Assembly (NCBI GenBank): GCA_030295235.1
Contig: AP026144.1
Span: 248,001 to 312,000 of the forward strand
Origin: Fistulifera solaris
Lineage: Eukaryota; Bacillariophyta; Bacillariophyceae; Naviculales; Stauroneidaceae
Direction: 5' to 3'
DNA: 64,000 nt
Under the pieces are notes generated by a model that did no database searches, was not told the DNA's origin, and saw only the letters and a list, made by a program, of their open reading frames with translations. Made by a program: the position numbers and the translations under genes. This document shows, piece after piece, positions 1 through 64,000 of the stretch; position 1 is the stretch's first letter; every line of letters begins with the position of its first letter.

Positions 1-610
1 ATGAAGTTGCCGTGATTTTGAAGAAAATTTGTGTGTTGACTACCTCTGTATGACAAAAGCGGAAGATACTTTTTTGGTGCCGGGAAGGAGTCCGACGGTC
101 GGATTGTTGACTTCTTCGGCTCGTTCGATAGAAATAGCCCGCTTGTTAGCAAAGGGTTTTACTCGCTGACATTTTCATTTTTGATTTGATTTATCAATCA
201 ATCGGCTTTTAATCAATGCGCAGAATACATTCGCGCACGCCGTAACGTTTGGTATACACCGTTGAACATTCAAGCTTCCACAGTCCTTGTGAGGGCTCGC
301 GTTTGCATTATGCATGGATTAGGGTCGAACTTAAAACATTCAGGAAATGAGATAGGGCTTTGTAGACCATGGCGACATAGTTTGCCCTCCCACAGAGCCA
401 AACGAAGAAGAAACGAGGCGAAAAAAAGACTACTTGAATCGGAACTATTTCACGGCGATTACGCTTATGGCTATGAGTTCAGAGGAGACGAACTGCCTTA
501 AATTCGAGAGTTTAAGTGATGAAGATCAGATGAACGACAACTAATTATTTGTTTTAAAAACAAGCCCTGCAAGGGATGAGTGCAAATGTTTTTATGAATA
601 GTTCAAACAC
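1..610. other. Left-edge sequence without a supported gene
   Basis: I see no reading frame with convincing protein character here. A 79-codon frame at 262-501 has basic, low-information content and no recognisable motif. The right end may include the 3' flank of the decayed LRR-like copy that starts on the minus strand at 2223. Confidence 0.4.
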
Positions 611-2223
611 CTAGTGCTTTACGTTGGACACCAATGACGAACGCAATCTTTTACGAGTTTTTTGCGACAAATCGCGATGAAGGGAGACAGGGAACTCGGA
701 TTCCTCCGGCGCAGAAATCAAGGCAACATTATTCTCATAATTCATAGCTTGAATGGACTCGCACAACACATCCGTGTGCTGTGACAATAGCACTTGGTTG
801 GCGCTTGTATTTCTCCCGGCGCTCTCTTTATCAACAATGTAGCAACCAACTTAGGTCGCAACGATGCAGACTCTCGCAACAGAGTGCGTGACTCAATGTA
901 ACACTTGTTCAACAAGTACAGTCTATCGATACTTGACCCGTCTGAGCACTTGCTGCCAGATCGATCCAGCACGGTGATGTACAGGTTACGAGACAACAAC
1001 AGCTTCAACCGCGAATAATCTGGATCACTCGGGGGTATTATTTCTCAACAGCAAGTGTACGCAGTCCCGGGTGCCACGCAGCTGCTTCAAAGATATGCTG
1101 TACTTGGGTGCTCCAATCAAACGACCAATAACAATTACTCAAATCAAGATGCACCAGCCTCGAATTTGCTTTGATTGCACCGACAAGTGCATTTGTGACA
1201 GCTTCCACTTTCTCAGACACAAATTGGTGCCAAGAGATGATCCCTATGTTCAATTTCTCAAAGTGGCCCAGTTCTGTTACTCGATTCAAAAATGAAACCA
1301 CAAGATCATCCCAGTTGTCGCGATCGTCATCTCCCCCAACATAAATTTTCAAACTGAGATCTTTAGGCGCAATATTCAAAGACTCGAAATCATTTGGATC
1401 AATGGTGTCCGAGTCGATACTGTACTCCAAAGCCTTGGTATTCGCTGAGAACGGAAGAAGTACGTATTCCGCAAAGTCATCGTAGAACGTTGGAAGCGTG
1501 AGCTCTTCCATGCAGCAGTCCAGATGTAACAGCCGTTTCAAGTTTGCGACACTAAATGGCATTCCGTATTCTTCACAGTCGATAAGGGAAAGCGAGCCAA
1601 AAGACAATTTTCGCGTCTAGAGAGCCTCTACGAATGCAGTTCAAAGGTCACTGACTTCAAAACCATCGTGCGCCTCAAATATCTCGCAAAACTTCAGTTC
1701 GATAGGATACGGTCGTGTCGCCAAAACGACAGAATGTTCTTTCGTCCATTCTCCTATCGAGAATGCGAATCATCGCGTCGGGCTTGCATCCATGATGTGG
1801 GCAAGTTCTTCTGCATTAAACTCCTCAGCAAAGTTCTCGTCGGGCATGAAGTTGCTCATGTCGATTTCAACACGGACGTCGTCTCCTTCATTAGAATTGT
1901 TGAGAGAAGCGAGGAGTGCGGCCACTCTGAAGAAGTCGCCTCGCGAGATTACGCCGCTCAGTTGATATTTGCCCGCGTGGACGGTAAAGGGAAGCTTGAG
2001 AGTAAAAAAACGCGTGTTGATCCTCTTTGCACATCCAAAGTACCGAACCATGACATCTGATTATCATGTCACGATAAGATTCTAAATCAAGTTCGGTTAA
2101 GCTTGCCGGCTTCCGCAACAGCTTGTAGATGGGCAAATCCTTGTGCTTGTACGGTCGACAACATCTTTGATTAAGCGTCAATCGCTCCTCTGGAATGTGC
2201 TCTAACAAAGGACCCTTCATCAC
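611..2223 (-). pseudogene. Degraded LRR-like family gene, copy A
   Basis: Minus-strand fragments in several frames read as one protein: start MMKGPLLEHIPEERLT at 2223, then a stretch ending LAHIMDASP near 1770, a long clean block at 1607-1038, and a C-terminal block with SQHTDVLCESIQAMNY at 793-611. The long block contains LRR-like phrasing (LVHLDLSNCYW, HPGLRTLAVEK). The same blocks occur in the same order in copy B at 8820-10470, on the other strand. Several frame changes and at least two in-frame stops (near 1613 and 1643) separate the blocks. One or two could be sequencing error, but the total favours a decaying gene. Function unknown; I infer a multicopy lineage-specific family. Confidence 0.6.
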
Positions 2224-2621
2224 GGGTCGACGTTTTCGTAAATGCTAAAAAAAAACGAAAGAGATTGTAATACCAGGTAAGTACTATAGCTGTATGATTG
2301 ATTATGTTTAGTGATTTCTTCGTATGGAATGGCGCCTATCTTGCGGCTTCTTTTTTACGGGAAAAGAAAGATGCGAGCCGCTTGAGGCGGAAAAAAGGTT
2401 TGTCACCAGTACGTGTCAACATAGTACCTGGTAAGCGGTAAGACAACATTGTTGCAGATTTTCATACCACTCTATACCTGGTAAAGTACATGTACTTTGT
2501 ACACAGAAACAAACGCAGATTACGGACGCAGGTGCGCGAGCACGACGACCATGACATTCCTAAAATGACAGCACCGTCATTTCTTTTCGCTGCTGTCAAA
2601 TAAAATTGTCAACGCAAAATC
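2224..2621. promoter_or_regulatory. Intergenic stretch with repeated TACCTGGTA motifs
   Basis: This gap separates the divergent copy A and the giant ATPase gene. It holds three copies of a near-palindromic TACC(T/A)GGTA motif, near 2272, 2428 and 2477, the last followed by a GTAC-rich run (AAAGTACATGTACTTTGTAC). No gene is seen. The position suggests shared 5' flanking sequence, but promoter activity is inference. Confidence 0.4.
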
Positions 2622-5600
2622 ATGTCTTCACTGTATAATTCACTGCGCTCGGCCGAAAATCAGCAGCTCACGCGCGTCGAGGTGAATCAACGCGCTTTAA
2701 TCGACAAGATTTTAGCACGCTACGCGAGTGAGAACGCGATTTTTCGTGAACTGCTGCAAAATTCGAATGATGCGGATGCGACGGAAGCAGTAATTGAGTT
2801 CACAACAAATGAGCAGGATCTTGTCGAGCAAGCAGTGTACAAAAATAACGGAATGGTATTTCGTGAGCAAGACTGGAGTCGTTTGCAAAAAATTGCGGAA
2901 GGGAACCCATCGCCTGAAAAAGTGGGGGCCTTCGGTGTCGGGGCATACACGATGTTTTCAATTTGTGAAGAACCTGTTGTTGTGAGTGGCGACTCTTCGT
3001 GCTGTTTCGTATGGAAAGGCGACGCATTGTGGTGTAAAACAGCAAGGCTTCCTGAAGGAGAATACCATTCTTGGACGACATTTATTTTACCAAGTCGTGA
3101 TCTCTATCCTTTGCCTGTATGGAAAGAATTCTGCAGCTTTTTGAAGGCGAGTTTGACGTTCACCGCGAATTTGAAACATGTGAGAGTCATGCTAAATGAT
3201 AAAGAGTGTTTGAGTATCACCAAGACCCTTGTACAAGAACCTCGCTTGATTCAAATACCGAAATCCAAAGGAACGTGGTGGACCACCTTCAACGCAAGCA
3301 ACAGCAACAGCGAAGGCGTTACAACAACGACTCCCAAGGGTATGTTTAGCTTATTGGGTCCTAAGAGTAATACGATCAGTGCTCTTCTAACAGCATCATC
3401 AAAATCGGGTCCTACGAGTAATAATATTCCAGCTATTTCCGAGTCCGTGCAACGCATTTCTGTCATGGTCGACAATTCTTTGACTTTTCAAGACGCCCGT
3501 TATGTGTCAGCGTTAGCACATACAAACATTCCGTCGGATATGGCCAGGCGCATGCAGCGAGTGACGAAAAAGACCCACCGAAAACAGTCAAAGTGGAGCT
3601 CTTCTTTGCACCCGAGGGAGGCAGAATCTTTATTGGATTTCGAACGAGTCAAAGTACAGGCTTGTCCGTCCATGTAAGTGCTCCTTTTATTCCTACTGTG
3701 GAACGAGAAGCTATGGATTTACAAGATGCCGCATTGCGTGTGTATAATATGGAGTTACTGGAAATGGCTGGAATGTTGTTGCGGTTGACTTTAGAGCAGG
3801 CCATGTATGTGCTAAGGGATGACTGGAACGCAGGAGCAGAAGCCCGCCAAATATTAGAGCAAAAGCTACTCAAAGAGAGAGAGTTGTCCAGAGAAAAGCG
3901 GAAGCTGGTTCCGCGCGATACGAAAGAGAAGAACAAGCAAGACGAGCCGGAGGGCGACGATGACGGCAAGTCAACAAAGGGTGGCCTTGTGGGTTTCGCT
4001 CGCTTCATGGCTCGCGGGGTGAAGAAAAAAATTGTACAAGTGGTAGGGAGCGTGGAGGAAATGTTGGATGTCGACAACGACTTACTGAATCCGATTGATC
4101 CGCGTTCATTAGACACGATTGAAGAACAGGCTATTGAGTTGATGCAGTCTTTTGTCCAGTACCGTCGACTCCAGACCCGTTGGTAGGCACTTGTTTAGCT
4201 CAGGGTTTTGCGCGCTGCTTGCCTTCTGTGGCACCTCCGGTTTTAACGCGGACAAGTGTGGTTCCGGCAGATCAAGCTCGGCTGCCACATGCAGGCATGC
4301 AATCTTTTGTGACTCAGATCAAGTCGTTCGACAAGTCGTGTACGACAATGCTACTGAGTATCACACTATAATAGCGCAATGTCGTAGACTAAACTTCCAA
4401 GACTTGCTGCTGACTTTGCAAGAGAAGGTGCTGTCAGAAACAGAGCTAGTACACCTTCTGCAATGGTTAGTTCAGTATCAACAACGTTATGGGATCGAGG
4501 TAACGGCCATGCATCGACTCAAAGATGCAATCTCTTTCGACAGGAAAGTAACCACGAGTTTGTGAGTCTATCCGATCTGTTATTTCTTGTCGAGAAAGAC
4601 TCGATCTTGTCAAATCATGAGTCGATGCCGTTACCCGAAACTGTTTTTCCAGTGCGCCTACAGCAGCAACTCAAACATCTAAATCGCTTACCATGGTTTC
4701 CAAGCCCTAGATGACGATATTTGGGTTTCATTCATTGCCGAGCATGGTGCTATGACGGAGGGAAAGCAGGTTGATCATAAAACCCGTTTAGAAATTTTTC
4801 AAGTCATATGCGAGATGTATCAAAAGAAACGATCGCAAAAAGAAGCATTTGGACGACTGTGTGCCAATTTGCTGTCGCAAAAACCGTGTCTACCAGTAGA
4901 AGGTCGAGAAACCCCGGAGCGACCCGTGAATTTGTATTTGGATTCGGAGGATCTCAAGGTATTCGAAACGCTTGGTACTTTCGATAAAGTGTCATCGGCC
5001 TTAAATATGACAGAGGAGTTTCTTTTAATCATGGGTGTGCGAAAATGTGTTTCAATTGACTTCCTACTGACACATTTGGATACATTAAATTGGTCACAAA
5101 ATCCCCGCCCATTAATCGAGTATTTGCGAAAAGTGTCGTTGACCCCCACGGATTTGCAGAAACTGAAGTCGACACGATACTTACCTTCGAAAGACTCCGT
5201 GGGCTTGTTTGCGCCGTCGGAGCTTTATTTACCGAACGCGCATCTTGAATGTTTTTCATTCTGTCGAAGACTTCAATGGGAAACAACTTCGTTGTCGGAA
5301 CAATCTGACGCCGGGCTATTTCTAATTAAATTAGGAATGAAACTGCTGCCGCCGCTGGCAGAGGTTCTGCAGTACATGACTCGGCCCGACTTGGCACCCT
5401 CATTGAGAAACCAGTGCTTAGAGTTTCTTGCCGACCGCTTAGCGCCGCGAGGGCACTACCACGCCGAGTACACGAAATTCATGCAGCGTCAATTCCCTTA
5501 CAAATTCCTCCCTTGTACGGTGTTAGATCCGCTGCATGAAAGTAACAGTTCTTTGAACGACGTTTTGCTGTTATCGCCTCAATCATGTTACACAGAGAAA

Positions 5601-8030
5601 GAATGTGCGATAATGGGCTTTCCGATATTGCAAGCCACTGACACGCAGCTTTACGGAAACTTGTTTTGTTGTCGTTCACAGCCTCCAAGTGAAGATGTGT
5701 TGCGTCAATTCCAATTGATAGTTGATCAATGCAAAAAAGTCCCTGTGGAAGATCGAAGGATATTTGCCTTATTCGAAAAACAGTTGTTCCCATACTTGTC
5801 ACATCATGCCAATCTAGAGCCGAGCCATGTGAGACCTTTGCAAGCAATCAAATTCATTCCGCTTCTCAATTCGGATGGGAAGCTTCAATGGTATCGACCA
5901 GATCAAGTGTTTTTCACCTCCACCGAAAACATATTTCCAATCGTTCCCTACTACTCGCCTTTCTTGGCATCGACTGGAGTCCAGCAAGAAGTCTCGACGA
6001 AGGAGATCTTTCTGAAAATGCTCGACCAACCAGCACAGCTTTTAGAGCAACTAGGCCCCACGCAGTACCGTGTGTTACTTCGTCGGATTGCTTCCAACCC
6101 TCCTTTCGATTGGACCTTAAATCGCCGTCGCTGGAATGATGTCTCATTCTTACTGACTGATGCTGAGCAGCCGGTACTTCGCAAGGCCTCTGACATTTAT
6201 GTCATGGATAATTCTTTTCTGGGTCGGCTGTTCCCCACCATAAACAAGGCGCCCCACGAGACAGATCTGGAAGCTTTGTACACTCAGTTGGGATCTCTTC
6301 TTCTTTCCCAAAGCGTGGAGCGGAGATTCGAATATGCTGGCCAAACTCAAACGAAAACTTCAACGTGTAGCTTACTTCATGATCGGTGTAAGGAAAGAAG
6401 TCCTCTTTGCTTTCAGTGATGACGCGACCGCTGGTAGCGAAGGCGGCGAAGCTATTGCAGGAAACGCAGTTTCAGGAGGCACAGCACCTTTTAGCTGTCT
6501 ATTCATTAGAAGGGACGACCAAGCGCCACGCCACAACTGCATTTTTAAGTACAAGCAAGTCAGGCAACGCTGTCATCTATGTCACAACGCCTTTTGACTG
6601 GTTTGATGTAGGAAGTGCAGTTGGCGATTTGATTCTGAAAGGTCGCTGTAGGTTAGAAGATGCATTTTTTCTGAGCAGTTTACTGGAAGCGCCCCTAGAG
6701 CAGTTGCGATCTCGGGGGTTCCCAGTTGATCGTATTGTCGCCATAGAGCCTCCCAAAATAGATTCAATCAATAATCAACAAGAAAGTGCCGAGCTTACTG
6801 GAAATAACAAACTCAATGGCTCCACAGACTCTCCAGTGCCCAAAATGTCAGGTGATGACACAGCACGGTCTTCCGAGTCGTCATCGTCAACCGGTGGGAT
6901 AGAAATAAGGACAGAACCGAGGCCTACAGCTACGAATAAAACAACTTCGATGACGGTACCGAATAACTCCACTCCCCCGCCCGAGCCCGATATCGATTCT
7001 ACCAAAGCGATGGAGTCAAATCCCATTAAGCCGTCTGATCATGGCGCGCTCGCTCGCATTGTCATGGAAATGTTTCCGGACGCAGATCCTGAATTTGTCA
7101 AGTCGGCGTTGGGTACACACCCATCACTGGAAGACGTGCAAAATCTCACAAATCAAATGTCTCGCGGCGCATACCCTAAAGTCGGGGAAGTGAACAACTC
7201 TTCATCTACTGACAAACCAAAGAAAGGTTTGCGAGGTCGAATCGGTCGGGTTTTGGGCGGAGGACGCAGAGGAAGCAAGACCACTCCACCTGTGACTACT
7301 GATATTCCACATATTGTGCCATCTCCCGTCCTGCCGGCGTTCAAACCACCTCAGCTTCTTCCTCATCCAACACACCAGGGATCTACATTACAACCTAAAC
7401 CCAATCATGTACACGAAAACGCCAACCCAGTACCCCCGATTCACGATTGTTCCAATCATCAAGGATTACAACGTTTATTGCAGCAAACAGTCCGGCAATC
7501 CAACCAAGTCTCTCCGCACGGGATCGAGTCAGCGCCGACAACATTGACGAGCAGTTTACCTGAAGGCCTAGATCGAGGCGACACTTGCGATGTTATCCCT
7601 GGCCAACGTCTACAGGCGTTTGGTACTACAAAAAATGGCCTCCGTGTTTTCTCTTGGAAAGATTTGGTGAGCTCGACTCAATTCCTGGAACAAAACCAAA
7701 ACGTCTTGGACCAATTTTCGATTGTGTTGGAACGTTTGGCGGGAGTCTACGATTTGCCGGCTCAATAGCATGGCCATCTTCCACGATCCCATGGGCCAAA
7801 CAATTGCCTTCAACGCGAATCGCTCACTTCACTTCAACATTCGGTTCTACCACTCATTGCATGCTGCACAACCCTTCTCGGTGGCTTGTTACTCTTACTG
7901 GTACGTGACAATCGCCCACGAATTGGCACACCACTTGGTATCGGCACACAACAAGGAACACGGATTTTATACGGAAAGCTATATCTCTTTATACCTTCCA
8001 AAGTTAACTGACTTGCTGAAAGGTTTGTAA
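2622..8030 (+). CDS. Giant GHKL-ATPase (sacsin/DUF3684-like) with CUE-like and HExxH C-terminal region
   Basis: About 1,800 residues. The N terminus is a sacsin/Hsp90-type ATP-binding fold: FRELLQNSNDADAT (N-box), then NNGMVF and KVGAFGVGAYTMFSI. The middle matches the DUF3684 body known mainly from fungi (STPDPLVGT...LAQGF, PPVLTR, ARLPHAGM). Near residue 1475 a segment reads MFPDADPEFVKSAL, typical of ubiquitin-binding CUE domains. Near residue 1765 comes HELAHHLVSAHNKEHGFYTE, an HExxH zincin-like motif with further histidines. The frame changes about seven times (near 3570, 4155, 4325, 4537, 4697, 6410, 7763), mostly one base short. Conservation continues cleanly across each, so I annotate one gene. 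The start is the ATG just before the conserved N region. A chaperone-like or protein-turnover role is inference; no substrate is known. Confidence 0.8.
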
Positions 8031-8819
8031 AGGAACGACACGCTACATTGAGGGATTCAGATAGACGAAAGAATCATTATTTCTCGCCGCCGCCTTGTGC
8101 GCACTATCCCAATTTAATCCGGCCAATCAGCATGCGGCTGATGTCAGAGAGAGACATTTTAATGAGCCACAAGGAGAATGTATGAGCCTGATTTCCGAGA
8201 TGGACTCAAAGCTTGGTCAGGTTGTGTTTTAAAAAAAGTATGGTAGGGCTACACGTTCTTGAGCTAATGATGTCAATTATAATCGATCGTGTCTCATGAC
8301 TCATGACTGAATTCCAGTCAGCGGGAAACTAAACACCGTACAATATTGAAACTACAATAACTAATCCGTTACGATGAGGGTAAGAGTCCGAAATTTCAAT
8401 CCAAAAGAGCATTGACTTCTATTTGAAGGAAAGAAGCATTACGGACGCGAAAGACGAAAATAAACAGGGTCTATCTCATGACTCATGACTAAAATCCAGT
8501 CATGGCAAAAGGTCGTCTACATTTGATGATATAGTCGAAACAAGGTTGTTTAACCCTTAACCTTACACCATGAAACTGGTTTCTAGACGACGGAGAGTTT
8601 TTATTGCGACGGCGACGGCAACCATCACACTTGCCCGCTGACACTTTCAACTTTCAATTGCCGCGAATTGCAAGAAGGATCTTCTATTCACACATCAAAA
8701 TGACTCTTTCATAAACTAAGATCAATCTGCGGTCATTTGGATCATGAAAAGGCTCACAAATTACGCTATTCGCCGCGAGTCTATCATCGTCTTCGATACA
8801 GCCGAAACCGGCAAAGAAG
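8031..8819. repeat. Intergenic repeat region with two TGACT hairpins
   Basis: No gene is seen. Two copies of a short imperfect palindrome lie at 8302-8320 (CATGACTG AATTC CAGTCA) and 8484-8504 (CATGACT AAAATCC AGTCATG), 182 bp apart. Each is preceded by CTCATGACT. The second is followed by GGCAAAAGGTCG, which nearly recurs after a hairpin at 24553-24573 in another gap. This marks a dispersed repeat family rather than chance. Confidence 0.6.
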
Positions 8820-10470
8820 ATGAACGGTCCTCTTCTCGAACTTATTCCCAAAGAGCAAATGACGCCCGGCAACAGGAGCTCCTTCCGGCTATCTACGGAG
8901 GTAGGCTTCCCATGTACAAGTTGTTGCGGGAGCCTTCTCACCTGGATGATTTTGACTGGGAGAAGAACCAACACGCGATTGTGTGGTTCGAAAATGAGAC
9001 GATGTTTTGCTTTTATAAGGCAGCTTCCTTTTTCGAGGAGCACAATTTTTGCTTTGTGATCTCACATAGTGATGATCTCAAAAAGTACTTCCCTCGAAAA
9101 GCAATTCATGGTGAATCGGAAACCAAGATTCTAGAAACGATCACCTCCCTTTGGTCTCTCCCGAAATTGAAAGGAAGTAAGACGCTTTTAACCACTTCAG
9201 AGCATTCGATAGACGATGTGGATTACGGCTTTGACTTTGCTTCGCTACAACCGGGCAGATTGCCCGCGCATACTTGACGCCGAATCCCTCAGCGACGGTT
9301 TTTCTTCGACAGAGGAATCCGGAGCTCTGCACAAGCTGTCGTGCTTCGTGCTAGCGTCAGCGTCCGGATACTACGGCCTTGCATTTGACGGACGCATTTG
9401 CCTTTGAAGACCACGGAACAGCCTTCGTGACGTGAGCTAGAAAAACGAAAGTCGTCCTTTGGTTCTCTTAGCTTCGAGGTCGACGAAGCCACAATTCCTT
9501 TCAGTCGCGCTAAACGTTGAACGTCTGTTTGAACTCGACGTACTTGACAAGCTTGAACTTGATGCTCTCGGCAGACAATTTCTCCCGCTTCCATTCTCCC
9601 GCAAAAGCAAAAGCTGCACAACAAGATCACTTCAGACACTATGAAGCCTGAAGACTTGAAACACTTGAAATTGTACCGAAGGATCTTCAAATCAAAGTCT
9701 ACGTAGACGTTTCGCTTAAAAACAATGGGAGGCGCTCCGGTTGCGTTTTCTGAATCGAAGCGGCTGCACTGGGCAACTTAGAGAAGCTGTCTTTTCTGAT
9801 ACTCCACAGGCGTATGAATTGACGGCCGTTTCAAGTCAGGGAGAAAGTTAAGCGCGTTGCTAATGCACTGTTTCGCACCATCAAGGCCAATAATGCAAAT
9901 TGCAATATCTGAATGTAGTAGCGACCATTTATGACAACGATGCCAATTGCCTCATTTGGGACTCCCATTTGCAGACGTTTTTCAAAGCTGTGGCAGGGCA
10001 TCAGGGGCTTCGAACGCTTGTCGTGGGAAACTATCCCCCGAAGGATGATCCAGAAAACTATTTTTTGATCGAACAACTGCTAGCCAGCAACCGGAACAAT
10101 TTAGTCGTTGACTGTAAAGGCAGCAACATTTCGAACGGAACTACTGTCGACAAGCTGTACACATTGAACTCCTTGTACCAGGGATCGACTAAGCTTGTAA
10201 AGGGTCGGCCTCATTAAGCCCGTCGCTAGTGGCTACTGCAATTTTGGAACGCTGTGATCGGATAACTTCCAATATATTTCCTTGCTATTGTCGCAGCATG
10301 ATGATATTCTTTGCGATTTGATCCAGGGCGTGAATCTAGAGGATATTATTTATTTGCAAACCATGTCGGAGGAGTCTGTGGTGTCTGCACATTCGACGGA
10401 AAGCGAAACCAAAAAGTTCGCGCACATCAAAATAGAACGAATAGATTTACTAGAAGTGTCAAATTCATAA
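8820..10470 (+). pseudogene. Degraded LRR-like family gene, copy B
   Basis: The plus strand repeats copy A block by block: MNGPLLELIPKEQMTPGN at 8820, LPMYKLLREPSHLDDF at 8910, PKDLQIKVYV near 9680, HQGLRTLVVGNY near 10000, DKLYTLNSLYQGSTKLV near 10150 and LLSQHDDILCDLIQGV at 10282. These pair with IPEERLTLNQ, LPIYKLLRKPASL, PKDLSLKIYV, HPGLRTLAVEK, DRLYLLNKCY and LLSQHTDVLCESIQ of copy A. The region 9280-9900 has stops in every frame and is more eroded than copy A. The copies flank the giant ATPase gene in inverted orientation. A non-functional relic is the likeliest reading; function unknown. Confidence 0.65.
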
Positions 10471-10729
10471 CCATTGCTTGCTTTACCATGAGTTTGTTTA
10501 AAAGTTGTCGTCTTTTCGTCTGTTATTAGACTTAACCGAGCTTTCGTTTCTTATGATGCTTTGATGTCGCAACACACGAACTCGTGTTAGTGACAGAGCG
10601 GTACCACTTTTTCCTCCACAATAGAAAAGCGTCGCAATCGCAAATACCAAATATACCAGGTACAAGTACCTGCACTAAAATCGAGTCGGTTACACTTCTT
10701 GAATTTCCTTAAAACTTGCATTTAATACG

Positions 10730-11737
10730 ATGAAATCAACTTTTAATTATCATTGTGCAAGGCTTGTGTTAATTATGCTGATTTCTCACCCATCAATTTT
10801 GGGATTCGTCATTACGCGGAACAAATTGCCAGCGAGAAGTCCTCGGCAAATGGTCTGCCACTCTCCCAATTTGTTGTTTCCACATCGACGAAAGAAGGAT
10901 TTACTCAAAAGAAATGCTCTGATAGCACTGACAGTCGCTGAAACACAAAATCTGCTGTCAACGGGTCCACCTACGGGTGCACAATACTCCGTATACATTG
11001 GTCGAACGCCTCGCGAACGATTTGGCCGATTGATCGAGTCGTCGATTGTAGGATTCTTGGGTGTTTTCTTCAGCTATTTTCTCTCTTTTGTCATCGGTGG
11101 ATTTTTTGCAACATTGTTAGGGTGCATATTCTTCTTTTGGGGTATATTATCACCAGAGTTTCAAGCATATCAAAGGAACTGGGAATTTTTAGGAGGTCGA
11201 CCACTGGTCGATATGGAGGATACTGCCGCGAAGAAAGATCCAGACAAAACTGGTTTGTACAGTGCTCTCTTTGTTGGTCACCTTGCGGATCTAGCTGTTG
11301 TGGAAGATGCTATTTCGGATGTAGAGTACGATTTAGACGATTTTCGCGATTACACAATGGACGGCGACGAGCTGGAAAAATTGACTGGTCGACCGTACCT
11401 GCTTCGCGTTCTAGCGCGCGATCGGACGGGTCGCGAACTCCAAATACACACGAGGATGAGCGAAGAATATGTAGATGGTGCACTGGAAACAGGGTTGCCC
11501 GTGACAGCAATCTTGCTCAGCACGAAGAGGAATTTCTCACGCTTGGCCGGCATCACCGACCTATACGTACCGGATGTTAACTTGTGGCTAGGAGACTATC
11601 CATATCTTGACAGAGAACACATGGAAGCCATGCTAGCGGAAGATGATGATATTTGGGATGCGCTGCAAGCCGAAGCTCTCGATTACGACTTGATGGGGGT
11701 GTTTATCAAGATAGCAAGGGGACAAGGATGGAAATGA
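10730..11737 (+). CDS. Probable plastid membrane protein, conserved, unknown function
   Basis: 335 residues, one exon. The N terminus is a hydrophobic signal (LVLIMLISHPSILGF) ending in a Phe and followed by a basic stretch (VITRNKLPARSPR), the layout of diatom bipartite plastid presequences. Residues ~100-145 hold two adjacent hydrophobic spans (IVGFLGVFFSYFLSF and GGFFATLLGCIFFFWG), ending in SPEFQAYQRNWEFLGGRPLVD. The C-terminal half is soluble and acidic. I infer an integral plastid, perhaps thylakoid, protein with a stromal C-terminal domain. I do not recognise a catalytic motif. The frame is intact throughout. Confidence 0.75.
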   Translation: MKSTFNYHCARLVLIMLISHPSILGFVITRNKLPARSPRQMVCHSPNLLFPHRRKKDLLKRNALIALTVAETQNLLSTGPPTGAQYSVYIGRTPRERFGRLIESSIVGFLGVFFSYFLSFVIGGFFATLLGCIFFFWGILSPEFQAYQRNWEFLGGRPLVDMEDTAAKKDPDKTGLYSALFVGHLADLAVVEDAISDVEYDLDDFRDYTMDGDELEKLTGRPYLLRVLARDRTGRELQIHTRMSEEYVDGALETGLPVTAILLSTKRNFSRLAGITDLYVPDVNLWLGDYPYLDREHMEAMLAEDDDIWDALQAEALDYDLMGVFIKIARGQGWK

Positions 11738-12108
11738 TGACTTCAATTCCATAACTGACAATCGCATTCCTCTTCGACGGCGTAGAAAGTAGTTTACGAT
11801 GGTTGTCTGCGGCTTCCTGAGATTAATGTGCTGAGAAAGTGTTTCGTTATCTTATATCTACTTCGTGTGGCGTTCATGCGGAAAGGAAAAAAACTCATTC
11901 GTTTTGATTGAGTAGTTGGTTGAGGTCGACACGCGATACTAGAGTAAATATATTACCTGTCGCAGGCAATCAACGTCGTGTAAAATTGTCAAGAAGAGAG
12001 AAAAGGGGCGTCCTAGGTCCTAGATACGTTCTTGCATAGTCAGAGACTCCTTACCGTCAGCATAATACTAGCATATAATGAACGCTAACCAAATGGAAAC
12101 AAGAAGAA
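11738..12108. other. Intergenic, 5' flank of the tRNA gene
   Basis: No coding signal. The last 50 bases before the tRNA are AT-rich (TAATACTAGCATATAATG near 12065-12080), a plausible upstream element for a Pol III gene, but nothing specific can be claimed. Confidence 0.35.
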
Positions 12109-12199
12109 GTCGGCGTGGTCTAGAGGCATGATACTCGCTTTGGGGCTCGGACGTACGAGTACTTGTGAGTGGCCGCGGGTTCGATTCCCGCCGTCGACC
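12109..12199 (+). tRNA. trnP-UGG: tRNA-Pro (UGG) with 19-nt intron
   Basis: A full cloverleaf can be drawn. The acceptor stem pairs GTCGGCG with CGTCGAC, with one G-U pair and discriminator C. The anticodon stem pairs CTCGC with GTGAG, with one G-U. The loop is T-T-TGG-G-T, giving anticodon UGG. The T arm is GCGGG-TTCGATT-CCCGC. A 19-nt intron (12145-12163) interrupts the anticodon loop one base 3' of the anticodon, the canonical place for eukaryotic nuclear tRNA introns. A-box (TGGTCTAGAGG) and B-box (GGTTCGATTCC) promoter sequences are both present inside the gene. Confidence 0.93.
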
Positions 12200-12207
12200 T
12201 GATATTG

Positions 12208-12213
12208 TTTTTT
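12208..12213 (+). terminator. Pol III terminator of tRNA-Pro
   Basis: A run of six T begins nine bases after the tRNA 3' end, the usual RNA polymerase III stop signal. Confidence 0.7.
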
Positions 12214-12578
12214 CAAAAGGAAGACGTCGGGCATACGCCATGCGTTGGCGCGTTGGATCAAAAAAATAGCGAAGTAAGTTGTATCCATCCGTTTGACCGT
12301 CATCCGTCTAAATAATTTTAGCGTAAGTACTCAGTACCGTTTCTGAGAAATGGACACGCATGCTCGCATGCTACAAAATCTGCGATACAAGCGTTTTTTT
12401 TATGCAAACTGCAACTGCTGTTGTTCTTCGGGCAAGCCCTTATTAATTCGAACTTCGCGCGCATTTACGCATTTAGCATTATTTTTTGTTCATCAATCTC
12501 GATCGTCGAAAAACACAACGAACGAGAGCAAAGCACCGCACCAAGTATCTTGCTTCTCTTGACATTAAGTGGTCCGTC
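12214..12578. other. Intergenic between tRNA-Pro and the lipase gene
   Basis: The lipase reading frame stays open upstream to 12486, but its first 31 codons lack protein-like character and the signal-peptide Met lies at 12579, so this stretch is taken as 5' flank. Nothing else is recognised. Confidence 0.4.
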
Positions 12579-14480
12579 ATGCAGAATCATATTTGCGCAT
12601 TCATTCTGCTCCAATTCAAAGTGCTTTTATGTACGGGACTTTTAATGCCACTTTCGTCTCATCCTCATTCCTGTAAGGACCATCTTCGAAGATTCAGAGC
12701 AAACAGGTTGGTCTCCCATCTAAGAAACTCACCGATAGAGAATTCGTTATTGTTTTCGTCTGCTCCCGACGATACCGTGAATGATACGGGTTCACTTCAA
12801 CACTCGCGAAGGGAGAGGATCCGGCAAAATGTATCGCGGGGATTGCAATTCGTCAAGCAAAAGACGACCGCGGCAAAAAACGAGGCACTCAGAAAGTTGA
12901 AATCCCATGAAAACGACTATCCTTTTCTGACCGGGAAATTCAACAAAGCATGGACACCTGTTCTTGCTGCATTGATACTTGGCTATCGATTCGGAGCACG
13001 CACGCGCAAAATCGTAACCGACACCTCTGGAACAGTCATTCGACGACGACCTTTCGTGTCGCAAATTGCCTTGACGATCTTTGTTATTCGAGAAATGTGG
13101 CGTGCCATTCCACCTTGGATGAAAAAACAACTTCCAATAGTTCGGAAACAAAGCGCGGTACCAGGATTGGAAGCCGTTGTCGACGAGAGTGATCTTTCCT
13201 CCATCCCTGTTCTCATGGGTCGACTCCAGACACTTCTCAAGGCCAGTACCGCCAAATTATCATCACCGTTATCTGCGGGAGAAATTCAAACGTCGTTTCT
13301 GACCCTACTTCGACTCAGTGCACAAATGAAGGTACAAGATCCTTACGAACGAGACATGGTTTACGAGGACTCGGGAACGTTATTGACCGCCGACGAACGT
13401 GCACAATTCACCGACATTGAAGAGACTTTTGAATTAGCAGATATTGCGTACAACGAACTTCCGTTTGATCAAGAATTGCGAGATGTGCTGGGAGCTCGCA
13501 ATTATAGTTTAGTGAGACACGAACCTCTATCTCTTCCGGGAAGTGCGGCTCATTTTGTTGCATTGTCTAACGAGCAAAAGGTGATTGTAATAGGGGTCAA
13601 GGGCACTTCCAACTTTGAAGATTTCTTGACAGATGCTTGCGGTAATGTAGTGAATCACACGTTGTCCGCTCCGTTCATCAATGGCGGCCCAGTTGAAATA
13701 CGCTGTCACGAAGGAGTCTTCGTGGCTGCCTCGCGTCTTTTCAATGATCTCGAACGTCTCGTCGAAGCACTATTCATCCCGACCGGCTACAAGATAACCG
13801 TGACGGGTCACAGTCTAGGAGCTGGTGTTGCTTCGTTACTGGCAATTCTGCTGCGGTCGCGGTTTGCTGACCTCAGAGCAGAGAGTCGACTGAAGGTGAT
13901 TGCGATTGCACCACCTCCTATACTAGACCTTGACGCTTCACTTGCATGCCAGCCATTCACGACAACGCTTGTCAACAACGCTGACATCATACCACGGACC
14001 TCTCTATCGAATCTCATAATTACTATGGAGTTTCTGAAGCTAGTCAACAATAAGCTCGATGAGTCCGGTCTTAAACCAGCTGGTTTGAACACCACGGCGG
14101 CTTTTCTAAAAACTTTTATGGAAGGCATTAACGGTACAATGATAATGTCGCCCCAAGAAATCAAAAATGGATGGAAAACGTCTATAGAATTGGTGGGTCT
14201 TGACGATCCGGATCATCTGTTTGTTCCTGGACGCGTCCTTCATATGTACGATTTGTGGTCCAAGCCTGGATACGGACTCACCCACAACAGTTCTTTCCCC
14301 GAACCGGCGGATGGTCTTCTTCTTGATTCTATCATTCATCCAGCGGAACGCGTTCTAGTAACAGATGGTACATCACCTGTGCTAAGAACAATTGAAATGG
14401 ACGGAAGAATGCTTTCCGACCATATGGCTCCGGCCTACCGTAGTAGTATTCGCACCCTGTTTGGTGCGAAGTCTGACTGA
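12579..14480 (+). CDS. Class 3 (Rml-type) lipase, diacylglycerol-lipase-like
   Basis: About 633 residues. The start at 12579 is chosen because a hydrophobic leader follows (ICAFILLQFKVLLCTGLLMPL). The nucleophile elbow VTGHSLGAGVASLL lies near residue 410. The usual oxyanion-side phrase VIVIGVKGTSNFEDFLTDA precedes it. The acid candidate is Asp in NNADIIPRTSLSNL, and the catalytic His candidate is in SDHMAPAYRSSI near the C terminus, so the Ser-Asp-His triad is complete. This layout fits sn-1-specific diacylglycerol or triacylglycerol lipases acting at membranes. The leader suggests entry to the secretory route or a plastid-associated compartment; which one cannot be told. The frame is intact. 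Confidence 0.85.
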   Translation: MQNHICAFILLQFKVLLCTGLLMPLSSHPHSCKDHLRRFRANRLVSHLRNSPIENSLLFSSAPDDTVNDTGSLQHSRRERIRQNVSRGLQFVKQKTTAAKNEALRKLKSHENDYPFLTGKFNKAWTPVLAALILGYRFGARTRKIVTDTSGTVIRRRPFVSQIALTIFVIREMWRAIPPWMKKQLPIVRKQSAVPGLEAVVDESDLSSIPVLMGRLQTLLKASTAKLSSPLSAGEIQTSFLTLLRLSAQMKVQDPYERDMVYEDSGTLLTADERAQFTDIEETFELADIAYNELPFDQELRDVLGARNYSLVRHEPLSLPGSAAHFVALSNEQKVIVIGVKGTSNFEDFLTDACGNVVNHTLSAPFINGGPVEIRCHEGVFVAASRLFNDLERLVEALFIPTGYKITVTGHSLGAGVASLLAILLRSRFADLRAESRLKVIAIAPPPILDLDASLACQPFTTTLVNNADIIPRTSLSNLIITMEFLKLVNNKLDESGLKPAGLNTTAAFLKTFMEGINGTMIMSPQEIKNGWKTSIELVGLDDPDHLFVPGRVLHMYDLWSKPGYGLTHNSSFPEPADGLLLDSIIHPAERVLVTDGTSPVLRTIEMDGRMLSDHMAPAYRSSIRTLFGAKSD

Positions 14481-14810
14481 AACGGATTATACATAGTGTT
14501 GATTATAATTTTACTAAATTTTTTCTTTTACCGACGAAACATAGTTTTCTTTCGAGTACCGGTACGAACAATATGGGGTACCGGTACTGGTACGGTGTAT
14601 GGTACCGGTACATATTCACCTAAGTGTTTCAAACAGGTGCGCCTGTCATGTCGCTTCCGCTTCCCGCGCGGAATCAAAAACTCCACCAAGCTGGCGCGGG
14701 AAATAAGTGAGAGCAAGTCCGGTCAGTCGCAATAAGCCGCAACCCTCATTCGTTGTGATTGATTTTACCATTATTTTCTCTTGTCATTGCGCGCAACTCC
14801 TTTCGATAGA
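14481..14810. promoter_or_regulatory. Intergenic GTAC-palindrome cluster upstream of SMC6
   Basis: Between the lipase stop and the SMC6 start, 14556-14612 packs several GGTACCGGTAC-type palindromes in under 60 bp. Similar clusters recur in other gaps of the window. No gene is present. A promoter or insulator role is only suggested by position. Confidence 0.45.
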
Positions 14811-17800
14811 ATGGGGAGAAACTCCAAACGACTCTCTTCGACTACGGGCGACGATGAAGACGAGCAGCGATCATCCAAGCGTCAAAGCTTTGAGCGTGAC
14901 GAGCCGTCGGATGAAGATCAGAGCAATGCCGCTTCGGACGAGAACGATAACTATGGAGATGAGAACGCTAACCCTGAAGCCGAAGAAGAAGAAGAGGATG
15001 TAGAAGACGAACAGTCGTCTACTCCGATGGACCGCGAACGAAGCGATCCTGCCATCAATGCTGGAATTATTAAGAAGGTGTATGTCGAGAACTTTATGTG
15101 TCATCGCAAGTTCACGGTCGACTTCTGCCGCAACGTGAACTTCATTACCGGTCAAAATGGTTCCGGAAAGTCTGCCATTCTTGCTGCGCTCCAAATTTGC
15201 TTAGGAGCCGGTGCCAGAAACACGCATCGCGCCGGTAACCTCAAAGATCTGATTCGAAAGGACGGAGCTGCGAACCAACCCACGGCAGCGATCATCCGCG
15301 TTGCGCTCATGAATGAAGGCTCGGATGCTTACGAGCCTGAGAAGTACGGCAAAACGATCACCGTTGAGCGCACAATTACGAAGAATGGAGGATTCAACGG
15401 TTTCAAGTTGCTGGACGAAAATGGCACCGAGGTTAGTAGGAAGAAGAAGGATCTCCACATGATGCTCGACTATCTGTAAGTAAAAAGTTTCTGTATTTTG
15501 CGTTTTGTTTTTTGCGCGTGTAAATTGATTCTCACTTACAGTTTTACCCGTATCATTTCGCAGAAACATTCAAGTCGAGAATCCTGTGGCTGTGCTTGAT
15601 CAGGAGAACGCAAAGAAATTCCTTTGCGGCAGCGGGGAGGAGAAATTTCAGTTCTTTAAGAAGGCAACCGATTTGGCGCGTATCGATTCGACCTATGCGG
15701 CGACGCAGGATAAATTGGAGGATTTGACTCAGAGTGTTGAACGAATGAATAATACTTTGAGCCAAAAGAAACTCGTGGTTGACGAAGCTAAGCAGAAAGT
15801 GAAACAGCAGAAAGAAATCGACGAGCTTAAATCAAAACTACAGGAAGTCGAAACGATGTATGCGTGGTCGTTTCACAAGGTTGCTGCAAAGGAGCATTGG
15901 GACGCGGAGCAAGTTGTTGCGAAATATGAAGCTAAAGTCAAGGAACGTGAAGACGAATTAGCTGAGTTTGAGAAGGCGTTCAGTCAGAATTCGACAACAG
16001 ATGAAGAAACCAAGCGTAGACGGGTGATGGATGACTTAATTCAACAAGTCCAAGAACTCACAGAACAAAAGCAGCAGCTCGAGTCTCAGTTTAGGCAACA
16101 GATGGTTCCGATCAAACAGCTTGAAAAGGAGAAACAAATGCTTCGAAAAGATCGGAAGGAAATTGAGCAGCAGTTACTCCGTGCCCAGCAACGTCTAAAT
16201 GAGATGCGCAAGCAAATTAGTGAAAGAAGCGGATCGAAAGAGGCGGAGCAGCTGAAAGCTTTGAATGAAGCCGAAAACGAATTGCAACAATTGAAGAAGG
16301 AAAACCCGGAAATTAAGCAAGCTGTGTCCACTTCCTTGCGAGCCTATGAGGAGCTCACGAATCATGTGCGCGATGCAAGTTCCAGAGTCGACACTATTCA
16401 ACGTCAATTAGGCGGTATTGGCGGTCGTCTTCGTAACTTAAATGCCGCGTCGGCAGATTCGCTTTCGATGTTGGGTCCGAATGTCAAGAAAGTGTGTGAT
16501 GCGGTAAGAACGTTATAGTCAGACCATGTTCAATCATCCCTTTCTCACTCTGTTTTTGATGCTATAGATTCAGCGACATGTTTCGTCGGGGAAAATTCAG
16601 AGGTCCGGTGATCGGCCCTATTGCCCATTATATCAAGGTGGCTGCTGGAAAGAGAAGTATGCTGCCATCGCCGAGAAAGCGTTGGGCCGCGGCATGCTGG
16701 ATAGGTTCATCGTTACCACGGACGAAGATCGTCGAATTCTTCAAAACATTCGTAAAGATGCCGGCTGCAAATCTGATTGCGGTATCATTCAAACGAAGAA
16801 CACAGCGAGATTCAGTGTCATGCCATTTCATATCGAAGGTGTTGAAAGAGTTTGTTCTGTGCTGATTGTGGAAAATGATCTGGTGTTTAACACTCTGGTC
16901 GACAACGCCAATATTGACCGAATTGCTCTTTGTGACGATAAAGCTTCCAGCGAGAACCTCTTGTACTACGTGCAAGATGGGCGCGACGCGATTCGCGGTC
17001 CAATTCAAGAAGTGTTTTATCTTCCTAACGGAGGCAAATGGACTGTGAAAGGAGGAAACAAAGCTGATATCCTAGACGGCAAGGCTTTGCGCCAGACACT
17101 CGGTGTAGACAAAAGTGAGCTCATCGCGCAAACTAGAGAGGAAGAAATGCAGCTCAAGAAAGAGCTTCAAGAAGCACGCGCTGAACACAACAAGCTCGAG
17201 CATGAGCACACCGAGCTGCAGCGTCAGTGGAACCAGCACAAGCGTCATCTCCGCACCAACACTGACAACACGGAAAAATTGATCAACGAAATCAGTGAGC
17301 TCAGAGATCAAATTGAAGCTTCAGCCAACATCGAGATAGATACGAATGACCAGGAACAAGAAATCCAGGAGCTGGAGCGCGAGATTGAAGAGCTTGATCA
17401 CAAAGATGGAAATTTTAAAGAGGAGATCAGAAACCTCATGCAAGGTGTCGAAGAGGTCAAAGCCAGTATTAACGAATGCTCCGAACGCATTGACAGTGTC
17501 CTTGAAGAAAGCAAAGCAGCAGAAGAGCACCTGACGCAGTTTTTGCAAAACAGAACTCAGCACGAGGATCAGCTCGAGAGAAAGAGACAAAAGCTGGACA
17601 AGTATCGCGCCGCCGTCGACACAAGCCGTGAAAAAATGGAGTCGCTAAAGAAAGACACTCTCGCTGCTCTACGTCAGGCTAGGCTTCTTACCTTTCAGCA
17701 TCGAAGAGCGAGCCAGAACTTGGAACGTGTGGCTGAGGGAACCGAGGACGTCTCGGACGAGCCATCGGAGGACGATCTTGATTCCATTGAGCCTCCCGAT

Positions 17801-18529
17801 GAGAGCAATATACGAGAACCCGCCCATTATGAAGCTAAGATGAACAAGATGCGGTCCAAGATTGAAAAAGAAAAACAACGGCGAAACATTTCTCGAGACG
17901 ACCGAGCCACAGCTTTCGAAAAGTATCAGCGTGCACTTGATGACTTCTTAAATCAACGCCAACTTGTCGATGAGGTTGAGGCTAAGATTAAGGTTCTCGA
18001 AGACGATTTGAGGAAGCGCATCCACTTGAGAGGCAACATGCAAGAACACCTGGAGAAGTTCACAGACTTGAAATTTAAAGAGCTACTGCGTTTGAACCAT
18101 TTCCAAGGAAGCGTGACATTCGATCACGAGAAAGAGTCGCTTGATCTGCGAGTAAGCAAGAGTTCTGACAAGAAGGCTGTGAGCAAGGACGTGAAGAACT
18201 TGAGGTACGTAAGGCTTGATCGCGTTGAAGTTCGTTTTTCCGAAGCTCGTCTAATTTATTTCTGTCATCTTCTTTAGTGGTGGTGAAAAAGTTACACCCA
18301 GATGTGCCTTATCTTGGCTTTGGGTGAGAAGCTAGAAACGCCTTTCCGTGTTCTGGATGAGTTCGACGTTTTCCTCGATGCGCCGACAAGAAAACTTACC
18401 ATCAAAATGTTGGTTCATTTGGCACTCGAGAAAATGTCCCATCGTCAGTTTATCTTTATCACTCCCCAGGATATCTCGGACATTTCCAGCGATCCACGGC
18501 TCAAGATTCTACGCATGCTTCCCCCCTAA
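14811..18529 (+). CDS. SMC6: SMC6, subunit of the SMC5/6 complex
   Basis: About 1,165 residues in four exons; introns 15476-15563, 16504-16567 and 18205-18277, all GT-AG. After an acidic N-terminal tail the head domain has Walker A GQNGSGKSAIL (~residue 115). Two long coiled coils flank a hinge (GPVIGPIAHYIKV...GRGMLDRFIVTTDEDRRIL). Exon 4 holds the ABC signature SGGEKSYTQMCL and Walker B FRVLDEFDVFLDA, then the terminal HRQFIFITPQDIS. It acts in the nucleus in DNA repair and sister-chromatid untangling. The frame needs +1/-1 changes near 16593, 16650 and 18290; the last falls inside the signature motif, where GAAAAAG is one A short. As this motif is essential, I read these as consensus errors. 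Confidence 0.93.
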
Positions 18530-18910
18530 ACGTCATGGCGTCGTGGGCGGTCCATCGCAGCAAACTCTTAACTTTTCTCAGGCCTCCTAATTTCGCGGAA
18601 CGGTCCACGTTACTTGAGGTAGTCATCACCCACTTCGTGTTTTCAAGGCTAGCTTAGTCTATAATCCTCATCGTCGCTAGTCAACTCGAAAACTTCTCGT
18701 TTTCTTTTCTTTTTTTTTTGCAATCCGTCGTTTCATAGATTTTCCAAGGTACTACGTACCGGTAACCTTAATTACAGGTTTACCTGGTACCGAGACCACC
18801 ATGGAACCGCAACATGAGACGATCACGTTTGCGAACGATTTGCCAAATTCTTCCATTCATTATATTGTTAACATCGATCACTATCTCTTCAATAGTCATA
18901 GCCGGATAAC
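18530..18910. other. Intergenic with GTAC-rich motif
   Basis: No gene is seen. A run near 18748-18795 contains GGTACTACGTACCGGTAACC and TTTACCTGGTACC, the same motif family as in other gaps. A poly-T tract at 18710-18719 lies in the 3' flank of SMC6. Confidence 0.4.
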
Positions 18911-19899
18911 ATGTTGAATTGTTCCAAAAGGAGGCAGTCGGGGCAACCTGCCTGGTATTTCTATTGGACTCGTCCGATCGGGGCGACCGAACATCACTTT
19001 CGATTGTCTTTAACGACGCATCCGCTTTGGGGATGCAAGCATTTTGAAGTAGCTTCTTTGACTTCCGAAATTTCCGCTAGTCGACCTTGCCAGAAACTCG
19101 AGGTGATTATTGCTTACGATGTGAAAAGTCAGCTTCCTCATTTCGTGGCAGAGAACGATTGGGACATGATCTGCACGACACTAGGCACATATCATGGGTC
19201 GAGCCTTGCATCACTCCGCGTCGTGGGTCTGACGCAAGAACAGATGGTGCGGTTGATCGACTCTTGTAAACAAAGAAATAAGACGGGGCTTCAACATTTC
19301 GAAATTACTCTTTCGAAAGAATTTCCGGGGCAAATGCTACAATACTTAAGCCAACATGTTTCCTCTCTGCAAGAGCTCCTTCTGCTCGACCCTGGTAAAA
19401 TGTGCTTTTATTAAGACTCTCTGAGCTGAGACTCTTTATTGAAAGCGCGCAACATATAAAGCTGCTTGTGATCGAGCCGCGAATAGTTGTAACAGCAGCA
19501 GATGACTCCTCGGCAAATCAAGATCTTAATCGTCTCGCTTACACGATACAACAATGCGTTTCATTAGAACACGTAGTACTCTCATTTGCCTGCGTTGGTC
19601 AAAGACCATCGGAAGCTCTTACAATGCCGAAAAGGTTAGCAGACTTAATCAAAGAACCACACGGTGTCACAGGGAGAAAAGAAACTGCGAGTGCAGTTAC
19701 TCGTCGAAATGTGATTTGCCCAAAGATCCTCTCCGCCAGCAAAGATAAGCTCCAATTTGCTCTTGATTGCAACGCCTTTTGTCGTGAGTTGACGAGTGCT
19801 ACGAAGGCGCATGCATGCGGGGACGCGAAAGTGCAGGCTATAGTTGAAGCTGGTTTAAGGGTATTGAAGGACTGGATGAATCAGATCGGATACAACTAA
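18911..19899 (+). CDS. Unknown protein with weak leucine-rich character
   Basis: Two overlapping frames, 18911-19414 and from 19402, join near 19400-19410 to give about 330 residues. The join needs a one-base change next to GTAAAATGTGC, where a T4 tract follows. Leu spacing is LRR-like in places (SSLASLRVVGLTQEQM, VSSLQELLLLDPG, CVSLEHVVLSF). The C terminus is helical (KVQAIVEAGLRVLKDWMNQIGYN). It may be a distant relative of the two decayed LRR-like copies, but no block aligns convincingly by eye. Function unknown. Confidence 0.5.
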
Positions 19900-19990
19900 G
19901 GATTCACGATCGGGTAATATTATTCGGTGATTATCAAGCAGCAATAGACAATGAAAAATAGAGAGTGCGAGCCAGTTACTGATACTAAGT

Positions 19991-22316
19991 TCAAGTTTTA
20001 GGTGCGGGTGGGGTGCAATCAAGGACCACATCCTGTGCTTGCGTGACGATTTCCGCAGTGGTTTTAGTCGATGCGCCAAGCCACATAATCGCCTTTGCGA
20101 TAGTTTGAAGTCTATGTCGCTGGTCGCGAATATTGCGTACAGACCCATCTAAATATACTTGAGAAAGCGTTTCCGGTTCTTGCTTGAGCCATTCCGAACG
20201 CAAGCATTCTTTGGCTGACCATCTTTCTTTCGGGTTGACTACCAGCAACCCCTTCACAAAATCTTTTGCTGGCTGAGAAATGTGGTTCCAATCCTCTTCT
20301 TCGAATTTCCATTCGCCCTTTCGAATCTTTTCAAACAAAACCGATTGATCGTTATCTTTAAAGGGAGGATAGCCGACTAAAAGAATAAATGTGACGACTC
20401 CGATACTCCATAGATCGACTCGAGTGTCGTGCGGTATGTTTTTCAATATCTGACCGACCGATAACGAATGAACAACTCCAATGAGAAAAAAAAATAACAA
20501 ATATATTTGCATTCGGTCAAGAGCTTAGCAAAACGTATCGCGAAATGCGGCATAGACGTACCTCTGGTGCTACGTACGACGGCGTACCGAATCTCGTTGA
20601 GAGACTTTCTGGTGTGTGTACTCGACGGGCAAATCCGAAATCTCCCACCTTCACGTCTGCATTGCTTTGAGGACTTTTCAGTAGAAGATTTTGTGGCTTA
20701 ATATCGCGGTGCGCTATTCCAATTTCGTGCATACTAGAGACCGCCTTCAGCAGAACGACAACAAGATCGCGTGCATCCTTTTCGGTGTATCTGTTCATCA
20801 ATATGATGCGATCGAAGACGTCTCCCCCGGTCATGTTCTCCATTACAAGATAAAAGGCGTCTTTTTCTTCAATAAAATCATGAAGTTGGACCACGTACTT
20901 GTTCCCCTTCAAACTAAGCATCATACTGACTTCATTCAAGACTGTTTCGTCTTCTTTAGGGTCAAGTCCCTTGCGTGCAATTATTTTGACAGCGAATACT
21001 TCTTCTGTTTCTTTGTGAATACATTCCCATACCATCGCGTACGATCCTTTTCGAAGTTTCTTTTGGGTTCATATAGGTCAAGGAATTTTAGTGTCCGTTT
21101 CGGCTTAGCCTTATCAGCATCAGATGATGCAGATCCTTCCTGCGAAGCCACCGTTGGTGCTTCGTTATCGCTTTCATCTTCGATTAAATCTTGTAATTTC
21201 GATTTGAAACCGACTGCATCGGGATCCCAGAAAGGAGCTGCCGTGGCTACTCGAACCGCATGTATGGCAACTTTCCACTTGCTTTTCGGAAGAAAAGCGC
21301 GAATGGCTTCCAAGTTCAAGGACAGATCTCGACTTCGCAACGACTCGGCGTCGCTTTTGACAAACCAGTCGCTCTTGAGCGCCTCCGCTGCACTGAGACG
21401 CGTCTTCGGATTCACGGCGAGAAGATGACTGATCAATCTCTTGGATTCGACGCTTGCATTCTGCCAGTAACTTTCGTGGAAAATAAAGTCAGCCGAGCGT
21501 ATTTTCCGAAACAAATCCTTAAGACTTTTGCCCTGAAAGGGTGGGTACCCTCCGATCAACATGTATAAAAGACATCCTATACTCCACAAATCGCATTTAC
21601 AATCGTAGGGTGCACCAGTGATGACTTCGGGGGCGACATAGGCTGATTACAGTATCATCGAGAGGAAAAGGGGGTCAGATTTTGTTTCACTCAATATCAT
21701 CAACAGCGACGCTTTAACTGTCTCATTTTACCAACCTGGAGTGCCACATTTTGTCGTCAATCTTCCCTCTTCAGGCAGCATCCGTGCAAAGCCAAAATCA
21801 GCGAGCAAAATCTCGCAGTCGTCAATTTTGTTTGCCAGAAGCAAATTCTCCGGCTTGAGATCTCGGTGCACAATCTTACGATCATGCAAAGCTTGAATTG
21901 TCTTGAAAAGACATGTGGCAAGATCTCGAGAATCTTTTTCATTGTAGAGACCGCTGCGCGAGACGGTCAAAGACGTCCCCTCCCGCCGCAAATACTTGCA
22001 CCATGTACAATTTCTCGGGCGAGGCAAAGAAGTCAATCAATTGAACCACATTTTCGACACCCGCCAGTTCTCTCATGATCGCGACTTCCCGAAACACGCT
22101 TTCGTCGTCGTGTTTCTTAAGTTTGGTGCGATCCAGTATTTTGACCGCGTACGTTTTCTCAGCACTCAGTTTGGGATGACATGTGTGCACGACTCCGTAG
22201 GATCCGGATCGCAAGCGCTCATCGAGCTGATACATATCTTCGAATGTCAGGTTGAGACTGGAGGACTCGACGCTGAGTGAAACTCCTGGGGGAATGGGTG
22301 TCGGAATCGATGTCAT
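19991..22316 (-). CDS. Protein kinase with two tandem CaMK-type catalytic domains
   Basis: Three exons; introns 21643-21735 and 20450-20561. About 707 residues. Kinase domain 1 (~residues 28-290): RSGSYGVV loop, YAVKILD lysine, HRDLKPENLLL, DFGFARM, GTPAYVAPEV (across intron 1), WSIGCLLYMLIGGYPPF. A basic amphipathic stretch KWKVAIHAVRV (~317) resembles a calmodulin-binding site. Kinase domain 2 (~388-650): KGSYAMVWE, FAVKIIA, HRDIKPQNLLL, DFGFARRV, GTPSYVAPEI (across intron 2), WSIGVVTFILLVGYPPF, then a second basic amphipathic tail (RHRLQTIAKAIMWL). Both domains keep Lys, HRD and DFG, so both look active; glycine loop 1 has Arg in place of its first Gly. Frame changes near 21970 and 21050 are each one base short. 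No EF-hands are seen, so it is not a CDPK. Confidence 0.85.
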
Positions 22317-22941
22317 GATGAGACCTCACTCTAGAGGTTAACTCTCTTCCTGTGCAATAATGATGCTTTACGAAAAGGCAAAGTATTGTGTGCAGGAAAT
22401 GATTCTTATTCAATCGGAACCTGGCGGCCCTGTTGTCACATGTTTCGTTCCTTCACACTTCACAGCATCCGCGGATCCGCGAATAATCGAGGTTGACGCG
22501 GGACACGATGACACACTGTTTTCTCGTGTGTACAAGTAGACAGTAACAGTACTGGTACAAGTATGGCTTTGTGTCTACTCCGATCCGTGATTGTGCGTCA
22601 AGATTACGGATAGAGATAGACAGAAAGATGCGGTGGGTACTTTGTATCAAAGAAGTCATTTTGTCGGAGGGCAAAGAATAGAAAATGACTTTATCATCGG
22701 AAAGTCTGCAGCGTTTTGCCTCCAACATTGGCTTGGAGAGGATAGAGAAAGGAATGTCACGGAGTTTTTTTTTCCGTGCCCGGCGAGACACAAGACAATA
22801 ATCGACAAGCACTTGCGAAACAGAAAGGTTTCAGAGAACTAGCGATCGACGACGATTGTTCCTGCAATCGCGATCACTGATTCCTCATCGTGATTGCGAA
22901 CACATCTTCGACACCTTTCCAGACGCTTATTTTTTCAAATC
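22317..22941. other. Intergenic between kinase and Ser/Arg-rich gene
   Basis: This is a divergent 5' flank shared by the two-domain kinase (minus) and the Ser/Arg-rich gene (plus). A short GTACTGGTAC motif lies near 22548. Open frames here have no protein-like composition and no other gene is recognised. Confidence 0.4.
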
Positions 22942-24104
22942 ATGGGCCGAGAACCAGACCCCGACTTTGCGGATACGCAAGATAGTAGTTCATTTTCTAA
23001 TCTGAGCGACGCAGATTCGTTTGGGGGAGAGGATAGTGAACCGGAAATTGCACCTGTGCGAGTACCCGGCGATCAACTGTCACTCTCGCTCGATCAAAGT
23101 GCTAGTCAGCATGGTCCTTCTTACAATTCCATGTTGGCTTGGAATAAACGAAGTGACTCGGCGGGTATCGGGGATGATGACGACGACGGCGATGATGATG
23201 AAGATGAAGACGATGAGGAGCCATCCAGCGACGCGGACTTGTCGATTACGAAAAAACAGGCCCGATCACGAGAACCCCCAACTGGTTCAAAGGACAAGAT
23301 ACGTTCTTCGAGTGCTGAGCGAAGTCTGGTGCGCCGTCCGAATAGTTCCACTAGTACGCGAAGCATGACCAAGTCGAGTAGCTCTCGTAAATTGAATGCG
23401 AAGGACTCGGGTGACGAGCTGAGCTCATCGATGCACAAAGGTGTAACCGACCGTCGCATCAAAAGACGTGATGGGGCTGGTGGTGCTTCTGAATTAGCTA
23501 GCACTGTGCACGGAGACGACATTCCGGGCTATTCTCGTGCTCCGTCCCGAAGACCGAATCGCGGAGAACCGAGCCGTACCAAGTCGGGTGATGGCGGCCC
23601 TCCCCCATCCAGTCGGCGATCTTCCAAGGACGAGCTTGGAGCTGCAACACTGCACGGAAAGTCTTCTGTCAGTCGTATACGAAGCAAGGGTCGATCTACT
23701 TTGGAAGAAGGTAAAACGAAAGAGAAGGAAAAGAGTAAACCTGATCGCCGGTCCATGATGAAACGTGCTATGTCGACTACAAACGTAAAACGACCAGAAG
23801 AATACGGTCCTGACGGAAACGGCGCATCCAGTAATGGGCTCCCGTTCGAGTCTCCAACGCCACGCCGCGCGGGTCGTCGACCTCAAAGACCGCCTCGACG
23901 CCAGCTTTTGGATTTACTGCGCGAAAACAAACCTGTGACGGAAAAGGACCTCGCGGACAAGGAAAATCGACAGTTGCTTCACCGACTCATGTACGAGCAC
24001 AAGTTGGGTGTTTCGCTCAAGGATCTGGCGAGAAAGGTCAAAAAGAGACTAAGAATGGGGTCATACCTCCGCCTCCGAAACCTCTTCTTTATGTTGAAGC
24101 ATAA
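22942..24104 (+). CDS. Low-complexity Ser/Arg/Asp-rich protein, unknown
   Basis: About 388 residues beginning MGREPDPDFADTQDSSS. An acidic run of Asp/Glu (~residues 76-95) is followed by long Ser/Arg/Lys-rich disordered sequence with many RxxS sites, which suggests phosphorylation. The only ordered-looking part is near the C terminus: LLDLLRENKPVTEKDLADKE and LHRLMYEHKLGVSLKDLARK. A missing A near 24040 in GTCAAAAAG would restore a Pro-rich end (VIPPPPKPLLYVEA, stop at 24104). Read without it, the frame runs to 24141 with unlikely sequence. Function unknown; the charge pattern suggests a nuclear or cytoskeletal scaffold, which is inference only. Confidence 0.6.
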
Positions 24105-25545
24105 GCTGTGTATTTTGTCTGCAACTTTTCATCTTAAGTAGTGTGTATCTAATTTAGCTTTGTCGCAGAACGAAAACCGGTTTATTAGTGATATGGACCC
24201 CCAAGACTTTTCCACGTAAGGAGTCGACGCTTGCATTACAAAGCTGTTGAAAATTTATCGTTTCATTAGAAAAATAAAGTAGTTACCGAAATTACAGGTT
24301 TGGTAGGTCTAGAGTTTGGATCAAAAGAATGTTGATACTTCGTGACTGATATCTAGTTGTTGTAACAATTAGACTACAAGCTGTGCTTTCGTGAAATACC
24401 GAAGACAATTATCGACGTAAAAATCGAGGAATATGGTGCAAACGTTTCTGAAAGTAAAAACATTTTTGATACGATTAGTCTAATTAAAGCCTAGATATCT
24501 TGCAGAACGAAAGGTTGGACGAAAGCAGTTTATGCCCCGAAGAAAACTAATTCATGACTGACATGCAGTCGTGAAAAAGGTCGCCTTCACATGGGTCTCT
24601 ATGGTAAAACATAACAGACAACGATCCGCGAGGCTTTTCGAGGTATAAACTCGAGATGTGCATCGCAAAGGCTGTTCAAGGTATTATAATCCTTTAAAAG
24701 AGAATCAAGTAGCCTATCAAACTATCAGAACAAATAGTTTTTAACTGGCAATCATAGGCTCGGAAGAATGTCGTTTCATGACTGAAATCCAGTCGTGGTA
24801 CACTTGGGAGTGTGGTAACCTTAACAAGGATCCGCGAATCCATTCGATTTTTTAATACAAGTGATTGAGGCTGCTGACGGTACTAGAAGTGAATTACGAG
24901 TAAAGTGAAGCTCAACAATGATGAAGAACGAACAGAGATTTGGGATCATTGATCCAGCTCGAAGGATGAACCGTTTTTGTGTCTGATGAAGGCAGAACAC
25001 AAACTCTAATCCAAATCAGAGATGGCAGTCCCCATGCTCATTGCCACAGCGATGACTTGGTTATCCGTATGATCTAGGCAACACCTAGTGAGGGATTAAT
25101 GAATCTGTCATAGGGATAGGACATCAGTACGCTAAACTCACAATTTTTATTTTATTTTAAGGCAGAACGAGATCCAATATAATCCGCAAGTAGATTTCAA
25201 GAGCGGTTTCGGTTCAATGATAAATCTGATTAGATTCTCCTGTAGATTACTAGGTTTAGAGAGCGCCCAAGGGAAGAAACTTAGGAGGTTGAGTTGTAGC
25301 ATGGTGTTGATTAGGTTTCGTCACATTTTCTTGTTGTGTTCGTCGTGACTGCAAAGCCTGGGTCCCTAGTAGTTACTTCGTCGCTTCTTCGTCACGGCAG
25401 CGCACTTTCTGTTGCAAGTTGCAACCGCACAAGCACAGAATGCAAGGACCGTCTTTTATACAATCAAGACGACTGCTAACGACACAACTGACAAGAGAAG
25501 CAAGAAATCGACAAGTTTAAAATTGGAATAGCAACTCTACAAGGC
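24105..25545. repeat. 1.4-kb gene-free region with degenerate ~200-bp repeats
   Basis: No gene is seen. Three TGACT...AGTC hairpins lie at 24341-24360, 24553-24573 and 24777-24797, spaced 212 and 224 bp. The sequence before each is similar (AAGAATGTTG and AAGAATGTCG for the first and third). The word GCAGAACGA recurs at about 24165, 24505 and 25163, near multiples of the same spacing. This reads as an old tandem array or a nest of related small elements. The hairpins match those at 8302 and 8484. Confidence 0.55.
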
Positions 25546-26508
25546 ATGTCATCTCGCATGGTCGGCAATCATTCCATCGCTGGACGCGCTAGTCGTCAGC
25601 TGTCAATGCGAGTGATTCGGCTCGGCGTCGTTACGTGTTTTCATCCTAAAAATGCGATCTTTTTCGTTTCTTCAAGGTCAATGAGTAGCAGTCGCGATGC
25701 TCAAAAAGCTGCTTATGAGTATTATCGAAAGCAGCAGGAATCGACCTTATGGTTTAAGTTATTCGGAAATCGAAGAAAAAAGCGACCCCAAATGTCGGCA
25801 GCGGAACGAAATATAGCGTTGGCTTGGTATGCCGCAGCGGTGGTGATAGGATCTCTAGGGGCTACATACGCAGCGGTTCCTTTGTACAAAGTATTTTGTC
25901 AAACAACAGGTTTTGGCGGCACAACGCAACGGGTTCGGATTGAAGGCGATGGTTCGTCCCAGCCGGGTGTGATTGAATCATTTTTGGAATCGGTTGCTGG
26001 CAAGCTGCCTATTACTACAGCACGCGTACACACATGGACAGATGAAGAAGCAGCGGCCAAACTGGCTTCATTGAAACCGGTGGCCAACGCTGACATGATG
26101 ACGGTTCGATTTGACACGACCGTCTCAGATATATTGCCTTGGTCGTTCGTCCCTGTGCAACTCGATGTCAAAGTGGTTCCTGGCGAAACAGCTCTCAGTT
26201 TCTTTCGTGTCACCAATCATTCTGATAAGGCAATTACTGGTGTGGCGACGTACAACGTCCATCCACCAAAAGTCGGGCTCTATTTTCAAAAAATTCAGTG
26301 TTTCTGTTTCGAAGAGCAACGCCTTCTGCCGGGGGAAAGTGTGGACATGCCAGTGTTCTTCTTTATTGATCCGGAGATTCTGGATGATCCGCAGGTATCC
26401 TACATTCGCTCTATCACTTTGTCGTACACATTTTTCCAAACGGACGAAGATGACGATGATGAAGACAACGATAAAGATAGTGAAAAGAAGAAGAAGAGCG
26501 TCGCATAG
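25546..26508 (+). CDS. COX11: Cytochrome c oxidase assembly protein COX11 (CtaG)
   Basis: 320 residues, one intact exon. An Arg-rich N terminus (MSSRMVGNHSIAGRASRQLSM) serves as a mitochondrial presequence. One membrane span (IALAWYAAAVVIGSLGATYAAV) is followed by the family signature PLYKVFCQTTGFGG. The intermembrane-space domain has the copper-binding CFCF motif (KIQCFCFEEQRLLPGE), then MPVFFFIDPEI. COX11 delivers copper to the CuB site of COX1 in the inner membrane. The acidic-then-basic tail (DEDDDDEDNDK...KKKKS) is an addition beyond the usual end. Confidence 0.95.
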   Translation: MSSRMVGNHSIAGRASRQLSMRVIRLGVVTCFHPKNAIFFVSSRSMSSSRDAQKAAYEYYRKQQESTLWFKLFGNRRKKRPQMSAAERNIALAWYAAAVVIGSLGATYAAVPLYKVFCQTTGFGGTTQRVRIEGDGSSQPGVIESFLESVAGKLPITTARVHTWTDEEAAAKLASLKPVANADMMTVRFDTTVSDILPWSFVPVQLDVKVVPGETALSFFRVTNHSDKAITGVATYNVHPPKVGLYFQKIQCFCFEEQRLLPGESVDMPVFFFIDPEILDDPQVSYIRSITLSYTFFQTDEDDDDEDNDKDSEKKKKSVA

Positions 26509-26668
26509 TAACGGCGGTATCAGGCTTGGCGATTCTACGTAAAGTTTCCTTTTCAATTGACATGTTTGGTGACAAGAATGATGTGTAAAATTGAAATGTT
26601 CTAGCGATAACGAATAACTGGTTTAATTCACCACATGAAGAGCTCTTTCTATAAAATTTTACGCCTAA

Positions 26669-27019
26669 TTATTCTTCTACCTTCTTACGCATATCTGCGT
26701 TGTTACTTTCGATGGCTTTCTCGTGTTCTGTAATCTGCCTTTTCAGATTCTCGATATCAAAGATGGCCTCGTTGATGCACGTCTGTAACGCGTCTTCCCC
26801 GGCTTGCTGGTCGAGCTTCAGCGTAAGATAGTCTGAACCAAACTTCTTCTTGCGATTGTCGATATCGAACTCAAGCTTTTTGATTAATGCTACTTCTTTT
26901 GCGTTCACCGAGCCAGTTTTGGTAGCTACCCACGCTTTTACGACATTCTCTTGAAGGTTCTTCCATAACTTGAGAACGGCATTCTCGTCGCCATCGGTGG
27001 TAGTAATTGTAGTGCTCAT
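26669..27019 (-). CDS. Small coiled-coil protein, unknown
   Basis: 116 residues, one exon, stop at 26669. Strongly helical with heptad-like spacing from residue ~20 to the end (LWKNLQENVVKAW, EVALIKKLEFDIDNRKKKFG, IFDIENLKRQITEHEKAIE). No signal or membrane segment. The intact frame and the even charge distribution support a real gene. No family recognised; a structural or adaptor role would be a guess. Confidence 0.7.
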   Translation of the reverse strand: MSTTITTTDGDENAVLKLWKNLQENVVKAWVATKTGSVNAKEVALIKKLEFDIDNRKKKFGSDYLTLKLDQQAGEDALQTCINEAIFDIENLKRQITEHEKAIESNNADMRKKVEE

Positions 27020-27805
27020 CTCTAATAAATTTGACTTGAAAGCGCGTTCTATGCGTTGTACCTAAATCTGCTTGTTTGTTTGTGAAGATACACGGAATGA
27101 TTGTTGCGTTGCAACGACTATTTTTCTCGCCGAAGAATTCGTGCCCGTTGGTCTTGTGTCTTGTGAACCAGGACGCAAAAAAGTCATCTTCTACTTAGAT
27201 CAGTTTTGTTTCGCGTCGTAGAAGACATGTACGGCTACACTAACAAATAGACTGAGGTCATTTTTTCCGAACTTCACATTCCTAAGGGACTGACGGATGA
27301 AGTACAAACCGACTTGAAATGCCGAAGATGAAAAAAGCGAATGAAAATCCATCCACGTCACCCCAACAATCGCAACGGTATTTTCTCACATAATAAAAAC
27401 AAACAAGACTACAACTTCTCATATAGTCGCTATATAATGTCAAATCAAAAGTATCGTCGACCGTCCCTGCGTTGTAAAAGACCGCAGCACGCATCATTCA
27501 CACGTCTACAAACAGGAGATTGTACCAGGTATTTGACTGTTCTGACAATATTTTATTGCTTGGTAAGTCGCTCTTATCATTTTTTGGTTAATATAATTCA
27601 CTTGAATACATAGGTTACGTTATCGAAGAAAACGGCGCTTGGCGGCGCCAGAATTGCGCAATCGATCAGCACCAGTACCTCCAATTGAGTCGCTCATTTC
27701 GTCTGTCTGCAAGTCGGCTTTCGTTGTTTTGATGACGGGTTAAGCGTTGTGATTTGCTCGACTTTCTAATGCTGAATTCTATTTTCAGATTATTAAACGA
27801 ATAAG
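27020..27805. other. Intergenic upstream of OSCP
   Basis: Divergent 5' flank of the coiled-coil gene and the OSCP gene. It contains a TGTACCAGGTATTTG motif near 27521 and several TATATA-like words near 27430. The short frames present lack protein-like composition. Confidence 0.35.
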
Positions 27806-28432
27806 ATGCAGAGGGTCCAGCCATTTGTTCAGCGTGTCTCTATGAGCGTGGCAAAGCGCTCCTTCTCCACCCCGGCGGAGCACAAACCGTTGATTACTTT
27901 GCACGGAATCCATGCCCGTTACGCCAATGCGACTTACGTTGCCGCTTCCAAGGCCGGAAAGTTGGACAATGTGGAAGCTGAATTGAAGGGTCTGGCTGCT
28001 GCGGCCGGTAAGCCCGGTGCCTGGAAGACTCTTTTGGAGAACCCCTTAATTGCCCGCCAAGCGAAAGTGGACGCTTGCGCGAAATTGGATGACAAGCTCT
28101 CCCCGGTAACTCGTAATCTTTTGGTGACCATGGCTGGAAATGCCAGATTGGCAGATCTTCCGAAAGTCGTGTCTACTTTTGAGCAGTTGATGAAAGCCAA
28201 GCGTGGAGAAGTCGATGCCAAGATTATTAGTGCCGAGCCTTTGAGTGCAGCTCAACTAAAGGCCGTCGAAAAGGCAATGGCTTCACAAGTTCCCAAGGGA
28301 AAGAAAGTCGTGATCCAAGCGGTCACGGACCCTTCGATTGTTGGCGGTCTTCAGGTGCAAATTGGTGACCAATTCTTGGATCTTTCGGTCAAGAGCCGTA
28401 TTGAAGAGATTTCCACCATGAGCGTTGATTAA
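27806..28432 (+). CDS. ATP5PO: Mitochondrial ATP synthase OSCP (delta-type) subunit
   Basis: 208 residues, one intact exon. The N terminus is a typical mitochondrial presequence (QRVQPFVQRVSMSVAKRSFS). The mature part shows the OSCP/delta plan: GIHARYANATYVAASK at the start, a helical middle (LLENPLIARQAKVDAC, VTRNLLVTMAGNARLADLP), and the C-terminal signature DPSIVGGLQVQIGDQFLDLSVKSRIE. It sits on top of F1 and ties it to the peripheral stalk of the F1Fo ATP synthase. The size is normal for the family. Confidence 0.95.
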   Translation: MQRVQPFVQRVSMSVAKRSFSTPAEHKPLITLHGIHARYANATYVAASKAGKLDNVEAELKGLAAAAGKPGAWKTLLENPLIARQAKVDACAKLDDKLSPVTRNLLVTMAGNARLADLPKVVSTFEQLMKAKRGEVDAKIISAEPLSAAQLKAVEKAMASQVPKGKKVVIQAVTDPSIVGGLQVQIGDQFLDLSVKSRIEEISTMSVD

Positions 28433-29348
28433 AGCAATACTGTACTAGTTCACGGTTGTCCTTCAAACAACAAACGATAAGCTTTAAGAATAATTTTTAA
28501 AAACTATTTATCATTCTCGACAATAATTAGCTTAAGTAGTATATGCCCATAGCCCATAGCTTGGTAATCCGACAACAGGAAATGATGCGTCAAAAGTCTA
28601 GAGGACTTAAAACTCTTTCCAGGGGCAGTTTTCATGCCGACCCCGAGACACTATTTTGTTTGTGGTGAAAGTCCTACTCCTCTCATCTCTAGACTTATTC
28701 GTGGTTTTAACTAGGGTGAAATCACGACTGGACTGGATGACGATGTGTACATTTTTGCAAATAGTGTGGGCGGGAAGCCGCGTCAGCCTTCCATTTTTGC
28801 GCGTGTACCGCACTCCGTGTCCCCCTCGCCACTGAATCAAGTACTTTTTGTTAGGTTGATGTTTGATGTCTTTTGGCACTCAATCCACCTGGCGCGTGAA
28901 GATTTCGATACAATGGATTCCGTCAGGGAGAAAGGATATTTTTATTTAGACAACTCACATGTTGATTTTCTAAGTACAGCTGTAGGCTTAGGAACGCGCG
29001 CCAGCACGTCGTCGCGCCAGACTGTTTTGAAAACGTTCCCCAGAATTTTCCGTGAGTGATTTGATCGAAGGTCATCTCTTGTTAGCCGTAGTTGGATTGT
29101 TCTTAATGAAAATTTGGACTTTTGTTGTATCACTAATCAAAAGACCAGTAACTAAGAGAGAGACAACGTCTCATGTCACTTTTGTGTCGGCGGAGAGAGA
29201 AAGTCGTGAGAGATCGAACTGTACCTGCTGCCTTGTGATACTTCCAGCGCACTCCAGAGCTATCACAAAAGTCGGGTCGCTTTTGTGAGCAGCTAGATCC
29301 TGCCGCGTTTCATTTGGTGACAGCGTGACTATCAGCGTTTGCGAAAGA
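28433..29348. other. Gene-free stretch downstream of OSCP
   Basis: Open frames of up to about 100 codons occur (for example 28745-29059), but none shows domain motifs, and composition changes within them. Nothing else is recognised. The right end is the 5' flank of the gene at 29349. Confidence 0.4.
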
Positions 29349-31205
29349 ATGAACTACAGTGACTCTCAAAAGGTGGATTTGCAGTATTCATCGCCGTCTT
29401 CGTCTTCGAGCAGTGCTCCAGCAGTGTCTACGCCCAGTAACCCGCATAATTATCCAATGACTAGCTCAAGCATTCCTCCGGACCCTTCGCTGCATCATCG
29501 ATATTGTCTCGTGATCCATCGGCAGCCGTTTCATGTGTTCTCTGGGGAGTCTTTTGAAATTGAGTTTGGGCTTGCGCGTGCGGATCCTGAATCAATAACA
29601 AGGAATGCAGAAGATAGCAATAGTCCTCCTTCTGCTATTGATATTACTGCTTTTCTTGAATCTCATGTCATGGAGGGTGCTTCCAGTGATCCGGCATTAC
29701 CGGATGAGACGACTTTTGAGGTACTTCAGGAGCCACGGATTTCGCCTCGGAGACAGACAGGGAAACTAGTTGCCCGCATACATCACAATGTTCAGAAGGA
29801 GAGAAACGCATTTGTCATTCGACTTGATGCCAAAGGAGATGTACAGGGAACTCAGTCGGCAGTCATTTACGTTGTACGCGCAAAATTGAACATAACTACT
29901 CCTTCTGACTGGCCTGACCCAGTTTGGTATAAAGATGAAGGTGGTCGAGACAAATGTATGGAGGTCACTGTCACTATCACCGATAAAGAATCGCAACGCC
30001 TGCATGAGACCACACCTCTCCGTGTCGAGCTATTCTACGAAGCAAAGCCATCTGGGAGACCTACGGCTGTTTTGAACCAAGATATCTTGAGATTGCTGGG
30101 TTCGTCGAGAATTCTTGAGCTCGATAGTAGTGGGCAAACCAAGTTGCGGTTTCGGGTCGAGGACGTATCTAAGAACCACCAGGGTCAGAACTTTGTGCTA
30201 AAAATTCAACCGAAAGCTGAGATTGTGGACATTGCTCCAGCATGGACTCCTGCTGTAGCGATTCGATCGAAACGAAACAAACGACAACGCTCGCACACAA
30301 CAAACCATACCGAGGATTTTCCGTCTCCCGTGGCTACCGCCCCTCAACCACCACATCACAATGAACGTCTTCGAGAAGCGGTAAATGGTATTACGCGTTG
30401 GTCAGAAGAGGTGGTGAATGGTATCTATCCTTTGCAGTGGCAGGTAATGGGATATGCGCAAAACGCGGACGGCAGTTACGACTACAATCGCCCTTATCAC
30501 AACATGCAGAATCCCAATGCTTTTGTTTCGCGTATTCTCGCCATCTATAACAGCACCATTCGAGATCAGCTGCAATTTCTTCGGAGTTCTCTTGAATCGA
30601 GCTCTGTATTTGATTACGAACATCGTTCTCCGCGAGAGGCTTTCAACCCACTGCCAGGGCCGCCACAGCACGTTGCATACCCACCTCCGCCCCCTCATTC
30701 CACTCAGCAGCTAATGCCTATACCTCATGTACACCAACATCACGCTGCTCCCCATCCCCATCAGCTATATCCCGTCAAAAATGAGTACACATATTACCGT
30801 GACTCACCGAGCGACTTTCCGCCTCGTGCCGACAAGATGGACATGGACGATCATGAAGATGAATCTAGAGTTGAATATGTCTTGGCCAAGCAATTCAAAT
30901 CCTTCTCTACTGGAGAAATTTTGGGCTTTCCAGCCTATTCGGCTCACCGACAAATCGTTGGTTTCTTTCGTGAAATTGGTAATGGGTCGCGTCAGTTTAG
31001 CTCAATCCGCAAACATTACTTCAATGCCTCTGAACGACAGCAAGCTTCGGAAGTTTTGCTGCAGGAGATTTCGAAGAAGAGTCCCGCTGTGCATGCATTG
31101 AAAGATTGGGGTTCCTTGCCCAGTTTACTCGACCACGCGCTGGTCTACGATTGGAGCAAGGACCTTAAAAATCCATCTGGACGCTCATCCAGGTCGGAAA
31201 TCTAA
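29349..31205 (+). CDS. Unknown protein, Ser/Pro-rich ends, immunoglobulin-like middle region
   Basis: About 618 residues, one intact exon; 29349 is the first ATG. The N-terminal 40 residues are Ser-rich. Residues ~50-300 alternate in a beta-rich way (CLVIHRQPFHVFSGESFEIEF, MEVTVTITDKESQRLHE, LKIQPKAEIVDIAP), suggesting one or two Ig-like or C2-like folds, followed by a basic nuclear-signal-like cluster (RSKRNKRQR). Next comes ITRWSEEVVNGIYPLQWQ, a His/Pro-rich linker, and a C-terminal helical part (DWGSLPSLLDHALVYDW). A nuclear DNA-binding or scaffold role is possible but not shown. No family recognised. Confidence 0.7.
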   Translation: MNYSDSQKVDLQYSSPSSSSSSAPAVSTPSNPHNYPMTSSSIPPDPSLHHRYCLVIHRQPFHVFSGESFEIEFGLARADPESITRNAEDSNSPPSAIDITAFLESHVMEGASSDPALPDETTFEVLQEPRISPRRQTGKLVARIHHNVQKERNAFVIRLDAKGDVQGTQSAVIYVVRAKLNITTPSDWPDPVWYKDEGGRDKCMEVTVTITDKESQRLHETTPLRVELFYEAKPSGRPTAVLNQDILRLLGSSRILELDSSGQTKLRFRVEDVSKNHQGQNFVLKIQPKAEIVDIAPAWTPAVAIRSKRNKRQRSHTTNHTEDFPSPVATAPQPPHHNERLREAVNGITRWSEEVVNGIYPLQWQVMGYAQNADGSYDYNRPYHNMQNPNAFVSRILAIYNSTIRDQLQFLRSSLESSSVFDYEHRSPREAFNPLPGPPQHVAYPPPPPHSTQQLMPIPHVHQHHAAPHPHQLYPVKNEYTYYRDSPSDFPPRADKMDMDDHEDESRVEYVLAKQFKSFSTGEILGFPAYSAHRQIVGFFREIGNGSRQFSSIRKHYFNASERQQASEVLLQEISKKSPAVHALKDWGSLPSLLDHALVYDWSKDLKNPSGRSSRSEI

Positions 31206-31225
31206 GAAATTAACAATGTAGCATA

Positions 31226-31283
31226 CCGTATACTAGCATGCATGTCTGATTGTCCCGTATACTAGCATGCATGTCTGATTGTC
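31226..31283. repeat. Perfect 29-bp tandem duplication
   Basis: A 29-bp unit beginning CCGTATACTAGCATGCATG is present twice without a mismatch at 31226-31254 and 31255-31283, just after the stop of the upstream gene. It contains GTATAC and GCATGC palindromes. Perfect identity implies a recent event or an assembly duplication. Confidence 0.9.
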
Positions 31284-31482
31284 TTTTGCACCTCTTTTAA
31301 ATCATTTTTAGGTACGTTTCGTATAATTTTTACGTTGTGCACTTATTCCCTCTTGACAAATTGGTGCGTTTCAACGGCATCTCTCGGCTGCATTGACAAC
31401 CTGCATCAATCACTTAAGGTCAATAAGTTGTTTTCCAAGTCGGCAAACGAACTTCTTATGTACAAATCCTCGTGATGCAGTC

Positions 31483-31953
31483 TCATTGTTCGGGCGATCT
31501 TGCCTTTGTTTCTTGTTCTTCCTTCTTCTCGTCAACGAATTCGTCTAGTAGTTCTTTAGCACGATAAACTTTGGATTGCAAATAGAAGCTTCCGCCGCCT
31601 CCTCGTTTCACTTCGTTGGCACTCATGTACTTTTCAAATTGCTTTGTTTTCAAAGAAAAAGTGAGTTATAAGTAGATGATGCCTGGGAGTTTCGTTAACG
31701 ACGAGAGATTACCACATTCTCGTACCTTTTGTATTGCTTCAGCTGTCAACTTTTCTTCTTGATGCAAATTCAGTATCTGGAGCGCTTCTTCCTTCGACAT
31801 GGCCTTTCGTGTGACAGCTTGCGCGGCCGTGACCCCGCCTTTTTTTGCATTTCCGAGTGCCTGCGCATAGGCAGCAGGAAGTGCGCGAACTAAGACTGCT
31901 ATTGCAGGGACTATGACTTGTGCAATGATGCGAGCCAAAGGACCGACCGCCAT
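31483..31953 (-). CDS. PAM16: PAM16/TIM16, mitochondrial import motor subunit
   Basis: Two exons; intron 31642-31725. 128 residues. The hydrophobic N terminus (LARIIAQVIVPAIAVLVRALPAAYAQAL) is followed by the degenerate J-like domain typical of Tim16: MSKEEALQILNLHQEEKLTAEAIQK, then across the intron FEKYMSANEV and GGGGSFYLQSKVYRAKELLDEF. No HPD motif is present, as expected for Tim16. It binds the J-protein PAM18 and restrains stimulation of mitochondrial Hsp70 at the TIM23 channel on the matrix side. Confidence 0.93.
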
Positions 31954-32503
31954 GTTCTATTTGATGTTGTTGTTGTTGTTGTTGTTGTTGTTGTCGGTTT
32001 TTTGTTTGCTGTTGTTGTCGTTGTCGTTGATGTCGGAATTTTGTCATGAAAAAATATTGATTAATCCTCATGGTCGCATGGTCGTCGACGGCGGTGCTGG
32101 GAGAGGGCCAGTCGACGTTTTAGTCACGGCTTGCGTGCGGCGCGGCGGCGGCTTGCCAATGGGCGCACTTCAATCGTGACTCATGACTAACTCATGACCC
32201 ATGATTTTTCATTTCTGGCGGGCGCCGTACAAGCTACATTTTCGTTCATACTCGAAGTACCTGTCCTTAATCCATTATACATGCATAGGCCAAAATCACA
32301 GCCGTTGTGATTACAACGGACAAAGTGAGTTAGAGTCAAGCGCCAATAACGCAAAAACTCCTCCGCTTCGACATCAAGTCACAATCACACTCCCGTGACC
32401 GTGACCTGTCAAAGAGTAACAAGACACCCAACAGCCCAAAAGCAGCCGCACTTTCGGTGTCAAGGAAAAGGTCCTTTCTAAATCTCTTTTCTGATTCTTG
32501 CAC
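31954..32503. promoter_or_regulatory. Divergent promoter region with TTG microsatellite and TGACTCA sites
   Basis: This is the 5' flank shared by PAM16 (minus) and the myristoylated kinase (plus). A TTG/TGT repeat lies at 31965-31993, just before the PAM16 start. At 32176-32204 the word TGACTCATGACT is followed by CTCATGAC, a cluster matching AP-1/bZIP-type TGACTCA sites and the half-sites of the hairpin repeats elsewhere. Binding is inference. Confidence 0.5.
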
Positions 32504-34298
32504 ATGGGTTGCGGATCGTCGACTGCTTCAAAAGGGCGGGTAAGAAATATTACTTGTCGTTGGATCGAGCGAAGAGCGCCGTCGCTGTCCGCCATCGTTC
32601 TTCGAGATTCACCCTGTTCTGTTTGCGGTTCGTCCCGCTTCGAGAATGACTCTGCATGTCCCACTCGCATTCATATTCTGATCTCTAGTTAGACTAACAC
32701 GTTTTGTTCGATATAGGAATCCTCAAAGGTACCTAGTGCGACATCTCCCAACCGCGATTTTTTCCCATCCCCCAACGAGCCAAAGAATCCACCGAAACTC
32801 CATTCAGAGACCTCGCCAAGTGTTTCTGATAAACCATCTATTCCCAAAGTCACTCCAGAATCAAAAGAAAGTCCCAATAAAGTCAAGAAAGACACTACAA
32901 ATAATAATAAGGAAACTATGGTATCTCCCATCTCCCCGAAGAAGAAGTCAACGTATGTTCCGCCGGCTCCGATTACGGTCATGTCCGCTCCGACGAAATC
33001 TGACTCGACGAAAAGAAGAGCGTATCAAGTAAACCGACTGTAACAAAGAAACCTTCCAAGACATCCGCACCTGTAGAAGACACGAGTGAAGGATCGGTCG
33101 AACCCTTCGGCGGCAATTCGTCGCATTCCGGCGACAAATTGAGTTTACGGGACGAAAGTGAAGACGAGGATGACTTTGGCGAAAAAAGCTTTGGGGAGGG
33201 ATGAGTTTGAACAGGCCGTTCCGTTGAAAGCTACGGACAAGTCCAAGCCGGTTCAGCAATACAATCACGCCACGCATTCGACTCCGGAACCCAGCTCCGA
33301 ATCGGGGATGCGATTTGATGAGCTCTATCGACTCAAGGGTGTTCTCGGAACGGGCGCCTTTTCGACCGTTCGGGAAGGCTTTCATCGATCGAATGCCGAT
33401 TTCTCGTACGCTGTGAAGTGTATTAATCGAAAGAAGATGAGTGAAGAAGACGAGGCGGCTCTCTTGGATGAAGTCGGCATTCTCAAAGAACTAAGACATG
33501 CTCACATTATCCGATTGTATGATTTCTTTGTCGAGCCGTCGACATACTATTTGGTGATGGAACGGATGCGAGGAGGCGAACTGTTTGATCGTATCGTGGC
33601 GAAAGCCTATTACAACGAGAAGGAGGCGCGGGACACTTGCTTGATTGTCTTGCAAGCCGTTGGATATTGTCATAAAAACAGGGTTGCACACAGGGACTTG
33701 AAGCCTGAGAACCTTTTGTTATTGAGTGAAGACGATGACACCTCCGTAAAGATCGCAGATTTTGGATTTGCCAAGCGGGTTTCAGAGCCCAATTCCTTGT
33801 CCACACAGTGCGGAACGCCCGGCTACGTGGCTCCAGAAATTTTAGAGGGAACGCTGTACGACGAGCGAGCGGACATGTGGAGCGTTGGCGTTATTCTGTA
33901 TATTCTGTTGGGTGGATATCCCCCATTCATTGAGTCGACCCAGCGAGACTTGTTCCGAAAAAATTAGAAAGGGCGAGTATGAATTCCATGAAGAGTACTG
34001 GGGCACGGTCAGTTCCGATGCCAAAGACTTGATCCGAAATCTTTTAATGGTGAACATTAAGAAGCGTTTAACAGCAGAGCAAGCTTTGAAGAACGCTTGG
34101 ATATTAGGAGACGACGCGAAACTCGCTAATCGCGATTTGGGAGCGAATCTTGACAAGCTGCGAAGTTTCAACGGTAAGCGAAAATTCCGTGCCGCTGTTG
34201 CGACCGTGATGGCAGTCAACAAGTTGAACAGTCTCGGTCTAGTATTCATGGAAAAGCCGTTCCAGCACATTAGTGATGATGGAGGAAAGTCAAATTAA
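32504..34298 (+). CDS. CaMK-type Ser/Thr kinase with N-myristoylation signal
   Basis: Two exons; intron 32540-32716. About 538 residues. Exon 1 encodes only MGCGSSTASKGR: Gly2 followed by Cys3 and Ser6 is a textbook dual myristoylation/palmitoylation signal. A Ser/Pro/Lys-rich disordered linker follows. The kinase domain starts near 33330: LGTGAFSTVREG, YAVKCINRK, HRDLKPENLLL, DFGFAKRV, CGTPGYVAPEIL, WSVGVILYILLGGYPPF. The C-terminal stretch GKRKFRAAVATVMAVNKL looks like a CaMKI-type calmodulin-binding/autoinhibitory helix. The frame needs one-base changes near 33013 (one A short), 33200 (one G extra) and 33962 (one A extra). Likely a membrane-anchored calcium-signalling kinase. Confidence 0.85.
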
Positions 34299-35013
34299 AG
34301 TTACGACCCTCGGACGTACTCTCCGCTTCCTTTGCTGAATTCATACTGGAGATTGGAGTTGGTACGGATAAAAGGTTTTTCTGAGACTGGAATCGTTCTT
34401 TTCCTGCTCTTTTATAACTTCTAATTATACCCATTTGCCGTGGCGCAGGAAGGTATCAGTCACGGTGTATTGCAATGTAGCACAATTGATAAATTCCTTT
34501 ACTTCCTTCGTTCTCCGTCATCACCAACACTCCGTATTACTGAACTGTCTACATGTATTTTTCCAGCGTTATCACAATCAACCTCTTCATCATCCGTTTC
34601 TAAGCCTCATCGTTCCAATATACTTTTAGTATCGTGAAGCTGCCATGAATCAAGGATGTTTGCTTTAAATAAGACCGATAAAAAATACTCAGTAATAATG
34701 ATCCATAGATGTCGGCCTCCCGAACATTTATACCGCTTCTACGTCTTTCTACGTCTCGCTATACCAATTTCCAATTTGGTACGGTATGTTTTTCCAAAAA
34801 TCCTCGAAAGTACCAGTACCGGTACCGGTACCAGGTACAGCGGTGTACCCTAGATTTTAGTACACAGTAAACAGATGGCGGTCTGTCGTCTACCGCGGAA
34901 ATTTTCGCGACGACGAAAATTTTTGTGCCTTTGCATTGCGGAGTATTGTATTTAGTATTTAGACGGATGGCGATGGTGAATGCAACTGTCAATAACATAA
35001 AGTGGTAGGCAAC
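34299..35013. other. Intergenic with GTAC-palindrome cluster
   Basis: No gene. Near 34809-34842 a cluster of GTACCAGTACCGGTACCGG-type repeats ends in a CGGTGTACCC. It resembles the cluster upstream of SMC6. The rest is AT-rich with nothing recognised. Confidence 0.45.
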
Positions 35014-35396
35014 ATGAAGACTGCAAACGGCAAAACATCGAAAGTATCAACTACTAAGCCAGAGGAGACAACGGCGGAAAAAGAATCATCCGGCTGGGGC
35101 GAAATTGAGGGTCTTTTGAACAGTGGGAAAAGAAGAAGAAAGAACAGAAAGAAGAAATAGAAGAGCTGGAGCGGAGCCGGAAGAAGAAGAAAAAGAGTTA
35201 TTCGAGTAACCCTTCCATCTCGGGGAAGCCTGATACAAAGTGGATCGATGACGGTCTCGGTGGTGTTTACAATTCCGAAGGTTTCACCGGACGAGTCGAA
35301 GATGGTGTGAAAGTTTTCAAGGCGCACATCCTCCAAAAAGCGAATGCCGGTCAATCTCCCGATTGCCCTTTTGACTGCGACTGCTGCTACATTTGA
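35014..35396 (+). CDS. DUF1764-family small protein
   Basis: About 127 residues. The N terminus is Lys/Thr/Glu-rich (MKTANGKTSKVSTTKPEE), then a Lys/Glu coiled coil. The C-terminal half is the DUF1764 signature: GLGGVYNSEGFTGRVEDGVKV, then the Cys-rich end CPFDCDCCYI at the extreme C terminus. The frame changes once near 35115 (CTTTTGAAC one T short); upstream and downstream parts both fit the family. The function of this widely conserved eukaryotic family is not known to me; the CxxxCxCC end suggests metal binding. The long antisense frame over this gene is rejected. Confidence 0.85.
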
Positions 35397-35742
35397 GTAA
35401 AGAAATTCAAACAGGAGAGCACTAGTTCGATGCAATGCACTTGACATTTGACGCTGACTGTATCCATGAGTTGCGGTTTTCGTTCTCGCACTCGCATGAC
35501 TGAAGGAAGTCTAGAAACAAATGCTGGCGGCGGACACCGCTGAATCCTGAATCCTTTGTAGAGGAGCGTCGCTGTCGTTCATCAATTTGTAAAACAAGAA
35601 CGCAATCTACCGTAAAGGTTTTTTTTTCTTACCGAGGGGTATTTATGTATCTACTTGAAGCTATGACCAAACTAATTTAGAGTCTATGAATTTCTATTCG
35701 TTTCTGTACAAAAGATTCAATTCGAGCAAAAGAATGCATAGC
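35397..35742. other. Intergenic between convergent genes
   Basis: Shared 3' flank of the DUF1764 gene (plus) and the PIN-like carrier (minus). A T9 tract lies near 35620. No gene or repeat is seen. Confidence 0.4.
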
Positions 35743-37149
35743 TCAAAGCTCAGAACTGTCCTTGTCTGGAAGTGTGATCCATAGTCCCAGAGCCGTCCAG
35801 GCGGCAATCGAAACAATGCTTACCACATAAGACGGAAGATAAACACCCGCCACCGTTTGTGCGCTGGAAAGACCTTGAGATTTCAACAACACTACAACAA
35901 TTAGTGCCCCAGGCAATGCGGCATTGACAACTACAACCAAGAGTGCCATTGGTGGAACACTGATGGGTAGAAACGCCAAGGGGAGGATCACCAATGCCGG
36001 GGTTACGAAAAGCCTCGCAGCTATATACCAGAACAAGTACCGGACATGTTCTCCTCTATGTTGCTTTGATTCATCAGGTCCAGGCGCAAATAGATAAGTG
36101 AACCACCGTTTCCAAAATGGATGACTATTATCATTGTCGCCTGAACATCGGGGTTCCCCGGAAACGTCAGGGTCGCGCTGCCTTTCGGGCGCTTCCGCTA
36201 TCCACGCTAGAGGGACCAGACTTGCGGCCACGACAATAGTGCTCACACTGGACGAAGCAATTCCCATTGTGTGGATAGCATCGCCGATGAATCGTAGTGG
36301 AGCGCCGGGTTCAAACAGCGCATCACGTAGAGGACCGATGCATCCGGTAACAATGCCTGCCGCCATTGTCAAGAATCCCGGCGATGAAAGCGTTTGCTTG
36401 ATAGCATTTGTTACTGTTTGAAGAAATAATGTGGAAGACGTTTTTGCTGAGCGTGTATTGCTTGAACGCTCGGCGTTGCCTTGGAGGACCTCTGTACCAA
36501 GGCTCTCGTCCATCCGTGATAAAGAAATTTCTGCCGTTTGGTCTTCACTTTGCTGCTTGGCTTCTGCCGCTCGCATCAACTCAGGGAGTCCAAAAGTAAA
36601 GAAACAAAAACTCCATCCAAAGAAATAAACAAAAATCATGCTGTTCGCATCAGCTGTACATGCTTCGATAGGACCCATGCCAGTACTGTCCGAGGACGTC
36701 CGGTTCATGGTAAAGTTCTCGTAAACAACTGCGTGTTCACAAAGACTCGGAAATATCAAAATCGGTAAAGCTACTGTATTTGGATAGGTTGCCGCAATCC
36801 GCAGTGCCATAAAGTCTTCCTCTAAACGCGGCAGCATTATGTATCCCAGTATTGTCGCGACGGCATAACTGAGTCCTACCGTGGCAAAGGCGGCTACAAC
36901 AAGAAACCAATAGTCTCCAATAGAATCTGGACTAATGCTTTGAGCTGTTGTACTATAAATCAGCGACAACGTCAAGGTGTGAAAGGAGAATCGTGCTATT
37001 GAGGCGACGGAAGAGCTCGGCATTAAGGGTTGTGTGCGTGGGTAGAGAACTGAAGCGAAGCCGACAGCTCCAATCACGAAAACTTTGGACACACTCTGAG
37101 CGGCAGCCGCTATCACGGAAGTGATTTGTGAAGTGGAAGCAGATGCCAT
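35743..37149 (-). CDS. PIN/PILS-like membrane transport protein (auxin efflux carrier family)
   Basis: 468 residues, one intact exon. The layout is two hydrophobic bundles of about five spans around a polar central loop (~residues 195-260). The first bundle has the family landmark NTVALPILIFPSL; the second ends NAALPGALIVVVLLKSQG followed by two more spans. This matches the Mem_trans (PF03547) family, which includes plant PIN and PILS auxin carriers and bacterial AEC transporters. The substrate in an alga cannot be told from sequence. The N terminus has no cleavable signal, so either the ER or the plasma membrane is possible. Confidence 0.88.
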   Translation of the reverse strand: MASASTSQITSVIAAAAQSVSKVFVIGAVGFASVLYPRTQPLMPSSSVASIARFSFHTLTLSLIYSTTAQSISPDSIGDYWFLVVAAFATVGLSYAVATILGYIMLPRLEEDFMALRIAATYPNTVALPILIFPSLCEHAVVYENFTMNRTSSDSTGMGPIEACTADANSMIFVYFFGWSFCFFTFGLPELMRAAEAKQQSEDQTAEISLSRMDESLGTEVLQGNAERSSNTRSAKTSSTLFLQTVTNAIKQTLSSPGFLTMAAGIVTGCIGPLRDALFEPGAPLRFIGDAIHTMGIASSSVSTIVVAASLVPLAWIAEAPERQRDPDVSGEPRCSGDNDNSHPFWKRWFTYLFAPGPDESKQHRGEHVRYLFWYIAARLFVTPALVILPLAFLPISVPPMALLVVVVNAALPGALIVVVLLKSQGLSSAQTVAGVYLPSYVVSIVSIAAWTALGLWITLPDKDSSEL

Positions 37150-37916
37150 TCTTATGCGAGAACTGACAATCGTGCGGTCAACTGCTTGTTTTTGCTCGTA
37201 GAAGAGGACAAGTAATGTGGTGAATTTCGTAATAGTTCGACACGGAAGCCAAGAACCCGTGCTAATTGCTTTCGAAGATGAAGTTCCTTGTTTTTTACTT
37301 AATGCTTATCAAATTATATGTCGTCAAACAGCAATCGTTTTCCTTTTCTTTCAATATTCCAGACTCCAGACCCGTTGTCCTACTTTTCGCTTTGTCGATG
37401 TGTTCGGCGTTCGGCGTCGTTCGGCGTCATGCAAAAGGGTCCCGAGTCCCGAGTTCCGTGTTTTTCTCATCCGGGTCTTTTTCTCGTCAAGCTGAAGTGC
37501 CTAACTTCTAAGTAAGATTACCGGAGTGAAAATTATTCTCTAAGTGACAACCATGAACGACGATAAATATAAGAAATAAAGTAATAGATCATGATCATAG
37601 TGTCAACGTCACCCAGAATTATTTTTGTAAGCAAAATACAAGTAAATAGGGAATAGAATAAACGTCATTGAATACTTGTATAAAAATATTAATACTGCGC
37701 TAAACGTCGAACGGTGCAGATTACGCGCCAGCCGAAGAGTTCGAAGACAGCTTCACCGTTTGAACCTCATCTTGGCTTACCGACTTTCTTTCATCTGTTT
37801 CTTTTGTCTTTGCAAACCAATTATACAGCTGTATTTCAAAGCATCTTTGTTGGACTCATTGTCACTTGCCTTGTTGAAGAACGGCTTTTAAATACATCTA
37901 CCCGTGACATTTTATC
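37150..37916. other. Intergenic between carrier and formin
   Basis: Divergent 5' flank of the PIN-like gene and the formin gene. A short CG-rich iteration (GTTCGGCGTTCGGCGTCGTTCGG) lies near 37400-37430. Frames of up to 92 codons overlap in three phases here, which is typical of non-coding AT-rich DNA. No gene is supported. Confidence 0.4.
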
Positions 37917-40900
37917 ATGATGCGACGACGACAGAGCCAGCTTGAGCCTCCTGCGGAAGGAGAGGCTGCTTATGCATACGGTAACACCAGTGCGCGGTCT
38001 TCCAATCAAACTATGAGAAACGATCCTCCAGATCATCGAGCGATTGAACCTTCTGTGAGCGAAGGGCAAAATTCTGCGGTTAGTGGCGGTCGAGATCCAT
38101 CGGTTATAAATAAAGGAGCGCGGCCGACTAAAAGTAAAACCTCGTCCTGGTCGGCAGCTGCCATGCGTTCCGCCATGCGCTTGTCTCAGGAAAATTATCA
38201 GCAGACACGTGATCCTTCTGTCGCTAATGATCAAGCCATCTCAATCACCAAAACGAAAAGCCGTGATCCTCCGCCAGATACCAGAGAGTCGTCAAAGAAA
38301 GATACTTTCGCCAACCGTACCGTTCATGATAGCTTGGGCTTGCCGCCATCGGGGAGCTATTCGTCGACTGTGGGGAGCTCGTCTAGCGGAAGTCCCAATT
38401 CGCAGCAGAGAGCCTTTCTGAGGAACTTTTTGAAAAGAAAGGTGAAAAAGCGAATGTGCAGACGAAGACGATGGCCACTGCCAAACAAAAATTGCTGAGA
38501 AATGTCTTGCAAAGAGCCAAGGAGGAGTGATAAGATCCAATCACTCTGCAGAAGAGGCCCAGATATATCGTTCAAATTCCGGTTCGCCCACGAATGGTAG
38601 TTTGCGAGAAAAGTGGAAGCGCAAGGCAGCGGCAAACGCATCTCGAACGGGGCAGCGACCAAATAATGACCCATCGAAAGAGGACATTGCTCAAAGTACA
38701 CAGCAGCAATTAGCAAAAACGAACTTGAGGATTGATCCTGAAATTTCTGCGGGGGAAAAGGCAAGAAATAGGGAGAACTCGGGAGGATTGCGAAAACATG
38801 TGAAAGTAGGTTCGACGGGGATGAGCATTCGACAACGATACGAAGAGACACTTCGTGAGAAGACATTTCAGAAGTCGGTCACGGACGAGTCAAAGGCTGT
38901 ACAGACTGAAGTCGACGATGTGCATAGAGATGAATATGGTGATTTCCTCGACATTCTTCATGAAGAAGTCATGGGGCAACACGCTCAGGTACGTCAACTT
39001 CCTTTGCAGCTAGCAAACGCTCTTTACCTGCCATTCTAACGAAAATCGCTCTAAGTTATGGGAAAATTTTCGGGCGACCATGACGAACACGCCTGCACTT
39101 ACTGTTGAGCTCAAATCACCGGCAAAAGCATTTAAATTTGACTCTGAGACAAAAGAGCTTCTTATGCAAATGAATCTGTACCTGAAAAATGTTTCCACTG
39201 TCGAGCATCTTGGTGTGACGCAACTCGTCAAGGATAAGAAGTATCGGAAAGAACTCTCTCGTCTGAGCCTGTTGGCTGGCGGTAGTGCCGACAACAGTCG
39301 TAGATCTTCGGTTCTCCCTCCTATTTTGGCTGAACGGGTCCAAAGACGAAAAAGCGTTGGGCATGAAATGATGGTTAGCAGATCGGTGAACATGGAGAAC
39401 AATGATAGCAGGGGTGAAGTTGTTTCTAGACGAGACAATATCAAGGTGAACGACGTGCATCAACGGCACGTCATAGCGCGTCAAAACTTTGCAACAACAA
39501 TTATTATGTCAATGAAGAAGCAGAAGAAAAATCGCACACCAAAGCTTCCGAGGTTTCAACTATTCAGACAGCCTTGAGTGACGATAGTTCCGTGAGTCTC
39601 AATCGATATGACGTTCCGTCTCATATCGAGCAAGAGTATGACCCTGTAACGGCACAGCGAAGCAATGATGATAATGAAAATCAGTCGCAACTGGAAAAGC
39701 GGAAGTTCGATACAATTCTTTCCACGCGATCGCTTTCATCCGCAAAAGAGCATGACTTCTCACAACGTACGCCTCCTGAGACGAGGAAAAGCCGTTCTTC
39801 TTTCCATTTAAATCCATTACACAGACAAGGTCACCAAAAATGCGTTCCCACTGGCAACCAAAACGAAACGTTAAAGCAGTTTCTCGCAACACCGAAATCA
39901 GATTCTGGCTTTGAAGTAACATTGGGTCAATTCGAATCAAAGATGCGTCCGTTGTCCCCAGGCTCAGATCGCTCTACGTCCACGTCAGGGTCCGTCGTTC
40001 CTTGGAAAGACGTTCGTCTAAAGTCAGTGCCATCTTGTTCTCCTGAAAATCAAGGCGACGTCTCGAAGTTGTCCCCTGCATTCGCGCAGCTGCAGCTCCG
40101 ACGTGTAGATTCATCTTCTGTATCGCCTTCGTCCGCAGCTTTGGAATCCCAGCTAAGGTACAGTTTTAATTCTCAAAGTTTTGCCACAAACGACCCCACG
40201 AGTATCATCAGTCAAAGTACCACTCAGCAGAATCACCCTGGAGCTGGCGATCCTACTGAACGCACGCCTCCAATTCAGAACTCAAAACACCTACGTCAGA
40301 ACACCATCGATTCAGCATCGAACTACTCCGACGAAAGTTCTCGAATCACCAGTGCAGATGCATGCATTTACTTGAAACACCGGGAGGACACTGTAGAAAA
40401 GGTTCTTGTATCCAAGGAACGTATAAGAAAGACAGTTCAGACGTCGGAAGATTCACCTCCACAACTAGTGTGGGTTCTCGATCGTTCCATGATTAAGTCG
40501 CTAAGTCTTGACATGGCAGACAACCAGGCCAACTTATTCCTCGATGAAGGAGGGAAAAGGGAAACACTTGCATTTGTCAACGCTGAGGATTGTCTCCGGT
40601 TTGCGAATAGCTTCTATCAGTTCTCAGCGCCATCCACACAGCGAAGCACAGATAGTGAAATACCAAACAGCGTTAACCAGCAAGATGAAGAAGACGATGA
40701 GGTATCTCTGCTTGACACACTAAACGAGGAAGAACAGAAGGTCTTGGAAATGTATAGGAGGTTAAGAAAAACTAAGGCAGCCGAAGATGCCATGCAAGAA
40801 AGTATCTCACAAGAGACTGTTCGAGCGGATGACCAATTTTCTCTCACAAGCCAAGAAGAAGAGCTAGCGGAAAAGTATCGGGGTATGCTGCGGATGTCCT

Positions 40901-43900
40901 TCCCATTGGCTGTTGTCAAAAACAAAATGAGTAGGGACGGAGCTAGTCCGAAGCTTTTGCTGCGATCGAATCAGTTGCAAATGACTTTCCTCCGGCCTTC
41001 GTATCAGCTCAAAGGATGCCCGGGAGTCCCGTCTCTACCTTCTCAAGTTCATGCGGACTTTCGACTACAGAACAAGAGACTGCCGAGGCTTATCGAAAAC
41101 TTTTAGACAAGCTAGGAAATCCTGAGTCCATTCGGAAGAAAATGGACGATGCGAAAGTGGACCAAAAATTGTGGGCCAAGTTTTGGGTGAAGATAATTCT
41201 AAATCCGAATTGTCGTTGACACCCGCTGAGGAAGCACTGGTCCAAAGCTATCTGAGAATGTTAAAGATGTCCGTGCCCGAAGAAGCAGTTCGACATAAGA
41301 TGATCAAGGATAGGGCATCGGAAGCTGTTTCACGAGCTGTGTTTAATGTGACGAAGCAAGCTATCAGCACAAATGAACTGAACGCAGAAGAAAAAGCTAT
41401 TGCGGAAAAGTTTAAGAAGATGCTTTCGATGGGAGTTCCGAAGGACGGAGTTCATCATAAAATGATACGCGAACAGATATCCCAAAAAGTTATGGATGCG
41501 GTGCTGGAAGTGACAAACGACCGCAAACCGAATGAACGAAACACTGCTCTTCCTTCTCTGCCATTTAGTCGGGATACGACTTTGAGCGAAGAAGAGACGT
41601 CTCTTGTATCTCAGTATAAGAAGATGCTCAAGCTTCAGATTCCGAGGGAGCAAGTTCTAGCTAGGATGCAAAAAGAGGGTGTTACTGAAAAAGTGATCAT
41701 TGCTGTCATGGGGAAAAGATTTGGGTCATCTGAATCTACGAAAACTTTTGATTCAAAATCATCGGAAGGAACGAGCAGTAATCTCGTGTCATTGCATTGG
41801 ACACCATTATCTGGGAAGGATCTTGATGACAGTATATGGAGTAGAACAAGTAAGAAGCGTGGGGTATCGACCAAAGTTATCGGACCAGAGAAAACAGAAT
41901 TTAACGAGCTGATGGAGCTATTTCAAAAGAAGGCGAATACGGGAAAAATTCGTTCGACGAAGAAGACTGATACAGGTACTGGGTCTGAGAAAGCGAAACT
42001 TCTTGATATCACCCGATCAAATAACGTGGCTATCAGCTTGAAAGCATTTAAAGCCTTCCCTTTTGAAGAGCTCGCAGAGATCATTTCGTTCTTAGATCCC
42101 TTGCGGAAGATACGTGGTGAAAAATGTCAGTTCATTCGTGATATTTTGCCGACCAGTTCCGAGATCAGAGTTATAAAAGAGTACGACGGAAGCGATGATC
42201 GTCTCGAACCCGCTGAGTTGTGGTTTCGCCATCTGGTCAATATTCCTCGCCTGGAAGTCAAGGCTCACATTTTACGTACCATGGAAATGTTTAACGCCGA
42301 TGCCACACTTTTGATGGAGTCGTTTGTCATTTTGGACGAAGTGTGCCACCAGGTCATGAAGAGCGAAAAACTACAAGAGTTACTCGAAATGGTTTTGAAC
42401 ATTGGAAACATAATGAACGAAGGCACTAGAACAGGCGGGGCATCGGGTTTTAAATTTGACTCTTTGTTGAAACTGACACAAACCAAGAGTTCAGACGGGA
42501 AAACAACAGTACTGGACTTCCTGGTTAACGTCTTTGTATCAAAAACCAAAGAGAAGTACTTTATCTTACCACCGACTTTCCTCGTTGCCGTATTGCAAGC
42601 AAAATGATGATCTCTGACATGTTGAAAGAAGTAAAAAGTCTTGGCGATTCGCTCGAGCAGTGCAAGGACGAGCTCGAAGCACTCATTAAGGAAGAAGAAG
42701 GAGATGATGAAACTGAAAATGACGTCGTTGATTTGACCGCAGTCAATTCTTCCGATCTAGACGACCCCCGGGGTGCTTTACTATCAGCGATCAAGGCGAA
42801 AGGAAGCAATGTACCGAAGAAGCCCAAGCGATTTGCTCAGCGAGATCTTTTCCTTGCGGTTGTTGAAGACAAAAAACCAAAAGGCAAGGTCGTCCTAGAT
42901 GAAGTTACCATGAATCGGGAGACTGGCATAAACAGATTACGTCGTTTCATCGCAGAGGAGACTGAAACTTACGCTATTCTAATCCAAAAACGAGATCAAG
43001 CCCTCAACGCGTGTCGTGACACTTCCAAATACTGCGGCGAAGGTGGCGGTCATGGTTCAATAGCTTCTTTGTTGGGTGTGCTTGCTCAATTTGCAGACAA
43101 CCTCGAAGAGGCTGTTAAAAAATACGACCAACGAGTACAGAGAGAAATGCGTTCCAAAAAGCAAAAAAGCGACCAATCTTGTGCATCGAGTGTTCAAACA
43201 GTCTCAACTGGGCAAACGGAAGCCAAGAACGCAAAACGATCTTTGATACTGATGGTGAACGAAATGTTGAAAGATGCCACTGAAAGAACAAAGGAAGACT
43301 TCACGAAAGGAAGAGTCTACGGAAATCCCAGCAAATCCCTCCAAGCCATTTATGAGCTTGAAAGTGTTTTAGTTTCTTCGGACAATATAATTACACAAGA
43401 AGACCCAGGTTCTATGAAGAAAGAAAAAGGCGTTGTAACGAATCCAGTACGTGAGGTTCTTGTGAGGTCGACAGCTACCAATGGAACTTCTCCCAAGAGA
43501 ACGACGGAACTATCGAGGATGGAAGTGGCACAGGTCAACACAACGGCTTCAGCAATCGCCGATTTCTGGAAAAAGAAGGAAGTGGTCTCGATGCAAAAGT
43601 CTCTGGACTCTGTGCAGCAAAATGAGAGGAATCAAGACGTAACGGAGACAGACAATGTTTCAAAGAACAGAGCTTCGCTCGTTTCATCAGCGCGGCAAAC
43701 ACAACCTAGCGAAGACACGAACGTAGACGAACGGGGATTATTAACACCGAAGTTACCAAAGCAACAGTCATCCGTTGTCGATACTGCACGAATGTTTAGC
43801 GGTGTCAAAGAGCAGCCGGCAAGAGAGGAAAACGATGAGACGATTCAAAAGTCAATGCACGCAGATGACACCCCTCCGCACGAAGAGTCTTTCGTAGAGA

Positions 43901-44470
43901 AGAAAAAACTATGGCGTTAATGATTCTCCAGATGACCTTTCGTGCGAGCATACAAAGACAAAGAAGACAATTTCCGTTTTACAAGAAACAGAAATGAGCA
44001 AGGAGTCAACCGTCAGCATTGATGTAACCAAATGTCTTCCTTCGTCGATTGCAGAACAGGAGGATGTTCAAGAGCTAGTTGGAATATCTGTATTAACGGA
44101 ACAGAAAGAAAACGTTGTCTTGCATCAAGCAAGAGGAAATGAGAAGACACCGGAGACCAAACCACCACTCAGCAACCACCAAAGTTCAATTGAAGTTCTC
44201 AAAACAGTGCAAAGGCCCAACATTCCGATGGGCTCTCCGACAATAGTGTCCGAGAAGGGGGAATCGGCCATGATCCGTCTTGCGCGTTTGAAACGAGAGG
44301 AAAAAACAAAGACAAGAAAGTCCCTGTCTGAATCACCTCATATCACAAAGTCACCATTACCACCCTCAATTAATGAAGGTTCCGCACAACAGGAGAGTGC
44401 AATGGTACAGTTGGCTCGGCAAATGAGAAAAGACAGGCGATTGAGCGCCAACAAAGAGGGGAACAGTTGA
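37917..44470 (+). CDS. Formin (FH2) with six tandem CCDC53-like motifs
   Basis: About 2,160 residues; one intron, 38989-39055. Residues 1-900 are Ser/Arg-rich and disordered. Between ~40720 and ~41715 a motif of the form E-x-Y-x-K-M-L-x-M-x-V-P-x-x-x-V-x-x-K-M occurs six times (clearest: YLRMLKMSVPEEAVRHKM, FKKMLSMGVPKDGVHHKM, YKKMLKLQIPREQVLARM). It resembles WASH-complex subunit CCDC53. The FH2 domain follows (~41890-43180): NNVAISLKAF, RLEVKAHILRTMEMF, MVLNIGNIMNEGTRTGGASGFKFDSLLKL. The tail after FH2 is long and Ser/Lys-rich. No poly-proline FH1 is visible before FH2, which is unusual. About eight one-base frame changes (near 38440, 38512, 39487, 40952, 41168, 42547, 43908), mostly short A runs. 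It nucleates or elongates actin filaments. Confidence 0.85.
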
Positions 44471-44723
44471 ATTGAATAATGAAGTAGTAAGATTTTGATC
44501 GAGTAATCTTCTTTGCATTTATCGAATGAAGCTAGTACTATTCTTCATAGCTTCGGATGGCAAAACGGACCTAGCTGCCGAAGTGTCAGTCACGGACGTC
44601 ACAAAACATTGACATTTTGATTTTTGCAGCAAACGATGAATCGAGAAACAAAAATCATTGACTCAATTGTAATATCTTGTCTAATTCGTTGATAGTCTTT
44701 GTAAATGAATGCTAAACCTGCTA

Positions 44724-45538
44724 ATGGATTTACTGGACGAGTACGATGACAGCGATAGCAGCGAAACAGAAATCCGTCAAGAAAAACGACTCCTTTCTCA
44801 TAATGCATCGCCGATCAATGCGAATGAACCCTGCAAGAAACAAAAAGAGGCCAAGTAAGCTTTGTATTGCCTTGTGACCTGTCAAAGCAACAATTATTTG
44901 AGCGTCAGCAACCGCATGTGCCAGGAAATTGGGCCGGTCATGTGTTTATCAACATCCCCCAGAATATCGACCTCGAGCGTGAGCAGCAACGTGCAGCTAA
45001 CGCGTGGAAAGACCGCCTCGAAAATGAGGGATGGACGGGCCCTATGCTACTTCACAAAGAAGATGATAGAAAATTGCTGAAAGGAATTCACGTGTCGCTC
45101 TCGCGACCATTCTATTTGCAACGCGGATCGATCGATTCGTTTCTGCAGTCGCTACGAGAACGCTTTAAATATACTGAAAAAGGATGGTTTCGACTCGACT
45201 ATTCAGAAAAGGGAACAAAACTATTTACAAACGACGATAGTACTCGCACGTTCTTAGTATGGCGAATTGAGGATGTGGAGAATACCCTCACCATGCTCGT
45301 CAAAGATGTGGATACGGTGTTAGAGCGTTACGGAGCCGCTCCCTACTATCACCCGCCTCAATTTCATGTGAGTGTGGCATCGATTCCTGGTACTTGTTCT
45401 GCAATAAAGGTACTCGATAGAAAGTCAGACGAGCCAGGAGTGGCGATACCGGTGTCGGACATTCATTGCACGTTCGGAACCACAGAGGAGTTTATCATTC
45501 CGCTCGGTACAGCTGGTTTGTCGTTAGGGAAAGGATGA
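44724..45538 (+). CDS. USB1: USB1, U6 snRNA 3'-5' phosphodiesterase
   Basis: About 270 residues. It starts MDLLDEYDDSDSSE at 44724; the acidic start resembles other USB1 proteins. One base is missing near 44846. The 2H-phosphoesterase core has both catalytic tripeptides: GIHVSLSRPF and PPQFHVSVASIPG. The family phrases PGNWAGHVFI and SEKGTKLFTNDDSTRTFLVWRI are also present. It trims and caps the 3' end of U6 snRNA with a terminal phosphate in the nucleus. Its size and the order of motifs match the human protein. Confidence 0.9.
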
Positions 45539-45585
45539 CCTATGAATACTACGAAGTACGACCAGTATCATTTTCCATGTGAGGC

Positions 45586-46739
45586 TCAGTGTGAGGGAGT
45601 ATCTAATGGTCGATGCAAACAGAAGGCTGGTGAATGCAAAATGAGCACGTTTGGTCAATGAATGACAAAGCAACAAAAATGCAAAATTGCTGCTTCATAC
45701 TACTTACGCGATCCATTGTACATGCCTCCCGACCATCCCATACTGCCTATTCCTATCAGAACGCATTCTCCATTAACACAATCAAGGAGTCGAATTTCAT
45801 CGACCATGCTCCTCCAGAGTAGGCTGGTCCAACCCCCGGAGCCGATTTTCTGATATTTGTTATAGCGAAGCACTAGTGATTTCTGATCTTTGCAAAGAGC
45901 CGATGTTTCAATTTGGTAATCAAATGTGTGATCGAACTCTGTTGTCGATGTTTTGGTTGTAAACCGATTGATCCCCCGATTTTGATCTTGAAACGTCTTT
46001 CCATTCCACCGTCGACCTTTACTAAACAGTTTATGCGTCAATAATTGGGATACTTCTGTCTATAAGTAATAGAAAAAATTGATGAGTGTGTCATTTTCGT
46101 TTTGATATCGATTCCTTCCTGCCATTTGATTTCCTACCATGATCCAGCCATTGTTTTCTAAAAGGACACCATCCCAAGCACCCTCGATGTCTTGAATCGA
46201 CGGAACACGAGACGCGTGTAAAAACAAATTGAGAGACTCCTTTCGCGAGCATTCTTGCAATTGCCGCAGCAGTTCGGCCGCCGTGGCAGGTGTCTTGAAC
46301 GATCCCGGAGTCGATCGAAAAGCGTGAAACGTACTCCACATATTGCGCGCGGACGATACTGACAATGTGGCGGTAACCGCAATTGCTACCGCAGTCAACG
46401 TATTGGGAAGAAGGAGTAACATAATACGCAACGCTATCGGATGAATGGATCGATAATACCAAGGAATACCTTGTAAGTGCAAGAAAGTAATGCGAGAAAT
46501 AACGCGAGGTGAGAGGAGAATAAGGAGGCGTGTCAAGCAAAGTCACAGTGTTAGTCGTAATCTAAGGCTAATAAGTAATGATAGCTTTCACTGACAGGTA
46601 AAGTAGGCCGTCCGTTTGCCATCCGTACATGGGCGTGGCTCACCGCCGCTTTTGCTACCTGGTATTTTCGCTGCAATTTCCAAAACAAATTTTCCATCCA
46701 AGTGCTTTCACAATAAACTTCTTGTGGGAACGGCGACAT
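45586..46739 (-). CDS. Conserved-looking protein of unknown function, four exons
   Basis: Introns 46470-46591, 46060-46137 and 45627-45707; about 290 residues. The exon joins restore frame and sense each time: RPTLPV|SIPWYY, NNGWIM|TEVSQLL, MYNGS|PFCLHR. Exon 4 encodes only about 13 residues. One hydrophobic segment follows exon 2 start (IALRIMLLLLPNTLTAVAIAVTATL). The soluble part has GAWDGVLLENNGWIM, GRRWNGKTFQDQNRGINRF, FDYQIETSALCKDQKSLVLRY and ECVLIGIGSMGWSGG, a beta-rich lipocalin-like rhythm. I do not recognise the family. The hydrophobic segment suggests membrane attachment or a transit segment. Confidence 0.7.
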
Positions 46740-46937
46740 CCTTATACTTGTGATAAACAGTCATTAATCAAGCGTTGACTTTCATAACAATTTACTAGTT
46801 CGATTCCCCGTCCTCTGACTTGGTTCGAAAAACGACGCTTTCTGTTGCAAACGACGCTATCATGCGTCCTGGTGTTGGGTGTTGCTAAATTTTCATTGTT
46901 GTTTTTATATACTCCGTACATATCACTGTAAAGCACC

Positions 46938-48438
46938 ATGCCGGTACTGGACCGAGAACGCCGTTCGACGGCGGGAAAACGCATGACCGAACTGGGCGGT
47001 CAAGAGGCCGAGGATGATGCCGCATTTTGGGGACACGAAACGTGGAATGAGGATTCCGACAACGAGTCGTTTCATTCGTCCGATGAAGACTCGGACATCA
47101 AGAAAGATGTCTTTGATTCAGATTTTGATGAAAGTGAAAGTGATCGGGAAGAAGAGGATGCCGTTGCAGGTGATGAAGAAGATAAAGAAATTGCTCGTGT
47201 TGATAGGAAACGAAAAGAATCGAAGTCGACTTATTCGGATGTTGTTGCGGGAAAGTTGGCGAGAGGAAAGCGAATGAAAGGTATCAAGCGGATTATCGGT
47301 GATGGTTTGAACGCTGGGATTGTTCTCAATGCTCCTGGTGTCACTCCATCTGTTGCTGCACCGGTTCCTTTGATCACTTCTTCAGCAGCAGTGCCGACGG
47401 GCAGTTTATCACCGACGGTAGCATCTTTATCAAAGCCGGCACGCAAAGTCACACTAGCGTCGACACGTCCTCGAAGGGCCGACCAACTCCGGACGTCCAG
47501 TAAACGAACGACAACAGCGCGGGTTGACACACCTGCGGCCGCGGGTTATGCTTCATCTACGGGACAACCTCCATTGACAAAATCATCATCATCATCATCA
47601 TCCGGTCCGCAAAACAACCACAAGAAAAAGAAGCGTCACCGTCATACGCAAGAGGAGCTTCTTCTCGAAGCAGCACACGAGACAGAAGGTGAAAGCATTC
47701 GATGGTTACTTGCACGCAAACGATACCAAGAAGAACAAAAAGACAACGAAGGACGAATGGAAGGGGAGAGGGAGAGGGCCCACGGGGAAACTCATTATGC
47801 AATACACTTCGCGGAGGGGTTATCTGAATACCATTACCTTCCCCGAAATGGACCACGTGCCGGAAATATTGACTCGTCGAGACTCTCAGACTACAAAGTA
47901 TCCGAAACCAACCTATTGCGTTATCACTGGGCTCAAAGCTCGCTACAAAGACCCACGCACGGGATTAGGTTATTACGATTTGGCTGCTTTCAAGGAATTG
48001 CGGAGACGAAGTGACGCCGGAGAACCACTCGATCAACGAAAACTAAAAGCGCGGGACTCTACCAATAGTACCAAAGCAAACTCCAGTGCAGCGAACGATT
48101 GCTCAAAACCACCCAAATTAGATACATTAGCGAATGGTTCCGCGACATCGACCAAAACAGAGTCGCACGAGAATAACGGCTCGTCGGAAGCTGGTCCGAA
48201 GACTGAAAATTCGGACGCTACTCATGCTGTTGACCCAAATACATCACAACCCAATGCCGAACCAGCTCTACCCACGAATTTGTCTCGCAAGCCTGCACCC
48301 CGCCGCAGGAAGCCATCCGCTAAAGTTCGAGCCGTTGAAGCCAACAGAATTTTGACAAACGGTTTACAATATCCTTTCCCTGCGACGGTTTCACCATCCA
48401 GACCGTCGCAGGTTCCTCAAGAGGACCTTGCAGAGTAA
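46938..48438 (+). CDS. VPS72: YL1 / VPS72, H2A.Z-handling subunit of SWR1-type complexes
   Basis: About 500 residues. It starts MPVLDRERRSTAGKRMTEL, followed by EDDAAFWGHETWNED and an acidic region, the YL1 N-terminal H2A.Z-binding part. The middle is basic and Ser-rich with TQEELLLEAAHETE. The YL1_C domain is clear: YPKPTYCVITGLKARYKDPR and GLGYYDLAAFKEL. One base is missing near 47780 in GAGAGGGCCC, where frame one gives way to the frame with the C-terminal domain. It works in the nucleus in depositing histone variant H2A.Z. Confidence 0.92.
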
Positions 48439-48658
48439 GACAGTGTCATCTAATTAACGTAGTACGAATGCTACTAGCTCCTACAACCCTTTTCTTCAGA
48501 GTCTTATATCTATTATATGATTTATCGAATTATCCATTTATACCAGACGTTTTCACGGAGGACCCTACAGCGAACATCTCCGACAGTAGCTTTAGATTAC
48601 AAGGACCACCACGGTCATCGAAAGGTCGAAATACAATACATGTGCCTGATTACAGCAA

Positions 48659-49788
48659 TCATGTGAATCTTGGTCGTTTTGGTCCCGACTCGTCTATTTG
48701 CTCCGATGCATCTATCGAGGTCTGTGTCGACAAAGACTCTGGCTTTATTGTGGAAATGTCATAGGACAGCTTTCGCTGGTTGCTTCCTGCCGGGGCGTCC
48801 TCCGCATCCGTTACGAGCACATCCTCGTTGATTTGAGCAATCAGATTAATAAACAGACGCTCGTCTTCCTGTAAGTTGCTTCTCCCAGCTTTTTCTAGTT
48901 CAATGGATGCTTCTTTGTATTTCAATAAACTCATCTGGATCATTCCCTGCAGTGGCGCCGTGTCACTAAAGTTTGCTTTGCTGACCATGGTATTCATGAA
49001 AGCCGCTCTTGTGTTTCGACCCGTCATTTTGTCGTGTTTCTTTAAAATTTTAGAAAAGCCGCAGTACGTCATGATCGCGTAGGTTTCGAGTAAAACGAGG
49101 TCTCGATAGACTTTGAAGGCCGCTCTCGCCATCACTAACCATTTGTCCTCTACCAATGAAAAACCCGATCTTTTCAATATAACAGTACCTTCTTTTAGAC
49201 GGTTTGCTCGAATCCGATATTCCTCGCAAGTACGACCGTAGAAATGTATGGATTTGCGGAGCTCGGAATGCAGAAACTTGAAGAATTTGACTTCGGTGGG
49301 ATGTTTCCCTAGAACATCCGGTGAAGAATGCGCGCTATTCTTTCCGTCCTCCCTTTCTTCTATAGTTGGAGAGACTTTTAAAGCACTTTCAGAGCTTGAT
49401 TCGCTGGTTAAACGCGCAAGGCGTGGAGATTCCGAGGGTGTGGACGGGAGATTCGATGGTTGCTGTTCGTTTGCATTGTCACCAATATCCGGGGCGGGCA
49501 AATTTGCCGGTAACACAGTAGGCAAAGTTTTGATTGTTTTCTAAATTTTTTAAGAGTGAAAAAAAGATTGTTAGCTTCAGTAATGACGAGCATATGATGA
49601 ACACATTTTCGCCTTTGTCTCTCTGCAGTTGCAACGACGCGACTTCGAGGGAGCTCGTATCGATGCATCAAGAGATTGCTCTCTTGCTCTGCGTTACCCA
49701 CCTTCAGTAATTTGTATTCCATCCAAAATGGAGCCCACGAGGGGTCAGAGAGATCAATGACACGCAAAAGATTCTTACAAAACTTCAT
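48659..49788 (-). CDS. SPX-domain protein
   Basis: Two exons; intron 49541-49701; 318 residues. Exon 1 gives MKFCKNLLRVIDLSDPSWAP and FWMEYKLLK, joined to KTIKTLP: the SPX helix-1 signature. Residues ~110-215 have HSELRKSIHFYGRTCEEY, then GFSKILKKHDKMTG, the lysine cluster that binds inositol pyrophosphates. Nothing beyond SPX is attached, so this is an SPX-only type, known in other eukaryotes to report phosphate status. The insert between helix 1 and the core is Ser/Pro-rich and long. Start chosen at the SPX first Met. Confidence 0.88.
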
Positions 49789-50194
49789 TGCCCCTTTTGT
49801 TTTCTGTTACTGATGACTTAGTTGTTACTGTCGTTGCTGTCCATACCGGTAATGAAGCAGCGAAGGAAAAAATTGCCTTATCCATTCCACAGAAAAGGAT
49901 TGCCGAGAGAACAAGAGGCCTTTCTGTCTTCAGGAATTAGTACTGCAGTGTCGATGTGACGTATTAACTATGACTGAATAGGGACCACACAAGATATAAG
50001 GCCAAAAGACTGAGCAACGGGTTCTAAGTTCCAGCTAAGATGCTTTGAAGCTGTTATAAGTTATACAGGGAGTCATGAGTAAAGCAATGAAGAAGTGAAA
50101 TGAGCTTTAGTTATTTTTTCTGTCTAATTCATGTGACGTCGACTTCCTAAAAAAGGTAAGAGAATGAAGACGCATGGGCGGTGCGATTTACCGC
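49789..50194. other. Intergenic between SPX and plastid protein genes
   Basis: 5' flank of the SPX gene and 3' flank of the plastid protein. A TGTGACGTCGA (CRE-like) word lies near 50134. No gene is seen. Confidence 0.35.
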
Positions 50195-50937
50195 TTAAGC
50201 ATCCGCCGTGTTGATATTATCGGGGGAAACTGTCCAGTATTTTCCGTCTACAAAATACACCTCGCCATTCGCTAATGATTTCTGGGCTCCGGATAGACCC
50301 CCGATGTATTCTCTTCGCCAAGACCCACCACAGTGATGGTGGTTTGACCTAATGGCAAGGAGCCATGGCTCATAGAATTGAAGGTGATAACGGACTTGGT
50401 GACTGCATCGAGTCCTAGTACAAGCTTTTCTGCCGCTTCCAGTACTTCCAAAACTTGCAAATCATCTCCGCCCGCAAAATTAATCACAATACGAGCACAA
50501 TCCGAGGCAGCTCCAGCCGCTGACAAGGCATCCCGCACAGCATCGAGTGGTGCATAAATAATGACCGTTTCTGTTGTTTCACCCGGATCCTTGTAAAGCT
50601 CCTTGCCCCGTCCCGTGGCAATAATTTTAAAGTTTTCCTTAGGCAAATCCGCTTCGTTTACTAATGTCAACTCCGTGTACCTTAATAGATCTTTGACTTG
50701 TGGTTCGGCTTTGCCCGGTGCGTGTTTGATATTTCCAGTAATTTTAATGACAGACTCTTCGGCCAAACGAACTCCTCCTCGACCTACGTCCAAGTCAAAA
50801 TCCGTGTCATCGGCGGTGATGATGGGTCCGAGTGGATGAAACTGTTCTCCGCGAAACGTTCTGTGAATAGGCTGGAATGCCCGAATAGGACTGACCAGGA
50901 AGGTCATTAATAATACGGCAGCGATCATATTTGTCAA
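50195..50937 (-). CDS. Probable plastid-targeted protein, unknown
   Basis: About 248 residues. Signal peptide IAAVLLMTFLVSPIRAF is followed by QPIHRTFRGE, giving the A-F junction typical of diatom plastid presequences. The mature part has RLAEESVIKITGNIKHAPGK, ENFKIIATGRGKELYKDPG, and an LQVLEVLEAAEKLVLGLD helix. Near 50310 one G is missing; correcting for it gives the end AQKSLANGEVYFVDGKYWTV and stop at 50195, whereas the uncorrected frame stops at 50272. No family is recognised. Plastid location is inferred only from the presequence. Confidence 0.72.
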
Positions 50938-51791
50938 TTATTAGTGCACACACGGAAGAAAATGAATTATTGTCCACTTTGTCGTTCGTCGTTCTACGGT
51001 TGCACTTTGTTGCGTCACAAACGTTGCGCGATGGAGAGTTGAGAGCACGACAACAACGCGTGGAAGCTTTATAAATAATAGCGGTTGTCTAACAGACAGT
51101 TCGTGACTGGTTAGAAACCGGTCGCTCTTCCGTAAGTTACCTAGTACGTAGTACTGAGTACCAGGGAACGGCGTTAAAATTCTGCCTCGTCGTAGACGCT
51201 ACGTAGAATCTTGTACTGGGAGGCAGATTTTTAACGTCCTTCCCAGGTACGGTACGGTACGGTACGGTACCGTACCAGTAGGATCGGCATTCTCGAAAAC
51301 AACACGAGATTTGTCGCGATGGGAGTAGGGCGGAGGAGTAGTCGGACCGCGACTCAACTCCGTTGTGGTAGGCTTCTACGGAGCCTACACGAAGTCTAGC
51401 AACGGCGTTAAAGTTCTGCCTCGTCGTAGACGCTAAGTAGAATCTTGTACTGAGAGGCAGAATTTTAACGTCCTTCCCTGGGCCATTATGCAAACAGCTG
51501 TACCAGTACCCGGTACTTTCGAAGCAACGTTGACTGACTCCAACAAGTTCATCACAATAACGGATCATGTACAGACCACCATTTCGCTACCAACCGATAC
51601 ATTTTTGCAAAAGTGCGCCCGTCTTGTTTTCTTTTTCGTCCTCTTTGTCAACTTGGTGCATTTCTTTGAAACAAGAAAACACGGCAACAACCCTTTGTGT
51701 TTCCTACTCGGTGTCTTCTTGTTGTAATTTTCGTGATCGAAGTTAGATCGAGAAATCTCCTTCCTTTTTTTATCAACGTTTTGCAATCCGA
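50938..51791. other. Intergenic holding the hairpin mini-elements
   Basis: The divergent flank between the plastid protein gene (minus) and the DEAD-box gene (plus). It contains the paired mini-elements (51164-51478) and GTAC-rich words near 51142, 51246 and 51500. An open antisense frame across the elements is an artefact of the repeat. Confidence 0.5.
51164..51478. mobile_element. Pair of ~80-bp hairpin mini-elements in direct repeat (MITE-like)
   Basis: Unit 1 is 51164-51244 and unit 2 is 51401-51478. Each begins AACGGCGTTAAA(A/G)TTCTGCC and ends GGCAGA(A/T)TTTTAACGTCC, so its ends are inverted copies of one another over about 25 bp with a ~30-base loop. The two units are ~92% alike by eye and lie in the same orientation, separated by 156 bp that begin with five GGTAC repeats. 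There is no coding capacity. This looks like a non-autonomous DNA transposon remnant, or a composite of two; no target-site duplication is certain. Confidence 0.65.
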
Positions 51792-53559
51792 ATGCCGATA
51801 TCTGATACCGAAGCCGTCAAGGCTGCCAAGCGAGTACTCAAACAGCAGACGGAACCCATGAAACTGAAGACACTGGCCAAAGCTGTCATCGAGAAGGTAG
51901 ATAACGGGACTGATTCGTCAGTAAAAGAAGTACAGGCATGGATTCAAAAGAGTGAGAAATTCGTTGTGAACGACAAGAAGATTGTATCGCTCAAGCGAAA
52001 ACGTTCCGAGTATCCCAAAGACTCACAAGAAAAATGTGAGAAAGCTTCGAAGCAGCCCAAGGGGGAAACGAGTCAGAAATCCAGCAACACGGGATCTGCC
52101 GTTCTATTGCAAGATGTCTCTAGTGTCGCGGATTGGCGCAAACAAAACAAGATAGTCGTCATGCATACCAAAGACGACGAACAAGGCAAAGAACAGACGG
52201 CACTTCTCGTCAAGGCGAAAATGTACTTTCCGTACACGTCGTTTGAACATCCCGATTGTGTGGCATCGATTGTTGCTCCCCTATTGGAACAGTGCGTTTC
52301 GGTCAATAAATTTAAGGCGCCATCTCCGATTCAAGCGCAATCGTGGCCCATTTAACACAGCCGTCGGATTCGACCGGTCGGAAACGCGATATTGTCGGCA
52401 TTGCCGAAACGGGGAGTGGAAAGACACTGGCTTTTTCGTTACCTATTCTATCCGCCATGTCCGAAACGAAAGTGTCTGGCCGACGCTTACCTCGACTGCT
52501 GGTTTTGTCGCCTACTCGCGAATTGGCCATGCAATCCGACCAAGTGTTGCAAGAATTTGGTGAGGTTGTGGGGCTCAAGTCGTTGGTCGTTTACGGAGGA
52601 GTACCTAAGCCGACGCAGACTTCCGTATTGAAGAAAGGATACGTGGATTGCATCGTTGCAACCCCGGGTCGCTTGAAAGATCTCATCCACGAAGGATCTT
52701 GTGATCTTAGCGCGGTTGATTTTTTGGTTCTGGATGAAGCCGACCGAATGTTGGATATGGGGTTTGAAGAAGATGTCCGTGAAATCATTTCGTATTGCAA
52801 AAGCAAAGACGAAGGCCGCCAAACTGCCATGTTTTCTGCTACGTGGCCGGCCGCCATTCAAAACATCGCACTGGAGTACATGGTGGAGCCCGTTCGAGTG
52901 TACGTAGGCTTTGAATCCATTGTGGGAAGCAATGGTGACAACGCCGTCGATGATTCGTTGTCAGCTAACAAACGTGTCACCCAAACCGTCGAAGTGATTG
53001 AGGACCGCCAGCGCGAGGCCAGATTGCAACAGATCCTCGAAAAGGTCCACGGCAAACGCAACAATCGCGTTTTGATTTTTGCATTATATAAGAAAGAAAC
53101 CGAACGTCTCGAGAATGCACTACGGCGACAGGGCTGGAATTGCTGTTCGATTCATGGCAACAAAACCCAGGCCGCTCGAACGGCCGCGTTGGCCGAATTC
53201 AAAGACGGCACGTGTCCACTCTTGGTCGCGACCGATGTTGCCGCACGAGGTCTAGATATTCCGAACGTGGAGGCCGTGATCAATTACACATTCCCATTGA
53301 CGATTGAAGACTACGTTCACCGCATCGGCCGAACGGGCCGTGCGGGCAAGCACGGGGTGAGTTACACCTTTTCCAACCGACCGACAAATCGCACGCGGGT
53401 GAACTCCAGCAAGTTATGAAACAGGCTGGACAAGAAGTGCCGGAAGAACTATTAAAGTTTGGGAGCACCATTAAGAAAAAGGAACACAAGTTATATGGCA
53501 ACTTCGGTCCCAAGGATACTTCGACGATGAAGAAGGCGACCCGAATCGTTTTCGATTGA
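51792..53559 (+). CDS. DEAD-box RNA helicase, Dbp3-like
   Basis: About 590 residues. The N terminus (AVKAAKRVLKQQTEPMKLKTLAKAV...EKFVVNDKKIVSLKRKR) resembles a small winged-helix domain found in nucleolar proteins. The helicase core is complete: Q-motif APSPIQAQSWP, Walker A AETGSGKT, PTRELA, TPGR, VLDEADRMLDMG, FSATWP, ARGLDIPNV, HRIGRTGRAGK. The end, KKKEHKLYGNFGPKD then KKATRIVFD, is like yeast Dbp3 of 60S ribosome assembly. The frame needs one T near 52355 (between Q-motif and Walker A) and one T near 53369. Expected in the nucleolus. Confidence 0.9.
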
Positions 53560-53638
53560 AACACTCTTGTTTATTATAGAACGAACTGTATTTATGCTTA
53601 AGCGTACACGACTTTTCTTCTCAAAACAACAGCATAAT

Positions 53639-53959
53639 CTACTGTTTATCCTTGTTATCTTTTGTGAAGGATGACTCTTCCTTCGGAGGACCACGCAGAC
53701 CTTGTCGTTTCGCTTCCAATTTCCAATACGCTTCTTGCGCCTTCAAAGCATCGGACGGCATTACGGATTCACCCCGATATTTCCGATACGCAATGTAGCC
53801 GACACCGCCCAGTAGCACAACGGCTCCCAGGAAAACGATTGGATTCTGTGATGTCGAATGATAGGAGCGTGTCGGTCGAGGTTTCATCCCAAATTCGGAC
53901 ATCGTATACAAGGAAGGTGGCGATGCAACGTAATGACTGCCGAGGAGGCTTGGAAGCAC
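53639..53959 (-). CDS. Small single-span membrane protein, unknown
   Basis: 106 residues from the first Met, or 87 if starting at the MSEFGMKPRP Met (53902). One membrane span, NPIVFLGAVVLLGGVGYIAY, is followed by RKYRGESV and a polar, charged tail (ALKAQEAYWKLEAKRQGLRG). The Arg-rich N terminus (KPRPTRSYHSTSQ) fits a mitochondrial presequence, but this is inference. It is convergent with the DEAD-box gene, whose stop lies only 79 bp away. Confidence 0.65.
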   Translation of the reverse strand: MLPSLLGSHYVASPPSLYTMSEFGMKPRPTRSYHSTSQNPIVFLGAVVLLGGVGYIAYRKYRGESVMPSDALKAQEAYWKLEAKRQGLRGPPKEESSFTKDNKDKQ

Positions 53960-54843
53960 AGTTTAGTTGGCCATTCTCCTTCGAGACAAGCCGTCATTCT
54001 CGTGACATTTTCTCTCATCGTCTATCGGAAGGGACAAATGAGAGACCAGGACGCGTTCGGAAAGACGAGACGATGTGATTCTCGTAGGACGAATATGGAA
54101 AAACCGATTCATATCCATGCAATTTATTTATGATAACATATTTACATGACTATAGAACCAGACGTCAAAGGATGAATGAAATATACTCCGTAGCATTCAA
54201 GTCTGAATACAAGGTACGGAGTACCTGGTACAAACTAAAAAATACGACGTCCTACAAAGTATGGAGTCAATGTTTCAGAGCAATCAATGCTCTAACAGTT
54301 CACGTTCTTATTGCATTGCTGTTATCGTTGTTGCTGACATTATTTATGCTGCAGCAATGAATCAGCGCCAACTTGGTTCGTGGAGAATAATCGCAGTAGC
54401 ATATACTATAACTCAAAGAGAAGGCTTGACAAATCCATGACTCAACTTAACTTCAGTCCCGTTGTTTGAGCATGAAACGTTAAGAGGCACTGATTTTGAC
54501 CCGTGCTTGTTAACCAACAGATTTTTTAAATGATAAGCTTGTTGTTGTCAAGAGCGCTAGGATTTTGATGCCTGATCAGGTACAGTATCAATGAATAGCG
54601 TTAATTGCCTTCGACATTGTTGTGTTGGCAGAACCAGAACAAGCTAACGTCGCACCAATTTCCGCCTCGCAGTGCATTTTTGTCGTCTCGCATCTCGCCT
54701 CGTCTCATCTTGAAATATACGGAGTACTTGTAATCGATAACGAGACTGTGTGATACGCCTCGTCAGTCGTCCTTTTTCTCTTTGAAACACTTTACCGAAC
54801 TCGTTTACCGTGTCAGAGATCGAGTTTGCTGTGAGAAAAAACG
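53960..54843. other. Intergenic upstream of GCP3
   Basis: No gene is supported. The TACTCCGTA word and its reverse complement occur near 54185 and 54720, and AAGGTACGGAGTACCTGGTAC near 54212. These match motifs in other 5' flanks. Confidence 0.4.
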
Positions 54844-57270
54844 ATGGCAATGACGACAAACTCGACAGATGGGGTATCCTTGCCGGTGCGCGACGAGATG
54901 GAATGCTTGCCTATCAATATTGTACAAGAGGAAACCGTGCTAATCAGAGAATGCTTTTATTCGCTACAAGGTATTAGCGGGGATCGAATACGATTTGATT
55001 CAGTCACCTCGAATGAAGGAAAGGCTACCGTTCATTCGCCGGTTCTAGCACAAGCAGGTTATTCAGCAATCATTCCTCCACATTTGCGTCCGCAATCCAA
55101 ACTTGGAAGTGGAGCAAAGGAAGCTATATTGATTTGTGCCGAAGCAGGATGGCTATTTTCGAGGATCAAAGAATATGTTGACTCCGTAATTCAGCCATCG
55201 AATCATCAACGCACTCAAACACAACAACAACAACCAATAGGATCGATCCAACGCGCCTTGGCGAGTGCTCTTGAACTCGAGCTTCAATCGTATCAATGTT
55301 TTCTTTCCGAATTAGAACCCCAAGTACCCAGTCTATCGGTACGACAACTCTTGGTTCAAATGCAACCACCACTCGTCCGACTCGAACATCTCGCTTCCCT
55401 CACCGATGGCGCGGCGCACGCCGCATTGCCCGGTCCGCAAATTCTACATTCCCTTCGACTAGCCTTGCAGCATGGTAATTCACGAAAACGGACTTTGGTG
55501 CAATCGCTGTTGACACGCGCGTGTACTCCGTGGTTCGACATGCTTTATTTGTGGACGACCGAAGGCATCTTGTCGGATCCAGCGCACGAATTTTTTGTGG
55601 TGGACACTAAGAGCCATGCAGATGATCGGCATTTGTGGAAGGAACAGTATCTACTGGACTTTGAAAAGGTTCCTTTTGGGATATTGGATGAAGATCTCAT
55701 TCAACCCGCGTTCGTGGTGGGGAAGGCCATCAATTACATTCGAAAATGTCTGCAGGATGGAGGATGGAGTCTTCAATTACTTGTCGACGGAGACGCAACA
55801 GTAGATGATTCTCATTCGGTCGCTATGGTGGACCAGAATGCTAAGAGAGCTTTGGGTTTCGTTTACACACCGAACGACGTCGTGTCAACAAAGGCAACAG
55901 TGGCTCCCATTCGTCAGACACTAACCCGCGCTGCGACGTTGGTCCATTCGCATATCCTCAAGTCCTTGCATGAAAAACATTCTCTTTTTCAACACTTGTT
56001 CGCATTGAAACAGTTTCTGCTGCTGGGACAAGGTGACTTTTTCGCCACTTTAATGATCGGAATACACAACGAATTTGAAGGATTCTCGGGTTTGTCCGGT
56101 ATTTACCGTCATACGCTGACCGCGATCGTCGATTCGGCGCTTCGGAATACCAACGCCATTGGGTTTCCAACCGATATTTTGGCTCGTTTACATGTGGAGC
56201 TGAATCTGAAGCCTAACGATGATGCTCGCTTTCAATTTGCAGCTCCCAAGGGTGTCGGATCTTTGAAGGATACGAGGACCGTTTGGGACATTTTGAATTG
56301 GAATATCAAGTCCCGGACCCGTTGCTGGTTATAGTTCATTCGGAAGCAATGGACTTGTACAAAACCATGTTTCACTTGTTATTTGACATTCGGCGACTAG
56401 AATTCATGCTGAATTTGACTTGGCGACAAAGCGCGACGCTTCAGCATTCGTTACAAAAAAATGGTACAGCGAAATGGAGTAACGGTGAATAAAAGGTAAG
56501 ACGGTCATGTGGCATGGCGTTGTCTTTATGATGGAGATTGCCTCTGATGTGTTTGTAGCCCCGAGTATGCACAATGTACCATTTTGCTTCGTAAAGTTTC
56601 CATGATTCGGCAAGCCATGACCCACTTTGTTACCAATGTGAAAAGCTACTTAATGTTTGAAGTGTTGGAAGGGGAATGGAAGAAGCTTGTTCGCACAATG
56701 CATGTCGCTGAGACTTTGGATGAAGCTATCAAAGCACACGACGACTATCTTGGTGGGATCAATCGAAAAAGTTTCTTACATTACGAAGACAAAACAAGGG
56801 AAGATACTACACTGGGCAATCAGCTGCGATCTTGTCTGTCTCTAGCTACGGACTTTTGTTCATATCAGGAGGATTTGTTTGAAGAAGCCATCGAAAAGGC
56901 TGAAATTGTGAACTCCAAGAAGAAAGAAGCAGCTTTGCGTCTTGGACAAGGCGACTGGGGTATTTCTGACGCTGTTAACGAGTTATTTGAGGAGGAGACA
57001 ATGTTTTTCGGACTGGCAGACAAATCTAAGATGCTTGAACTCGACGAACTTGCTGTGGAATTCAATGACCATGTCGAGACTTTGCTTCTGGCATTTGATG
57101 CTAAGCTGAATGGCCGACCGATCTTTTCGAAGAACTCGATTGCAACGCCAGTGACAAGTCCGTCACAGCTGCATTATGATCAGGACGGAGACAAGGTCCA
57201 CGACGATCTCAACTCTCTGCGGTTCTTAGCCTTCCAGTTGAATTGTAACAAATACTATAATGCCTACTAA
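54844..57270 (+). CDS. Gamma-tubulin complex component, GCP3-like
   Basis: About 787 residues; intron 56496-56558. The GRIP1 half has AILICAEAGWLFSRIKEYV, ALASALELELQSYQCFLSEL and WTTEGILSDPAHEFFV. The transition DLWKEQY-like phrase reads HLWKEQYLLDFEKVPFGILDE, followed by VGKAINYIRKC, the GCP signature. The GRIP2 half has VPDPLLVIVHSEAMDLYKTMFHLLFDIRRLE, TNVKSYLMFEVLEGEW and the terminal LRFLAFQLNCNKYY. It belongs to the gamma-tubulin small complex that nucleates microtubules. Frame changes near 56297 (one T short) and 56458 (one A extra). GCP3 rather than GCP2 is favoured by the KSINF-like signature, but not proven. Confidence 0.88.
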
Positions 57271-57376
57271 TGAAAGGCGCGTTTACCTAAAGTCAGTCGA
57301 GTATATATTATAGTAATGATGCTTTTAAACCTTCTTTTACTTGCCTCCACGTGTATATGCAGCTCCCAGCTGCAAC

Positions 57377-59901
57377 TTACTGTTTCACCTCAAGAGCCAC
57401 TACATCTCCAGCATCCCTATTTTCAAAGTCATCTTCCATATCCCCCTCCGCGTCCACATTACTATCACTGCGCATTCGTTGACGTTTAGACGGAGTACCC
57501 TCCGTTAAATCGTCGATGTGGAGCGATCCGGAGTAGGAAGCCAGGATTGCAGTTGCCTGTTCCTCGGTGACTCCAAGTTCGCGAATCTCCTCACTCAACC
57601 GCATTTTAAGACTTTTTTAAATCCGATCGCATCTCCAAGACAAATGACTCTACTTTAGCCGCTCTCTCTTGCGTCGATCCAAGAGTTCGCTCGTTCATCA
57701 CTCGTATGCGCCGTTGACGTTGCAGTTTGTTCCTTAAGTGGTTCACCTTGGCTTGGAGCAAAATCTTGTCTTCACTCAGACTTTCCATCACGGCCATCTC
57801 TTTGGGTACGCTACGATTGTTTCGAATCCCAACAACTCCGTGGCCGTCGAATAAGGGATGCTCTATTGCTTTCTCTAATTCTTCGATACTTTTTGATAGT
57901 AACAGGTTGCCACGGCCATGAGCTGAAGGCAACAGCTCTGCCCCAAAAGGCAAAAGTCGGCGTTTTCTGAGAACCGATGACGCCTCTTTTTCATCACTTT
58001 CGTCTGTTTCCATGGTTGACTCTGCACGTTTGTCATCATCTTCGTCATAGACGCAAGCCATAGCCGCGAGATCAAGAACAGGCGCTACAGCCTTTGCTGT
58101 CTCGTGCATTTCTTTCCATCGAGCTGCAAGACGTTCATCAGAAAGCAATGCAGGGTCTTCCGTTATCTTGAGCGTTTCCAAAGGAAAGTAAGCAACACCG
58201 TATGGGAGCTGAACACCAATACGCGGAGAACGAACCCCATGAACTCCAGACTTCTCCTTCACTTTACCAGCAGGCGACTTCTTCTTGTTTACCTCTGGAG
58301 CAGAATCATTTTTCAAACTAGCATCAATTTCGCCTACGGGGGATGAGGAATCAATATCCATGGTGTCGCCATCTGACTCTTTGGCGTTTCCCTCTGTTGA
58401 CGAAGATTTCTTTTCCGTGAGGGGGGTCCGACGGGTGGAACACCACAACGTTGCCTTCTCCGTACGGCGAAACAACCTTTTCTCCAGGTACAATCCACGC
58501 ACTCGCGATCTTTTCGGGCTGAATCAGTGTCGAACTATCCCAATTAGCAAAATTGGCAGCACCAACACCACCGGCCCCCTTGGCTAATTTCGATTCTTCT
58601 AGGACATACGATTCAAAGTTATATCCTTTGGCTTTCAACTCATCACCGCGTGCCTTCAGAACATTCAAGACATCGCGCATCGCAACATTTCCTTTACCTG
58701 CCCCACGATTGCGAGTCCGAGTACTTAATAAATCGGCTTCCTTCACGCATTCTTGTTGAACAGCCGCAAGCTCTTGATTCAGAGCATTCATCTCTTCATT
58801 GATATTCCGCAAATAATGTAGAAAATGACCGCGGAGTTGATTCTCCACCGTCTGTATGCGGTTTAATTCATCTTGTGTTTTGCAAAGCTCTTGTTGGGTC
58901 CTTTGCACCGTCTTACGATAGTTGTTCAAATCAACTTCAATGTCCGAGGGCGAACGCTCCCATCGAAGCAACCTGTGCTTTTTCTTGGCTCCCACGGATT
59001 CTGGTGGACGTGGCGGATCGAACGCCGCCACATATTCGACTTCACGAGGCGAGCGTCTCGGAATCTTGTTGTCCTTGGCTTGCGGTTTCTCAGTTGGTGG
59101 AGCTACAAACACGGACGAAGGAAGACTATAATCCGTCGTCCCCAGACGGATCGTCCTACCACCCAAGCGAATGATATCCGACATTCGTTCGTCTTCCGAA
59201 GGAGGAACAGATCCGCCTGTACCAACGTCGTCCAAAGACATGGCCGCATCACCGTCATTGTCCGCATTCGCCCCATCATCTGAGCCTCGTCGGCTCGCGG
59301 TTTTTCTCTTGTTCAAATTGGCCGTGACACCACTGGCCGTCGTTTGCAGAGCACGTGCCAAGCTGAGATCACCTTTGACTTCGTGTTTGCGGAGAGCATG
59401 CATCCCGCTGACATTCGGAATATACCGCGTCCGCGTGCGACGCTCTTCCTCCGTCAAGGAGTCCGATAAGAAGGACTCACGCAGATTGGCCGACGGAATC
59501 GCCAAATCCATACCAACATCATCCGTTCCGGCCATACTTTCGTTTGCCAAGCGATCCAGCGGATCCGTTAAGTTCTCCGCAGCTCGACCTCTCGTACTGT
59601 ACGTCACTTCCGACTGCGGCTTATGTGCTGGCTCTTTTGCTTTTGTCGCTTGTTCTTTCGTAGTGTCACCTAAATTCGCGTCCGCTGGACCTTCAATGTT
59701 TTCTGTTCCCTCCAGATCCTCTCCAGCATCCATTTCTGTATCGTCTTGCGATTCTTCTTCATTGGTAGGAGATTTCGTGTCGATGCGTTCTTCGTGATTG
59801 ATTTCTTCTTGAATGTCTCCTTCACTGGTGTCGTCGGCAATTTCTCCTTCTTCAAAGACTTCACCTTCTTCAGCCTCTGCGGCGGGATAATCACGTTCCA
59901 T
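57377..59901 (-). CDS. Large acidic nuclear-looking coiled-coil protein with two PYG modules
   Basis: About 840 residues, no intron. The N terminus is a long Glu/Asp-rich region (AEEGEVFEEGEIADD). Residues ~330-420 form a coiled coil (YRKTVQRTQQELCKTQDELNR, EEMNALNQELAAVQQE). Two short beta modules follow: IVPGEKVVSPYGEGNVVVF and RIGVQLPYGVAYFPLETL. The second half has basic clusters (VLRKRRLLPFG, NKLQRQRRIRV). It ends with an EEQATAILASYSG segment of UBA-like rhythm. One C is missing near 58433 and one A is extra near 57617. I do not recognise the family; the paired PYG modules may form one Tudor-like or SH3-like barrel. Confidence 0.68.
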
Positions 59902-60558
59902 ATTCTAAACAAGAGATCAGAATGAGTGATTATGCACAAATAATAAGGTGTAATGAAAAGAAAATTGCAGCCGGAGGAATGATACCTTCCGTGACTACCC
60001 TGGTATAGCAACATGCAGCGACGTCCATCTTTGACGACTTGTGTGTGACACTGACTTGACTCTCTATCATCGCTATCTAATGTAGTAGGAAAAGAAAACT
60101 TACTCTAGTGGTTTCAATCAGACTTGTTTGTGTCAAACGCAACGAAGAAAAATGAACGATTCTGTAAGGACAATCATAACACCGACGACAATGAAATGCA
60201 GTAGTTGTTTCGCGTCGTTAGTATTAGTAGTATTCGTTATTCGTTCGGCATATAATTGAATGTTTGTCGATGTCCGATCTGTCCGTCGACGGACAATGCG
60301 AAGGCTGGTCGTCTTGTCGCCTCCCGCACCCATCAGTTCAAACCTCACCATCACAACATCCCAACAAAACGTCGTCATCCGACAAACGACAAAAGAAATT
60401 CCGTCCTTCCTATTTTGTTGTTTAATTATCATTCGAAAGACTTGCAGCGATCAATTCAAGCTATTTGTTGTTCTGATACAAGAATCAATTGCTGTCATCC
60501 TTGTCCCTTTTCCTTCGATTATTCACAATTTTTGTTGAATAATCATCGTTTCTCCAGG
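59902..60558. other. Divergent promoter region between the PYG-module gene and the MiaB fusion
   Basis: The MiaB frame remains open upstream of 60559 as far as 60256, but the signal-peptide Met at 60559 is the plausible start; the upstream part lacks protein-like character. No other gene is seen. Confidence 0.4.
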
Positions 60559-62590
60559 ATGAAACTCATCACAACTTTATTACACTTTCTGTGGGTGTCA
60601 AGCGTATCTTCCTTTTATTTAAATCCTCGTTACACTCGACAACAAAACACGCAATTACAAGCGACTGTATCATCCAAAACACCCCTGCCCAAATATCCCA
60701 CCGCACGAGGAGATGATGTCGATGCCCGTCGGATTATTGCCACAGGTGCCGGTCGTTTGCATTTAACGGCCGTGCGATTGCATCATATATTGCTCGCGAC
60801 CGAAGAAATGGCAGCGGCGAGTTTACATGAATTGCGGAGTGGATCGGTCTCCTTTGCCGAACTGGCGGAACAAGTCAGTGCTTGCGTGGTCACGCGCCCG
60901 AAACAGGGAGAACTCGGTTGGGTTTCCGTCACCGAAGATCCTTCCAGTAGTAACAGTAGTGCAGAGGATCCACCCGAATCCCCGAATGCTCACTTGGATG
61001 AATTCTTTCCGAGAGAAGCTCGAGAAAAGTTGCTTCTCATTACCACCAAGCCCGGTGATGTCGTTATGGTACCGTCACATTTGGGATATCATTTGGTACA
61101 AGTCGTAGATGTCATGGCTAATGTTCGGAAAATGGCGAGTCAACGCAAGAGGCGAACGAATGGATCCAACCTCTTGGAGGCCCTCCGTCGTGACACGGAT
61201 TTGACCTATAAAATGGAAACAATGGGTTGTCAAATGAACACGGCCGATGCGGAACGCATGGAAGGTCAGTTGCAAGACTTGGGATTGCGACCTTCGGAAG
61301 AAGGACAAAATCCAGATGTCATTGTATTAAATACTTGTTCGATTCGTGATCACGCCGAACAAAAAGTGTATTCGTATTTAGGACCGTACGCGAAACGAAA
61401 ACGAAATGGTGAAGATGTCACCATTGTCGTGGCGGGCTGTGTTGCGCAACAAGAAGGAGAGGCATTGTTGAGAAAAGCACCGGAAATTGATTTAGTCATG
61501 GGACCACAGTATGCGAATCGCATCGGAGACTTGCTCGAGGATGTCGCCAACGGCAATCAGGTGGTCGCTACGGAAGCAACTCACATTATGGAAGACTCCA
61601 CCAAACCGCGTCGCCAGTCATCCGTTGCCGCGTGGGTCAATGTCATTTACGGTTGCAATGAGCGTTGTGCGTTCTGTATTGTTCCAACGACACGAGGCGT
61701 TGAACAATCGCGTCCCGTAGAAAGTATTGTCGCCGAAGTCGAAGAGTTGGTCGCGCAAGGTTTCAAAGAGGTGACACTTTTGGGTCAGAATATTGATGCC
61801 TACGGTCGTGATATGATTCCCAAACGCAAATTTTCGGATTTAATACGAATTGTGGGAGGCATCCCTGGCTTGGAACGCCTTCGGTTTGTGACATCTCATC
61901 CTCGGTACATGTCTTTGGGTGTGGTGGATGCGGTTGCCGAAACTCCCACGGCCTGTGAAAGTTTCCACATTCCCTTTCAAAGCGGATCGAATCGAATTCT
62001 GGCCGCTATGGGGCGCGGTCACACCCGCGAAAAGTATCTTTATATTGTGGAGAGGATTCGATCCGTAAGTTCTCTGTGCGGTGTCGTATTTGCTGCGGTC
62101 TTTTGATGTGAAGACAAATCTCACCGTGTATTCTCTTTCATTGCAGGTAATACCCGACGCATCCATCACAGCAGATGTTATAGTTGGTTTTCCGGGCGAA
62201 ACAGAAGAAGATTTTCAAGAGTCATTGGCACTCATGGAAGAAGTGAGATTCGATAACGTCCACACCGCCGCGTACTCCCCACGACCGAACACACCGGCCG
62301 CCACCATGGAAGATCAAGTTCCGGATCATGTGAAGAAAGATCGTCTCAGTCGAATCAATGACGTGAACAAGCGTATTGCTGTAGAACGCCGAGCGGCATT
62401 GGTGGGTAAGACATTGGAAATTTTGGTAGAGGAGCGCAACATCCGAAATCCAATACAAGTTCTGGGACGAACTCGTCAAGGATTCACTTGCTATATGACT
62501 GGGGATATTGATGAATTACGCGGAAAGACGGTACAAGCGGAAATAACGTCCGCTAAAAACTTTCATCTTGTGGGTAGAATAGTTGTTTGA
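60559..62590 (+). CDS. Plastid-targeted parvulin-MiaB fusion (tRNA methylthiotransferase)
   Basis: About 649 residues; intron 62065-62146. Signal peptide [18 protein letters not shown] is followed by FYLNPR, a diatom plastid junction. Residues ~74-185 are a parvulin-type rotamase: [69 protein letters not shown]. From ~215 comes MiaB: three N-terminal cluster cysteines ([31 protein letters not shown]), the radical-SAM [15 protein letters not shown] (~365), [11 protein letters not shown], and a C-terminal TRAM domain. MiaB adds the 2-methylthio group to i6A37 of tRNAs reading UNN codons. The intact frame crosses both domains in one exon, so the fusion is real. Confidence 0.93.
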
Positions 62591-62762
62591 TAAATGCTCA
62601 GCTTTCTACATTTACGTTGATTGATAATAATTCGAATGAGGGTCTAGAACCCTTTTGCTCTTGCTAGTTTCTGTACAAGTGGTAAGATTTGTTTGTTCAA
62701 AACAATCATGACGTCAAAGCACGTTGAGTACTTGAAGAGAGCTCATCACCAGAGCGAGTGCG

Positions 62763-62783
62763 TCTCTCTCTCTCTCTCTCTCT
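62763..62783. repeat. TC dinucleotide microsatellite
   Basis: A run of about ten TC units lies directly after the Myb gene stop codon (on the minus strand a GA run begins its 3' flank). It is likely length-variable. Confidence 0.9.
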
Positions 62784-63653
62784 TACATGGGCAAGTCCCC
62801 ATAGTGCGCCGTCCACAACTGAGGCGTGGGAAGTGCACCCAGCGGCTGTAGCGGATGAGACGTCCCAGCCGCAAAGAACGAAGCCGCTAGAGCGGACGGC
62901 AACGTGACGGATGTCGGATCGTACACTTCTGATTTCGTCGGAGGTCTCGGCGGAGCAGCCAATTGACATAGCGCCGATGCTGCAATGATGTGCTCTCGTC
63001 CTTCCGGGACGGTTTCGGTCGTTTTTTGACGTTTGCGACGAGACGATGTCGGAGATGGCTCGGGGTTCGTATCGAACACGCCAGCTTGTATTATTTTCGG
63101 GTCCAATACTTCATTGAAACCGGTCAGAAGCATTTGCAGTCGACCAACATTTTCTTCTAAACGACGAAACACGTGCTCTCCTTCTTTCAATCGCTTGAGA
63201 ACCTTTTGAGCGTGTGATTTGATTTGCACCAGTGATCTTTGAGGAAGAGAACATGACAGTTTATGTGAGAAAGTGATTGATAAAAACATGAAGGAAACAA
63301 ACGTTTGACGAAAGCATAACAGCTATCGCTAGACAAGGTGACTTACCGATCAGGTAGATAATCACTCATCTTCTTCCATCTAAAAGAGAGAGAAAAAAAG
63401 CATCGTGTCAGTTTCTTCACACTATAACCAGCCAGAATATTCAACAACACTCTTTGTAGACGTACCGTCCCTTGCCATATTTGCGCAAACCATACAAAAA
63501 CAATATCTTTTCATCCAAAGTCCAACGACCGGTACGTTTGGCCACCGTGTTTTGCGCCATCAGAGAAGCCGACAATGCTTCAATGGTAGAAATCGACGTG
63601 TCCTTTTCTATATTCGACAAGGCTAACGCCGAAAACGAATTCGGATTGAACAT
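62783..63653 (-). CDS. Single-repeat Myb transcription factor (SHAQKYF class)
   Basis: Three exons; introns 63380-63465 and 63237-63346; exon 2 is only 33 nt. About 226 residues. Spliced together the domain reads GRWTLDEKILFLYGLRKYG, KGRWKKMSDYLPDRSLVQI and KSHAQKVLKRLKEGE: three regularly spaced Trp/Tyr/Leu core residues and the SHAQK recognition helix, with VL where the class usually has YF. The tail has basic SSRRKRQK (nuclear signal-like) and Ala/Pro-rich sequence. Plant and diatom members of this class are DNA-binding regulators. The first Met at 63653 is plausible, but an upstream exon is possible. Confidence 0.88.
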
Positions 63654-64000
63654 GTTGCCGGCGCTAGTTTACTATGAATGAATCGGCGTTTTGAAAAGGA
63701 CGAAATGATGAATGTCAATCTCCCAAAATTGTGAAGTGAATGCTTCTGATTGTGTCCGTCGGAATAGGAATAATTGAAACCACTTTGAACTGCACATGCA
63801 AAGTGATCAACAAAGGTGTTTGTGAGATGGTTTGTTTCTCAAAGCTTCGTTTGCTTACTAGTTGGCGAATCAATATTTGCAGTCGTACCTGGTAGTTTTT
63901 TGATGTATGCGCCTCAATGGCAAGGATACCTTCTACCTTCCTCACCGCGGCCGCCGGGGGTATCTTTCATCTTTCTCTCTCTCTCGTTGGAGGAGAACCC
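63654..64000. other. Right-edge sequence without a supported gene
   Basis: 5' flank of the Myb gene. It has a TACCTGGTAG motif near 63888 and a TC-rich run near 63970-63990. A 76-codon minus frame at 63715-63945 has no recognisable content; it could be an unseen 5' exon, but there is no support. Confidence 0.35.

Follow-up and report, generated by a model that had tools for sequence, protein, structure and literature searches.

Classical FH1-FH2 formins such as mDia1 and Bni1 carry a profilin-binding poly-proline FH1, in which the number of poly-proline tracks sets monomer supply or residence. The window (the whole 64,000-nucleotide stretch of diatom DNA analysed here) contains a formin gene with a series of short motifs in that place, which raises the question of what stands in for FH1 and what it might do. 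More widely, the array bears on how diatoms, lacking Arp2/3 and in many species also profilin, make the actin bundles that serve gliding, division and silica patterning.

Gene model

We modelled the gene by tracing its frames against the homoeolog (L031), with 86.9% identity across the locus. The model starts at the first ATG (37917) and has one short intron and several assembly frame breaks. Its parts outside the array and FH2 are:

37917..44470, + strand: formin gene, inferred model (start and end inferred)
38989..39055, + strand: likely 67-base GT..AG intron, placed where the frame changes between GT/AG ends in the window
40341..40640, + strand: conserved stretch preceding the array (from dN/dS), PH-like by eye only
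44261..44440, + strand: two ESAM(I/V)xLAR stretches, a possible DAD-like tail, by eye only

The homoeolog shares the intron's GT donor and carries an AG at the corresponding place. The PH-like stretch has a dN/dS of 0.149 between window and homoeolog, against 0.257 for the stretch preceding it, and a Pfam scan of it gave no match. Both the window (43898-44467, translated) and the homoeolog show the ESAM(I/V)xLAR stretches, which have no Pfam match. Pfam also gave no match to Drf_GBD/FH3 or DAD in the seven window frames scanned, and no PTEN/C2-like N-terminus in the scanned frames.

Frame shifts of one base interrupt the gene, almost always at a homopolymer. Six of these breaks are absent from the homoeolog, whose frame stays open at each of them, and one is common to both; the homoeolog in turn has four breaks elsewhere, at which the window frame is intact. 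Judged from the sequences, the window breaks look like assembly indels.

FH2 without a poly-proline FH1

The initial annotation called the gene a formin, and Pfam bears this out, with PF02181 matching frame 41126-42604 at 2.1e-55.

41756..42717, + strand: FH2 domain in two frames, with a frame break near 42541 (PF02181 2.1e-55, profile 2-259)

The second frame covers profile positions 253-313 (0.0025, 17.5 bits, below the cut-off when taken alone), and in the homoeolog the domain lies in one frame (profile 4-314, 4.1e-63). The stretches LHWxPL, GNxxN and KLxxxKxxDxKTT, which we take to be characteristic of FH2 in classical formins, are all present.

No FH1 had been visible before FH2, and in the frames covered here no proline run of at least three precedes the domain apart from a single PPP far towards the N-terminus (frame 37908-38495). 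Window frames longer than 150 aa from 38446 to FH2 contain no PPP or longer (their densest stretch has 4 Pro in 20 residues), and two shorter window frames before FH2 show no run of at least three by eye. Across the six FH2 loci found in the genome, frames longer than 150 aa contain no such run before FH2, the one exception being that same PPP in the window pair. The C26 and C3/C4 formins have moderately proline-rich stretches ahead of their arrays (6 Pro in 20), and C25/C26 have 7 Pro in 20 after FH2.

Motif array

FH2 is directly preceded by copies of a motif like the tail of CCDC53 (WASHC3):

40723..40797, + strand: motif copy 1, vestigial, turn without P (2.5 bits; missed by the other-genes profile)
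40849..40947, + strand: motif copy 2, WASHC3-tail-like (37.2 bits; alone, PF10152 111-143, E 2.5e-4, 21.9 bits)
41064..41171, + strand: motif copy 3, weak, read in the third frame (10.3 bits; homoeolog 12.4; shuffles 0/2000)
41219..41350, + strand: motif copy 4, WASHC3-tail-like (40.0 bits; alone, PF10152 109-139, E 5.1e-5, 24.2 bits)
41381..41512, + strand: motif copy 5, WASHC3-tail-like (44.1 bits; alone, PF10152 113-147, E 3e-5, 25.0 bits)
41585..41716, + strand: motif copy 6, WASHC3-tail-like (29.8 bits; alone, PF10152 116-145, E 7.7e-4, 20.4 bits)

The Pfam CCDC53 profile matches three stretches of frame 41126-42604 (6.4e-15) and frame 39430-41103 (5.4e-5; 24.1 bits, slightly below the cut-off of 24.6). 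Single repeats also match it, with E-values from 3e-5 to 7.7e-4 for copies 2, 4, 5 and 6, and one of these four (copy 5) exceeds the cut-off alone. A repeat profile built from other genes' repeats alone and then run on the window frames found four strong copies (29.8, 37.2, 40.0 and 44.1 bits) and one weak (10.3 bits), with a chance level of 7.8 bits (the best score in 20 shuffles of 877 window frames). However, an unrelated minus-strand frame (9834-10079) reaches 9.7 bits with this profile, so the call of copy 3 also needs its position and the homoeolog score. In shuffles of each copy's own composition, the real score was never reached in 2000 for copies 2-6; it was reached in 46 of 2000 for copy 1, which is not confidently separated from chance and has no amino-acid changes in 28 codons relative to the homoeolog. 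Copies 2, 4, 5 and 6 score 36.0-50.4 bits in this test, whereas 5000 synthetic coiled coils reached 7.8 bits at best. From these profile scores, shuffles and synthetic coiled coils we reject a generic coiled coil or chance for copies 2-6.

The proposal of a multivalent array, i.e., CCDC53-like motifs in series before FH2, is therefore upheld, but the six motifs of the initial annotation are not equal: the scores give four clear copies, one weak and one vestigial. Nor are they 40-50 residues apart, as the coordinates give start-to-start spacings of 42, 72, 52, 54 and 68 residues.

Selection and predicted fold

Between window and homoeolog, no other part of the gene is as constrained as the motifs, which are under purifying selection. 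Their dN/dS is 0.038 (95% 0.013-0.074), compared with 0.087 (95% 0.041-0.148) for the FH2 core; these two ranges overlap, and the bootstrap fraction is 0.035 for motif versus FH2 core and 0.001 for motif versus linkers. Elsewhere in the gene, dN/dS is 0.20 (linkers), 0.25 (N-terminal) and 0.40 (C-tail).

A single repeat is predicted, with fair confidence, to be a three-helix unit: the AF2 model of copy 5 has helices at 8-23, 27-36 and 41-52 (pLDDT 82). A whole-array model made without an alignment was set aside (pLDDT 63). Foldseek of the repeat model against the PDB gave no solved structure hinting at actin binding, and a UBA/CUE-like three-helix fold was not supported, as none of the 12 matches had an E-value of 5 or less. 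Run on PDB sequences, the repeat profile produced a single match, attributed to chance (E 2.5).

Other arrays in the genome

We found six FH2 places in the genome, making three homoeologous pairs, and all have the motif directly before FH2. The architecture is thus not peculiar to the window gene but common to all three formin pairs found, with 2, about 6 (the window pair) and 9 or 13 copies. In the C26 formin, a single open frame of 768 aa holds both repeats and almost all of FH2 (profile 5-371 of 372). The 13-copy formin matches PF10152 at up to 6.9e-129. Motifs within the 9- and 13-unit arrays are 99.5% and 98.8% identical, against 86.8% between the homoeologs. Because the three formins are probably related by descent, this recurrence does not amount to three independent events.

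Only one other array pair was found (C23/C24), with seven copies and no recognised FH2; a hidden FH2 was rejected (hhalign probability 0.1 of 100). Its C-terminus has 6-7 RG(G/D)LLxxI units which by eye resemble the WH2 helix, and the arrays therefore sit in proteins resembling actin-assembly factors. A Pfam WH2 search gave nothing at this locus, and a Pfam scan of the C24 frame (C23 tail left out) gave no WH2. Across the four gene families, the P and M positions of the motif are kept, with 30-49% identity otherwise. A match at C4:204343 was rejected as a true WASHC3, since it is the C3/C4 formin in a decayed copy that contains many stops. No array relatives were confirmed in the viral contigs scanned, and NCBIfam gave nothing useful.

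WASH, Arp2/3 and profilin

The N-terminal coiled coil of CCDC53 is the part that joins the WASH complex. Single window repeats match PF10152 positions 109-147, the C-terminal tail, and among the matches listed in the genome none starts before position 63. The array units have in common with WASHC3 the tail motif KMxxxGVPxxAxxxKMxxxGxDPxLL (the human sequence, mapped onto PF10152), but they lack the coiled coil, occur in many tandem copies and are fused to FH2. The resemblance to CCDC53 noted initially thus holds for the tail and does not extend to the region used in assembling the WASH complex.

WASH partners of WASHC3 that we searched for were not found in this array-bearing genome: strumpellin, SWIP-N and WASH WAHD, as well as ARPC2 and ARPC3, gave no match, and the same searches also gave none in the control genomes. 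ARPC4, whose searches matched no control genome, had one sub-threshold match (C7:703640, 18.7 bits versus a cut-off of 22.2), which we rejected because its frame by eye is unlike ARPC4. A survey passage lists Arp2/3 as absent from Bacillariophyta (PMC3298513). The same sentence names Apicomplexa, for which later work described a divergent Arp2/3 (PMC13340494); an absence judged by homology is therefore not definitive. Given the tail-only match, the subunits not convincingly found and the survey, the idea that this formin borrows an Arp2/3-pathway motif was not borne out.

Published work describes diatoms as lacking Arp2/3, and many of them as lacking profilin. One Pfam search for profilin gave no match in this genome and likewise none in the control genomes; cofilin, a family of similar length, was found in both homoeologs (2e-36).

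Possible roles of the array

Our tentative reading of the sequences, which we rate just short of an even chance, is that the array stands in for FH1, bringing together actin monomers or a carrier for FH2. An array of WASHC3-tail-like three-helix units would have taken the place of a profilin-binding FH1, and FH2 would work as it does in other formins, capping and extending barbed ends. From the FH1 position, the array would collect actin monomers next to FH2, directly or via a putative carrier, and copy number (2, about 6, 9-13) might set local monomer supply or residence. Replacement, recruitment and a link to profilin loss are all things that we infer. The array could instead be a multivalent docking or clustering device, a credible if less probable reading in which its units bind a non-actin partner (e.g., a membrane adaptor, myosin cargo, or a silica-vesicle or raphe protein) and so place or cluster the formin, with FH2 working without a monomer feeder. 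Arrays that differ in copy number (9 versus 13 units) and are homogenised would suit an avidity device, and CCDC53 belongs to an endosomal complex according to a passage in PMC8047104, so its tail could be a docking piece. Docking does not readily account for the array standing immediately before FH2 in all three pairs found despite their different N-terminal regions, or for the other carrier being a WH2-resembling protein.

The remaining explanations fare worse. A helical spacer, extending the distance from N-terminus to FH2 without any specific partner, would fit repeats that expand and contract and a first copy decayed from the consensus; it is improbable given motif dN/dS below that of both FH2 core and linkers, and P and M positions kept in four families. 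Coupling to Arp2/3, or joining a WASH-type complex through the motif, is disfavoured and very unlikely: the PF10152 similarity is specific, and homology can miss a divergent Arp2/3 as in Apicomplexa, but the match is restricted to the tail and the partners are those not found above. Scarcely credible is an artefact of assembly or a pseudogene, with wrong frames producing the array or hiding an FH1. The seven window breaks invite it, yet the homoeolog's complementary breaks and the low dN/dS of motifs and FH2 lead us to reject a pseudogene, and the C26 formin has its repeats and nearly all of FH2 in one open frame.

If the array does recruit monomers or a carrier, the architecture suggests a different way of feeding actin to growing filaments, and the conserved module, which occupies the FH1 place in each formin that we identified in the genome, is a concrete, easily purified candidate feeder. 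A broader and rather unlikely extension is that the WASHC3 tail is itself a three-helix domain binding actin monomers or an actin carrier, whose tandem amplification in diatoms took over the role of FH1 and gave profilin-independent formins. The literature passages on this conserved tail give it no function, so this would suggest a first one, and the same activity would be expected of the single WASHC3 tail in other eukaryotes.

Comparison with known systems

What sets the formins found here apart from the known systems compared below is the WASHC3-tail array in the FH1 place. The window formin has FH2 in common with mDia1 and Bni1 but not their poly-proline FH1. Spire and Cobl, the tandem WH2 nucleators, likewise carry short helical units in series, next to a nucleating domain or in its stead; their unit is WH2, whereas here it is a WASHC3-tail-like module of three helices. 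Dictyostelium ForC, mentioned in PMC2386819 among FH1-less formins, resembles the window formin in having FH2 without FH1. It is not known to carry an array in the FH1 place.

Stramenopile formins are alike in FH2, and earlier surveys score or describe them with FH1 (PMC2386819, Table 1; PMC5628938), whereas here we find WASHC3-tail arrays and no poly-proline FH1; replacement of FH1 may therefore not be general. Neither PMC2386819 nor PMC5628938 (Pruyne 2017) mentions CCDC53 in its main text. Some stramenopile formins have a PTEN/C2-like N-terminus, in which, according to a passage of Grunt et al. 2008 (PMC2386819), the His of HCxxGxxR is lost and the Arg kept. N-terminal regions also differ among the formins of this genome: the window formin has no recognised PTEN domain, and the C3/C4 formin has a weak PTEN_C2 match (E 0.08-0.2) and YCxxGxxR instead of HCxxGxxR, like the stramenopile PTEN-formins in that passage.

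Gene model of the window formin

The window's genome comprises 51.7 Mb in 61 contigs (GC ~46%), and the matching stretches of C21/C22, C25/C26, C3/C4 and C23/C24 share ~85–90% identity in their main aligned pieces. Fistulifera solaris is described as an allodiploid raphid diatom with homoeologous chromosomes and a GC content of ~45% (PMC5935921). The window formin, on C22, has a homoeolog on C21 (L031) and contains several reading-frame shifts. Its features by window position are:

37917–44470, + strand: putative extent of the formin gene
38989–39055: likely 67-base intron (frame change with GT..AG ends)
39430–41103, 41126–42604 and 42529–43917: frames over which the Pfam CCDC53 (PF10152) and FH2 (PF02181) matches are spread
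40341–40640: conserved segment preceding the array; it looks PH-like by eye but has no Pfam match
Near 38433, 38511, 39443, 40954, 41162 and 42541: one-base breaks of the reading frame at six sites in the window only (L031 open there in the alignment)
Near 41200, 41391, 41670 and 43570 (window coordinates): four frame breaks in L031 only (window open there)
43898–43920 (L031 7255–7277): frame break near the C-terminus, common to both homoeologs, unlike the other breaks

In Pfam searches, FH2 matched at 2.1e-55 and CCDC53 at 6.4e-15 (three stretches), while a CCDC53 match in the upstream frame (5.4e-5) fell slightly below the curated cut-off. Nearly all frame breaks in both homoeologs are at short homopolymers, and the dN/dS values of the segments are those of a gene under selection. 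We take the breaks to be probable assembly errors and the gene to be functional. The shared break near 43900 could be an intron, a shared homopolymer error or a true early stop.

Array repeats and their likeness to WASHC3

Our repeat profile was built from the repeats of other genes only and is therefore independent of the window. With it, scores were 37.2 bits for copy 2 (numbering runs 5' to 3'), 40.0 for copy 4, 44.1 for copy 5, 29.8 for copy 6 and 10.3 for copy 3. The top score was 7.8 bits when 877 window frames were shuffled 20 times, and the same maximum was reached by synthetic coiled coils (n = 5000). An unrelated minus-strand window frame reached 9.7 bits, so copy 3 taken alone is marginal. 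Own-composition shuffles attained the real score in 0/2000 cases for each of copies 2–6 and in 46/2000 for copy 1. The initial annotation had counted six repeats, of which four are strong, one (copy 3) is weak and one (copy 1) is vestigial; its alternative of generic coiled coil fails, as the synthetic coiled coils score below copies 2, 4, 5 and 6.

The proposed likeness to CCDC53 was borne out: single window repeats searched alone match PF10152 positions 109–147 (E 3e-5 to 7.7e-4), with one of four above the curated cut-off. Human WASHC3 spans the full profile (1–147) with residues 30–167, and its tail alone maps to 117–147, so the common piece is the C-terminal tail. The N-terminal coiled coil, through which CCDC53 is incorporated in the WASH complex (PMC8047104), is not part of the similarity.

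A predicted model of one repeat, aligned with three other window repeats, has helices at 8–23, 27–36 and 41–52 (mean pLDDT 82, pTM 0.58); a three-repeat stretch modelled without an alignment was poor (pLDDT 63). Foldseek found no significant match to the repeat model, so the fold offers no functional hint.

Distribution across the genome

A profile search gave at least 46 PF10152 matches in nine places, eight of which form four homoeologous pairs. The ninth, at C4:204343 (L040, C4:200500–208500), is a degenerate duplicate of the C3/C4 formin, interrupted by many stops and retaining two motif remnants. FH2 gave 10 matches in six places, i.e., the pairs C25/C26, C21/C22 and C3/C4. The C3 match spans a TAA and the C4 match is split in three pieces, so these genes also have introns or frame breaks. 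In all six FH2 places the motif stands directly before FH2, with copy numbers—which assembly collapse could affect—of two in C25/C26, five detected plus one vestigial in C21/C22, nine in C4 and 13 in C3.

No poly-proline FH1 had been visible initially, and this holds: in frames >150 aa of the six formins, no stretch before FH2 has three or more consecutive prolines apart from a single PPP, which the C21/C22 pair has in its far N-terminal frame. The most proline-rich stretches before the arrays have six prolines in 20 (C26, C3 and C4).

Selection and array turnover

With motif/linker boundaries drawn by us, NG86 comparison of the window formin with L031 gave dN/dS values of 0.038 for the six motifs (95% 0.013–0.074; 243 codons, with seven nonsynonymous and 42 synonymous changes), 0.087 for the FH2 core (0.041–0.148) and 0.200 for the linkers (0.085–0.388). 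The N-terminal part had a value of 0.249 and the C-tail one of 0.401. The bootstrap fraction in which the motifs equalled or exceeded the FH2 core was 0.035, and for the linkers it was 0.001.

The C4 array (L034) consists of nine near-identical tandem units of 177 bases (59 residues), and the C3 array (L035) of 13 such units of 183 bases (61 residues). Mean motif identity is 99.5% within C4 and 98.8% within C3, against 86.8% between them. Given this and the differing unit length and number, the two arrays were homogenised separately. The N-terminus of the C3/C4 formin is PTEN/C2-like, with YCxxGxxR replacing HCxxGxxR.

An array protein without a recognised FH2

The C23/C24 pair (L036, C23:781000–790500; L037, C24:756000–765900) has seven detected WASHC3-tail-like motifs in each protein, one of those in C23 being weak (10.8 bits), and Pfam recognises six CCDC53 stretches in C23 and five in C24. 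No FH2 was recognised in either, and CCDC53 was the sole Pfam domain above cut-off in the frames scanned. C-terminal RG(G/D)LLxxI units (six in C23, seven in C24) look like the WH2-motif helix, but this is a resemblance only, because Pfam WH2 has no match at these loci. Repeated GE(I/V)YIRADGKKVRRVKK units also occur in this pair.

Actin partners and proposed mechanism

FH1 normally binds profilin-actin and passes it to FH2. Here, all the formins found have a conserved multi-copy unit in the FH1 place. A Pfam profile search of this genome, which matched in no control genome either, found no profilin; cofilin, a control family of like length, matched at 2e-36 in both homoeologs (third place 7e-7). 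The simplest reading of these sequences, which we favour tentatively, is that the array would replace FH1 as the feeder for FH2, its unit binding actin monomers or a carrier. Nearly as likely, if somewhat more doubtful, the array may instead be a docking device. The formins probably inherited the motif–FH2 arrangement from a common ancestor, so the three pairs do not count as independent tests of it.

Borrowing from the Arp2/3 pathway, as first suggested, was not upheld: the motif is the CCDC53 tail rather than the complex-building coiled coil, and a profile search of the genome found no strumpellin, SWIP-N, WASH WAHD, ARPC2 or ARPC3, although for families matching in no control a non-match does not by itself show absence. 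One ARPC4 candidate (18.7 bits, E 0.03) was below the 22.2 cut-off and by eye is not ARPC4. A survey reports Arp2/3 to be missing from Bacillariophyta (PMC3298513); the same passage also names Apicomplexa, a group for which later work described an atypical Arp2/3 (PMC13340494). Many diatoms are also reported to lack profilin.

Relation to published formins

Stramenopile formins, including PTEN-formins, are already known, and FH1 is described in this group (PMC2386819; PMC5628938), whereas here a CCDC53-like array is in the FH1 place. The main text of neither paper mentions CCDC53. In the literature searched, we found no paper linking CCDC53 with diatoms and, by title among the matches listed, none on CCDC53/WASHC3 in formins. 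CCDC53–FH2 architectures may already be listed in automatic domain databases.

Neighbouring frames

Other frames in the window were assigned by eye only:

35743–37305, - strand: membrane protein with an auxin-efflux-carrier (PIN/PILS-like) look
44720–45538, + strand: resembles the U6 snRNA processing enzyme USB1 (HVSLSR, HVSVAS)
46932–48438, + strand: two overlapping frames resembling YL1/VPS72 of the SWR1 complex
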